NCBI GenBank assembly: GCA_002189035.1
Contig: NEEC01000017.1
Span: forward strand, 2,046,001-2,110,000
DNA from: Utricularia gibba
Lineage: Eukaryota > Streptophyta > Magnoliopsida > Lamiales > Lentibulariaceae
Length of the DNA: 64,000 nucleotides
Direction: 5' to 3'
Shown: one piece after another, positions 1 through 64,000 of the stretch
How the letters are laid out: each line of letters begins with the position of its first letter
Position numbering within the stretch: the first letter of the stretch is position 1
Notes under the pieces: generated by a model
Told to the model about the DNA's origin: nothing
The model's input: only the letters and a program-made list of their open reading frames with translations
Databases searched by the model: none
Position numbers and translations under genes: made by a program

Positions 1-467
1 CAAGAAACATTAGCAAGATTGAGAAAACCAATCTTATTTTGAGAATCAAAGAGGAAATAGAGTCCATTATGAACATGACGTCAGGCATGTGTCGGTCCTA
101 CACAAAACACTCATCTAAAGCAAAAACTGCTCATAGGATCCCTTTCCTTATCATACAATATACAGATGCCACATTGAAATGAAATTAAGTAACGTGGAGC
201 ACACCAGATAAGACCAAGTCGGATTGTAGACGAAAATCTCCAGTTGCATTAAAGGATAGTAGTATCTTATTTGGCAAGAAAAAATCCAAATCTGAGTGTG
301 GTTTTTTCAAGTTGAACAAATGTGTGTTTTCCCATACATGAGAAGTTGCTCCAATCTAAAATCCAATTATGAATGTTACGAATGAAACAGATTGTAATTC
401 TCCATGAAGTTGAAAAATCTGAGGCTTCATGGAAGCCCTAAATCATTGCTGGATCTCAACCCACAAG
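1..467. other. No gene recognised; probable edge of retroelement debris
   Basis: I see no coding exon or RNA gene here. It lies directly downstream, in minus-strand sense, of the copia gag remnant, so it may be further decayed sequence of the same insertion. I could not identify an LTR, primer-binding site or later pol motifs. Confidence 0.35.
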
Positions 468-761
468 CTATGTGCATCTAAAATCCAAATCCCAGTTGAG
501 AATTAATGTCATCATCTGATAATATGTTCTTTTTTCACTCTTATAATAGTTTGGGAAGCTTCCCAAGCATTCATAACTGTTGTTGTCTTTTCTCTTATCA
601 AGGATGAGTTTGGGACCCAAAGTGGGGGCTGCTTTGATTATGTCAATATGACCTAGTAGACCATGCTCATCCAAACCTATCATTAAAGCCTTCAACCAAC
701 CAACATAATTCTGGCCATTGAAAAAGTGGAAATGAGAGTTGGAGAATTCTTCATCTTTCAT
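468..761 (-). mobile_element. Ty1/copia-type gag N-terminal remnant
   Basis: This 97-residue ATG-initiated reading frame carries FNGQNYVGWLKALMIGL followed by GLLGHID. It matches the layout of the N-terminal gag region of plant copia retrotransposons, where an F-x-G-x-N-Y-x-x-W block is followed by a G-x-L-G-x-I/L-D turn. A full gag-pol is over 1,000 residues. Here the frame stops after 97, and no protease, integrase or reverse transcriptase motif was found upstream or downstream. It is a truncated, presumably inactive fragment about 80 bp beyond the 3' end of the IST1-like gene. Assignment rests on motif resemblance only; a domesticated small gene is possible but unlikely. Confidence 0.55.
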
Positions 762-844
762 TCATACAAAGAGGGTATTTATACATTATATGAGAAGCAA
801 TGCAGTGAAAACTACAATCTATAAGCTAGGGTGTGAAGGAACTA

Positions 845-2089
845 CTATGTACAATAATAGGAAACTGTCATAATGAGTAAAGTAAGAAATAAAGGAAGGT
901 ATTTCAACAGTGAAGATATTTCAACATTATCTTCATCGTTTCGAGTTGCCTTTTCATCTTTCTTGATTCTTGGCGTCCATTTCTCGGGGCGTCTAGGGCC
1001 ACCGGAATGTCCAGCCCAAGACAACTCGACTGCCGCCCTGGCCGCGTCGGCTGCGTAAGCAGCTGACTCATACGCTTGCTGGGCTGCATCTGCCACGTCC
1101 GTGTAGTTTCTCCCCGTTCTCGAACTCTCTCCTTGTTCTCCCTGTAAATTGCCAAATTGGCATGGATTCTCTGTAAATACGGACGACTAATACATAATCT
1201 CAAGCTACTTGAACATTGGTTGCATACCAGTTCTGGGTGAGAAGAGGTGTGTATTCAAATGGGAGATCAATGTTTTCCTCATCAGCGATCTTCATCAACA
1301 TCCTTCTCTTGTTTTCCAAGCTGGGAGCCGCAGTTGAAAGCATCTGTACAATCTGAAAAAACAAGGGGAATTTCACAAACTACTACAAGTGGGCAGTGAC
1401 AAAACAGTCTTGAATGCAGTAGTGATGAGGTGATGGGGATTAAGTTTGGCTGACCCTGGGACTAACTCCGCAGTTATTGCGCAAGTCAACAGCTCTGGAA
1501 GCGAACTCCTTCCCATAACGAGAAGTGAAAATAGAGCGGATTTGAAGAAGTTCTGGGAAGTCGCCAATTCTCGCGGATGCAAAAATCAGAGTCGAAACAG
1601 CTTCATTCAGTTCATCAGGACAAGATCTGCGGACAAAGCAACTTTGTAAGGAAACACAACTCCATGAATCAACGGAAAAGCTAACAGACTTGGGAATCAT
1701 GATAAGAAAACTAACTTCTCTTGTTGTATAAGATTGACGCTTTCCGTCAACAAATTCAAGTAGCTATCCAACGCAGCTAGCGCATCCAAGCCATTCTGTA
1801 GCCTAATCACCTGCTCAACCTGAAACCACCGAGTTCATAAAAGCACAGTTGGTGAATGATCGATCAATCTATCAAACGAAGGGCCAGAGGAGCACAATAC
1901 CCGAATAAGAGCCCCATCGTGGAAACCCTTTTTGAGAAGATTCACGACGTCGGATCGAGCAACGGAGAGCTGCGCCTGGCGCATTTTTTTCAGCACCGCC
2001 GACCGGTGAACCGCCAGCGCCGCAGTCGCCTGGAGTTTAGTGACATAGGAGCGTCTCTTGGTCAGCCCGAGCGCTGACGCCAAGCCCAT
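845..2089 (-). CDS. IST1-like protein (regulator of Vps4 activity in the MVB pathway)
   Basis: IST1 proteins bind ESCRT-III and the VPS4/LIP5 machinery that sorts membrane cargo into multivesicular bodies. Five exons fit: 1901-2089, 1716-1819, 1455-1626, 1209-1352 and 845-1141, giving about 301 residues. The IST1 domain fills residues 1-185: helix RSDVVNLLKKGFHDGALIR, then VEQVIRLQNGLDAL, then CPDELNEAVSTLIFASARIGD with FPELLQIRSIFTSRYGKEF, and ELRNNCGV-like VDLRNNCGVSP. Exon 4 carries PSLENKRRMLMKIADEEN. The C-terminus has the alanine-rich AYESAAYAADAARAAVELS block typical of plant IST1-like proteins. I chose the ATG at 2089 because MGLASALGLTKRRS aligns with family starts; an in-frame ATG at 2176 would add a hydrophobic leader that the family lacks. 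Exon 5 has two possible acceptors, at 1170 and 1141; only the inner one keeps the family frame. This is a member of the shorter, uncharacterised IST1-like group. Confidence 0.85.
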
Positions 2090-2229
2090 ATCGCCAACCG
2101 CAGATTCGATCCCTTCGAGGAGAAGGATCACAAAAATAAGAAATGAAACAAAATCCACGACACTGAGAACAAGCACGAGTTGAACGGAGCTCGTTTATGC
2201 CCTTCAGCTGCGACGGGGTTCCTCCCGAG

Positions 2230-3098
2230 ATCCGCGTTCAGGTTCCATCCTGGAAATTATAATATTATATATGTCCCCAGAAAATAAATATAAAATGCAA
2301 GTTTGTTATTTTTATTATCCTTCAAGAAAAATAATCAAATTGTAATAGTTTTAATTATTTTTATTAGTAGGAATTTTGTTTTACTTGGACCCACATAAGC
2401 ATAGACCCAGACTGACCTTAGACTATTATACCCATGGATCTTATGATGGCTCTACCAATTCAACAACACTTCGAAATTTTCTAATTATTTTAATCATAAA
2501 AAATATATAGGCATAAAATGCGTCAAGTTGAATTTTTCTTACTCAATTTTATGAAGATTAGTTTTTTTAGATCTAAGAGTCATTTTAGGCCTATTACACG
2601 TGACACATTGTACGGTCCCAAATAACTACTCCCTATAGTTTGTCTATAGTAGTAATTATATAAATCTTTTTTTATTTCATTAATAAAATAAGTAATTTTG
2701 TTATGAAATACAATTATTTAATAAAGTACGTAAAAAAATAAAATTTATTTATTTTATTTAAAATAAATCATCTGAAAGTATTTTTACACCAAAAGCCATG
2801 TGGCGACAGTCTTCTTGAGGTCAACTACCAGGGATTGAACTGCAAGGGTGTATGATCATTTTGAATTAAAATAATATTAATTTTAATTATAGTAAAAATT
2901 AAAAACGGAATTAAATAGAGCATTTTTAAGGTAAAAAACCAAAGGGGCTGGCGCATATGAATTAAGATTGGTCACCCATCAATGATTACTAGACCAAGTT
3001 GTGCATATTGGGGCCTAATGTCTTAAATAGAAGACCCGATGAACGCAACTTATCGACAATCACTACAGGGTTGGATTTGCATTTACTTATATATTTTT
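2230..3098. other. AT-rich intergenic spacer
   Basis: Strongly AT-rich with homopolymer runs. I see no exon, RNA gene or repeat boundary that I can support. Confidence 0.5.
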
Positions 3099-3119
3099 TT
3101 ATTGTATTTGTGAAAGAAA

Positions 3120-3634
3120 AAAGCATTCAAAAATCTGGAAATTGAAAAACCTGTCAGCTGACCCGAAATCCGTATCCGAATAATCCAACAACGCGTCTAA
3201 CGCTACGTTCGCAAGCTCACTACCATCCTCAGCTTCCCCAAACCGGTATCCGGAGCCCAATCCGACCGTATCTTCATCCCAAATCTTGCCGCCAATGACC
3301 GCCACATCGGATCAACCGCAACCGTCTCGCAGCCTTCACTTCTCCTGAATCCAATCGGAGAAGAATAGGCGGTCGGCGGCAGTCCGAGGTCTTCGTCCGT
3401 TGCCTCCAACAAGTACCACAGATCAAAGCAGAGTCGTCGCTCTCAGACCTCAGATCCACAACCTCCGCCGCCTTAATCTGCCTCTCTCACATTTTCACGA
3501 AGCGACCGAGCTCCTCTGACGCCGAATCTAAATCATCGAGAATGTTCTCTCTCGGACGTTTCGCTTCTGGTGAGAGTGTATCTCCTCTTCCAAATCTCTC
3601 ACACGTTTTTTGTCGTTCGAAGACTCCATTCTGA
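3120..3634 (-). pseudogene. Degenerate protein-coding remnant, family not named
   Basis: Three minus-strand frames each hold pieces of what looks like one acidic plant protein. The order is: an ATG at 3634 starting MESSNDKKRVRDLEEEIHS; then in another frame LDDLDSASEELGRFVKM; then LLEATDEDLGLPPTAYSS; then SGYRFGEAEDGSELANVALD with LLDYSDTDFG. The pieces run in collinear order but need several frame changes and pass at least one stop with no convincing splice sites between them. The LLEA-x-DEDLGLPP block recalls a conserved segment of an uncharacterised plant protein, but I cannot name the family. Decay of a once functional gene is the simplest reading. An unrecognised multi-exon gene is the alternative. 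Confidence 0.35.
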
Positions 3635-3759
3635 ATACACAAACCATAGAAGTAGCAATCGCCGACCGGAAGTACGAGGAACTCCGGTGGGGGCCGGCGA
3701 ATGCGCCTAGGGAGGGGCAAGGCAAATTCCAGGGTAGAGACATGGAGAAGGTAGGCAAA

Positions 3760-4570
3760 TAGGGTTACTTCGACGTGTCTCCGTTTCTGGATTTAAATAC
3801 ACTGAAATTCCGTAAATTCGGTTTTTAAAAGCTTCAAAGTGAATTTTTTTTCATTTTTTCATTTTATTTTTTTCAAAATAAACACTGCTAATTTTTATTT
3901 TTTAAATAGAAGTTATCAATATTTATTAATAAAATTACTTTTAGAATATAATGATGGAATTGCTACTTACACGACTCGGAAATTTTGTGTCGATGTGTCA
4001 TTTTATAGGTTTGGGACACGGCACCGGACACGATGGATTCATAAACAATCAAAGGGAAGCGACGTAACCGTACATTTAGGGAGTATTCTAATGAGAAGGA
4101 GAAAAGGAAACGTCGCTTCGTATCTTACGAACAGTAAAAGACGGTAAATCCTGCGTCATGATGGGAATTATCTGTCTGTGCATTTTTCCCGGGATTAAAT
4201 TCCACTTTCCGGGCTCCTTTTCTGAGTTTCGGCACCCAACGCCAGCCTGAAACTGAGGAAATTACTACTTCCAGCAACCCGCAACGAAAGCCAACTGTGT
4301 CGCCTATATCAATGAGTTTGAATCTTTTTTTCAGTTGTTTTACACGAGTTTGTGTATGTGGGATTATTGGGTTTTCAGTGTAATGTGATTGCAATAGGCT
4401 TTTCTTGTTCAAAGAAGCCTTGGTTTCTTGAAGACCAGTTCAAAACTGGGATCGCGTACAGATGAAGAAACCCTAATCCCCAGATGCAAAAAAGGGGGAT
4501 TTTGATTTTTGAGATTCTAATTCTACTCCCCTACCATCAACAGAACAGCATCATGATAACTCGGGTATGG
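3760..4570. other. Spacer between remnant and CLE gene
   Basis: Short overlapping reading frames on both strands show no family resemblance. The part nearest 4571 is presumably the 3' untranslated region of the minus-strand CLE gene. Confidence 0.4.
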
Positions 4571-4834
4571 CTAATTGTGAAGAGGATCCGGGCAACTGGG
4601 AATACTCCGTTTATCATCTTCAACAAACACAAACCCGCCATCGCCGGCTGTGCTTTCACCATCGTGAGCTGAAGAAGCTGCTAGTGTTTTCCTGGAGCTG
4701 CTTCCCGGCAACGGGGGTGGCCCCGCGTCCCGCATCGGTGCCGCCGTGGAGGTTACCAAAAGATGTGTAAGCGAGAGTAGCAGAAGCCCGGCAGCCGAGC
4801 ATGGAAATGTTGTTTTGAGGGGCGAAAACGCCAT
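4571..4834 (-). CDS. CLE27: CLE27-type CLAVATA3/ESR-related peptide precursor
   Basis: Single-exon, 87-residue secreted peptide precursor. CLE peptides are cut from the C-terminus, hydroxylated, sometimes arabinosylated, and perceived by leucine-rich-repeat receptor kinases of the CLV1/BAM/PXY class. The ATG at 4834 starts MAFSPLKTTFPCSAAG followed by the hydrophobic stretch LLLLSLTHLLVTSTAAP, a clear signal peptide (residues about 1-32). A variable domain follows, and the protein ends exactly with the 12-residue CLE motif RSIPSCPDPLHN. Cysteine at motif position 6 in place of the usual glycine is the mark of Arabidopsis CLE27 (RIVPSCPDPLHN, recalled). The reading frame is open further upstream to 5104, but only the 4834 start places a signal peptide at the N-terminus. 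Confidence 0.93.
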   Translation of the reverse strand: MAFSPLKTTFPCSAAGLLLLSLTHLLVTSTAAPMRDAGPPPLPGSSSRKTLAASSAHDGESTAGDGGFVFVEDDKRSIPSCPDPLHN

Positions 4835-5324
4835 CGACGGCGAGGATAGAGCGAGGGAAAGAGAGACAAACAAATTGTCCGGGAAGGCCTGTTTTCGTTG
4901 TAAGAACGAAAAGCTAGTGGATTTTGAGGCGGGGCGCTTTATTACTCCCAGGAGAAACAGCAATGATATGAGAACCTTCCCAAGAATAAGACTCATTGAC
5001 CATTTCCTTCTAATTAGCTTCTTATAACAAATCCTGTTCAAATTGTGCTCATTTCGAATGTAATAATCCATTGAATTTTTAATGATATTATTTGTTTCAA
5101 ACACCTAATTATTATCATTTTACATTTCAATTCCTAGGAAAATAGTTTATTAGATAAGATTCCTCTATATCAATCGTCATTCTTACGAGAGATTTATGAA
5201 ATTTTTTTATGGTTTGGATTATTTTTTGTAGGGAAAACCGGTTATTACGTGGCATTCATTCATTGGACAATAAATAAGCATTAAATTGCAAGTTCTCCAG
5301 CTACATGGATTGCTTATATACTGT
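4835..5324. other. Promoter side of the CLE gene and 3' flank of the zinc-finger gene
   Basis: This AT-rich spacer lies upstream of the CLE ATG and downstream of the zinc-finger stop, both genes being on the minus strand. No regulatory motif is clear enough to report. Confidence 0.4.
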
Positions 5325-5950
5325 TTAAAAAGGCTGGGTCGGTGCTAATCTTAGGTGTAAATCAAGCCCATGTACATCATCGGAATTGGGCCCATCTCTG
5401 GAGAACATATTCAACGATGGCCCAATTAATCCTCCTCGTTCATGGGCTTTCACGGCCTCCTTCGGCCCAATTCGGAGAAAGCAAGAATCCCCTACACACC
5501 CGGCATACGCTACGCTCCCTACACCTCTCGCTCCCGGAAAACTCCAGCCGTGCGCCACCTGAAACGGCTCCCGGGCTCGTGAAACACCCACCCACGGAGA
5601 ATTATACCCTGCCTGAACGTTCTGCGGATTCCAAAAAAGGGTATTTTTTTTTAAAACAATTTTTGAAAAGTGCAGAAATAACAATGTGATTCATCATATT
5701 TGCATGAAAAGTCTACCGGTCTAATGGCTTGTATCTGAGCTCGCTTATGCAGCATCCTTTCCTTCTTGTGTGCGTTCTGATGCCCTCCCAATGCTTGCGA
5801 GTTTGGGAAGCCTCGGCTGCAGTACTGACACTCGTACCTGCGGCCGTCATCTGCCTCGGATTCGGCGGAGGCGGCTATCTCTTCTGCAACATTGACACCA
5901 AAGAGTTTCAACCTGCCGCTGTTCCCTTGATAGTTAGTCTCTCTGTTCAT
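5325..5950 (-). CDS. Single C2H2 zinc-finger transcription factor with EAR motif (ZFP5/ZFP6/GIS type)
   Basis: Two exons, 5717-5950 and 5325-5621, split by a 95-nt intron in phase 0, encode about 176 residues. Near the N-terminus is GRLKLFGVNVAE, matching the LRLFG(V/I)NV box of this subfamily. One plant-type Q-finger follows: YECQYCSRGFPNSQALGGHQ NAH, with Cys-x2-Cys, QALGGH and His-x3-His. Then comes KKERMLHKRAQIQA. Exon 2 is poorly conserved and ends GLDLHLRLAP, an LxLxL EAR repression motif. Such proteins regulate trichome and root-hair initiation in Arabidopsis downstream of gibberellin and cytokinin; that role is family knowledge, not shown here. The ATG at 5950 is the first true ATG of the frame. 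Related genes are usually intronless, so the intron just after the finger is notable. Without it the frame reads 18 residues beyond the splice site and stops, losing the EAR motif. Confidence 0.85.
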
Positions 5951-6060
5951 CTCCACAGAGGCTGAAAATCAGTACACCAACTCCGATTATCAGTGAAAAG
6001 GAGAAAGGCAGAAAGAAGGAAGGTTGAAGTAGGAGTTGAGTTGAGGTATGCAGGAGGGCA

Positions 6061-6068
6061 TTTATATA
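6061..6068 (-). promoter_or_regulatory. TATA box of the C2H2 gene
   Basis: On the minus strand the sequence reads GCTATATAAATGCCC, a strong TATA box about 110 bp upstream of the ATG at 5950. It predicts a 5' leader of roughly 80 nt. Confidence 0.6.
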
Positions 6069-6069
6069 G

Positions 6070-7416
6070 CTATGTGGAGATTCAGTGTATGCTTTATTGC
6101 AGCAAGTTGGGGATTTTTTTGGAGCATCCGAGGAACAAGCCATGCCCCACTCGATATCATGCCCATGTGTTCTTTCTTTGTTCATGTTAACGTAGTGGCT
6201 AAGGTTGTTTGGCAATAATGGTCTTAATGGGCATTCCAAACTGTACAATAATTCACCTTTTGTAAATCAGACACCAATCCAGATTCTCAAAACTAATCAT
6301 TCTCGTTTCTTGGATTTACAATCCTAAAACTACACCATTCTTACAATCCTTGAAACAAAATTAACTTCTTCAAGAACATCGCTCGCCCATGTTGTCGTCT
6401 GGAGCTGTGTTGCAGCGAGTAATAGGGAATGACTGTAGGAATAGGGAATGGAGTAAGAGGAAGTTAGGAAGAAAACGTGGGGAAATAATGTTGGGATCCG
6501 ACAGGGAGAGCCCACGATTAGGTAGTTACGTGTTTGGGATGAAAAATGTCTGCGTTGCGTCATTGACGTTGAAAATGTAAACCTCCTTGAGATTCTCCCA
6601 AATCTTTGCTATGACCAACGCCCAAGTACAGTGACTCCACTCAGGCCCCAGTCAATCAACCATCGTCACGGCAGTGGAAGGAAGGAAGATGCACCCACGA
6701 GGTAGTTAAAGAAGCTGCTGAATCAGTCACACATGGTATCTATTCAAAGTAAAGATTCAGTAAATCTAATATTACACATAAAATTCAAGTACATAACAAA
6801 CATGTATTATATTGTAAAACATTAGACACAACAAATTACGAGTTATTTATAACAAAGATTGAATCTTTGCTTGACAGAATTCCCTTCATTGTTGTTCAGG
6901 TAGAGGGTTTAGGGAGCGTGAGTTGGTGTCTCCCACCCGCCATATTTGAATCCATGTCGGTGGTTATCGCAAATGGCTCCTATTTGCTAGGGCTCGTGTC
7001 AGATGATAAAAAATTCTGGAAATCTTGAGGATTCAATGCATTCTTTATACTATATTCTTTAGGATTCAATAAGCATTCTTTACTTACAGAAAAAAACATA
7101 AACTTTTCATGTTATTACATAAAGTCACACTCATTTCATCATTTAGAGATAACATGTGGACGATTAACCACTAATCCATCATTAAGTGGATTGACATCTT
7201 GATAATGGACAGAGAGTCACGTCTCTTCATGAGTATGATGGTTTAACAAAATACTTAGATTAGATCATTTAATTCTTCTAGTGAGTTTAGATAGACATGG
7301 TGTTGTTGAAGTAGCCTAACCTTGTGATTAGGAGGGGATCGTCGTCCCTGAATCTTTTTTTCCGGCGGGTTGGGATATTCAGTCACCGCCGCATGTTGCA
7401 GTAGCGTTCTCCTCGC
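6070..7416. other. Spacer without recognised gene
   Basis: Several short frames on both strands show no family match and no plausible splice linkage. Confidence 0.4.
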
Positions 7417-8025
7417 ATGGAACTCCAATCCAGCCAACCGACTCCGACGTGTTCTGACGAGGAGGGAGCAAGTGCAGTAAGTCCAAATCAAAAGCATGGT
7501 GGGTGGGTCTGGCGGAGTCTTCACCGCAACCATTACCATGTCGCATTTTTGTCTCCCATTTTGTTTTTCCTCTTTTTTTTCATCTGCCTCTGTGAATCAT
7601 CATCATCATCATCATCCTCAACCAGCAAAACCCTCAGAATTGTTACTGAGAATCACTCCAGTCTGTAGAGCCAGAGATGAAACTCCAGCAAATAACTGTA
7701 GCCAGTACGAAGAGAAACAACACCCTGGGGATGGGGCTGGTAGCTCCTTCAAAGATGGTGGCCGACAGGCCAGCGGAGTTTCATGATGGAGATCCGAAGG
7801 ATGGGGGAGAGGGAGATTCGGCGGATCGCGGCGGTGGCCCACCGGGGTGTCATTATACGGCAAAAAACGGATCACCCTTTTCCACTCGCTTTTTTGTCAC
7901 CCACCGGGAAAAGCTTCCCCAGTTTTGCAAACCATGAGACACTGCTGACTGCACTGCACTGTACCAGATGGATCATCCATTATTGTCCTTACCCTCACAT
8001 TTGTCCTCTACTCATCTTCAACTAA
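7417..8025 (+). other. Unassigned stretch with a short hydrophobic reading frame
   Basis: An ATG at 7417 opens an 84-codon frame with a very hydrophobic core (FLSPILFFLFFFICLC) followed by a serine run from a CATCAT-type microsatellite near 7598. The same DNA in the next frame gives a polyhistidine run. A second frame begins at 7677. The hydrophobic block could be the signal peptide of a small secreted protein, but no CLE, CEP, PSK, RALF, GLV or EPF signature follows it. I cannot tell a small gene from chance. Confidence 0.2.
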
Positions 8026-8661
8026 CTAAAAACTGCTTTTATTTACTGTGGAAAGAAGCACATCAAATTTTTGTAAACTTTGATTTTCAGTACCATTGTT
8101 TTAACCCAATTTATGTGGTTTAAAATAAATTTAATAGATACATTTATTTATGTAAAAGTATTTGGATTATGATTTTAAATTATGTATGTATTTGATAGTA
8201 TATTATAATTAATAATATACTTAATTTATTTAAATTTAAATAAATATATATTAAATAGTTAAGATTAAAGTTTGTTTGTTATATAGTTTTTGAATGTATG
8301 TGTTTGAAATAAATATTTTATTATTTAATAAAATAATTAAAACTATTAAAACTATTTAGAAAACACCAACTAATATATTTAAAATAAAATATCTAAAAGT
8401 AATTTAAAAATAAAAATATTGGTTTATAATACAATGGTAGTAGAACATGGAATTCTAAGACAGCCCAGGTATGTTTTGGGCCAAAGGAAGCCCAATTAAT
8501 ATGGAACTTATATTTTTAATTCGTTTTATTTATATATTTCAAGAAATTGGAATTTAAAATACCGGCAGGTATTTTGTCCAGACGACAGAGAGGCAAAGGA
8601 GCTTGAAATCCGAGAGAGATTCCAATCATTACAAGAACACACCGGGGAAGTAGAAGAAGAA
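8026..8661. other. AT-rich upstream region of the DUF1218 gene
   Basis: Very AT-rich to about 8510. The last 80 bp before 8662 are purine-rich and probably the 5' leader. No clear TATA box could be fixed. Confidence 0.4.
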
Positions 8662-9777
8662 ATGGGAGTCTCACTTCCCATTCTTGCACTCCTCGTATTC
8701 GTTTACTTGTTCGCATTTGTCTTGGCTATCGGCGCTGAACGGCGCCGTAGCACGGTGAGTTTGTCGGTTTCTTTACTTCAATTTGCTTCGATGTAACTGA
8801 TAAATTGGGTTTCTTGCGTTATTTTTGTTCCCCAGGCGAAGGTTGTGCCAGATGAGTACGATGAGATGTCGTATTGCAGTTACGCGTCGGACGCTTCGAC
8901 GATTTATGGTTTGGCTGCATTTGGGCTTCTGGCAATCGCCCAGACGTTAATCACCGCCGTTACTAAATGCTTCTGTTGTGGGAGAGCGATGATGGGTGCT
9001 GGTTCTACCAAATTGCGTCTTTCTCTCTTCGTTGTCTCATGGTAAGCACATTTTTTCTTGTTTGGTCTCATGGAAAGATTGGTTTTTTTTTTTCTCCCAT
9101 TGGGATATGTTTGGCACTGGATGTGCTTTTTCTTCATACTTATCGGATACCGTTGAGATTAGTATGAGTATAGGTAAATGTTGCTTGTATAGTCCAATTA
9201 GTACGCATCTATTTCTTTGGTACATTGCTATATACATACAGTACATTAGTTTCTCGTTGGATGTTAATTTGGTTGCTTATAGGCGAATAGAATCGCACCC
9301 ATTTTATAGGCAGCCATGGGGCTTGTTGTTTACATTGCTTGCTGCACCAGATTATGCCAAGATTCTTAATTTTCAATCGGAGGATGCACACAGTTATAAA
9401 AGATTGCTCTTTTGCAAATGCTTATCCTTTTAGCTTCATTTCTTGATCTTCTGGGTCAGGGCGGCTTGAGATCTGATGCTTTCAAACCTTAAGAATGCGA
9501 TTCTTTTGTTCCCATTTCCCGGATTTCAGTCCTGCTTCCTGAACTTGATTTCAACCACAGGGCAAGCTTTGCTGCAGCAGAGGTGTGCTTGTTGGCGGGG
9601 TCTGCAAGAAACGCATACCACACCAAGTACCGAGTGATGTTCCATGTTGGGCATTTGTCGTGTGCCACACTGAGGAAGGGCGTGTTTGCAGGTGCGGCGG
9701 CGTTGACACTGGTGACCATGACGGCGAACCTGATCTATTACTGGGCGCATTGCCGGCTGACACAGGGGGCTGGGTGA
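8662..9777 (+). CDS. DUF1218 four-pass membrane protein (Modifying wall lignin-like)
   Basis: Three exons, 8662-8754, 8836-9041 and 9561-9777, give 171 residues with all splice phases agreeing. The protein begins with a hydrophobic helix (LPILALLVFVYLFAFVLAIGA) and AERRRST, the usual N-terminal pattern. It then has YCSYASDASTIYGLAAFGLL with a second helix, VTKCFCCGRAM, a third helix ending SWASFAAAEVCLLAGSARNAYHTKY (split here by intron 2), and a last helix TLRKGVFAGAAALTLVTMTA. The CFCCG and LLAGS-x-RNAYHTKY blocks are diagnostic of DUF1218. Some Arabidopsis members (MWL1, MWL2) affect stem lignin, and VCC affects cotyledon vein pattern; which branch this belongs to is not resolved. It probably sits in the ER or plasma membrane. 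Confidence 0.92.
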
Positions 9778-10902
9778 AGCATCAGAATGAAGGGATTGAT
9801 CTCACTGCTCCTAAGAACAAGAATCATGGGGAGACCCCTCGTGATTATATGTGACTCCTTGAGGCTCTGCTGCTGGAAATCGTGTCCCGGCTGAGTGATG
9901 AAGCGGCTGAATGCTCAGAATCTGTTTTTTGCTGTACCATGAAGCTCATTGTCTTCCAAGTCCATTTCTATTGATATATATAGATATCTCTCGGTTTGTC
10001 CGTACCTTCAACGGATGGGCTATTTCCTTCATTAATGGGCCAACTGAAAAATACTGGGCCGAAAGAAGTCCTAATTTATTAGTTTTCTCAATTGGGTCAA
10101 TTCACTCATGATGTATTTTGTATGATTTAATCAATAAATTCTATTTATTTATTATATAAATAGATATATAATAAATATAATTAATCTATTTGAAATTATT
10201 AATAAATAGAAGTTAAATTGCATAAGCCCTAAAATCCTTAAATAGAGAAATTTTGCAAAAATTATAGTGATAAGAGATGGAATACCTTTCAAATTATAGT
10301 AGATTAGAAGGTTTTTCAACAACTGACAAAAACAAAAGTAGATTTCAGAAACAGGTAACTTCAACCTAATGCGAAATCAAAGTCAAAAGCAAATGAGAGA
10401 GAAGCGAGTGGGAATTAGAAGAGTTAGAGGGCAGTAAGTAAATAAATTTATTTTTACCAATTTGAAGAGTGAATTAATCATATTTTTTTAATTTGCATAA
10501 TAAATATATAAAATAGTTAAAATTGAAATAAATTAAAAATAAATAGAATTATAAGTGAAGTTTTAAGAATAATTAGTATTATTCCGTAAAATACTTAATA
10601 TTATTTTTATTTTAAGTTATAAGTTACAAAATAAATCATAAAAACCTTAAATCTTTATGGGCCAACTGAAAAATTTCTATTAGAACCGATATCGGGTCCC
10701 GGGTTCGGGTCGACCCTTGTTGGCAATTGGGGCGTTGAAAAGAGAATAAAATTATGATCGCGGACAGCAAGGGGCCAAATGCTGGAGAGTGAAATGGAAC
10801 CAGACAAGGAAAATAGACAGCTGTAACCTCTTTCCCTGCTTGGCTCTCTCCTGATGTGTCGCTTTCCTCGGCTCTTGTTGTGTTTTTTGACTGGTGTCAC
10901 TC
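9778..10902. other. AT-rich spacer between DUF1218 and RING genes
   Basis: AT-rich from about 10085 to 10650 with no supported exon. A C+T-rich stretch before 10903 may be the leader of the RING gene. Confidence 0.45.
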
Positions 10903-12271
10903 ATGTCTCTGGCGGGAATCCGAAGAAGAGCAGCCCCCGCTGAGATGCATTGCAAGATGGGTCAATTGTGGATCTCCAGGCGCGAGGGATCTCGGTCTCA
11001 TAGCCTCAGTGGAAACAAGAGCATTTGGTTGCTCAGGTTGAAGGAGGGAATGGGGTGCAAGAGCATCTCCTCTATGCCTCCCTCAGGGCCGGCGATTATC
11101 CGGTCGGCGGCGGAGTGGGGAACTAGTGGGAGGAGAAACGAGAAACAAGAGAGGAAGATAAAGAAGAAGGGGTCACGAAATGTTGCTGGTGATGTGCCTG
11201 ACGGGTGCTGCACTTCCCCAGGAATCCGGATTTCTTCAGATTTTTCAACCAGAGGCAGAGACCCAGTTCCTAGAATTGATCGAATCAAGGTATCTGAAAA
11301 CTCCATTTTCTCTGCTTCGTCGGTAAAACCCATTAGACTTTCAGTCACATGCTATTACTTCAGCTGCCTAGGAGAAACGGGAGTGCCACTCGATCATCAA
11401 ATTTTGGCATTGGTTCTCACTCTGACGAGGATATAACTGAGGTTTGGCGCTTTTGTTCTGTTCCCATTTCTCTAGTGCCTGAGATCTGCAAAAGCAGTAC
11501 ATCATTAGCATTACATTTGGCAGATGACGATGTCCCAGCGAACTCTGCTAACCGGAAGGAGATTATGTTACGAGCATCTATGGAATACGGATGAGTTTTT
11601 GTTTGGGGATAGCGAAACCCCAAATCTTAGTCCTTTCACAAGGTTTGGATCTGAAAATATCAAGATGCACAAAAATAGTATGCACTTTCTAATCAAGTGT
11701 TGGTTGATTGTGCTTAATTGCCACAGGGCGCGGGGGAGGATCCATACCAGGACTTGAGACTGAATGTGGAAGAAATGTCTTATGAGGTCTGTACCTGGAG
11801 AAATGGATCTAATGTGTTGGAAGTCAGAACTCATAAATATCTCACTTTTATTGGACATGTAACAGGAGCTGCTTGATTTGGGTGATAAGATTGGGTATGT
11901 GGGAACTGGACTTGAAGAAAAAGAGATACCTGAGTGCTTGAAGATTATCAAGTATTTTAATAATGATGTTCCTGCTTCATTGCCTGTAAATGATGGGCAA
12001 ATAGATTGGAAATGCAGCATCTGTCAGGTGAAGTTTTGCTCCTTGTCTGTGGATAGAAGAAGAAAGTGACTTGTTTTAACACTCTATACTTTTACGAACG
12101 TAACAGCCATATGTGGTTGGATTAATGCAGGAAAAATATGCAGGAGATAACGAGATAGGAGTACTGGAATGCAGGCATCATCACCATGTTGAATGTATAA
12201 AGCAGTGGCTCCTGAAGAAGAATTCATGCCCAATATGCAAATGTGCAGCAAAGAAAAGAAAAGCTGCATAG
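10903..12271 (+). CDS. RING-H2 E3 ubiquitin ligase (MBR-like)
   Basis: The C-terminus is clear. Exon 11727-11786 encodes GAGEDPYQDLRLNVEEMSYE. Exon 11866-12027 encodes ELLDLGDKIGYVGTGLEEKE and leads to WKCSICQ. Exon 12131-12271 encodes EKYAGDNEIGVLECRHHHHV then ECIKQWLLKKNSCPICK. The ligands Cys-x2-Cys, Cys-x-His, His-x2-Cys and Cys-x2-Cys form a complete RING-H2, and the YE-L-L-LGD-IG segment before it is typical of MBR1/MBR2-like ligases. Upstream exons 10903-11289 and 11364-11441 keep phase 0 and give a basic, low-complexity N-terminus. Between 11441 and 11727 a further open segment (11524-11642, with CYEHLWNTDEFLFG) has a good acceptor and donor but its 119-nt length breaks the frame, so I left it out. 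Length is about 275 residues. The start could also be a later ATG. Substrates are unknown. Confidence 0.75.
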
Positions 12272-14096
12272 ATGTTGAATCTTTTTTTTTTTTTTTTTGA
12301 CTGTCTGGTTTTCGTAGAAAGATGGTATTTCCTTAACAAATGGATCATGATTCATACACATAAATCTTACCTAAGTTTACTGACTCAGGAGATGCTTGGG
12401 AGGAAGTATTCCCTGACTTTGGCATGTGCTGATCCCAACTTTCATGCTGTAGGCGACACATCAAGCAAATGAACTATTCTTTTCTTGATGTCTATCATAC
12501 TTCTATATTCTCCTAACTCTGTCCCCCACCAATAGAAATGCATTCTCGAGTGGAGAATAAGTTGGCTCCATTGTAGGATCTTCCAATCCAGGAAGCCCTG
12601 ACCCTTTGATATACAGCTAGGAAGTCATCCCTCATTTCGTCTTGAAATCTCTGGTAGGGTTAGTGATAGAACAACAGGGCCATTCCTTCTGGTGGCATTT
12701 CGTGCAAGATACAGGGAGGTTGTCAAAGACTGACACCAGAAACTTTTCAGTAACTCCCAAGTACTTGAAACTTTCGACAAATGAAGAAACCAAATGCCAG
12801 TTTTATATCCATTCCGGTTATCAGCTATTCTTGGTGTATCTGTTCTAATTTTCTACTTGGTTCTTCGTTTGGAAGAGTATGGACCCGCATAATCCTCTAT
12901 AGCCGCATTCAAGAAATGGAGGGTGGGCGGTCCCCGCCTCCAAATATGCACTCCTCTCGGCTTTAAGAGAAAAACCAGTAGGCCAAGTCCATGCAACTGT
13001 GTGGAATATTGCCGCCCTTGTTACCAAGGCCCCTGTGCATGTTTACCAGTTTTTTTTTTTGCTGGCACGGAAGAAAGTGCAATAAATGGACAGATGCTAA
13101 CAGAGACCAGTATTATCAACTCGGTGTCAGAGAAAAGTACTTAAAGCAGGTGATTTAAGTATTCTTAAACCACTCAATGAGGCTGGATACTTTGATCTAA
13201 AGTGAAAAGAAGAAATTCATGCATTGGTGCACAAAAATTGAATTCAATAGAAGACTTGGCAATGACTAACACCTGCGTTCAGCTTGTGTGTGATTTACAA
13301 ACCTGTTGTGATTCTACAGCTTCATTGACAGGCCCTCAAGACTTGCAAGTTGAACTATCTGGAGGATTATTGACGTGAAACTTGAAGCTTTGAATTCATA
13401 TACAACTTGAAACTTTCCTGTGATTCTGGCACGGATGTTCATCCATTATTGATGTGCAATATCTTCATCATTCAACTCCACAAATGCATGAAGCGAATGA
13501 TCCAATTTGTTTGAGGATACTGCGTCTCCTATGTTACAGATGTCAACCTCTCGACCTCAATCCTCTAAGGGGTTCAGAACGAATTCAAGCCATCAAAAAT
13601 CCCATGTTCTCTTCCGAATTCTAAGATAACAAGACAATGGTTCTTCAATGATATTCTGAAAGAGACGATTTAAAGTTAGTCTGGCGTGATGAAATTTTGA
13701 GCTCATAGACCAAGACCAATAAAATGGTGGAAGTTCATTTACCTCAACTTCTTGTGCTTCACAAGATTGATCATATCTTCATGCACCAGCAGCAATTATT
13801 GGGTTTGCTGCACAAGGCTATCCTTTGTGACTGCACAATCCAAAATCCCAGGATAAAAGTAATCATGAAGCAGTTTAAGGCATCATGCAGCAAAGATCAT
13901 AGCTGTGCCCTGCAATCATGAGGTAAGGATCAAAAACCTGAGAGCATTCTGAATCGCCTTCATACAAACCACCCTTAAAGCCTAAAACAGCTCTTGGAGG
14001 TGACTCTGCTTCAAGACATTACAAATACTAACCGAACCAGCTGAAGTTGTATCCATTCAGCATCAAATTATCTGGATATGCTATGCTACAAACAAT
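12272..14096. other. 3' flanks of the RING and PPR genes
   Basis: Convergent genes flank this stretch. It holds only short frames without family resemblance and is probably 3' untranslated and intergenic sequence. Confidence 0.4.
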
Positions 14097-16367
14097 TCAA
14101 GTAATAATCTCTGCTGCTGCTCCTGTTGCCGCTTCTCCAGCATCTGAAACTATTGATCCAAGGTCTCGAGCCACAGAACTTCTGTAGTCTTTTCTTAATT
14201 TAAACAGTGCAGTATGCGTGCAGTAGTCAGGTTCAATCCCTCTATCAAGCATTTCCTTATACAATCTCAATGCTTCCAGCCAATCCCCGATGTCACATTT
14301 CCCATTGATCATTATTGTATACGTGTACTTATTCGGATGTAGCCCTTTCAGCTGCATGTCTGAAAAAAACATATAAGCTTCTTCAAGTTTTCTGACTTTA
14401 CACTGGCTATTTATCAGCGCATTATAGGTTATAACATTCGGTAGAACACCTTTCTCAAGCATCTCTGCAAAGTACCTTTTACTTACTTCACCGGCATGTG
14501 CATGAATCAAGACAGTGTATGTAACAACTGTCGGAATTAGGCCTTTGTTCACCATTTCCTGGAATAGCATTCTCGCTTCCCTCAGGTAACCCTTTTCCAA
14601 GTGAGCATGGATTAAGCTTGTATATGTAATGTTATCAGGGTAAATTCCATTCCGGGACATTTCCTTAAACTTGTTATATGCTTCTTTTAAGTTTCCCAAC
14701 TTGGACAGGCCATCCACCAACACATTGTATGTTACTATGTCAGGAGGAAATTGCGCCAGCATCTCCTCTTGCAGCGTTAGAGCCACACCTTTTCTACCAA
14801 GCTTCAGTTCACCAGCAATTAGAGTTGTATACACATAGGGGTCAGGCTCTACTTTTTCCAGCATTTCATCATAAAGGGCTTTTGCCATTGAGAGGTTTCC
14901 AGTTCTATACGAACCATTAATAAGGATAGTGTAGGTGAAAATATCAGGAGGAATTCCGTGATTGATCATCTCATCTTTCAACTGACCTGCACATTCAAGA
15001 TGCCCATACTTGCAAATTCCATCTATTATAGTGTTATATGTAAAAGCAGATGGCCCGAGATTACTTTTTGGCAAGTCGGAAAACAATAACAGAGCTTCTT
15101 TTATGTCTCCCATCAAACAATGACCATGTATTAGAGTATTGTAGGATATAATATCCATAGGCACATTCCTCTTCAACATGATTGGTATCCACTGCTTGGC
15201 AAAACCAACTTTCCCCATCTTGCAGTAGCCGTGCATGATGGCATTGTACGTAGAAACAGTTGGGGAAGCCCCTCTTAGTTCCATTTCTTCCTCAACCCCA
15301 ACAGCCTCAGCAAGCATTCCTTTCTGACAATATCCACATATCAATGGGTTATAAGTATAAGCTGAAACCTTCAATCCCTTAAGCAGCATTTCAGAAATCA
15401 AGTCCCTTGCTTCCTGAAATTGACCATTCTTCGAAAAACCATTTATCAGAACATTATAAGCTACATCATTAAGGCTGCATCCTGTCGTCTGCATCTCCAG
15501 CCAAAGGTCAAGCGCCTGGTGAAAAGCATTACCTTCTTTGCAAAAGGAGTCCAAAAGTGTGTTATACGTAACAATAGAAGGCTTAATCCCTATAGAAAGC
15601 ATCAAATCATATACTTCCCGACCTTTAAAAGCTAAATCTTCATCCCTACACATCCTAATAATTCTATTACAATTCTTAACATCAGGCATATACCCATTTC
15701 TGACCATCGTATCTAGCAATGATAAGCAATCCTTAAGCTTCTCCGATTTCTTAGTGTACACCCACAATAAAAGATTCATGACTTCACAAGAAACATCATC
15801 ACTTAAATATCCATTGACCAATACATCAACAATGGTATGCATATTCGCATCAAGGATCCTCTCCATTACCCAATAAGCAGATCTCCTAAGACCATTCTGA
15901 ACTAGTACTCCAAGAACTGTGCAAAACATGAACTCTGTTGGCGTATAGCCCTTCCGAGCCACAGCACATTTAAAAATCTTTAGCATCAATTTAGGTCTAT
16001 CCCTGAATGAATTGATCACGCTAAGGAATAAATCAGAATCAGAAACCAAATCATCAAAATAATCGGGAACGACCAAATCACAATCTCTAAATGCCCAAGG
16101 ATGCTGTACGGACGTCTTCAAGATCAAATTTTTATAAAACTCTAAAGCGCACCGAGGTTTAGAATCCCTTTTGGAAGCAATTCCACTGGTGCCCACGTTT
16201 GCTTCACTCTGCAAACCACTGCTCTCCAATTCAGCGGAGCAATGACACCGATGAACCAAAGAAGACAATAAAACAAACCGCACCTTAAAACTGACGCAAA
16301 GACAATACAATAAATTGAATTTCTTAGCCGGGATTAAGGATTTAGAAGCTACTGTACAAAGGGTCAT
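14097..16367 (-). CDS. P-class pentatricopeptide repeat protein, probably mitochondrial
   Basis: A single intronless frame of 756 residues, as is usual for P-class PPR genes. PPR proteins bind organellar RNA in sequence-specific fashion for processing, stabilisation or translation. The N-terminus (MTLCTVASKSLIPAKKFNLL) is basic, hydroxylated and free of acidic residues, as in mitochondrial presequences. From about residue 235 there is an almost unbroken array of 35-residue repeats, for example PSIVTYNTLLDSFCKEGNA, PDIFTYTILINGSYRTGNLS and PNVITYNALINSQCKV, around 15 motifs. No E, DYW or SMR domain is present. One repeat is short (VVTYTVLIHAHAGEVSKRY). The frame is open further 5' with a GTG, so the ATG at 16367 was chosen. 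Composition resembles Arabidopsis At1g22960 (recalled), which would fit the local gene order. The RNA target is unknown. Confidence 0.92.
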   Translation of the reverse strand: MTLCTVASKSLIPAKKFNLLYCLCVSFKVRFVLLSSLVHRCHCSAELESSGLQSEANVGTSGIASKRDSKPRCALEFYKNLILKTSVQHPWAFRDCDLVVPDYFDDLVSDSDLFLSVINSFRDRPKLMLKIFKCAVARKGYTPTEFMFCTVLGVLVQNGLRRSAYWVMERILDANMHTIVDVLVNGYLSDDVSCEVMNLLLWVYTKKSEKLKDCLSLLDTMVRNGYMPDVKNCNRIIRMCRDEDLAFKGREVYDLMLSIGIKPSIVTYNTLLDSFCKEGNAFHQALDLWLEMQTTGCSLNDVAYNVLINGFSKNGQFQEARDLISEMLLKGLKVSAYTYNPLICGYCQKGMLAEAVGVEEEMELRGASPTVSTYNAIMHGYCKMGKVGFAKQWIPIMLKRNVPMDIISYNTLIHGHCLMGDIKEALLLFSDLPKSNLGPSAFTYNTIIDGICKYGHLECAGQLKDEMINHGIPPDIFTYTILINGSYRTGNLSMAKALYDEMLEKVEPDPYVYTTLIAGELKLGRKGVALTLQEEMLAQFPPDIVTYNVLVDGLSKLGNLKEAYNKFKEMSRNGIYPDNITYTSLIHAHLEKGYLREARMLFQEMVNKGLIPTVVTYTVLIHAHAGEVSKRYFAEMLEKGVLPNVITYNALINSQCKVRKLEEAYMFFSDMQLKGLHPNKYTYTIMINGKCDIGDWLEALRLYKEMLDRGIEPDYCTHTALFKLRKDYRSSVARDLGSIVSDAGEAATGAAAEIIT

Positions 16368-16449
16368 GATGGGGCGAAGCGCAATCAAATGCGAATAAGC
16401 CAGCACTTGAGCCGGACATCCAATAAGAGAAACAATGAATAAGGGGTTA

Positions 16450-16847
16450 TGGATAGGAGCTTAACACCGCAGCAGCGAAGCTTGTGGCTCCCCAGCCCGC
16501 CAACGCGACGGCGACAACGAGCAGCAGCAGAAGAAAATTACAACGAAACCGGGTTAAAGATGACATCATTCCCACTTCGTAACCGTGGCGCCGGCGGCCG
16601 GCCTAAACCCAAATCCTCTCTTTGGTTACCCGTTTATGTTTTAATTCACAATTTCTTTTCTATGATTAAACAAAATAAAATAATATGATACAAAAATATA
16701 TCATATTTCATATAATTTTTTCATATTAAATGAATATTTAACAATGCATCGTCCCTATGGTCTTGTCCACTTTGTATAATCTCTCAAAACTATAATAAGA
16801 GCATGTTTCTAGCCATAAGCCTTCACGGGATGATCACAACATCACTG
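16450..16847. other. Upstream flank of the PPR gene
   Basis: A GC-rich block (16450-16620) next to the PPR start is followed by an AT-rich stretch. No gene seen. Confidence 0.35.
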
Positions 16848-17396
16848 GATGAAAGTTAAAGCCCAAGCCCGTGGGTCGGCCCGGCCCGGCCCTAAAAAAC
16901 ATCGGGCTAGGGCCTATACATTAATGACTCGAAAGATTGTCGGGCTTTCTGGCCCGAAGCCCTAAGCCCTTAGGGTCTATTGGGCTTCGGGCCTTAAAGC
17001 CCGACGGGTCTAGGGCCAATTTAAAAATAGAATTTTTATATATAATAATTTTAATTATTTTTAATTTTGAATAATTAAATTCATTTTATATATACTATTT
17101 TATTTTAAATATAAATAATATGAATTAATACTTTATATATTAATTTTAAATTTTTTTTATAAATTATTTAAATAATATTAAAATGTATATTAATGTTTAA
17201 TAATTTTTAAAAATTTTTATTTATTATATGGTAAGCCCGTGGGCCGAGTAGGGCCAGCCCGGCCCTATGAATAATCGGGCTAGGGCCACGTTAATCTTAT
17301 TTTTATGTGATCGGGCTTTAGCCCGGCCCTAGCCCGAAACTTGGCGAGGCCCTCTAAAATAGGGTCGGGCCAGCCCGGCCCGGCCCAACTTTCATC
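16848..17396. mobile_element. GGGCC-rich non-autonomous element with terminal inverted repeats
   Basis: The stretch starts GATGAAAGTT and ends AACTTTCATC, a perfect 10-bp inverted repeat. Each end continues into about 150 bp of arms packed with CGGCCC, GGGCTAGGGCC and CGGGCTT words in both orientations, around a core (about 17025-17225) that is almost pure A+T. The left arm motif AAGCCCGTGGG...CGGGCTAGGGCC recurs as a direct copy near 17232-17290, so the arms themselves are built of repeats. There is no coding capacity. Size, inverted ends and an AT core are those of a MITE or similar non-autonomous DNA transposon. I found no convincing target-site duplication, so superfamily is open. Confidence 0.6.
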
Positions 17397-18697
17397 TCTT
17401 TCACATGACGTAATACGATCGATTCGGAACGAGTTTTAAAACAATATACTGTGAATAGCATGAATTAAAAAATTAACTATGCGTTAAAAAATATATGAAA
17501 AAAATAACTACTTTATATAGAAGTTTTTATAGAAAGTAGTCCCTGTCATTTTTCTAAATGAGCTTGTTGACTTGGGAAAAATATTCATTTAAGATGAGTA
17601 AAATAATATCGTAAAGCGAATTAATATTGTTAATAATGCAAAACGTAAAAAATGCTTGCTTTAATAATGGTCATTAAATAAGCGCAATCTCATGCCTTGT
17701 GTTGGCTGCTACCTTTGACTGACAGCCGCGCGTGAACAATGTGATTTGTGTCGTGTAGCCGGAATTTGGTGTGGAAACGGAGTCAGAAAGTGTGGATTGA
17801 TGAGGAAGCGAGGACGTTGATGAAGGAAGGAATTAATCACAATCGGGTTCTATATATGTGTCTGCGATCCTCATGTTTCTTGTATCCGGGTGATTCTCCG
17901 TCTGGAAAGGGGTGATCTTGGGGTCCTGTGGTCTCAAAGATGGTGTTTTCAGGATCTGGGAGCGATTTCTTGACTGACACAAGGAGGATACACGCCATGA
18001 TCGCTGCTATTATGACGGAAAGCAACCGGAGATGCTGATTTCGCCCACCTTTGCCTCTCGCTTCTCTTTGTTGCTCCAATCTTGTGCTGTCGTTTCATTG
18101 CCTACCCGGAGGCGTGTTTCGCTGCGTAAGGGGCGATGAGGTGATATTTTGTGTCGCTGATATTTATCGTCCGAGACACTCTTGATCCAGCGGAATGAGT
18201 AGAGTGAGATTAACCAGAGCCATCTGATGGAGAAAGGGTAGTTTCAATTTGGGGTATAGGCGTTGTCGCCTTTTATCTTTCCGTGTGCGCAAGAGGGTTC
18301 TTTGCCACCCTGAGGATGCTTCGCTGTCCATTTTAGGTTGGCTGTGATCTATAAACCCCTTGTCTCCTTCAAACTTCTCTCGATAATTTCATTTTTTTTT
18401 TTTTTGATGTATTTGATTATATTTGCATGATCATTGTTGTGCATTGTTGTTATTTAAACTTTACTGTGTCTGTGAAAAATCGATCTGATCTGCTTCTTTC
18501 AGTAGCGCTTTTTGTTGGCTCACAAACGAGACTTTTTTTTGGTGGATAAATGAAATTCTTGAACCATTTAGTTTGTGAGGTTTTAGAATAGTTTCTCCAC
18601 CTTTTTTTAATCGCTGAGTTTGGGTGGAATCAGCTGGTTTGACCTCCCGTTTCGACCATCGCTGTTTCTTCAATTATCTCTGCCTCAAAATGTGCAG
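17397..18697. other. Spacer and unresolved 5' part of the TTYH-like gene
   Basis: This stretch should hold the promoter and first exon of the plus-strand membrane-protein gene that becomes recognisable at 18698. I could not find an ATG exon with a signal peptide and matching donor phase. A CTATAAACC motif near 18350 could be a TATA box. Confidence 0.35.
17837..18079 (-). other. Open frame with one membrane-spanning segment, no ATG
   Basis: An 80-codon open frame contains HLRLLSVIIAAIMACILLVSV, a good single transmembrane segment, then a proline- and charge-rich tail. Its first codon is TTG, and a stop lies 18 bases upstream in frame, so an ATG would have to come from another exon. An AG acceptor just upstream makes this possible. 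No family recognised. Confidence 0.25.
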
Positions 18698-20743
18698 GAG
18701 CAGTAGACTTAAGTTCCTGGAGGATTCAAAGTTTCAGTTTTGGAGCTCCGGGGCCAACGAGAGATGCAGTTACTCTTCTGTTAGCTGAAAACAGGACAAG
18801 AAGGCCAGATATCCTTTCCAAATTTCGCAAGTACCGAGGAGGCTGGGACGTTGCCAACAAACACTACTGGAGTGTAAGTTTCGTAATCTGTGTTGAGTCG
18901 TCCCTGGTATATACATTGAACATCAAGCTTTTCTAGCTTCTAATGCAAATTTTTCTTGTATGATGCAACTGGACAGTCCGTTGGATCAACTGGCGCTGCA
19001 GCTTTTGTTGCTGCTGCTCTTTGGTTCATTTCTTTTCCTATGGTGGTCGTCGTGCATTATTTCTGCGTCTGCAAGGTTAAGATTAGAGGTAAAGAATCAA
19101 TATGGTGGCCAAGGGTCTGTCTTCTACTGCTAGTTGTTTTTACCTGCACTGCAGTGTAAGGATCTGACCTTTTTTGCCTTCAATACCAGCTGGATGTAAT
19201 TAGTTCTACAGCTAATTTTTAGTTCATGACAACACCAGGATTGGATCCATTTTTATTTCTCTCGGCCAGAATACATTTCATGGAGAAGCACTGAGTACTC
19301 TGAACTATGTCGTAAATCAGTCTGATTATACCGTGCATACTCTGAGAAATGTCACAGGTTTCTTGTCACTGGCGGAAACCATCAGTGTGGCCCAAATCTT
19401 CCTTCCTTCAGATGTCAATCATGATATCGATCGGTTGACTGTAGACTTGAATACCACAGCTGATATTTTGGAACGGAAGACAAATGAAAACTCAAGAAAA
19501 GTACAGAAAGCTTTCAATGCAGTGTAAGATTTTATGTCAGCACCATGCAAATTCGTGTCTGTGTTATATTGCTGATGATATGCTTTCGGTTTACAGGAAA
19601 TCCTCGCTGATCGTTGTTGCAACTGCTTTGCTTCTTGTATCTGTTCTTGGCCTTGGTATGTTCATAGTAGACTATGCAATTTTTCCTATTTATACTTCTA
19701 GTTACTGATCTGTTGATCAAAATGCCATTTATTTCAGTGGTCTCTCTTCTTGGCTATCAGAAAACCACACACATGTGAGTGCTGTGATCTATTCTTGATG
19801 CTCTGTGTGGCGTTCATCCGCGTGAGCGATTTCATCTTGACTATCTACTTGATAAGCAGATTCATAATCCTGGGATTGCTTCTGGTATCTGTTAGTCTTG
19901 TGCTCTGTGGAGTTTTCACGATACTGGAAAAGTAAGTGCTCTGCTCTCCCTCGGTTTACATATCGGAAACCACTCAGAATGACCTGCTGAAACTTGTGGG
20001 ATTGTTGCCTTCAGTGTGGTGAAGGATACATGCATGGCCATGGGAGAGTGGGTGGAGAATCCTCGAGCTGAAACTGCTCTCAGCAACATTCTTCCATGTG
20101 TAGACCAGGAAACCACAAACCAGACACTTTTCAAGAGCAAGCAGGTGATCAACGACATCGTGAACCTCATCAACGGGTTCACAGGCTCCATCGCCAACTC
20201 AAATCCGTTTCCTTGGGCCAACTCAACAAGCTTCTACAATCAGTCAGGGCCCCTGATTCCTCCGCTCTGCTATCCATACGACTCATCCCTTCGGGATCGA
20301 GCCTGTTCTCAGTCAGAGCTCTCGATGGGAAATGCTACTCTGGTAAGAGCTTCTGAATGCATGGGAATTCTGTCCTGTTAAGGAAAATGCACTCACTTTC
20401 TCTGAAACTCCAGGTGTGGCAGAATTATACCTGTACAGTCTCGGCAACCGGGCGTTGTAACAGCACCGGCAGGCTGACTCCGAGCATGTACTCCGAGCTT
20501 GTGGCTGCAGTGAATGTCAGCTACGCTCTTGAACACTACACCCCACCATTGCTGAGTCTCGAGAATTGTAACTTCGTACGTGACTCATTTACCAACATCA
20601 CCACGAGCCACTGCCCCCTGTTGGAGCGCCATCTCCGGACTCTGGACACAGGCTTAGGATTGGCTTCTGGGGGAGTGATGCTAAGCGTTGCTCTTTGGTT
20701 TCTGTATGCAAACCGCCCCCAAAGGGAGGATGTGTTTGTTTAG
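18698..20743 (+). CDS. Multi-pass plasma-membrane protein, plant TTYH-like family (At1g71110/At2g12400 type), 5' end missing
   Basis: Eight exons fit with all phases agreeing: 18698-18873, 18977-19155, 19239-19523, 19597-19655, 19738-19774, 19860-19931, 20015-20342 and 20414-20743, about 487 residues. Conserved blocks in order are RTRRPDILSKFRKYRGGWDV with KHYW, a first helix, a cytosolic VKIRGKES loop, FHGEALSTLNYVVNQSDYTV, FLPSDVNHDIDRLTVDLNT, two helices ending VLCGVFTILEN, a long extracellular cysteine-rich loop (DTCMAMGEWVENPRAETAL, LPCVDQET, NYTCTVSATGRC, HYTPPLLSLENCNFV), a last helix and a NRPQREDVF tail. The topology recalls animal Tweety-homologue proteins. The biochemical function of plant members is not settled. 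A first exon with start codon and signal peptide is expected upstream but was not found. Confidence 0.85.
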
Positions 20744-21097
20744 ATAAGTATAGAGAAGCTGCATCTGCAATGGCAGCAGTCTGGATGACATAGCAGCAAC
20801 TTATGAAATTTAGCATGTCTGTTACAGCCTTCGTTTCGATTCGTGAAAATCGTTGAACTTGTAAAAACGCAATACAACGACATCGATCGCTACAACGAAT
20901 TCGGAACATCTTGTGAGTTTCCCTTGTCATAAGCAAGACCTCTCTGTTCCTATGCTTTCCCTGATGATGTATAGTAGCAGCATGGCAAAAAAACCAAAAA
21001 AAATAATCACCTAGCAACCTCCCTGCAACTCGATGCTGTTGGGTTCTCATCGCATCTGATGACAAACAGAACAATGAATGGGAGGAAATGTATAGAG
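20744..21097. other. Convergent 3' flanks
   Basis: 3' sequence between the TTYH-like gene (+) and the RINGv gene (-). A tract of A residues near 20995 is the only low-complexity feature. Confidence 0.4.
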
Positions 21098-22249
21098 TCA
21101 CTCTGAGAGTACAAGATTCTTCACCTGTTGCTGCTGCTGTTTTAGGATGGAGATTCCTGCTTTCACAACAGTGCAGACAGAGAGAGCAATCCCAGCAATC
21201 ATCAGCATCATTATCTAGACTTACAAGAACAATCAAAGGTCACAGTCTTTACACTAAAAACTGCCTCAAATTTCACTTCCAACACACATCTTACCACAAT
21301 AAACGAAAGGGGTAGCTCTGAGCTTGGTTGGCATTAGGATGAATGTGCCATAGAATTATCAAACCAGTGAACTAAAGAAGCACAAATGAAGCAAGGATGT
21401 AAACCAGGCTCTGCTTTTCCTTCAGTTAAAAAAATTGATGGATATGAACACTAACCATTGTGACAAATGCACGCCATAGAACTGAGCTTCTGGAAGCTGA
21501 GGCAGCATAGTCATTGTAATCTAGATGAAGGAAACTCGGATCCGATGTTACCATTGCGATGATTCGACGATTATCCATGTCTCTTCTCATGAATCTTGAG
21601 CTTCCCCTGATAAGCACCACCAAACACAGTGATGACAACAGAGAAGTAGATGTAATAGTGTGCAGAAGTAGAGGTACCTAGAGCTCATAGGAAGGTGAAA
21701 GATGGGTGCTGGTGGAGCTGTGTACCCAGGCTTGAATGGCTGCAAAAATCCATGCAACAAAGTAATGGCGTGCATACCAGTAAACCAAACTATGTTTCTG
21801 TCAAATTCGGATTGGGATTATTCTGATGCAGCTCACCCCATGACATATTTCGCAAGTTGTGTCTCCCTTCTCGCAGCACCACTTCTGTACACATTTCCTA
21901 TGAGCATACTGGAAATAAACAATACATTAGACACAGTTGGAACCAACTCCAAGCTCTGGGAATGATTACAAGGAGCGTTTTTTACAATTGTAAATTGGAC
22001 ATTCAGAAGAAAGCAGATACAGTGTCTAACCTTTAAGCTCCCAGAACAGGAGCAAGGAGACTCCATGCGGGAAGCTACATCTTCATCAAGGCATATCCTG
22101 CACTCAACGAGCTTGGAGAAATTTTCAGATGAAAAACCTGTCATAGTGGCCGCTGCCGACTGCTTCAACAAAGCTTTACTCATGGCTGCAGCCTCCAAAG
22201 TTGAGTCTTTGAGGAACTGATCAACCAGTAAAACTAAATGATCCCCCAT
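21098..22249 (-). CDS. RINGv (RING-CH) membrane E3 ubiquitin ligase
   Basis: Five exons, 22031-22249, 21837-21908, 21678-21739, 21456-21606 and 21098-21214, encode 206 residues with all phases agreeing. The start is MGDHLVLLVDQFL, a conserved opening for this plant group. The C4HC3 RING variant is split over exons 1 and 2: VECRICLDED, ESPCSCSGSLK, then YAHRKCVQKWCCEKGDTTCE with ICHG. Exon 3 gives QPFKPGYTAPP, the DUF3675-type segment. Exon 4 has RRDMDNRRIIAMV and DYNDYAASASRSSVLWRAF. Exon 5 holds a hydrophobic helix (MMLMIAGIALSVCTVV) and ends in a glutamine run. The usual family has two adjacent helices at the C-terminus; here only about one and a half are present, so the tail is somewhat short. 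It is expected to ubiquitinate membrane proteins; substrates unknown. Confidence 0.9.
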
Positions 22250-24506
22250 GTTTCACTCTAACAGGGAAGCTTTTCACGAGCTCGTGGTGATTCTGCATCA
22301 AAATCAGAACTACCTCCCAGTCAATCAATCAACATCATATGATAGTATTAAGAATTTCGTAATGACGATCTTTTCTTTCACAAAGCTAGGTACAAGAACA
22401 TGACAATATCTAATAAATTTGCTAGATTGTATGCATTAGAAAAGCAGCTACGATCGTCAAACCAAGCAATATCGAACCACCAGAATCCTCCATAAAAGTG
22501 GCGGAGATGGAAGTTTGTCAACCCCAAAATCTCTTGCACGATGAGTGCACTTCTCTCATTGTAGAATGCGTTAAATAAAAACATTGCAAGCGTAGATAGA
22601 GACTGGTGCAAGTGAGCGGCCCCCCACCCCACTACAATAAAGATAACAAAAAAGGACAAGGAAAAGAATGCCCCTACCATTTAGGTTAACTGCTACAGTG
22701 ACTCGCCTCCACTTTTGATGCACCAACTATGGCGCACTACTCGCGGTTATCAACTTCTTAGATAAATAAACTGATATTGTGAAGCATCCCCACATGCATC
22801 CAAATTTCTTAGTTTAACTCAAAGAACTGGCCTCATGCATTTGTATGAGAGCAATGGAGCAGAAGCATCGAGGATTCTTGCTCGTTTTTTGACTTCAAGA
22901 AAGATGAACAGATTCCAACCACACCCCATAATTGTATCCAAGTGAGAGAAACTTGTGTGAGGAATGAGGACCATAAAAATTTGGTTCAGTCTAGTTCTGT
23001 TCATAGGCAACGTTGCTATGGAAGAAGGCCTCCAAACTCACAGGTGCTCATTTTTATGTTCCTGAACAACAGGAAACCCCGTATTCCGTGCACTGTCTGT
23101 CCCCTGGTGACATTTTGCGCCAAGGGTGGAGCTGATTGATTCTCATGGTGCTGAGCATCCTTCATGATCACCGAGCCCTTCTCCAAGAGGAAGGATTGGG
23201 AGAGAATAGGTTGCAATGTAGGGTTTTGGTTTCAACTGGATTTTCTACATTGTCTTTATGGAATCATTATACCCCAAATTCCCCCCTTGAAAAAAGTGAT
23301 CAGGGATTAGACGCGCTAATCCACAATTATCATCTTTAATTGACCCTTGAACTCAACCAAACCCTGCTCTAAAATTCAAACCTTTCTTTAATGCAGATCC
23401 ACGCATGTGCAACGTTGACAAGCTTTCCCCTTGTGTGTGTGTGTTTGTCCTCTGGGCATGTAAGAAAGAAAACCCAAATGAGCAGAAACATACACATAGG
23501 CAAAATATGCCTAGGGTTTGAATTTTAAAGGAAGTTGACATGACAAACCCCTCAACGGCTCAAGTACGGCAGCAATGAAATCCGCGATGATGAAAAAGGC
23601 ATAGAATTTGTAGAAAAAAAAAAAGACAAGAACATGAAGTTATTACATATCATATACATTTGCAAGAAAGTAAAACCAGAAAAAAAAACATTATTTATGG
23701 CAGGTTAAATGAATACAGAAAAATAAATTGGTTGTGTAGCGTAGACAAGGACCGGACATGGGAGTAGCTCATGGTGGGCTTGTGTGGCTTGTTTTTGACC
23801 ACGACCAAGAATCACATTGCTGGTTACATTTGAAATGAAAAGGGTTTTGTCTGATTCATGAGGATCGAGATCTTGAAATCGTAGGTTCGGAATGGGATCA
23901 GGGACACCCCCACACATTACTATTGAGTAGAGCACACAAAGTTGGAGTAATGGAGGTGGAACCATTGACCTCAAACCCCCTAAGATTTGGTTTCAGTCAG
24001 AGGATCCTGATTTTTGGAAACCCCATTAAGGCTATGACTTGAATGGAGTCAAGCAGGGCACAGTATTAAGTAGAAGAGAAGACCCCTAATCAGATTCCCA
24101 TGGACTTGAAGGCTAACTGATCAGTCGAGTTAGGTCAGGGTAGGTGTCCTAACTTAGTCAATGACCCATTTATCTTTTTCACCTACACTCTGTGGCATCC
24201 ATGCATGCGTGCACAGGGAGTTGTGAATGGTGAATCATAACGTTTGAAGTTAGTAGCAATGAAAAGTGTGTTTCATCAACAGTTAAATGTGAAGCTTATT
24301 GAAAAACAGGAGGCTGAGATGGCACAAGAGCAGCTGGGAGTACCAGCGCCTAAACCAGTTGCTTCTCATGCAATGACATGTGTGGTCTCAAGGTTTGGCT
24401 ATTGCACTAGCTATGTCCTTTGAATTAGCACCTGTAGGAGATGAAATAGTAGCAAGAGGCACAATCCCGTGTTAAGATTATCATGGCTCACCCGGAACCG
24501 AAACAA
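22250..24506. other. Long gene-poor spacer
   Basis: The part up to about 22700 is likely leader or promoter of the RINGv gene. From there to 24500 I see only short unrelated frames and a short GT repeat near 23435. No exon, RNA gene or element boundary is supported. Confidence 0.4.
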
Positions 24507-27500
24507 TCACAAGCCTTCTAGTTCAAACAGACTAGCTGGTGGAGAGGGGGGAGGAGGTTGAAAAGGCTGTTTGGTGTTACCTTGATCGAGGAGAGGGGGA
24601 TCAGGAGAGGAAGATGATTCCTCGGGATTTTGACCAGGCTGGGGAGTTGTTGGTGTTGGTACTTCATCGAGAGGTGGCAGCTCTAGTTGCTGGTACTTGG
24701 GTTTATTTTTCTCCAGTAGAAAGTATGTTGTGTAGTACCAGAATAAGAGAATTCTGCATTGAGCTTTCACAGTGTCACTTATTCGACTGTCACCGAATGA
24801 CAGGCGCTCGAGAGCCTGGAAATTGTTGAGGAAAAAACATTCAGGTGAGCAATGCAACTGCATAACCGCACACAGAAAGGGAATGATCATTGGAGCAGAC
24901 ATGCTGCAGATACTACTTACTTGTTCACCGGTTTGGATATCGTAGGAGTTCTGATGATCAAAGTGAAGGCCCTTAAACTCATTGATGCAAAGCCCCTGGA
25001 ATGCCCTGGAAGACAATGGGGCAAAAGATGCAGATCTGAGTTTGTGGCACAGGAAGAAAACAACAGCAGTCTCATCATACAATAGACATAAACTTGTATA
25101 GCCGTACCATCGGATGAGTGAAACACGAGGAATCCACCGGAATACAATTGGTGTGTTGTCAGCATTGACGTAGTAACCTCCAAATACAATGAACACTGTC
25201 ATTAATGAAGGTCCCAAAGCCAAAGCTGCTTCAGTGGTCGGTACCATAGCACCAACTGTTAGGCCCATTGCTGATGCGGCAAAAGACTCTGTGGTTATGA
25301 TTCCACAGAACTTCCCAAATCTAGAAGATGATGATGACCACTCAGTCCTCTAAATAGTGTGCACAAATTCAGCATATGGCATATTTGACCAGTAAAAGGT
25401 AAAGGCCTACCTTGAAATTGTGGGATGGAGGCGAGACATGGGGTACAAGATGGTACCAAAGAGCAAAGGAAATGCTGCTCCAACAGGAATCTCTGCCAAC
25501 AATTTAGACAACAGGTATGGCCCAAGGGAATATGATCCTTTTGTCCTTTCCCTATCAACAATAGCACGTTCCTTTGGAAAGACACCTACTGTCTTTGTGA
25601 GTGCGGCCATAGCAGTGTTTATAGCTGCAACCTGAGTGAAGAGACAAACACAAACACAAACATTAAAAATGGACATGAAGGGAGGAGGTAGGTTAAAACA
25701 GAAGAAGAAAGCTCTTCTACAGATGCGAATTCACTAATCTACTGGCCGCTAAGAAAATGGTTTTGCAGACACCGTGAAGTAGAGAAGGCCCACATCACCA
25801 AAGACAACAAGAAAATGGTGTATCAAGTTCAGATAACAGTGGAAATAGATAGCACTTGAAGACTTTTCTACTAACATTAATTCACTAACAAGACATTTTA
25901 CTCGTCTCCAAGATTATTCAGTTAATCAAAAAGTCAAGAAAGTCTGAATGAACAAAAAATCAAACCCTTGAAACACCTGAAGCAATCCCATTCTATCTTG
26001 TATTGAGGTTTGTAACTTTCCCATCCTCCAGAAGATGGACCCAAATATGAGAGCTGATGCTACAGACATCCTTGTTCGAACCTTGTTGGTTGGGCCATCA
26101 CGAGAAGCCTTTCCATTTGATGGTGAAGAACAAGAGTAGAGAAAACCAGCAAATGAGTGAAGTATATGAGAAATGGAAGCAACAGGGAACATAAAAATGA
26201 CAAAATATGCAGCCATTATAAAGAGTAAGGTATACCTGCATCCATGCCCGTTTGAGAAGTAATAAGAATTGCCTCCACCAGCCAATCTTATGCTTCATGA
26301 TTGTTTTCTTCTTCAACCTCGTGTTTCTCTTAGGGGTAAGTGAAGTTGCAATCAAAGTCGATGGCATTGTTTCAGCGAATGCCTCAATGAGGCCGTTGAT
26401 TCTTTTTTTAGAAGCAATGACACCCTCAGAAGAACCATAGTCTATTGAAATGAGATCAGCCAAAAACTCAGCGGGGTTCACATGGTCAGCACAAATGTAC
26501 CTGCATTTGATTGTAACAGGAACTCTGAACATGTAAGAAGATAAAAAAAAATTTTGTTGAACAGAAACTATGGTGCCATAAATACACCACAGCTCAGAGA
26601 AGCAGTAACAAACCCAAATTTTGAGAAATAATCCAGAACTTCATCACGTGCAGGACCAGCAAAAACAACTGAGCCTTCTGAAAGCAATATGATATCATCA
26701 AATTTGGCATATACCGAGCCTCTTGGCTGGTGTATAGAGCAGATGACGGTATGTCCATCTTGTGCTAGTTGACTTAATGTTTCCATTACTTTTTCAGCCT
26801 GGAAGGCATCAAGTCCTGAAATAGCCGTTACACAGAGGTCAACATGAGCCTGTGTCAGCATCAGTCAAAATAATGAGTACAGAACAATGCAAGAGCTTGG
26901 AATTGGAAAAAAGTACCAATAAGATCCCTTAGAAATCTGTACAATGTAAAGAACATCAAACAGCGGGACAAAAATACTCGACGAGAAAAAAAAGCAATGA
27001 AAAAATCTTGCCTGTTGTAGGCTCATCAGCGAAAATAAGGGATGGACTAGCAATTAGTTCGCATGCCAATGACAACCGTTTCTTTTCACCCCCACTGATT
27101 CCACGGACTTTCGCATCCCCAATTCGGGATTCAGCACAGTTAACCTTTCAACAAATAGCATAACAGTACAATGCATTGGATTACTGATCCAATTAACTAC
27201 GCGAATTTTTGAAAGACATAAGCTATGTGTAGAAGTAAAAATTTACTACAAGTATATTTTACACATTGTAATCGTCCTATCATATTCGTTTTCAGAAACA
27301 AACATTCCCTTACCAGGCCAAGCTTGAACAAAAGATTATTTACATATTCATCTCGTTCGTTGGCCGAAGCTATGCTTGGAAGTTGAAGTTCAGCAGCAAG
27401 GGTCAGTGTTTCTCGAACAGTTAACTGTGAGAAAAAAAGATCCTCCTGTCTAACAAAAGCAGATCTGCGATGGCAGTTTGACAAATAACTCAGATATCCC

Positions 27501-28320
27501 TTCACCAGAACTAATAATCCATTTTCATAAACGACGAAATCACATACTTGTAAGCGCTATCTGTACTTCCATTGACTTCCAACAAGCCAGAGAGGTGCAA
27601 TTTCGCAGATGTCACTAACTGACCTGCAAGAACATTTAGCAAAGTTGTTTTCCCTGATCCTGATGGACCCATAATAGCCAGCAACCTTCCGGGTTTCGCC
27701 TCTCCACTAACATTTTTCAGAAGAAACCGGACCTAACAACCAAAAAATAAGCAGCCATGAGCCACCCTCCTGCATATTTACAGAATACCCAAAAGAAACA
27801 AAAAATCTACCAGAGGTATACACTCCACACCTTAGGATTTCATGATATACTCTTTCCAGTAACAAGCCAGATCAATGCAACAATGAAAGTCAGCAACCAT
27901 TTACACTAACCTACATCTAAATCAACAGCGGTATCTTCAAAATCACGATATCCCGATAAGTCTTACTATCGAATCGAAGAATCAAAAATTTCGGTAACAA
28001 CAGGATGCATTCAATCTAAAAAGAGCAGAAACTTTGGCTCTTCTCAGTAACGCAGCCGCTTGTGCAGTGCACATGTGCGTATAATACGAATCCTCATTCA
28101 CTCACGGATTTAGATGAAGCATCAGAAAGAGAGCAATTGATATTGTCCCACTTAATCGTAACTGGCGCCGCCTTTCCCTTCGCCGGAACTTCATCCTCCT
28201 CATTTGCAGCGGGGGCTTCGTTATCCAACGCCGGCCCGGCCCGGAGAAGAGACAAAACAACAGCGCTGCCGCTGCCGCTGCCAGGAGCTGCCCTACTCCG
28301 TTCCCTCCAATTTTCAACAT
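24507..28320 (-). CDS. ABCG7: ABC transporter G family half transporter, ABCG7 type; frameshift in exon 1
   Basis: Eleven exons: 28106-28320, 27548-27732, 27314-27464, 27012-27144, 26614-26815, 26236-26500, 25977-26108, 25411-25631, 25108-25320, 24921-25005 and 24507-24815. The N-terminal hydrophobic anchor [20 protein letters not shown] is followed by the nucleotide-binding domain: Walker [11 protein letters not shown]-loop [18 protein letters not shown], signature [14 protein letters not shown], Walker [14 protein letters not shown]-loop CSIHQPRG. The membrane half begins [19 protein letters not shown] and has helices through [16 protein letters not shown], ending [16 protein letters not shown]. 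The N-terminal anchor and these blocks match Arabidopsis ABCG7, a conserved single-copy half transporter. As given, exon 1 is one base short near 28240: frames before and after do not join, although both halves match the family. Intact, the product would have 703 residues. Intron 4 has a GC donor. Confidence 0.88.
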
Positions 28321-29338
28321 CACCACAGCTCTGGGTGTTCCCCTGTCCCCTCCCGGATAAAATTCATTCTCTAGTGACACGTGTTCCGGTGAAAATAAAT
28401 ACATGATCAATTCCACCGGTCGGCTCAACGGCTCGCAAGCCTGGCCGGCCCATACCGGCTCAAAAAGGTTGCTCCTTTAGAAGCAAGACCTTGCCTTGAG
28501 GTCCTATGGGAAAACTAGAATCAAGCGTGGATCACGAAAAGCTACACTATGTTCATGGGAAAGATACTTTTTAGAGTTAAATGTGGAGTAATGAATTATT
28601 CATGAAGTGTCTATCTCAAAGCCGACAAGCTTTCTCATGGTCTGTATCATGATTCCTCACACGAATCGCCCTGGGTCGCAGAAAAATCTTGGATTGATCA
28701 TCTTCAGGATATTTTTGATAAGTTTAAAGATCAACTCTTTGTTTTAAAATGACACCGGAAACTTGTTAGAGAACATTTTCATTTCTCCAAATTTTCCATC
28801 TCATTGTTGGCTTCTTCTTTGGATTCACGTCCCAGAAAATGCCTTTTTCTTTGATTCTGCCTTTATTTCAAGTGAAAACATAAGCTTCATTTTTATTACT
28901 CCAACGGGTAGAAATGAACGGATGATAGTGAATATCATAGGAAATGCACGGATGAAAAAAGAAATATGGAATGGCCTGTCATGTCACTCTTTCTGCGTAG
29001 TGTTTTTTCGGGTCCCCCGAGGAGACCCAGAAAGAATTCTTACTCTCACGGTCCCCATTTGAATCTTCAAGTACCTTAAACTTTTGTATATATATTTCAT
29101 CTTCTTGCTTTTCTTTTACTGCTTGCTTCTGTTTCTGTGTGTGAGTTTTACTCTTCCTGTCTTTATATTTCACTGCTGTGTTTGTAGAATCCTTCCTCCC
29201 ATGTTTTTTGTTTGAGTTTGTCTTCAAAAAAAAAGGGAGCAAAATGAACATTTTTTTTTTGTTTGGGAGAAGATTTGTTAACTGGGTTTGTTTTCATTGG
29301 GGTAGATCTTTTGTAATCTTGAGCCGGGGCAAGAGAAG
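28321..29338. other. Intergenic region between divergent ABCG7 and HIPP genes
   Basis: The two genes are transcribed away from each other, so this holds both promoters. A TATATATATTTC stretch near 29088 may serve the plus-strand gene. No other feature is supported. Confidence 0.4.
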
Positions 29339-30643
29339 ATGACTAAAGATGAGGACTTTAAGCTTCTCAAGATCCAGGTGGTTTTGCAATTATTTCTCTA
29401 GTTGCATCTACTTGACAAATGTGGAGCCATTTTTCTCTTCTTGTATTGGTGATTGAATTTTTTTTCATGTTTTTCTTTTTCTTCTGCCATTTTGCTCTGT
29501 GCAGACGTGCGTTCTTAAGGTGAATGTACATTGTGATGGGTGCAAGCTGAAAGTGAAGAAAGTGCTTCAGAAAATTGAAGGTTTCATGCTTTTTACTGCT
29601 GTTAACTTTCAATCTGCTGGGTTAGTTTCTCTTATTTTCACGTGTGAGCATTCTTGGGTACCTTTCATCTTTGAACTGTGTGGTTTTTTTTTTAACCTGG
29701 ATTAGCTTAAAAATGTGGACGGTCAAAGTTTTGGTGCAATTGATTGCTGCGGTGCTATCTCTGATTTTGGATTCTTGAACCTTCAGGAGTTTATCAAGTT
29801 ACTGTTGATTATGAACAGCAAAAGGTTACTGTTTCTGGGAGTGTAGATCCTGCAACTCTGATCAAGAAACTTGTTAGAGCTGGGAAACATGCTGAGCTCT
29901 GGTCCCAGAAAACAAGCCCAAACCAGAAGCAGAAACCTCCTTGCATCAAGGATGATAAAACTAAGAACAGTAGAGTGCAGAAACCAAATCAAGTGAAAGC
30001 TCTTGAATCTGGGAAAAATAAGCAGAGGCCTTCTCTTGTATCCGAAGAGGATGATTCCAGCCTTGATGAGGAGGAAGAATTCGATGAAGAGAAGGAGATG
30101 CAACAGCTTTTTAGGGAGAAGTTGTGTCAGATGTTCAAGCAGCAAGCTGAAGCTGCAAAGAAAGGTGCTGGAGCCAAGAATGCTGCAAATGGAGGTGGTA
30201 ATAACAGTGACATTGGAGGTAAAAAAGCTGCTCCCAACTCTGGTGGGGTTGATCCAAAAAGCTCGGCCAATTCAGAGATGAATCATGTCCCACAATTTGG
30301 CGGAGTGAATCATGGAAATGACATCAACACAATGATGAATTCAGCTGGTTTTCATGGAAACAAAGGAAGCTCCAACAATATGTTGCACATTCCTGGAGGA
30401 TTTCAAATGGCAACAGGGCAGTACCCTTCAGCTTCAAACATGAATGGCTATCATCCACACAACAATCCGATGTTCAATCTCCAGAACCGGCAGCAGCCTC
30501 AGATGATGTACAACAGGTCTGCTTTCCTTCCTCCCACCACAGGCTATTACCACAACTACTGCACTATCCCCTCCAGTGGAGGTGATCATTCAGCCGCTTA
30601 TATGTTCAGCGATGAGAACACCAGCAGCTGCTCCATCATGTGA
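29339..30643 (+). CDS. Heavy-metal-associated isoprenylated plant protein (HIPP)
   Basis: Three exons, 29339-29377, 29505-29580 and 29787-30643, encode 323 residues. The HMA fold is at residues 13-75: [20 protein letters not shown] carries the metal-binding Cys-x2-Cys, and [17 protein letters not shown] forms the second half, with [21 protein letters not shown] after it. An acidic segment ([18 protein letters not shown]) and a long Gly/Asn/His-rich, disordered region follow. The protein ends CSIM, a CaaX box predicted to be farnesylated. This is the HIPP architecture of one HMA domain, flexible linker and prenyl anchor. HIPPs bind zinc, copper or cadmium and also act in protein interactions at the plasma membrane or nucleus; the ligand here is unknown. 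Introns at conserved positions support the model. Confidence 0.93.
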
Positions 30644-32352
30644 TCAAGATGCAAGTTGGGGAACTTGTCAACTCTTATGTTTTGTCCACTTCTCTGAGTT
30701 GGCATTGTAATGGTCATTTATCTCTATGTTCTCTCACTTGCGTGCTCTGAACACCCTGTTTTTCCTTCTGTACTTTTCTAATGGCTGCTGTCATCCTTGA
30801 TTTGACTGAGTCAGTCACATGACAATGGAAAAGTGGCCAGTTAAAAAATTTTGCGTGCGAAAGAGAGGAGGGTGGCCAGCGAACTGCAAACACAGCAACA
30901 CACTGAAGAATCCGACTGAAATCAATGAAATGTGTACCAACTAATCAGCAACACACAAAACAACAAACTCACTAACCAACAACCAAACTAATCAATTTTC
31001 TAAGGAACCAACAATTTTCTACCACCTGCACATGTAACGCAGCTAGGTGCCCTTCTACCCCACCTACCTCTGCACACTGCATTTTCAGTGATCCCTCCAC
31101 CTATCTCTCTAGTTTCACTACGATTCTACCTTTTAGGGAATACTGAACTAACCATTTTACTTTTTATTCAAAACACAAAACCAACAAAAAAAAAAAATTG
31201 TTGTGGAATCAGCCAAGGAAGATGGTAGCCTGGTAGGTGTGGCTTGAGTGAGTCTGGTGGTAGATGGAGAGGATGATGAAGGAGATATTTAATCAGTGTA
31301 GATTATTTAGAAAACAAAATATTAAATACTATGGTGAAAAAATTTGTTATAATTTATCAAGTGTTGTGAGATTAGTCTGCAAATGCAGTCTCATAATATT
31401 AATCACATATGTTTAGGGAATATTCAAATTCAAATCTTAACGTATGATAAGAATGAAATCTTAATTAGACTCTTGCATGTAGCATAGAACATTGCAAATC
31501 TAATTCATATAATTCATTCAGAAACATTGGCATAATCAGGATTGAGATCAATAATATCATTTATATTTTTATATCAATATTTATATTCTTTTAAAAATTA
31601 TAATTTATATTTATATTTATAATAACAAATTTAGTGGTACATGTAGCAATTTTTTTTTTTTTTGAATGGTGTCATATGACACCCCTCCCTACCATGTACC
31701 TCCACCCCTCAAACTATAAAACATAATGAAACTTCATCTATTAATCACTCTTGATGCTCAATAATCATTTCAAGTTCTGCTTGTTTCTATTTTAATGTTT
31801 AAAAAAGATATCACACTTGAAATAATTCCAAGTACAAACAAATATCTGTGATAAAAAAAAATAGTATAATGCTTCTTGTTTTTAAAAAGCTATAAGTTTG
31901 TAACTTTTGTTTATTGGAAGGGCTTTGTTCTTCATTCCTTGTCAACATAATAATATAGAAGAGTTCACTTACCATTTATTCTCTATCACAATTAAGATAT
32001 AATCTACGTTTCTTGTATATTTAAGTTTCATACACATTATATTCTTGATTTTAATATCGGGGACCCCGGTCTTCAGATTCCATACATTTTTCTAAGATGT
32101 TTAGACATAAAAAAAAACCAGGTTGTGACATTATCGAATGGGCTAAACTTGATGGGGCCAGAAAACAGTTACCGCAAGGTGTCTCTTCTGGTTTTTTTAC
32201 AAGAATAGTAGGGTTGTTGTATGGCATGAACGTGGTTCTTTTGTCTCCCCCAATATTCCTCACCAGCCAGTCAACCTTCCACACTCCACCCATCACTCCA
32301 CCTGCTCTTCTTTCCCCTGAGCTGCTGCCATGACTGCCACTCCGAGGTTGTC
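30644..32352. other. AT-rich spacer upstream of MIR858
   Basis: Strongly AT-rich from 31260 to 32060 without recognisable genes. The last 300 bp before 32353 should contain the proximal MIR858 promoter. Confidence 0.45.
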
Positions 32353-32360
32353 TATAAATA
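32353..32360 (+). promoter_or_regulatory. TATA box of the MIR858 transcription unit
   Basis: TCTATAAATACACATTC is a canonical TATA box about 180 bp upstream of the mature miR858 sequence. It predicts a start near 32385 in a C+T-rich leader. Confidence 0.7.
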
Positions 32361-32421
32361 CACATTCACTTCCCGTCCCTTCCTTCAATCCTCTTCTTCT
32401 GTCTGGTTGCCATCTTCCCAG

Positions 32422-32469
32422 ATGCCAATGCCGAGGAAAACAACTAAAGAAAAGCGAAGCAGCAGGTAA
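32422..32469 (+). CDS. Short ORF at the head of pri-miR858, candidate miPEP
   Basis: This is the first ATG after the TATA box. It encodes a 15-residue basic peptide, MPMPRKTTKEKRSSR, before a TAA. The primary transcript of Arabidopsis miR858a is known to encode a regulatory peptide (miPEP858a) that raises its own miRNA's expression. The peptide seen here is shorter and I cannot claim sequence similarity. Its position, about 60 bases 5' of the foldback, is right for such a peptide. A donor-like GTAAAG overlaps its last codons, so a splice there is also possible. Translation is unproven. Confidence 0.3.
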   Translation: MPMPRKTTKEKRSSR

Positions 32470-32490
32470 AGGAGAGTGGCTTCTCTGCGG

Positions 32491-32639
32491 GGCTCGTTGA
32501 GGGAGCAGTCTGGCTTGTGGTTCGCCTTCGGTTCGTTGTCTGTTCGACCTGATGATCGTCCCGGAACCTTTGATCACTCAGGTCGATCGGACGACGAATC
32601 TAAAGCATCGTAAGCCGAGGACTGCTGGCTTGCCGAGCC
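32491..32639 (+). ncRNA. MIR858: MIR858 microRNA precursor
   Basis: A foldback of about 150 nt. The 5' arm from 32532 contains CGTTGTCTGTTCGACCT, the core of plant miR858. Bases 32532-32552 pair with 32578-32598 with a single mismatch (32543 with 32587) and two G-U pairs. The loop lies around 32558-32571. The lower stem continues with AGCAGTC (32504-32510) facing GACTGCT (32620-32626), and GGCTCG (32491-32496) facing CGAGCC (32634-32639). Pairing of this length and quality meets plant miRNA criteria. miR858 cleaves transcripts of R2R3-MYB factors (MYB11/12/111 and relatives) and so tunes flavonol, anthocyanin and phenylpropanoid output as well as growth. No protein-coding frame explains the conservation. 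Confidence 0.9.
32532..32552 (+). ncRNA. miR858: Mature miR858 (5' arm)
   Basis: 21 nt beginning with T, as preferred by AGO1, and matching the miR858 family over its full length in its longer-known GACCTGA-ending form. The passenger strand with two-nucleotide 3' overhangs would be 32580-32600. Confidence 0.85.
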
Positions 32640-35506
32640 ACTGTATGGAAGCCGCGATCCGTTTTAGGCATCAACGCCTCGATGGTGACGGGCTTCTGCG
32701 AATCGGGGCCAGCCCCAGATATGCTGACAGGAAGATAAGCCCACCGTAGGGGCGATACTAATCCAATCCATCACTTGATAACCTCTGCATCGGTTTTGGA
32801 GATAAGCCCAACGCCTAAATTTTTAACTGATGGTTTCTGATTGAATCAACTGAAACCCTAAAATTGATTTAGGGTTTTGATCAACTTTTAAATATGGACA
32901 ATACCTATTTATCAATCAATTTAATTGATCCAATACTTACGTTTTTAATTAATTTAAGATGAATCTCAAATCGATTATAAATGGGAAATAAAAAAATATT
33001 GATTAAAATGATGGTGTTAAATCTTGTATGAAGTATTTTTTCGAATATGAAAAACCTTGATTGATAGAAATTCCAAGAGTAAGTGATAAAAAGAAACGTA
33101 AAATCGTAAGAATTGATAACTAAAATGACGTATAAAGTATAAACCGAAAGTGAGGAGTATGAGAGGAGAGATGAGGGGAAACGGACAATGGAGGGCGACA
33201 AGGGAGAGCCCGCAACTGGAACATGATTCTGTTTGGCAGCGTATGTGGTGTCGCGATAAGGCAAGGGCGGGCCCCCGCCACCATGTCTTGACAGCAACAC
33301 ATACCTAAACCACCATACAACAAGTGGAGTTAAGAGCAGTATCATCGCTGTCCTCCCACTTCCAGCCATGCCCCCATTCCGGACCCCAATCCCGACCCGA
33401 CCCGACCCGCATGCAAGGCAAGGCAAGGAACACACGCTTGGTTTCAAGGAGAGGAGGGGGTGGACGCTATGGAGAGATGGATTAGAAATCTGACCATGTA
33501 TCAAATATTGTGTTATAAAAATTGAGTGAAGATTGTCGGTGTCAGATCAATATAAAGAATTTAATTTTCAAGTTTCAAAATTAGTCATAGGCCTTTTAAT
33601 TTACATTTTTTGTAAACACTTTATACTTCAACTTATAAAATTACATATTTAACACTTCATGTTTGAGTTTTCGTTGAACTATTTTGACAATTGTTTTGGT
33701 ATTTTTTTTATATATTTAACCTCTCATTTTTAATTTATCATTTCTGGGTATTCGTTGCATATTTAATTTCTCATGTTTGATTCAATTTTTAAAAATTTTG
33801 AAAATTGTTTGGGTTTTCGTTAAATGGTTTTAATAACTTGGGTTGTCTTTTTTGTAATTTTAAAACTTGGGAGTTAGATATTTTATATTAACTGAAACTT
33901 GAGGTGTTATTTTTACAATTTTCTATATAAAAATTATTATGTATACTGTAAATTTTTTTAACTGGATGTTTATTACATAGTGTATGAACAGCCATTTTTG
34001 TAAAGGATACTAGGTATGGGTAAAGTCAAGGAAGTGAAAAAAGTAGATTCTGTGGGTGTGGACCCTGGACCCTGGACCCCCTCCTCCTAGTTGAGGAATT
34101 GGGATCATATATAATTATTCCAAGTATCGGGAGGGAATGCCACGCCCTCTCAAGTGTCCGACACGCCAAGTTGAAAAGATATCCATGACTGATTCCTCCA
34201 TCCATCCCAACACATGGCGTGGGGGCATCGGGTCGGGGATGAACCGCATTACACCTCACAGCTGGCCGCGACGGGCCCCTTCCCCTGTATTCACGCCGTG
34301 GCCTCGGCCCGGCGGCTCCCCGCAACCACCACCTGACGCGCCCCAGCAGCAGGTCTCTGGCTACACCGGCCAGTCCATGGGCTGACCATTCTTCATATAT
34401 GTGTAACCAATCATTGTTAGTTGTGTATTCATGGTGACACTCGGGCACCCGCATGCCACCTTAGAGATGTGCCCAAATGGAATTGATCTTAGTGGAATGA
34501 TGCGCACGGGGTAATGCAATTTACCAGCACCTTCCATGAAAGTGAGTAATTAGTTACCGTATCCTACATTAATTATGGAAAGATAATGAATGTGTTTAAA
34601 TAAAGGTACCCATTTAATCTTCCATGAGATTCTGTTATAAGAAGTTTAAAGTTAAGTATATTAGATTGGAATAAAGTTAGTATCAGTGATCTTCTGGAAA
34701 AATAACTCAAAGATAATAACAACGTTAAATTATATAAATTGAAAATTCTAAATGAATAATATTGTATAAGATGAACACGAGTCGTTACACAGTACATGCT
34801 CACAAGCACTCAGATTGCATCATATCTACCATGTCCCTTCCACTTTGCCTCGCATACAATTAGGAATCCATGTTGAAGCTCAATCTAGGAGGGCAAATAA
34901 TTTCAAATATTAAAGTTCAACGTAAAGGGAATAAAGACCAATCGTGTAAATAAAATTTAATTTTAATAATAGTCTATTAAATATCAACGTTAATAATTCC
35001 TTTTTTTTTAATAGGAAGGCGGGAGCCATAAGCAAGAACCGTCACTGCACACAAAGTTGTAGGCATGTACTAGTCCATAGTAAAATCCGGAGGACGTGTT
35101 GTTCCCCTCCAAAACGCCGTCGTATTGAATATGATGTTTCCCCAAAAGATAACATTAAAATCATTCAGCCCTAATCTATTTCGGTGCTGAATGTGCGTAC
35201 CTACTTGTATATTATAATATATTTTGTGTGTCAGTAACCACCTCTTCTTTCTTTCTATTCACTGAAAATTGAATGTCCACAGACAGTTGAATTTATAGAA
35301 GACAGACAGGAAAAAAACAGCAATATATTTCATAAAATAGATGAATTTAAAGGAGGAATTAATAAAGCCATGCCATTAACCAGCTAGAGTCTAGAGATCA
35401 GGAAACACAGAAGAGACATGAAGACCAACCAGATATTTGAGCTCCCATTGTGGTTGGGGGATGATATCACATGAGATCGTGTCCCTGTTAGTTTCTGCTG
35501 GAATTC
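32640..35506. other. Spacer between MIR858 and PIN
   Basis: Mostly AT-rich, with two GC-rich islands at 33180-33430 and 34130-34390 that carry short frames on both strands. None shows a family motif. A minus-strand frame around 33366 contains a hydrophobic segment (ILLLTPLVVWWF), but its exon context is unknown. Confidence 0.35.
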
Positions 35507-37848
35507 TTACAGTCCCAGGAGAATGTAGTACACCAAAGTGATGGGTAGGGCGATCAGCATTCCGAATATGACCCTGATGAAAGCAAACAAACAGATGAAG
35601 GATTTGAGCATCCAGAACTTGTCATCTGATATTGTGACTTTTTCTTACGCGGTGCTGAGAATGGCAGGGTGAACGTTGTACTCTTTGGCGAACACGAACG
35701 GGACGATCCCTTGGGGAAGCGCGGCTTGGACGATGGCCACACGGAGGAGGGTGCCACGGAGTCCCACGGCAATGGAGGAGATGGCCATGACGGCGGGACC
35801 GGTGAGGAACCTGATGGCCATGGCGAATACGGCCATCTTGTTGCCGCAGGCGATGATGTTAGGCTGAAGGGCCATGAAAAGACCTGCCCAAAAGGAAACA
35901 TACACCAAGCAATTACTGCTGCAGTTCCGGTCAATTAACCCCCAACCACCTCAGACGGGGGGCTGGGTGTGGGACCCATGTAGACTGATTGACAGTTAGG
36001 GGAGTGGGAACTTTCAGAGAGAAAAAAATGGCCGGCCGGCCGTGATTAATCTATGTCACGGACCTAGACTGAACATGGCCATTCCGAGGCCGGCGTCGGA
36101 GAGGATGGAGATTGATTTCTCTACTATTCTGGGCATGTGGACATTCCACCTGCATAAAGCCAACTTATGTTAATAGTGTTGGAAAACGAGAGAGATTGTG
36201 TTTGATGTCTTGTACCAAGAGAGAGAGTAAATTACCGAAACGCGACTAGTGACCAAATTAAGCCAATGAGGCTGGAGTATGTGTTGGGGTTGCGGATGAG
36301 CTTACGCCAAACCATTATCAGGATGAGGCGAGTCATTACACTGCCCGGTGGCATGTGGTTTCGGGTAATGGGGTCATCCCCGCCGCCGGTTTTCCGGTCA
36401 TGTTCCGTGGTGGTGGAAGTGGAGCCCATTTTGGAAGTCCCGATGGGGATTTCTTTGTCTTTATGTTCCTCGGGCTGCCGCTTCGCGAAGCTGAAGTCAT
36501 CATGGTGAGTTTCTCCGGCGGCTGAGGAAAGCGGTGAATGAGGGAAAAGGGATGATTAAGAGAAATGAATTACAGAGTTGTTGTTACCTTTGGTTTCTCC
36601 ATTATGGCGATGGTCGTTAGCCAGCAATCTGATCTCCTTTGCGCCTTGATCAGATCTCCCCGGTTGTTCAAACTCAGGAACGTTGAAAACATGCAGGCCG
36701 CCGCCGGTGGCAGCTTCAGAAGCAGGGGAAGCGCTTGAACTCCATACGAACATGTGAAGCTCCTTAGCATCGTGATTAGATTTCGCGATCTGTTGAGGCT
36801 GCTGAGATTTCACGGGCTTTGGCGGCGCACCGGAGGAGATTCCGGGATTCGGTGCAGGATACGAAGTCACCGATGGCGCCGCGTAGTAACCAAATTTCGG
36901 GGAATTCGTTACCGCCGGCGCCGCCGGAGCAGAACTTTCCTCGAAATTCGACGGCCGTGGAGTCGGCCCACGCGATGATTGCACAGAGTACATATCGGCA
37001 GCATTGAAATTTGACAATCTTCCCGTATCGGAGTTGCCGAAATTCGACAATCTTCCGGGGAACCCCATCATCGAATAGAAATCCCCTGGGTTAAAATTCG
37101 AACCCCGCGGCGTCGCATTCCGCGAAGAACTCAAGCTGTAAATTTCAGCCCCGGTCAAATTCGACGGCCGGGGCGTAATCCCATGGATAGATCCATGCCC
37201 TAGAGATCTCCTCGAAGCATTCGATTTCCTCACTGTAACGTGAAGCTTGCCGTCGCTCCCAATCTCCGCGTCGGTTTCCAGAAAATCCTGGCCGTCGAGT
37301 GAAACGACATCGGAATCAACTTTAAACGACACAATCGACGCGGCCGTCTCCGGGAACTGCTCCGATATCAGCATTTTCGCACCACGGTACTCAAACAAGA
37401 AGAGCAAAAGCGTGTACCATATGATACACTGCAGCACCACGATCTGAACCATAAGGCTGCCAGAATATTCTCCGTACATAGCGATCAGCAACGGAATCCC
37501 CATCACCAGAGTGTTGGGCAGCGTGGCGAGGGAGAAAACGGTAATCGACCATTCTAGGTTCCCTCTTCTACTGAAATTCCCCCAAATCAACAGCAGGAAA
37601 AGCATGATCAATTTCTGAACAGTGTCCGCAGCTATGAACCTAAAATTCATCTCATAGATATTGTTCTGGGAAATGAAATGGAAGGACAGGAGCGGCACCG
37701 CAAAGATTGCCACGAAGCGGTTGATTCCGGAGCACTGATCCGGAGTGAAGATCTTCCACCATCGCACCGAGCCGTAGGCCAGTATCATGGCGACGTACAG
37801 AGGAATCACCGCCGTTAGTACGACGTACAGATCGTGCAAAGTAATCAT
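35507..37848 (-). CDS. PIN3: PIN-type auxin efflux carrier, long hydrophilic loop (PIN3/4/7 clade)
   Basis: Five exons, 36588-37848, 36236-36521, 36064-36149, 35649-35883 and 35507-35573, encode 644 residues with all phases agreeing. PIN proteins export indole-3-acetate and set the direction of auxin flow at the plasma membrane. N-terminal helices start [20 protein letters not shown], then [20 protein letters not shown], and include the [10 protein letters not shown] motif. The central loop has the canonical phosphosite contexts NASRRSLG and [27 protein letters not shown] and [13 protein letters not shown], all targets of PID/WAG and D6PK kinases in the family, and [16 protein letters not shown]-terminal helices include [55 protein letters not shown] and end YYILLGL-like [21 protein letters not shown] and SVRWWKIF place it with PIN3/4/7 rather than PIN1 or PIN2. 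The element GRLSNF is duplicated within 20 residues in the loop. Confidence 0.95.
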
Positions 37849-40593
37849 CCTTTCCGGCGGCCGGAGAAGTTCGCGAAGCGGAGGAAAGGGGAAAAAGTAG
37901 TTATTCAACTGTCACAGAAGAGGATGATGGCGTCCACTTTCTGCTCCGATTCAGCACCTCTCGACAGGGCAGAGGAACTGAGTCATGTACGCGACAACTC
38001 AGACACTCCATTGCATTTAAAGTGAACAAAACAAAACACCACTGAATTTTTTTTTATCAAAATAATATAATTACAAAATCAAAAGGATATTTATATTATT
38101 AAAATGGGTTGGTTTAAAATATTTAATGGCGAGGAATTTCTCAAAAATATTTAATTGAAATATTGAGGGAGTGACAAGTGGGCGATGGCGAAGATAAATA
38201 ACCTCGTGTGCCAACATTTCACGTGCGGCAGGCCACGAAGTCGTCTACGATTTGCTGGTCCACAAATAGCGATGCACCCTGCCGTACCGGAACCTGACGC
38301 TGCAACTTGCCCAATAAACTCGATTTGTTGTAATATTCATTAATGATCCTAATATTTAAATAATAATCTAGTTTATTTACTTAGATCATGACGTCATTAA
38401 AAAATTATATGAACATAATACATCATGACCCCATATAGTTTTTTTTTTATTCTGTGGACATTCTTATGAACTATATCCTTTATTATTATTATTTTTTACT
38501 AACTCATGATTATTTTTTTTAATTTTCCTTAAAAGCATGATCCTTTTATTTTATAAAGGAATATAATACTTTTCTAGGGTTCAAAAGTAGAATGTATAAT
38601 TTTTAATAATAAAAAATATTCCAAAATTCGCTTCATGTGTTTGTAAGATACTAATGATCATGCAAAGGAAAAAGGGGGTTTGCCTTTACCTCATGTGGGG
38701 GCGCCCCCACCAAACCCACTACTTCTTGGGGTATTTGGTAGAGTGGCCATTTGATGATATGTTTTAACACATTCAGGGTCAGATTTGTAAATAGTCCCTA
38801 ATTACATTTTTTAGCAACATGCATTTATTGTGAATTATCCATTAAAATAAGGTAACTTTTTGAAAGTAACTTTTTCCCAAATATAATCAATTTGTGTCTC
38901 AATAATTATATTTTATTTCCAAGTTTTATCCAATTTCTTTCTATTATGAGTAATTTTTTAGAATTATTCTAATTCTATTAAAAAATTTACAATTTTTAGA
39001 GTTATATGCAAATGCAATATTGAAATTTATCAAAATTTTGGATTTCAATTTTTTTCTTTTTTTAAATTTTCTTAAAATTTGGTAATATAATAAAACGTGG
39101 TTCTATTTTTAAGATACAACATGCTTGGTCAAAATATGTTATTCAGACAATGTTAGGCGAGTCAATGCGTTGACTGTACCTAATTTTTGAAGACTAGTTA
39201 CCACCTTTTGGATTTTTATGACTTCTGATGTGTAGCATTGGTAAAAACATGTTATTTATTATTTTAAAAATTAACTATTTGTAGTATGTATTTTTCATAA
39301 TATTCAATAATAGTAAAATTTCAAATTTTATTCTTTGTACTATATTTTAATTTTTTATTAAATGAATAAAAATATTTTTAAATCCCAATTTTTTCAAGTA
39401 ACTAAATGCATGGAACCAAAATATAAAGATGAAACTTTGGACCGTTTAAGAAAATGGTCGTGTCGGCCCAGTGGGCCCCATTTCTGGCTATCGTTGGGCC
39501 GACCCATTTTCTGATTTCATGCGCTCTTTGTTCTTCTTTTGGAAGCCCACATGTTACTTTTGAAACCCATAGTTTTATGTCACGTTTAAAATTATGGAAT
39601 ATAAAACACTGTTTTGATAAAATTTTCAAATATATTTTTATTTTTTGAAAAGTGAAAATTACTTACTTGGAGAATATAATTTCATTTACGAAATTATGTT
39701 ACATTATATCCATAATTTTATGTCTATTTTTATAAAAGGTTGCTTTCAGAAAAGTAAAAATTTTCCAGAACCATCTATAAATGTTAAAGAAATTCTGGTT
39801 AAGTCTGTTGGTTGGATTGGAGTATGAAAAAAGGAAATTAAAGTAGGAGCTTAAGTGTAGTAATGAAAACAATTTTAATGCAAATCAATGGCGCCAGTAA
39901 GCTGAAGGTGGAGTGAAAAAGGTATGAGTTTTTCCATTTTTTATTTTGTAGTTTGTTGCGGATATTGCGGTCTGAAGATTTGCTGAGGTAGAGTGCCATC
40001 TCGTTTCATTTTCAGTTTGATGCTGTTTCTGTATTGCACCGTGCAGGTCTTAATCCGTCATGATCTCATCTGTTTTTTTTTTTTTTTTTTCTGATTCGGT
40101 TTTTTTGTTTGATGCATTGCCTGCCAACTGTTCGATGGAATGCCACTCACACACACACACAGTAGTTCTTCTACCTTTACTCGTCTTCTGAATAATTTGC
40201 TTCAGACCAGGACTGTGGGTTGATGCGTACTTACCCAGTTGAGAAGAATTGATTGTGAATCGTGAAAGGTAGGAGTTTGTGAGGAATCGGAGAGGAAAGA
40301 TTGGATCTTGGGAGGATTAAGCATTATGATAGTGTGTTTGACGGTCAAACCATTTTGAGGAAGCAAACAAAGGATACCCTAAATCTTGTTATACCCCGAA
40401 ATCCTATTGCCTCACTGTGCCCTGTATTCTTTCTGCAATTGTACTCCTCCTCCGTTCGGGCACGTGGTTTTCCGCTGTTATCACGCGCCGGCATCCGCAT
40501 TTTTGGCTGAGATATCTTCTGCATTCGCCGTCCTGAATTGTGTGCTGATGTTGGCCGTGACACTCCATTTGTTATAATGTGAAAACTTGCGCG
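37849..40593. other. Divergent promoter region between PIN and O-fucosyltransferase genes
   Basis: AT-rich for most of its length (38040-39900). From 39900 the sequence resembles a 5' leader with pyrimidine runs, a CA repeat near 40150 and a spliced or uORF-containing leader of the plus-strand gene. No other gene is supported. Confidence 0.4.
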
Positions 40594-43500
40594 ATGCAAG
40601 CGAAGAATCGGCTCCCGAGCAGTGGAAGCAACAGCCCAACCTCGCCGCCGTCATCGCCTCGGAGCCGCTCCCCGAGGTACCGTAACCGCTCGTTCAGATC
40701 GGATAGGGCTCCACAAACACTTGGGCACCGCCTCTCGTGGATCGTGCTATCAGTTTTGCTGAGAAGACAAGGAATCTTTCTATTCGCCCCCCTTCTTTAC
40801 ATTGCTGGGATGCTGTTCTATATGGGTACAGTGTCGTTTGATGTTGTTCCGGTGATTAAGCATAGGAATTCTCCTGGTTCTGTTTATCGGAGCCCACAGT
40901 TGTACGCGAAGCTGCGTCCTGAAATGGAGTCAGATAATTCATCCAGCGACGCGGTTAGTGGATCCTCTTCTTCTTTCCTGGTTACTGCTAGTCTCATTCG
41001 GAACTTCATTATCGTAATCTTTGTAATGGTACTGAACTTCATAGCGCTCTGTTTGTTTTTATATTTAATGCTTTGTTTCAAAGGTTGATGTGTTCTAACT
41101 TTAGTATGTAAATCATATGGAAGATGGATTGCTATTTTGACTTCGTTAACTATACTTTTTAATGCATCAACATTGAATTTTGTCTCTTGGATGTTGGGGT
41201 CTCTAAATGTCTGCAGATACTTAATATATGGAAAAACTCTTACAAAGGTGGTGAGTGGAAGCCATGCATCAACAAGTCCTCTCAAGGTATAAAGTTTTAA
41301 TGTAGATGTCTAATTTGGATTTTGTGTTCTGGATACCTTGGAAGTTTAATTTTAGCTTCTTGTATTCTCGTTTGGAGGTAGTTTTTTGAAACCATTTTAC
41401 TTATTACTTGTCATAGCTCTGGATTCTGTGAAAGAGTGTATCTTTAGGTGTATTCGTGATGAAAGAGGTACTACAAGTATATGCTTCTTCCTGTTAAGAG
41501 GTGAAGACTTATTAGCCTTTTGATACATGCAGTTTTGCCTGAATCAAATGGCTACATCTATGTTGAAGCCAATGGTGGTTTGAATCAGCAAAGAACATCA
41601 GTAGGTTTTCCCTTTCAAATAAGTTTTCTGTCCGATTGATGAACTGAAGAAGCAGTTCAGATCACTAACTTTGGTTATTACAGATTTGCAATGCGGTGGC
41701 TGTTGCTGGTTACCTCAATGCAACTCTCATTATCCCATATTTCCATTATCACAGTATATGGAGAGATCCAAGGTAGATTCTATCTGATTGGATGCCTACA
41801 TAGGTTTCTGATCGCTCCAGGGAAAAATTTATGGATGCATGTTTTTTCAGGACAAAAAGAAAGTACATTTTCCACTACAGAATGTGCATTTTGTGCGTTG
41901 TGGGAAAAAAGTACATGACGAAACGCAAAAAAACAAACTAAAATGTCATTCAATGTGTGATATATATCTCTCTTAAAAACAAAGAAAAGTGTTAGGTACC
42001 TTGTGGTCGTTGTGCTTTTAATTCCTCCTGTATTACGTTTGATGTGGAATACTTTTTTTGTATGTAACCTATTTCTTATATCTGTTTAATTCTTTTTTGT
42101 GCAGCAACTTTAGTGAGATATATGATGAAGAATTCTTTATTAAATCTCTAGAAAATGATGTGCGAATAGTTCGAGATATCCCCCACTACATAATGGAGCG
42201 TTTTGACTACAACCTTAGCAATGTCTACAACTTTAGGATAAAAGCCTGGTCATCCATCAAGTACTATAGCGAAAGAGTCCTTCCAAAACTACTTGAAGAA
42301 AAGTGAGTTTTTGGATTTCTTGTTGCTTTACAGCCACCCAAGCGAGTGTTGTACTGTCGCATTTGATTGTATGCTTTCTTACTTATAGAACATGGAAATT
42401 ATTTGGGAATAGCATATTCAGCCTCTCAAGTTGTATTGAAGACTAGTTTTTATGATGAGGTTTTGTGTTCATTGGACACATGCATAAGACCATGTAAATA
42501 CAACTTTCAATCATTGCAAGTATCTAATCCTCCTTTTTTTAACACTATAGTCACTAGATGCTCGTTTTTGGCTCTCCTCATTGGTTTTTTAGATTGATCT
42601 TTTGTTTTGTTAATTAGTTGGTTGCATTTTAACAGAATCATAAGGATTTCTCCTTTTGCAAATCGGCTGTCATTTGATGTACCGCCAGCTGTACAGAGGC
42701 TTAGATGTTTGGCAAACTATCAGGCTTTAAGGTTCTTTAGTCCCATATTGACAATGGGCGAGGTTTTGGTTGCTAGAATGAAAGAACGCAGTGCAAATAA
42801 TGGCGGGAAGTATATATCAGTGCATCTTCGTTTTGAGGAGGTGTTTCTCTGGAAAGTATACTCATCTTTTTCTAGAAGTTTCCACAATCACTTACTCATT
42901 TTCTTATCTAGGACATGGTTGCTTTCTCGTGTTGTATATATGATGGTGGGGGGCAAGAAAAGTTGGATATGGATGCTGCCAGAGAAAGAGGATGGAGGGG
43001 AAAATTTACTAAACCTGGTCGTGTAATCCGTCCTGGAGCTATTCGCTTAAATGGAAAATGCCCTTTAACACCTCTTGAGGTACACACTACTTATCACATT
43101 TTTTGGCCTTGAACATCCGTGGGTCTTATATTTCACCTACCAGGTTGGTTTGATGCTCAGAGGGATGGGCTTTGATCGGAGTACGAATATCTATCTGGCA
43201 TCTGGAAGAATCTATGATTCTGAAAGGCACATGGCTCCATTACTAGATATGTTTCCCCTACTACAGACGAAGGAGACGCTAGCATCTCCTGATGAACTAT
43301 CTCCTTTTCAGGTTCTAACATCTACATTTCCATCCTCTTCAGATTCTGTTCTGAAGTAAAATTGAAGATGAATATAAGTCATCTAGGTTATTGTTTCAGA
43401 AGACACTTTGTCTTGTGCAACTGTCATAAGGCTTGGCTATTCATTTTCAGAACTACTCGTCTAGAATGGCTGCCATAGATTACACAGTCTGCCTTCATAG

Positions 43501-43876
43501 TGAAGTATTTGTCACAACTCAAGGAGGGAACTTCCCCCATTTCCTTTTGGGGCATAGGAGATACTTGTATGGTGGACATTCAAGGACAATTCGGCCTGAC
43601 AAACGGAAGCTAGCGCTGATTTTTGACAACCCAAATATTGGGTAATTTTTCGTCGTTGCATACCACTTTTTATGGTGTGCAGGTTGTGGGTGAGACTTAC
43701 AATAACTTCCCTTTGCTCCCAAACTCTTCAGGTGGAAAAGCTTCAAAAAGCAGATGCTCAACATGCGGGCACACAGTGACTCCAAGGGTATCGAGCTCAA
43801 GAGACCAAATGATTCCATATACTCGGTTCCCTGTCCGGATTGCATGTGCAGGCTGAACTCTACCGAAGATTCATGA
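40594..43876 (+). CDS. GT106-type O-fucosyltransferase family protein (DUF246)
   Basis: Ten exons: 40594-40953, 41217-41286, 41533-41600, 41684-41772, 42105-42302, 42636-42840, 42912-43079, 43144-43311, 43451-43641 and 43732-43876, total 553 residues. It is a type II Golgi membrane protein: a Ser/Pro/Arg-rich cytosolic tail, one helix ([19 protein letters not shown], residues about 55-75), a stem, then the catalytic domain. Motifs are [49 protein letters not shown] (HxRFExDM), [16 protein letters not shown], and [30 protein letters not shown]. It ends [14 protein letters not shown]. The family includes rhamnosyltransferases for rhamnogalacturonan and putative protein fucosyltransferases; donor and acceptor are unknown here. 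The first in-frame ATG is 40594. Exon 1 has a second in-frame donor at 41028. Confidence 0.92.
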
Positions 43877-45005
43877 TGACCACCATCCACACAGATGCCA
43901 TCTAACCCCCATCATGATAGAGATTCTTTCATTTTTTGCGCCATGGCCATCGGGGGAGCCCTGATACAGCAACGGTCAGTTTTTGGAAAGGTCTGATTCT
44001 TTGCTGCGTACCAAAACTGCATCTTTTTGAGCCTGCTGCTGCTGCTGCTGCCTGAGCACAAGGTTATGTATTTCCCTGAGAAGACTCGTGATATTTGGTC
44101 AATACATCCATGGCTTCTCCTCTTTGACATCGTTTCTTGATTGTTCTTGGTAGTTTGTCCGTGGTTGGAGATGAATCTTCCTCCCCCTCCCCACGAATCT
44201 ACTGCATTTGGTTGTATAGATCAAGACAAGCATTATTGCGATGGTGTTCCATATTTTGATATAGCCTTTTCTTTACCCCAGATAACATGGTTTCTGTATC
44301 TCTGTTTGGGACTTCTCAAAAACTTAGAAGCAGAATGAACCAGAAATGTGGATGGAAAATCCTACAATGACTAGCAGCAGCAGGTTAAGCCTATAGAACA
44401 AAAGAACATGCCACCACACAACTTTGTCGATCCAGCAACCAATTTCTGCCCCTCCCTGGAAATGGTGGGTTGGATTTCCCACTATACTTGACTTGTTCCC
44501 TTGAAAATGTAAAGCTTTTGAGGACTTGTTCGGACACTTGACCAACTTGCCGTGTCCATGAAGTGTCAACCAGATGGACTCGGTAACCTCCTGACTGACA
44601 CTCCCCCAGATTTGTCGACTGACTTGACTTGTCTTCATGTCCTATAATTTTTCTCTTTCGTGTGTGGAAAAAATATGTACCTTATCTTCAGCACTTTTTA
44701 ACAGTTGCTTCAAGTTTGGGCAATCAGTTGACCCCCGCCGGTTAACAGATCCGCCGGCGATTAAAAAAACAAAGAATATTTGGGATATCTGTGCTTCATG
44801 TGATGTGCACCTCTCACTTTTGTACTGGTTTTTTTTTGTATGCGAAGGTACCTGAGAAAGATGAGGATACCAGGGAGTACAAGCAGCCTTTCTGATGATG
44901 ATACAGCCAACGCACAAATACAATAGAATGCATGCGAGTAGTACTACTAGGAACACTATGCCATAATAGAATCAACGCATAGAAGCTAAGTGACTGAGAG
45001 GCAAA
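43877..45005. other. Convergent 3' flanks of the O-fucosyltransferase and WOX genes
   Basis: The two genes face each other. Only short frames without resemblance to known families are present, and a CTG trinucleotide run occurs near 44035-44050. Confidence 0.4.
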
Positions 45006-46479
45006 TCAAATGCCTCTAACTGGGAGGAACTCAAAGAAGTAATTGGGCACCGATGCGGCTGCTCCGTACTCTTCCTCCTCCTCCACCCCATCTGCGGTGG
45101 CGCTCATCTCTGTCTCCTTGATCGGAAAAAGCTCTAGTGTTTGAGTTTCCTTTATCTCAGAGGTGCCAGCAGCTTCAAAGGGTACGAGTTTTTGCTGCGT
45201 GAACATGCAAGATGGTAACTCTGATGGCCAGCAGGCTTCAGATTCACTGCTCTTCACTGCTGCAATTTGTTGGTGTAAATCACCCTGCCACCCCTTTTGA
45301 CAACGCGGCAAAGAAAAGGAGGTTAGTGAATGAATGAATGAATGAGCAACAAGTATTTCTTTTCTCATCGCTTTGTTCAAGAAAATTCTTAAAAACTCTG
45401 GTGAAAACGCAGCTTTTTAGTAGTCTCTTGCCCTTTTTCCATCATGCAAAAGCCTTCCCCCCTTTGCATTAAATTTTCTGGAGACTTTTGGCTACAGATA
45501 ATTAGGCCATAATTTTGCCTCTGCCTAATGTTTTTAATTGCATGTGGTCAAGTCAGATATTGTGTTCTGTGCAGTAAGGTTACTTCACATCACAATTCAC
45601 ACATTTGCAGCTGGATTATGTTTCCATTGTCTTACTCTAACACCCTTCACCAACTCCCCCTCCCTCCTAAGGTTGACATTACCCTAATCTGAGACTCAGA
45701 CAAGCCCCATAAACCTATGTTTGTGTGGTTTGAATTTACAGTAGGAGTGATCCACATTGTAAAGATCTTGTTGTTGTATTAATGTAGAAAAGGCATTACC
45801 TTCCAAGATAAGCTGCAGTTGGAGGCAGTGGACCATCTTGTAGATTGATGCTCGCTGAAGCACTTCACTGATCCTGGAAGAAAGCAAATTCTTGTGATGC
45901 ATTGGTAACTTTCTGCAGTAACAGAGAATCTTTGTGATGCATTGTTGTCGTTGTTACCTGATTGATGATGGGGTTGTTCGAGGGGGTCAAGTTCTTGCAT
46001 TTTCTTAGCAGCCAGGAGCTCAAGGCGGCGCCGTTTCCTCTGCTTCTCCCTGGCCTTGTGATTCTGAAACCAGTAGAAAACATTCTTCCCCTCGATCCTC
46101 CCGAACCGGCGCAGCCGCGCCACGATCTGCTGTATTTGTTCAGCAGACGGCGTTCGCACACCGTGCCTATACATCTCCTCCAAAGCTTGCAGCTGCTCCG
46201 GAGTAGGACTCCATCTCGCGCTCACTAATGGCGGCCCGGTGCATGCATTCCTCTCTGCCAAATCAAACCATTCAATTTCCGATTCTGCTGTCACAAGAAA
46301 ACGTCCGGTACAAACTTACTCAACGGTTGGTCCCATGCAGGGAGCCCAAGATAAGGAGATGGCTTTGCATGGAAGGTGTTACTGCATCTAGACATCCCTC
46401 CCGGTGGCGGCGGCGGCGGAGAGACGACTTTGCAGTGGAGGTGATCGTCACTTTCGAGCTCGAACTCCGGCATCCTCAT
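45006..46479 (-). CDS. WOX: WUSCHEL-related homeobox factor, WUS-box class, WOX1/WOX6-like
   Basis: Four exons, 46320-46479, 45958-46254, 45800-45873 and 45006-45293, give 272 residues with agreeing phases. The homeodomain, about residues 66-128, runs from [20 protein letters not shown] and [10 protein letters not shown] to [20 protein letters not shown], with the extra loop residues of the WOX class. The C-terminal region carries the repressive WUS box TLELFPI and ends [10 protein letters not shown], like the (F/Y)(Y/F)EFLPLKN ends of WOX1, WOX3 and WOX6. WUS-box WOX factors recruit TOPLESS-type corepressors; WOX1 and its orthologues promote blade outgrowth and WOX6 acts in ovules. Homeodomain and tail fit WOX1 or WOX6 best, but I cannot separate them. 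The ATG at 46479 is the first in frame; a GTAAGT donor and a 65-nt intron precede the homeodomain exon. Confidence 0.88.
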
Positions 46480-46516
46480 ACGGGGCGAGTGTATTCGAAA
46501 TGAACAACTAATACAG

Positions 46517-46540
46517 TTAACGCAAAGCAGAGGGAGACAT
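46517..46540 (-). promoter_or_regulatory. uORF in the WOX leader
   Basis: The first ATG downstream of the putative TATA box opens a seven-codon frame (MSPSALR then stop) that ends 37 bases before the WOX start codon. Such a uORF could dampen translation. Confidence 0.4.
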
Positions 46541-46666
46541 GACAAGATATAGTTAGTGTGCGGTGGTTGATGGCAGTTAATGGCGTCGAGAAAATTAATG
46601 ACTGATCTCAGGGAAACGAAGGGGGAGAATGAGAATGTAGGCGTAAAAGCAGAAAGGATATGGCAT

Positions 46667-46675
46667 TTTTATATA
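46667..46675 (-). promoter_or_regulatory. TATA box of the WOX gene
   Basis: The minus strand reads GTATATAAAAATGCC, about 190 bp upstream of the WOX ATG. It implies a leader of about 160 nt. Confidence 0.5.
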
Positions 46676-48745
46676 CATATACCCAATGCTCCACTTTTTT
46701 TATTCCACATATTAGGCTCGGAATTAGGTTAAGTAATTCACAAACATGGAGGATGAATTGAAAATTTTAACCTTTTTTAATCTTATAGTAAATACATAAC
46801 AATACCTAACTATTGCCGTTTTTGTGTTTCTATATAGACTTGATTTCATCAGAACTCCGAAGTTTTAGAATATAAAAATGTGTGTAACAATCATTTCGTT
46901 AATGGTACAACTTTCATGAAACTCAAGGTTCATCTTTAGAGTTTCGTTATTTCCTTATCATATATATACTCATTGGTGTAATGTCATTACATGCCTCCCT
47001 AACCCTACCAACTTGATGCTATCATTCATGGTTATTTAAGAGTATTAAACATTGCCAAATAAACTTGAAGTGGTTTACATGGTCCTTGTGCAAACCTTTT
47101 GATTTTGTAAACTATATTACATATAACTATTTTTTATAACACTTTCAAATTATAAGATAAGGCGAAATTTTCTAATTTTCAAGGGTATGTGAGTTAGGAT
47201 TTAAATTACTAGTAGACTCGGGTTTGGGTTTTACATTCTCACCTTTCGGGATTTTATCACATGTGTGGGTGGTGGTATTGGGGTTTAGGGTTTGGGGGAG
47301 AGGTAAGGAATTTGAAAAAAAAACTAAGGGGTGGATGGGGTTGGCGTGAAAATGTTGGGAGGTGGGCGCTAAAAGCGACGTGACAATGATGAGATTATGA
47401 GGGGGACTGTGAAGAATTCAATGTCAATTGCCTCCTGCAATTCCAAAAACTACACACACCAATCCTTTTCCTTTCTTCTCCCCGATCCAATCTGCCTCCT
47501 GACTTTGGCGCCCACAAAATCAATTCCTCAATTTTCCATTCGCCCGAGGAGAGGACAGTAAAAGAAAAGCCTGCTCCCCGTAACTGCGTTTTCACCGTGG
47601 ACTTTTTTTCCTTTTGACATGCACACGTGCAATGATTCTTCTTCTTCCCTTCCCTTGTGATGTTTTCACTCACTCACGCTGCTGCTGCTAATTCTCCATT
47701 ACTCCCCTGCTAACTTCCAACCACACGGTATTATTCTCATTGTCCTCTTCGTTCCCATTTTAAATGTCTGCTGCCCAACTGCACCACCACCGTTTTATTA
47801 CAAAGTTAGTTACCACAGCCCACGAAGTTAAGTCAATTTTTTTTTTTACTGCACAGAGATGTAATTGCGGGGTAATAAATCATTCTTTGACAGCACAACG
47901 TTAGATCCACGATCCTACTCTGGTTGAAAACAAGACAACACGATTGCATTGGGAGACAATTTTTAGAGGCGTACCTCGTTTTGTGCATTCCTCGGTTTGC
48001 TGTTTTTATTTCTTTTCCTTTTTTCATGACTCGTTCTCCTTACTGTAAAGGGGACTGCTGTTACCAGAAAATGAGCGTATTGGCATGAATTCGGTCATAT
48101 GATCCCCTTTGAAAAACGGAGAAGGGAAATGCACGAACAAGCATGCTTTCAGAGCAGGAAGATGATCACGTTTCCCAGTTGAGGGCATAATGCAGATATG
48201 GAGGGAAGCAACTCTCAAAGCCCAGAGCAGGAAACCAAACACTGAATTGAATGTTGTTCTTCCCTTAGCTGAAGATTTCAGGAAGTCACACACCACAGAA
48301 GATGGCATGCACTTAACCAAATTCCTGGTGTGGTATTGTTCATGCAGCTCTAGATGGAGAGTTCCAAAATCGACCAAAATGAGTATTAGGGTTTTGGAAT
48401 ACCACATCAATTCCCATAAACTCGCATCTCGTTACTAAACTGGCAGCAATTTCTTTCAATTTAATGTTACTTTGCGCGCTGTTTTTCAAAACATTCACCA
48501 AGCAGCAATCCCCATGCAGTCTGAAAGAGAATTCACTCCCCTCTTCAATTGTTAGGGTTTCAAGTCGTTCATCACAAAAAAGATGATGGCAGGGTTAGTA
48601 TCTGCATCAAGGGGGTGAAAAATGTGTGCATAAATTCAACAGTCGATTCGATTCGATTCACATAACCAAAATTGATGTCTTTACCAATTTTTGCAACAAA
48701 TTATTAATGGAAAAACCCTAAAAACCAAATTTTGTAGCGTCTGCT

Positions 48746-48770
48746 GGAAACCCTAATTATTAGGGTTTCC
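48746..48770. repeat. Inverted repeat made of two telo-boxes
   Basis: Arms GGAAACCCTAA and TTAGGGTTTCC are separated by TTA, giving an 11-bp perfect palindrome around two opposed AAACCCTA boxes. Further telo-boxes lie at 48386, 48552 and 48713. Confidence 0.7.
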
Positions 48771-49023
48771 ATTAATGACAAAGTTATTCAGCATTAAGTA
48801 GCAATTACTAGAGGCTAAAAGCTTTTTAGCCCTAGCTTGGGATTCCTTGTGGAATTTGATGGGCCTTCTGCCAAAGCCCATTGGGTCAGCCCGAAATCAA
48901 AAGGATTAGTCAATGTGAATTTAATAAATGCAATTAAGCATATTCTGACAGACAGACATACACGCACGGAACACACAATTTACGAGCGGGCCCCACCGAA
49001 ATACATTTTTTTACCGCCGCAGT

Positions 49024-49048
49024 AAAAAAAAAAAAAAAAAAAAAAAAA
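49024..49048 (+). repeat. A25 homopolymer
   Basis: Uninterrupted run of 25 A residues. No adjacent retroposon body was recognised. Confidence 0.85.
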
Positions 49049-49790
49049 CCAGTCGCCACACCCTACAGACCCGCAGGCAGGTAAATATTAGCATGTAACG
49101 TAGAAGGTAAGTATTTTATAATGTCTGAAGAAGGTTTGATGGCTCATCTTTGCAAAGGGAATCCAGCGGCGACATTCAGCCAGCCGCCATTAATGCATTC
49201 TCCCGCACCACTCCTTTCAACCTTACAGTTGCATTTGTTTTACAGCACACTTCAATTCTCTGCAGGCAACACGCCATGTGTGTTGACTACACAGGCATAG
49301 TGAGCAGATAGATGCTCCAGCACTACACCCAGATTTCAACAGTTGGTTTTCTTATCAGTCCACTGTTGAGATTGGAGGGGTGAGGGGTGTGCGGGAGAGT
49401 TGCTGTCTGGCGTCCACATCGGCAACTATGTCTGATCTCTGAGGTTTCTGTTGTTGATAGTGAGCTGTGTTGGAATTGAACTGCGAATCCCAGATCGAGA
49501 GGGAGGAGGAATGTGTGATGAATTCTGGGTATGAATCGGAGTTATTGGTGTGTTGCTTATTAGGTGGTAATTAATTACTTCTGTGGTCAGCATCATGTAT
49601 GCTCTAGAGGTATACGTAAGGTATTGGAAACGTCATTTCAATGTCTGCGCCCCCGTTTTATTTCTCTGAAGTTTCTGCAGTCTTGGTGCTCGCCGGAATC
49701 TGCTATCTCTACTCGCAAGTACTCTGCTGCGTCATATATATTATATACATAAATTATCCACCCTTATTGTCAGTGAAGCCTCAGAAAACG

Positions 49791-50045
49791 ATGGTTTTTT
49801 CTTCGGGGAGAAGGGGAGAGGGAAGAAACCCCATTTTAGCAACTCTGGTTTTCTCAATTGGGCTTCTGCTATTCCTCTCTGTGATTGCCTCCGCCGACGC
49901 AAGGGCAGTCACGGAGCAGCGCCTGCGGTGGACGCCGGCAAGGAAGGATCGGTTCTTTACTCCGGCGGCGGATCCCCGGAACCCAGCTGCCATCGAGGAG
50001 GAGAAGAGACTAGTGCACACGGGGCCGAACCCTCTTCACAACTAA
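49791..50045 (+). CDS. CLE16/CLE17: CLE16/CLE17-type CLAVATA3/ESR-related peptide precursor
   Basis: Single-exon 84-residue precursor. A basic start (MVFSSGRRGEGRNP) is followed by the hydrophobic core ILATLVFSIGLLLFLSVIAS, a signal peptide likely cut near residue 35-37. A variable stretch follows (RLRWTPARKDRFFTPAAD), and the protein ends with the CLE motif RLVHTGPNPLHN preceded by a basic residue. HTGPNPLHN is the version found in Arabidopsis CLE16 and CLE17 (recalled). Both prolines that are hydroxylated in related peptides are present. The peptide is expected to be secreted and sensed by CLV1/BAM-type receptors, with activity in meristem or organ growth. The ATG at 49791 is the only start that puts the signal peptide first. 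Genomic position fits CLE17. Confidence 0.93.
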   Translation: MVFSSGRRGEGRNPILATLVFSIGLLLFLSVIASADARAVTEQRLRWTPARKDRFFTPAADPRNPAAIEEEKRLVHTGPNPLHN

Positions 50046-51710
50046 AGTGGAGAAAATGGGGCTTTGCTACCATGGATTCTGATGGCTAGTTTGAATCAGA
50101 ATCGATAGTAGCAAAGCTATGGCGATTGGATTTGTTCAGATCCAGAGAGGCTCGAAGGCTCCTCCCCTCTTTCTTTGTTTTTAATGCTTCCAGTGGGGTT
50201 TGTTCTTTAGCTCTTCATTGTACCATTCTGTTTAAGACATTTACTGTCCTTGTATTAATGTCCGTAGTTACTGGCATTCATCTACTCGACTTATCCCACA
50301 TCGGTTACTGATTGGATGTGGTGACGTATTCTTATAAATTTTTTCAAAACGTAATATCATAGTAAATGAATGTTCATTAATTCATTGATGTCTCATTAAT
50401 ATTATATCATAATAATTAATCTGTATTTCATTGGACGTATGAGATAATATATGATTAGTGCTTAATGAGATGAGATAGAATTTAGTAAAAAATTATTTTT
50501 TAAGAATGATATTTATCAAATATACTAATATTATATTTAAATATCTTATAATAGAAAGGTAAAATACATCTATAGTAGGTAGTAATACTAAATTCCCCAC
50601 CCCTAAGCCACTCCATGGATCTGAAATTAATTTTACAAATTCTAGGAAAATTCTATCATGGCATCCAACTTTAATTATTAAGATTCGATTTGGAATACCG
50701 TCTATAATTTTATTATCAAATATAAATGAATTTTAATTTAATAAGATTAAAAATTTAGAAATATATATATATTTTTATTTTTAAAAAGTTACAAAAAACC
50801 CTCATTAAAAAAATCCTAAAACCATGTGCCTGAAAAATAGAGCCTTTTGATCAATCATCATTATGCACTCATTGACTTTTAGTTCAGTGAAATGACTAAA
50901 ATGTACAGAAATCAGATCCGTGCAATCTGCAAGCAACAGAAGACCAGTGCGACTGTGTTGCGTGACAATCCTAGTACAATGATGAATGACTATTACGCAT
51001 AAGTTTGAAAACCTTGGGTTAAAATTTTAAATATAAGAATGAAATTTCATAACAATCAAAGAATGAAAATCCCAGGTTTGTTTGAATGCTACATTTATTG
51101 GTGGGAGGGGTAAATGGGGAATTTCAATTTGAAGTAATTATTTCTTATTATAGGTAGATTTTATTTCAAGTATTGTACTGTACCATATGACCAAGGCATG
51201 TTCCAAGAGACACTATTTGTGTCCCTCTATTTGAATAATTGTAGCGTATACTATCCAACGGCGGAAGAAAAGAACAAAGAGGGACAAATGCTGCAGATTT
51301 CAGAGGTGGATATATTTGTTCGTAATCGCCGGCGTAATTCACGGCGGCGGAGAGAGAGAGACAGCGGCGGCTGTACTCATTAACTGCCGGGTGAATGGTC
51401 ACCCTCATCTCTCCTCTCCTCCAGTTTTTGTTTTTATTTTTACTCCTATTTTTTACGTGCCCAGGTAATTTCTTTTTATTTTTTAAAAGAAATGAATTAT
51501 ATCAAAATGCTATATTTTTTAAATGAGATAAAATTTATGAAAAAATGAATATTGAAATTTGATATTCCAGATAAGAAAATTTCATTTTTCTTATAAGGTG
51601 ATATTTTTATTTACCATTTATTCCTTTTTATTTATATTAAAAAATTGTGCATAATTTTTTTTGCATGAATAAAAAATATTAGTTTATTTTATTTATAATT
51701 TATCAATCAA

Positions 51711-51758
<48 letters not shown>

Positions 51759-52559
51759 CCACATGTCCCGATTAAAATATTTTCTATTTGGAATATACTT
51801 TTTTATTTTCAATTTCAAATAATTTAGAACGCATTTAAAAAAAAATTGAGTGTTGGGCCGCCCGCATGAAATGGGGCCGGCGAGTTCATGAGCCCATTAG
51901 AAAGAACACGGTGGGACTGTGGAATTATTGTTTGTCTACGTGGCGGTTTTAGATAGGTAGAGTGAATGTGGGTCCCGCACAATCAAGGTGGCGGCCCTAT
52001 GCTCCAATAAATGATGAAATCATTGTACCCTTTTTCTGGTTTTAAATTTTTATTTAAGTATCAAATTATTTTTGAGTAGGTTTGTACAATGATATGTAAT
52101 AGGGATATATAGATGAAATGATATGTATTTAATTAATAAATTGTAATTAGGATGAAAAATATTTTATTTTAAAAAAATGATTATATACACACAATTTGTT
52201 AAATGAAAAGTGGAATGTGTAAATTCTATATTTTCAGGTGGAATTTTAATATCTAAATTTTAAATATTATTTTTCATAGTCATTTGTATTTTGTAGGAAT
52301 TACTACTATTATTTTTGTAAAAAAACGTATTTCGCGAGAAATGGGTGACCCGATTGGAAATTTTTTTTAATTTTGATGCCCGTGACGTGTGCTGGTTGTC
52401 GTGTGTGGTGCTTTCGTAATTTGTAGATAATCGGAGGGCAAATGTGGTGGGTGGGGTGCTATTTTATCCTCCGACCGCTGTCGATTTTCTCCTCCTTTTT
52501 CACGGATCCCTACTTCCCGTGACCTTTTCCACCGTCATTTCGTTGGATTTTCTTCGTCA
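50046..52559. other. AT-rich spacer with a TA microsatellite
   Basis: Apart from the microsatellite at 51712 and a GC-richer patch at 51240-51420 (purine run GGAGAGAGAGAGA), it is AT-rich with no exon. The 100 bp before 52560 are C+T-rich and probably leader. Confidence 0.45.
51712..51755. repeat. (TA)22 microsatellite
   Basis: Perfect alternating TA run of 44 bases in an AT-rich spacer. Confidence 0.9.
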
Positions 52560-55375
52560 ATGGAGGAGGATAGATCGTACGCCAACGGGGAGTCAATGAA
52601 TCACGGCGACGACAACGCCCACGGATGGCAGAAGGTGTCCTACGCCAAGAAGCAGCGGAAGAATCAGAACAAAAACGCGTCATTGGATTTATCGAAACCG
52701 GTGTTTGGTGGATCCGGTGTCCAGACGGAGAAGAACAGCGTTTTCTCGGGTCTGGAGAAGCATGCCGAGGAGAGGCGGAGGAAATTGGAGGCCCAGCGTG
52801 CCGCCATTGCCGGGTATGACGACGATGAAGTTCCGAGGAGTAATCGGCGGAGAGATGAGAGTGAGGATGGTTTCAGTAGCGATGGGGAGACGCGGAATGA
52901 TGTTCCCGAGGTGAATAAAAAGGAGAAGCCCAAAAAGGTCAAAAAGCCTAAAGTTAATGTAGCTGAGGCGGCTGCCAAGATCGACAATGATGATCTTGCT
53001 TCTTTTCTTTCCAGCATCTCGGTATATTTGTTGTTTCGCTTTTTTTTTTCTCCTAAACTGGATTTCGGATTCCTTGGCGAAAATCAACAAGGTGGTCTAT
53101 GGGTTTTTTTTTATCAATCACTTTTTGTGTTGAATTAGGAATCTTATGAAGGTCAGCAGGATATTCAGTTGATGAGATTTGCTGATTATTTTGGGCGTGC
53201 TTTCTCTGCCGTCAGCGCATCACAATTTCCATGGTTGAAGTTATTCAGGGAATCCTCCGTGGCTAAAATTGCTGATGTGAGTGACCAAGGTTTCGGTAGA
53301 ATCTATCTAGATCAGTTTCTTTGATAGAGTATGCGCATTGTATATCGCTAAAAACTGTGAAAGTTCATTTCTTCTGGTTCTCTGTTATTCCAAACTGGTG
53401 ACTATTTGATCAGCATTTTTGTGGGGGTACAGTTATTGATGTTGCGTTATGGAGCATAATTGTGTGTCTTTCTTCCCCACTTTGTGGTTCATTACAGTTT
53501 GAGATTTCTAGATGTGATGCGTGTACTGAAGTGATGCTATTCTTAACATGGTACAACGTGGAGGCAGGTCCCTGTTTGTTATATTTCTGAAGCTGTTTGT
53601 AAGACCTCGATGGACTGGGTCAATCATCGTTCTACTGAGGCACTTGAGGGTTTTGTAATGTGGGCAATGGATTCAGTTATTGCTGACATGGGCCTTCAGC
53701 AGCCTGGTTCTAAGGTTGCAAAGAAAGGAGGGCAACCAGCATCATCAAAGTCTCAGGTAAATGTCATTTGCGCTTGTTATTTCTTTTCTGGAATCAGGCG
53801 CGGCACATACTTATAATAGTTTTCAGGTTGCTCTTTTTGCCGTCTTGTCTTTTGTATTACGGCGAAAACCAGATGTGCTTATCAATGTGTTGCCAAAACT
53901 GAAAGATAACTCCAAATTTCAAGGACAGGATAAGCTTCCAATACTAATGTGGATGATAGTTCAGGTGAGTTGTTAAACTGGCCATCAGAGTACGCATTTG
54001 ACTTCTTCTCTTCTGGGATATAGTTGAGCGTGACATTGAAACAATTGTTCAGTCATGTCAAGGAAATTTAGCTGTTGGGTTGTATTTATGGGCACACCAT
54101 CTCCTGCCAATACTTGGAGGGAAGCCTGGTTCTAATCCACTAACTAGAGATCTGGTTTTGCAGTTAGTTGAAAGGTTTGTTTGTTCTTTTACCTACTAGT
54201 TGTTTTTTATTCTCCGATTCTTTTGATTGCTTATTTTCTATATGACTAATGCGTCAATTCATCAGAATTCTGGCTACCCCCAAAGCTCGTGGCATGCTAC
54301 TAAGTAATGCTGGTAGAAAGGGTGAACGTCTGGTGCCACCTGCAGCATTGGATCTTCTTCTACATTTAACATTTCCAGCTTCATCTGCGAGGCTAAAGGT
54401 ATGCTATGACATTTGGCCTAATCGATTTTTTCGCTCACATTTGAATCTCAGGTGAATTTGTATATTTTTCAGGCCACTGACAGATTTGAAGCCATCTATC
54501 CCGTTCTTAAGGAGGTTGCTCTAGCTGGTTCCCCTGGAAGCAAAGCAATGAAGCAGATCTCAGTGCAGCTACAGTTTATAGCATTGAAAGCTGCTGGAGA
54601 AGGTAAATGGCAGCTCCATCTGTTACCAATATCCTTTAAGATCTTTGATGTGCACTTTATGAATGTTATACTGTTCAGGGATCCCTGAGTTATCTGAGGA
54701 GGCAACTCGTCTCTTCATATGGTGTTTAACTCAGAATCCTGATTGCTACAAGCAATGGGTGAGTTTAGTCCTGATGCACGAAATTAGTTCGCACCAATGA
54801 ATACTCTCATTCTACCTGTTGTCATGCCTTTCTAAAGCAATGGCAGAAGTTGGATTCCTTGCATTGATGCATCTTCTTGTTCCCTTCTATGTTTTTATCG
54901 GGTGATATTGCGATGTCAATACTGCAGGAAACTCTTTATGTTGACAACCTTGAAGCTAGTGTTGCTACCTTGAAGAAGCTTACGGATGATTGGAAGTCTG
55001 TGCCCTCCAAAACCTCTTACCTCCAACAATTTGGGGACACCCTCAGGAGCTTCAGACAAAAGGTTGGCTATTCCTCTGCTTTCGTAAAAAAAATCATTGA
55101 AAAATTCTTCCGACATTTGAGTTTCTTTCTTTTTTCCCAATTCCCAGAATGAAAAAGAATTGAGTAGTGAGGCCAATGCTGCTCGGTTATCTGCTCTCAA
55201 AGACGCAGACAAATACTGCAAAATACTGCTGGGCCGGCTATCAACTGGCCATGGCTGGCTCAAATCCATGCTGGTCGCCAGCGTGGTTGTAGTAGTGGGA
55301 GCCGCTGCCCTGTCTCCCTACATCGACTCACTGGACTTGAGTAAAATCTCTGTTCTCTTCAGCCCTTTAGTCTAA
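52560..55375 (+). CDS. TMEM214-like protein (DUF2359)
   Basis: Ten exons: 52560-53021, 53139-53276, 53568-53756, 53827-53964, 54053-54174, 54266-54398, 54473-54602, 54679-54758, 54928-55062 and 55148-55375, total 584 residues, all phases agreeing. The N-terminus has HGWQKVSYAKKQRKNQNK and VFSGLEKHAEERRRKLEAQR, followed by a charged Lys-rich region. The helical body includes DYFGRAFSAVSASQFPWLKL, HLLPILGGKPGSNPLTRDLV and KATDRFEAIYPVLKEVALAG. A C-terminal membrane anchor (LVASVVVVVGAAALSP) is near the end. This is the plant form of TMEM214, an ER-anchored protein that in animals takes part in ER-stress-induced death; Arabidopsis members At1g70770 and At1g23170 (recalled) are little studied. 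Cellular role here is unknown. Confidence 0.9.
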
Positions 55376-55663
55376 CCAGCTCCAAGAAGGATATGAACAT
55401 GGCGCCTTGATGCCGTTCAAGAAGACACAACACATGAGTTGCCCAGAATAAGTCGACCTGAATGGCCCCAAGTTCCGGTGAGACCACTAAAAGTAGATGC
55501 CCGCTGAGCCTCTCTGAGATGGAATGGCTGCATCATTGAACCCACCCATTTTGCTTCTGCGTTGTTGTTGCGGAACATTTGTTCACTCTAGGAGACAGAA
55601 TCAGAATCCAGCTTGGATTTTGGAGACCCCCAAGTGTAAATTTGGGATCAGCAGTCACCACCA

Positions 55664-55681
55664 CCCCCCCCCCCCCCCCCC
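55664..55681 (+). repeat. C18 homopolymer
   Basis: Run of 18 C residues preceded by CACCACCA. Such tracts are error-prone in sequencing, so its length is uncertain. Confidence 0.85.
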
Positions 55682-56437
55682 GTCAATTGTTTTATCCTTC
55701 GCCATGTGAACTTCCCCAGGACACGACGACAAACCCACGGATGTGTGGAGGGAGGCAGGCACAGGCTGTCCGAGTCCGCGCTGTCGCGGTCCGACCACAA
55801 AAGAAGTACGTGATTGGCCCGAGAGAAGAAAGAAAAAAGTGGGAGAAAACATTCACACAATACTAATTTATAAAAAATAATAATGATATATAATTAAAGT
55901 AATTTTTTTTAAAAGGATAGTATTATATTATAATATTATGGAATCAATTAAATTTATTTAATATATTAGTCTGTGTTTTTACCATAAAAAAGATTTTAAT
56001 TTTAAATACCTGATTCCTACTTGGCTGTGGGGCCCGTTAGGAATTTCACTTTATTTAATTAATAATTGAATGCGTACGGCTGCAATTTGCATTCCATTCG
56101 TAGATGGTCAATCGCTCCTCCTGAATGGTCGTACTCCTCACCCACAGGCCACAGGCCATATGCATCCGATGACCAAGTGTTTACCTTTTTTCGGCCTCAA
56201 GGATGACGCGAGATTCTCCGAGTTGGGATGTGTTGATAGCGTTGTGATGCACTCCGAGTCAATGGGATCGTTTTCCTTTACATAGTTTGTGTTGTAATGT
56301 GAAGATTCATTGTAGCATGTAGATGTCTGAGGCTTCATCTACAAGAAGAGTGATAAAGTTGCTAGCTTTGACTATGGAGACTATATACTATGTGAATGTG
56401 AGCTAAAAGTGGGGGAGGGCAGTACAGAGGGTGGTGG

Positions 56438-56464
56438 TATTGCATTGTATTGTATTGTATTGTG
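56438..56464 (+). repeat. Imperfect TATTG pentanucleotide repeat
   Basis: About five tandem copies of TATTG or TGTAT with one TGCAT variant. Confidence 0.7.
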
Positions 56465-56800
56465 CTGTCTACCTTCTGGTTTGCAGCCTATCATCATCTT
56501 TCTTGCAGGCTTCTTTTGCTTTAATACCATCTTTATTTCGATGGTTTTGCTTGTAACAGTCCAAATTGGAGTCTGGGGGCGGTGCTTGGGGGATTCTGTG
56601 CCTTTTGAAACCGCCCATTATCCCAGCAAATTGATTTGGTAAACAATATAATGCAGCCATTTCTCCTGCTTTATGGCTTCTCAAATTGTTTGCTTTCATT
56701 TATCTCCTTCTGAAAAGTGCAGATTTTTCCTCTCTCCTGCTTTGATTTTACATTTAATATATTTTTTTTTCCATTGCCTGTATGTACAAGAGGAATGCTG

Positions 56801-59124
56801 ATGGCAACCAACAGATTTGCCACCATGTTGCACAGAGAAGCCAATAGGATCATTGTTATTTTGGTTTACGCAGTTCTTGAATGGGTTCTGATACTTCTGT
56901 TGTTTCTGAGTTCTCTTTTTTCCCGTTTGATCATCGACTTTGCGAGGTTTTTTGGGCTTAAGACTCCTTGCCTTTGCTGTACTAGACTCGGTCATATCTT
57001 CGATTCATCAGACGGGAGCAAGAATTTCCGTGTGGATCTTCTTTGTGGAAGTCACGCGAAGCAAGTTTCAGGATTTGGGTTTTGTTCGAATCACTACAAG
57101 TTGGCGGAATCTCTAGAAATGTGTCATGATTGCTTGTTCTCTATGCCAGAGTTTGCTTGCTTCTCACGCACTAGAGACTTTCGGTCCACTCGAAATGATG
57201 AAATGAAGGGTGAGCAGAATCCAATCTGTTCTTGTTGTGGGACAAGTTTACTTTGTACAAGAACTTCTTTGGATGATTTGGTTTGTACCCAAGTTTCCAA
57301 GGAGAGAGATCATGGATTTGATAATGTGGAAAGAGGTGATTCTGATAAACAAACAAAATCTCATCAACATGACAAGCTGGAGAAAATGGATGATTGTCTG
57401 AAACTCGAAGAATGTCTTCATGCTTTCCAGGAATCTTCTTCGAATCGACATCTGAAATATTTCTTAGACTGCACAGGTCATAATTTGATCCCTGTGGAGA
57501 TTGAAAGTGTCAAATTTGACGATAAGTCTGAGAATCAAGAAAGCAAATCAGTTTCTGATTTTGAAGTTGAAAAGAGGGCAGCTTTGGCTGATGATAACAG
57601 AAGAATTGATCTTGGTCAGCACACAGTGGTTACAGATGCACTTTTTGAAGCTTCGGCTGATGATAATGGCCAAAGTATTGATGTTGGAGTGGATAATGAA
57701 TCTGAGGAGGATGAGAATTCCTTTGTTTTGCAAGCAAAAGAAAGTTTGATGAATCGTTGTGAGGTTCTATGCAATTTTTCTTTAGGTCATTGGTCTTCTG
57801 TGGATGCAAGTGATGCCCAAGAGGTTGCTGAAGCAGCAGAAGCGAAGCCTCTCGATTCTCATGCAGGTATGCTGTTAATCGTTTCATGAGTTCATAGAAT
57901 CATATATTTCAACTTAAAGATCAAACCTTTGTGTTGCAGACGATGAAGAAGGTGAAGAAGATGTTCATGTTCATAGTGAAAACGAGGCAGTTATTTCAAT
58001 CCCAGAACTAGATATGAGTGATGAATTACATATAATTGAATCTGTTCATACATATAAGTGCAGCCATGAAGATAGCTTTCTGGAAATCCCAGACATTCAC
58101 AATCTAGAAATGATAGGTAATATCTGAGTTTGTCTACTTTTGGAGTATACATTCAGTTCATCCTTATCTGTTTGTTTGAACTGAAGTTCAGTTTTCAGGT
58201 TCTGAGGAAGTCCATGAATGGGAAGTCGAGTTGCAGAATCTGTCCCTTGATCCTAATGCACCATTGAACTGGGAAACTCAGGGTGACGAGGAAGATGATG
58301 CCCCTGAAACACCAGAATCTATGGACAGTTTTCTTCAGTTTCACAAGAAGGTGCTTTTCCTCGAGAAACAAGATTCGTGGGACGAAGAGTCTTTTGCTTG
58401 TAGTGTAACAAGTGAACTTGAGATAGGTGATGGGGTTGTGACCATTGAAAGCTTGAAATCAGCTCTAAAAGCAGAGAGAAAGGCATTGAAGATATTGTAT
58501 GCTGAATTTGAGGAAGAACGAAGCGCTTCTGCAGTGGCTGCTACCCAAACAATGGCAATGATCAATAGACTTCAAGAAGAGAAAGCTGCTATGCAGATGG
58601 AAGCTTTGCAGTATCAAAGAATGATGGAGGAGCAATCGGAGTATGATCAGGATGCTTTGCAGCTCATGAGTGAGCTTATTGTGAAAAGAGAGAAGGAAAT
58701 CCAAGAGATGGAGAAAGAGTTGGAAGAATGCAGGAGGAAGCTTTTTGATTACGAGGAAAAAGAGCAGGCAGTGAAAGCGTTGAGCAGCAGAAATGGATTC
58801 TCCACTTCTTCTAGCATTAATGGTGATGACAATGAAACAGGAATTGAAGAATTTGGAGAGGACGCAGAAGAGCCTCTCAAACAAGGTGACAAGGAAATGG
58901 TGCAATCAAATGGAATAGGCACCACAGAACAAGACATTGAAGAGGAAATGTGTCATTTTTATGAAAGACTAGTGGCTCTTGAAGCAGATAAAGAGTTTCT
59001 TAAGCAATGGATTAGCTCTCTCAAACAGGGTGACAAGGAGCTTGCCCATGAAATCCTCCATTCATTAAGAGAACTGAGGAATGTGGAGCTTCAAGCAAGA
59101 ACCAGGCAACAAGAGTTCTGGTAA
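56801..59124 (+). CDS. MYOB: Myosin-binding protein with GTD-binding domain (DUF593; MYOB2/3 type)
   Basis: Three exons, 56801-57866, 57940-58116 and 58199-59124, encode 722 residues. The start MATNRFATMLHREANRI is highly conserved; an ATG two codons upstream is less likely. One membrane helix follows (VYAVLEWVLILLLFLSSLFS, residues about 22-42), then a cysteine-rich region with paired CLCC, CSNH, MCHDC and CSCCG motifs. A long acidic linker leads to the GTD-binding coiled coil (about residues 480-600), which includes ESLKSALKAERKALKILYAE and EEERSASAVAATQTMAMINR. A last coiled coil with FYERLVALEADKEFLKQWI ends the protein. MyoB proteins are vesicle-surface receptors that bind the globular tail of myosin XI and drive cytoplasmic streaming. 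It lies head to tail with the TMEM214-like gene, as in Arabidopsis. Confidence 0.92.
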
Positions 59125-60302
59125 ATTCCAGAAACTCAAGTCAGCTTCCATTCTGTTTTTCCAATCTCTGCCTCTGATATCCTTTGCATTCATATTTCTT
59201 CCAGAAACACTGCCAGTTGCTGTGAGAAAAGGGAGACAGTGAGTGCATGTCTCTTAACTTCCATCAATGATGAACCACAACACCAACAGTGTTTCTGATT
59301 TTTGGAATGAGACTTACACAGACAGAGCTCTGCCAAGCCTGCTGACTGAAAAAAAAAAAAAAAGAAAAAAGACTACCCAATGTTGTTCTTCTGTGTTTGT
59401 TATGAAAAATAGTCAACTGTGTATGCGTTATGTTTGTAATAAATTGTACAAGCCAGAGGGCTAGCCCTTGCTTCCTCCCCTTCTTCTCTTTGCCATGTTA
59501 GAGCCACTTTTGTGAAGTATCAAATATTCAAAAAAAAAAATCTATTATACATGTAATGTATTAAAATAAAATTAAAAAACTATTAAATTCGATTTAATAA
59601 TAGAATTTAAAAGTATTTGATTGTGAAAAAGTTTGGTGAAAATAATTCTATTTTAAAAAATGAAATTTAAAAGTATTTTTTTTATTTTTAATAAATTACA
59701 AAAAACTAATTTTTCTTCTATTAAAATCATCAAAATTTAGAATCTATTCTGTTTTATGAATTTATTGAAGTAATTCTCTTTAACTTTTGAATATTCTAAT
59801 CTTCAGTCGTTCTCTATTAAAATCAAAAGCTTAGATTTTATGATTAAATAATAAATTAATTAGAAAAATTATATTATTTACTTTTTATCGATTATAAAAA
59901 CATATTTATATCATTACATTAACTTATATAATAATTTAATATACTGAACTTTATAATATAATACATATATAATACATAACATTTTTATAATTTTATATTG
60001 ATTTTCTTTACATAATCTTAAAAGAATCACATTCTATTCAATCTTATCCTTCTCTTTTTCAGAATACTTTGAATCTGGTAATATTCGGGGTTTTTTTTTG
60101 AAAAATACCCTATATGTGTTTTGATTGTGTTACAAATCTACCCATCCTTTTTTACATGATTTAGAAAAATGGCATTTGTGTGAGAAAAGTGGCCATAGAT
60201 GTTTTTTATGAGTGTGTGAGAGATCGTGGGTACATTTCAAAATCACCCTTTCGGATCTCGCTGTATGAATTTCAGTTTCCAGGAGTAGGGATCGAAGGCA
60301 TA
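59125..60302. other. Spacer between MYOB and PGM genes
   Basis: Begins with the MYOB 3' region containing A-rich tracts, then is AT-rich to about 60060. The final 200 bp are probably the PGM leader; the frame open from 60180 has no ATG before 60303. Confidence 0.45.
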
Positions 60303-63951
<3,649 letters not shown>

Positions 63952-64000
63952 TGAGATCCTTATCCGGGAAGCTCGACACCTACCCATCTTGCCGTTTTTG

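What the first reader, a model, noticed from the sequence alone, without database searches (positions are those of the whole stretch)
32491..32639. A MIR858 gene in a stretch that has no protein-coding gene
A foldback of about 150 nt carries the full miR858 sequence on its 5' arm, with 20 of 21 positions paired and a stem that continues to the base (GGCTCG with CGAGCC). A TATA box sits 180 bp upstream. Protein-based annotation would miss it. miR858 controls R2R3-MYB activators of flavonol and phenylpropanoid synthesis, so this locus is a regulatory hub beside a PIN gene.
Basis: partly seen in the sequence, partly recalled or inferred. Interest (0 to 1): 0.8.

Follow-up and report, generated by a model that had tools for sequence, protein, structure and literature searches.

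The report
Real miR858 gene with short loop
The stretch is a genuine plant microRNA gene, MIR858, a known kind of regulator of MYB pigment and phenolics genes; what is mildly unusual is how short its hairpin is, because this family is usually reported with very long hairpin loops.

Summary
The 21-mer at 32532-32552 is letter-for-letter the miR858 printed for apple, raspberry and jujube. It lies on the 5' arm of a hairpin with 20 of 21 bases paired and a star at 32580-32600 with exact 2-nt 3' overhangs. Folding far exceeds shuffles (z -7.8 inner part, -8.3 whole stem). The assembly holds one other exact copy of the 21-mer, on contig C142, in a collinear block with PIN, CLE-like and zinc-finger counterparts. 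Stem arms are kept while the flanks show no detectable similarity. The genome is probably Utricularia gibba (inferred), where miR858 is already reported among five families giving 94% of miRNA reads (PMC8333044 passages). So this is an ordinary, conserved, probably active MIR858 gene. One point of interest: mature and star are separated by 27 nt here and 145 nt in the sister, whereas published MIR858 precursors are quoted as 350-5500 nt. MYB targeting is predicted, not shown. Nothing ties function to the PIN gene.

The parts
32353..32360 (+). TATA box TATAAATA, presumed core promoter of the pri-miRNA
   Evidence: one of 3 on the + strand of the window; function inferred
32476..32655 (+). whole MIR858 hairpin (180 nt); lower stem 32476-32531 with 32601-32655
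   Evidence: z -8.26; arms kept in the C142 copy
32532..32552 (+). mature miR858, 21 nt, 5' arm
   Evidence: same letters in PMC7284492, PMC5100886, PMC8438446
32553..32579 (+). terminal part between mature and star, 27 nt (6 further base pairs closing a 12-nt loop)
32580..32600 (+). miR858 star, 21 nt, 3' arm, 2-nt 3' overhangs
35645..37911 (-). neighbouring PIN-type auxin efflux carrier exons (not part of the miRNA gene)
   Evidence: PF03547 in 35645-35950 and 36556-37911

Best explanation
This is a functional MIR858 gene. RNA polymerase II starts downstream of the TATA box, the transcript folds into a 180-nt hairpin, DCL1 releases the 21-nt miR858/star duplex, and AGO1-loaded miR858 cleaves mRNAs of R2R3-MYB factors in the stretch that encodes the R3 motif GRTDNE, damping flavonoid and phenylpropanoid genes. 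It is one of two MIR858 genes kept in a duplicated block. Shown here: sequence, fold, star geometry, sister copy, synteny, presence of MYB sites. Inferred: transcription from this locus, DCL1 processing, loading, cleavage of named MYBs.
For: Exact known miR858 letters on a strong hairpin with exact star geometry. A second exact copy on C142 in a collinear block: C2H2 zinc finger (-), MIR858 (+), PIN (-), CLE-like ORF (+), same order and strands. Mature strand 21 of 21 identical between copies, star 16 of 21, lower stem arms 43 of 57 and 41 of 55, while the 100-nt flanks give 45 of 109 and 47 of 111, no better than the upstream flank shuffled (mean 0.45, 200 shuffles). Of 74 base pairs mapped to the sister, 48 are unchanged, 13 kept by a one-sided change, 3 by changes on both sides, 10 broken. 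The reverse complement of the mature strand reads SGRTDNE; the GRTDNE-coding 18-base pattern occurs nowhere else in the window on either strand. 47 sites encode PGRTDNE in the assembly, reversed-pattern control 0; 13 of 47 score 5 or less; all 14 of the 14 loci fetched show GRTDNE[I/V]KN[Y/F]W in frame, and 2 of these 14 were put to Pfam, both Myb_DNA-binding. U. gibba sRNA-seq: miR858 among five families with 94% of miRNA reads; DCL1, SE, HYL1, HST1 and AGO1 kept (PMC8333044 passages).
Against: No small-RNA or degradome reads could be mapped here. The mature strand is the same in both loci, so published abundance cannot be assigned to this locus. Species is inferred. MYB sites show no excess of good pairing: 2 of 47 score 4 or less against a mean of 4.3 in 2000 codon-column shuffles. 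Pairing retention between the copies is only weak support: over all 26 changed pairs 16 still pair, which exceeds random substitution only at low transition weights (P 0.003 at weight 1, 0.07 at 2, 0.52 at 4, 0.94 at 8, mutated sides as observed); the lower stem alone does better, 13 of 17 (P 0.0007, 0.013, 0.15, 0.54).
Confidence: 0.92

Rival explanations
1. A decayed MIR858 copy: sequence and fold remain, but transcription is lost and the C142 sister makes the miR858 seen in this species.
For: Two loci share the same mature strand; leader and 3' flank show no similarity to the sister; the published reads cannot tell them apart.
Against: Mature strand 21 of 21 conserved; pairing in the window copy is better than in the sister (20 of 21 against 19 of 21); a TATA box is in place here and none of three TATA patterns occurs in L007 4550-4860 upstream of the sister.
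Confidence: 0.06
2. A chance or MYB-derived inverted repeat that mimics a miRNA: for example an inverted fragment of a MYB exon.
For: The mature strand is antisense to a MYB motif; the reverse-strand ORF over the hairpin spans it.
Against: That reverse-strand ORF (32293-32577) has no Pfam match; the lower stem is conserved in a second locus; z -8.26; mature letters equal a known miRNA.
Confidence: 0.01
3. The pri-miRNA also encodes a regulatory peptide (a miPEP858 type), so the locus is partly coding. This could hold beside the best explanation.
For: A 15-codon ORF at 32422-32469 lies in the leader; miPEP858 is discussed in the literature (28 papers, 15 listed, listing only).
Against: The sister leader has ORFs of 78, 77 (nested), 31 and 21 codons that look unrelated to it by eye; the leaders do not align.
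Confidence: 0.05

Closest known systems
miR858 family, apple/raspberry/jujube form UUCGUUGUCUGUUCGACCUGA
   Same: 21 of 21 letters; MYB R3-encoding target site
   Different: Only the mature letters were compared; I had no precursor letters of other species
Long-loop MIR858 precursors of seed plants (Wang et al. 2024, not held; known here through PMC11062420, whole text, and PMC11945104, passages)
   Same: miR858 in a long stem that reaches well below the duplex; stem kept, loop not
   Different: Published precursors quoted as 350-5500 nt with loops of about 300 to over 4000 nt; here 180 nt with 27 nt between mature and star; sister copy 299 nt with 145 nt
U. gibba miR858 small-RNA family (PMC8333044, passages)
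   Same: Probably this same gene or its sister
   Different: The passages seen give the family only, no coordinates; supplements not opened

Membership tests
MIR858 | mature sequence of miR858 | tested here: met
MIR858 | hairpin with mature on an arm, few mismatches, 2-nt 3' overhang star (plant miRNA criteria, recalled) | tested here: met
   20 of 21 paired, one mismatch, no bulge in the duplex
MIR858 | complementarity to R2R3-MYB mRNAs at the GRTDNE-encoding site | tested here: met
   13 of 47 sites score 5 or less by a recalled penalty scheme; but no excess over codon shuffles
MIR858 | 21-nt reads from both arms of this locus | not testable with these tools
   no read data; family-level reads in PMC8333044
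MIR858 | degradome-supported MYB cleavage in this species | not testable with these tools
   no degradome data
long-loop MIR858 precursor type | loop of about 300 nt or more, precursor of 350 nt or more | tested here: not met
   27 and 145 nt between mature and star, stems of 180 and 299 nt (ranges)
long-loop MIR858 precursor type | transposable element in the loop | tested here: inconclusive
   the 145-nt stretch of the sister copy matches only itself at E 0.01, but that search skips very common words; the 27 nt here were not searched
miPEP-encoding pri-miRNA | conserved short ORF in the leader | tested here: not met
   comparison by eye with one sister copy only

The most novel reading that the evidence does not exclude
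In this very small genome both MIR858 genes have lost the long loop that the family carries across seed plants (27 and 145 nt between mature and star against a quoted 350-5500 nt precursor range) while the 56-57-nt lower stem below the duplex was kept: a natural loop-deletion series showing that the stem alone suffices. The stem length (base to mature 5' end 56 and 57 nt, close to 15 + 2 x 21) would fit stepwise DCL1 cutting from the base up, which predicts further 21-nt duplexes from 32490-32531.
Probability: 0.35. Interest if true: 0.45.

Novelty: new member of a known kind. Interest (0 to 1): 0.28.

Why it matters
It is a clean annotation of a regulatory RNA gene that Pfam and Rfam scans missed here. 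The two sister genes with short and medium loops give a native test of whether the long MIR858 loop does anything, in a species where miR858 is reported as highly abundant.

Tried and rejected
Rfam: nothing at gathering in the window; in 31400-33600 at E up to 1 only MIR395 (20.4 bits against 56) and mir-4018 (20.3 against 66, lying on the miR858 duplex at 32529-32601), taken as chance family labels. miPEP: no conserved leader ORF. Transposable element in the sister loop: no other copy found, with the caveat that very common words are skipped. Bacterial-type promoter scan: not meaningful for a plant, nothing used. Selection for better MYB pairing: not seen. Pairing retention: my first test used the lower stem cut at 32518, a boundary I chose after seeing the table (12 of 13 changed pairs kept; P 0.00005 to 0.21); on the whole lower stem it is 13 of 17, and on all changed pairs 16 of 26, which is no better than random at transition weights of 4 or more with sides as observed. 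I lowered confidence from 0.94 to 0.92 for that. Third miR858-like place, C1:7045629-7045645 (-): one mismatch to a 17-base core; folded with up to 300 nt upstream or 1200 nt downstream, 12 of 21 bases pair, all within the 21-mer itself, so no MIR858 hairpin was seen, though loops over 1200 nt were not tested. Read as a target on the other strand it has 3 mismatches, is outside any MYB frame, and its 67-aa ORF has no Pfam match; the reversed control also gave one hit: treated as chance. Species proof by matching published primers: passages of PMC7149871 and PMC10663240 gave no usable letters; a search for '518 contigs' gave nothing. Wang et al. 2024 is not held, so the loop ranges come from a commentary and a citing paper.

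Full report
WHAT IS THERE. The 21-mer TTCGTTGTCTGTTCGACCTGA occurs once on the + strand of the window, at 32532-32552. In the minimum-energy fold 20 of its 21 bases pair; position 1 pairs with 32598 and position 19 with 32580, giving a star at 32580-32600 with the 2-nt 3' overhangs of a Dicer product. The inner fold, 32480-32650, has z -7.84 with 0 of 200 shuffles as good; the other strand is weaker, z -4.87. Refolding with more flank shows that the stem does not end at GGCTCG/CGAGCC but continues with pairs 32476-32484 / 32647-32655; for 32470-32661 z is -8.26, 0 of 200. So the hairpin is 180 nt, 32476-32655. TATAAATA starts at 32353, 179 nt before the mature 5' end.

FAMILY. The mature letters are identical to those printed for apple (PMC8438446, table passage), raspberry (PMC7284492, table passage) and jujube miR858b (PMC5100886, table passage). 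A full-text search for the letters listed 5 papers. No Rfam model matched the window at its gathering score, so an Rfam pass would miss the gene.

THE GENOME AND THE SISTER COPY. The window lies in an assembly of 100,091,633 bases in 516 contigs. A search with a 17-base core, up to 1 mismatch, gave 3 places: this one, C142:1741114-1741130, and a one-mismatch place on the minus strand of C1. The C1 place showed no MIR858-like hairpin within 300 nt upstream or 1200 nt downstream, and the hairpin as DNA query did not reach it. The full 21-mer is exact at two places only. The C142 locus folds into a hairpin of 299 nt (L007:4856-5154); L007:4850-5170 has z -5.32, 0 of 100 shuffles as good, with 19 of 21 mature bases paired. 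Between mature and star lie 145 nt there and 27 nt here. I compared the whole window with 50 kb of C142. Collinear and on the same strands: C2H2 zinc finger (-), an 11.6-12.3 kb stretch, MIR858 (+), PIN (-), CLE-like ORF (+); the PIN exon is 80.9% identical over 1177 aligned columns. Other window genes (PPR at 14-16 kb, ABC transporter at 24-27 kb, HMA-domain gene at 30 kb, homeodomain gene at 46 kb, O-fucosyltransferase and zein-binding genes) had no tblastn hit at 1e-5 in those 50 kb, so the block is partly fractionated or reaches further than I fetched. A duplicated segment, most likely from whole-genome duplication, is the plain reading (inference).

CONSTRAINT. Between the copies the mature strand is 21 of 21 identical, the star 16 of 21, the lower stem 43 of 57 and 41 of 55, and the 100-nt flanks 45 of 109 and 47 of 111, no better than the upstream flank shuffled (mean 0.45, 200 shuffles). 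Of 74 mapped pairs, 48 are the same, 13 are kept by one change, 3 by two changes, 10 are broken. Whether kept pairing exceeds chance depends on the assumed transition weight and on the stretch: 12 of 13 changed pairs in 32476-32518, a boundary chosen after looking (P 0.00005, 0.001, 0.03, 0.21 for weights 1, 2, 4, 8, sides as observed); 13 of 17 in the whole lower stem (0.0007, 0.013, 0.15, 0.54); 16 of 26 over all changed pairs (0.003, 0.07, 0.52, 0.94). Drawing the mutated side at random lowers these values. So sequence conservation of the arms is clear; covariation is at most weak support.

TARGETS. The reverse complement of the mature strand reads SGRTDNE, the R3 motif of R2R3-MYBs. The assembly search listed 47 PGRTDNE-encoding sites and 0 matches to the reversed control pattern. 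With a common plant penalty score (recalled scheme: mismatch 1, G-U 0.5, doubled at positions 2-13), 2 of 47 score 4 or less, 13 of 47 score 5 or less, 27 of 47 score 6 or less; an apple study or less cleavage-favourable (PMC3446319 passages; its score may differ from mine). I fetched 14 of the 47 (the 13 best and one at 5.5); all 14 read GRTDNE[I/V]KN[Y/F]W in frame, and the 2 put to Pfam are Myb_DNA-binding. By recalled motifs, L017 looks like the flavonol group (subgroup 7), L016 and L018 like subgroup 4 repressors, L012, L014, L020, L021, L024, L025 like bHLH-binding MYBs of the subgroup 5/6 kind; no tree was built. Against the idea of tuned targets: 2000 shuffles of the codons among sites give on average 4.3 sites at 4 or less, more than the 2 observed. 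Targeting therefore rests on the protein motif and on the behaviour of miR858 elsewhere (degradome-supported MYBs in Salvia, PMC11069429 passages; and in apple).

SPECIES AND EXPRESSION. I infer Utricularia gibba: assembly size and contig count (match to the PacBio assembly from recall only), and contig C451 of 6,822,880 bases beside 'Unitig_8 (6.8 Mb)' in PMC8333044. Not proven by a sequence match. In that species the same paper reports that miR166, miR156, miR159, miR319 and miR858 made up 94% of miRNA reads, and that DCL1, SE, HYL1, HST1 and AGO1 are kept (passages; supplements not opened). So miR858 activity in this species is already in print at family level.

THE ODD POINT. A commentary on Wang et al. 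2024 (PMC11062420, whole text) says MIR858 in seed plants comes from hairpins with loops of about 300 to over 4000 nt, with transposable elements found in loops of different taxa, and that the stem, not the loop, is needed for efficient processing; a second paper quotes a precursor range of 350-5500 nt (PMC11945104 passages). Both genes here lie below that range, and the sister loop has no other copy found in the assembly (which skips very common words). The same commentary mentions a previously identified short pre-miR858a in Arabidopsis, contained in a long one, so short forms are not unheard of. Among the rows shown by my searches (20 of 532, 17 of 17, 10 of 50) I saw no title or abstract on MIR858 loop length in Utricularia, but I could not read Wang et al. 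itself, and its survey may include this genome. Loop shortening in a shrunken genome is thus a reasonable but untested reading.

HOW IT PROBABLY WORKS. Pol II transcript from the TATA box, hairpin, DCL1, AGO1, MYB mRNA cleavage at the GRTDNE codons. The distance from stem base to mature 5' end is 56 nt here and 57 nt in the sister, close to 15 + 2 x 21, which would suit stepwise cutting from the base; this is conjecture until reads from the lower stem are seen.

PIN AND HUB. The PIN exons are real (PF03547), but the adjacency is shared with the sister block and so is most simply inherited. I see no evidence for a functional link.

VERDICT. Observation confirmed, family call correct, hub claim unsupported, novelty low.

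Noticed in passing
G000 (whole assembly): The miR828 22-mer was not found with up to 3 mismatches, although miR858 is present twice; this companion MYB-targeting miRNA may be lost, diverged, or hidden in gaps.
   Followed up: partly
G000:C1:7045626-7045646 (+), in L006: The best complement of miR858 outside the two MIR858 hairpins (3 mismatches) is outside any MYB frame; the reversed control also gives one hit, so probably chance.
   Followed up: yes
window 4571-5104 (-) and 49620-50045 (+): Two ORFs end in CLE-peptide-like tails (recalled motif...PDPLHN and ...GPNPLHN); the second has no Pfam match but has a counterpart in the C142 block.
   Followed up: partly
window 45779-46315 (-): Homeodomain ORF (PF00046), WOX-like by eye.
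   Followed up: no
L020 (C412) and L021 (C5, a 38-kb contig): The same MYB exon frame appears identically on both contigs; C5 may be a duplicate or alternative haplotype piece of the assembly.
   Followed up: no
window 31751-31838 (-): Weak MIR395 covariance match, 20.4 bits against a gathering score of 56; probably chance.
   Followed up: no
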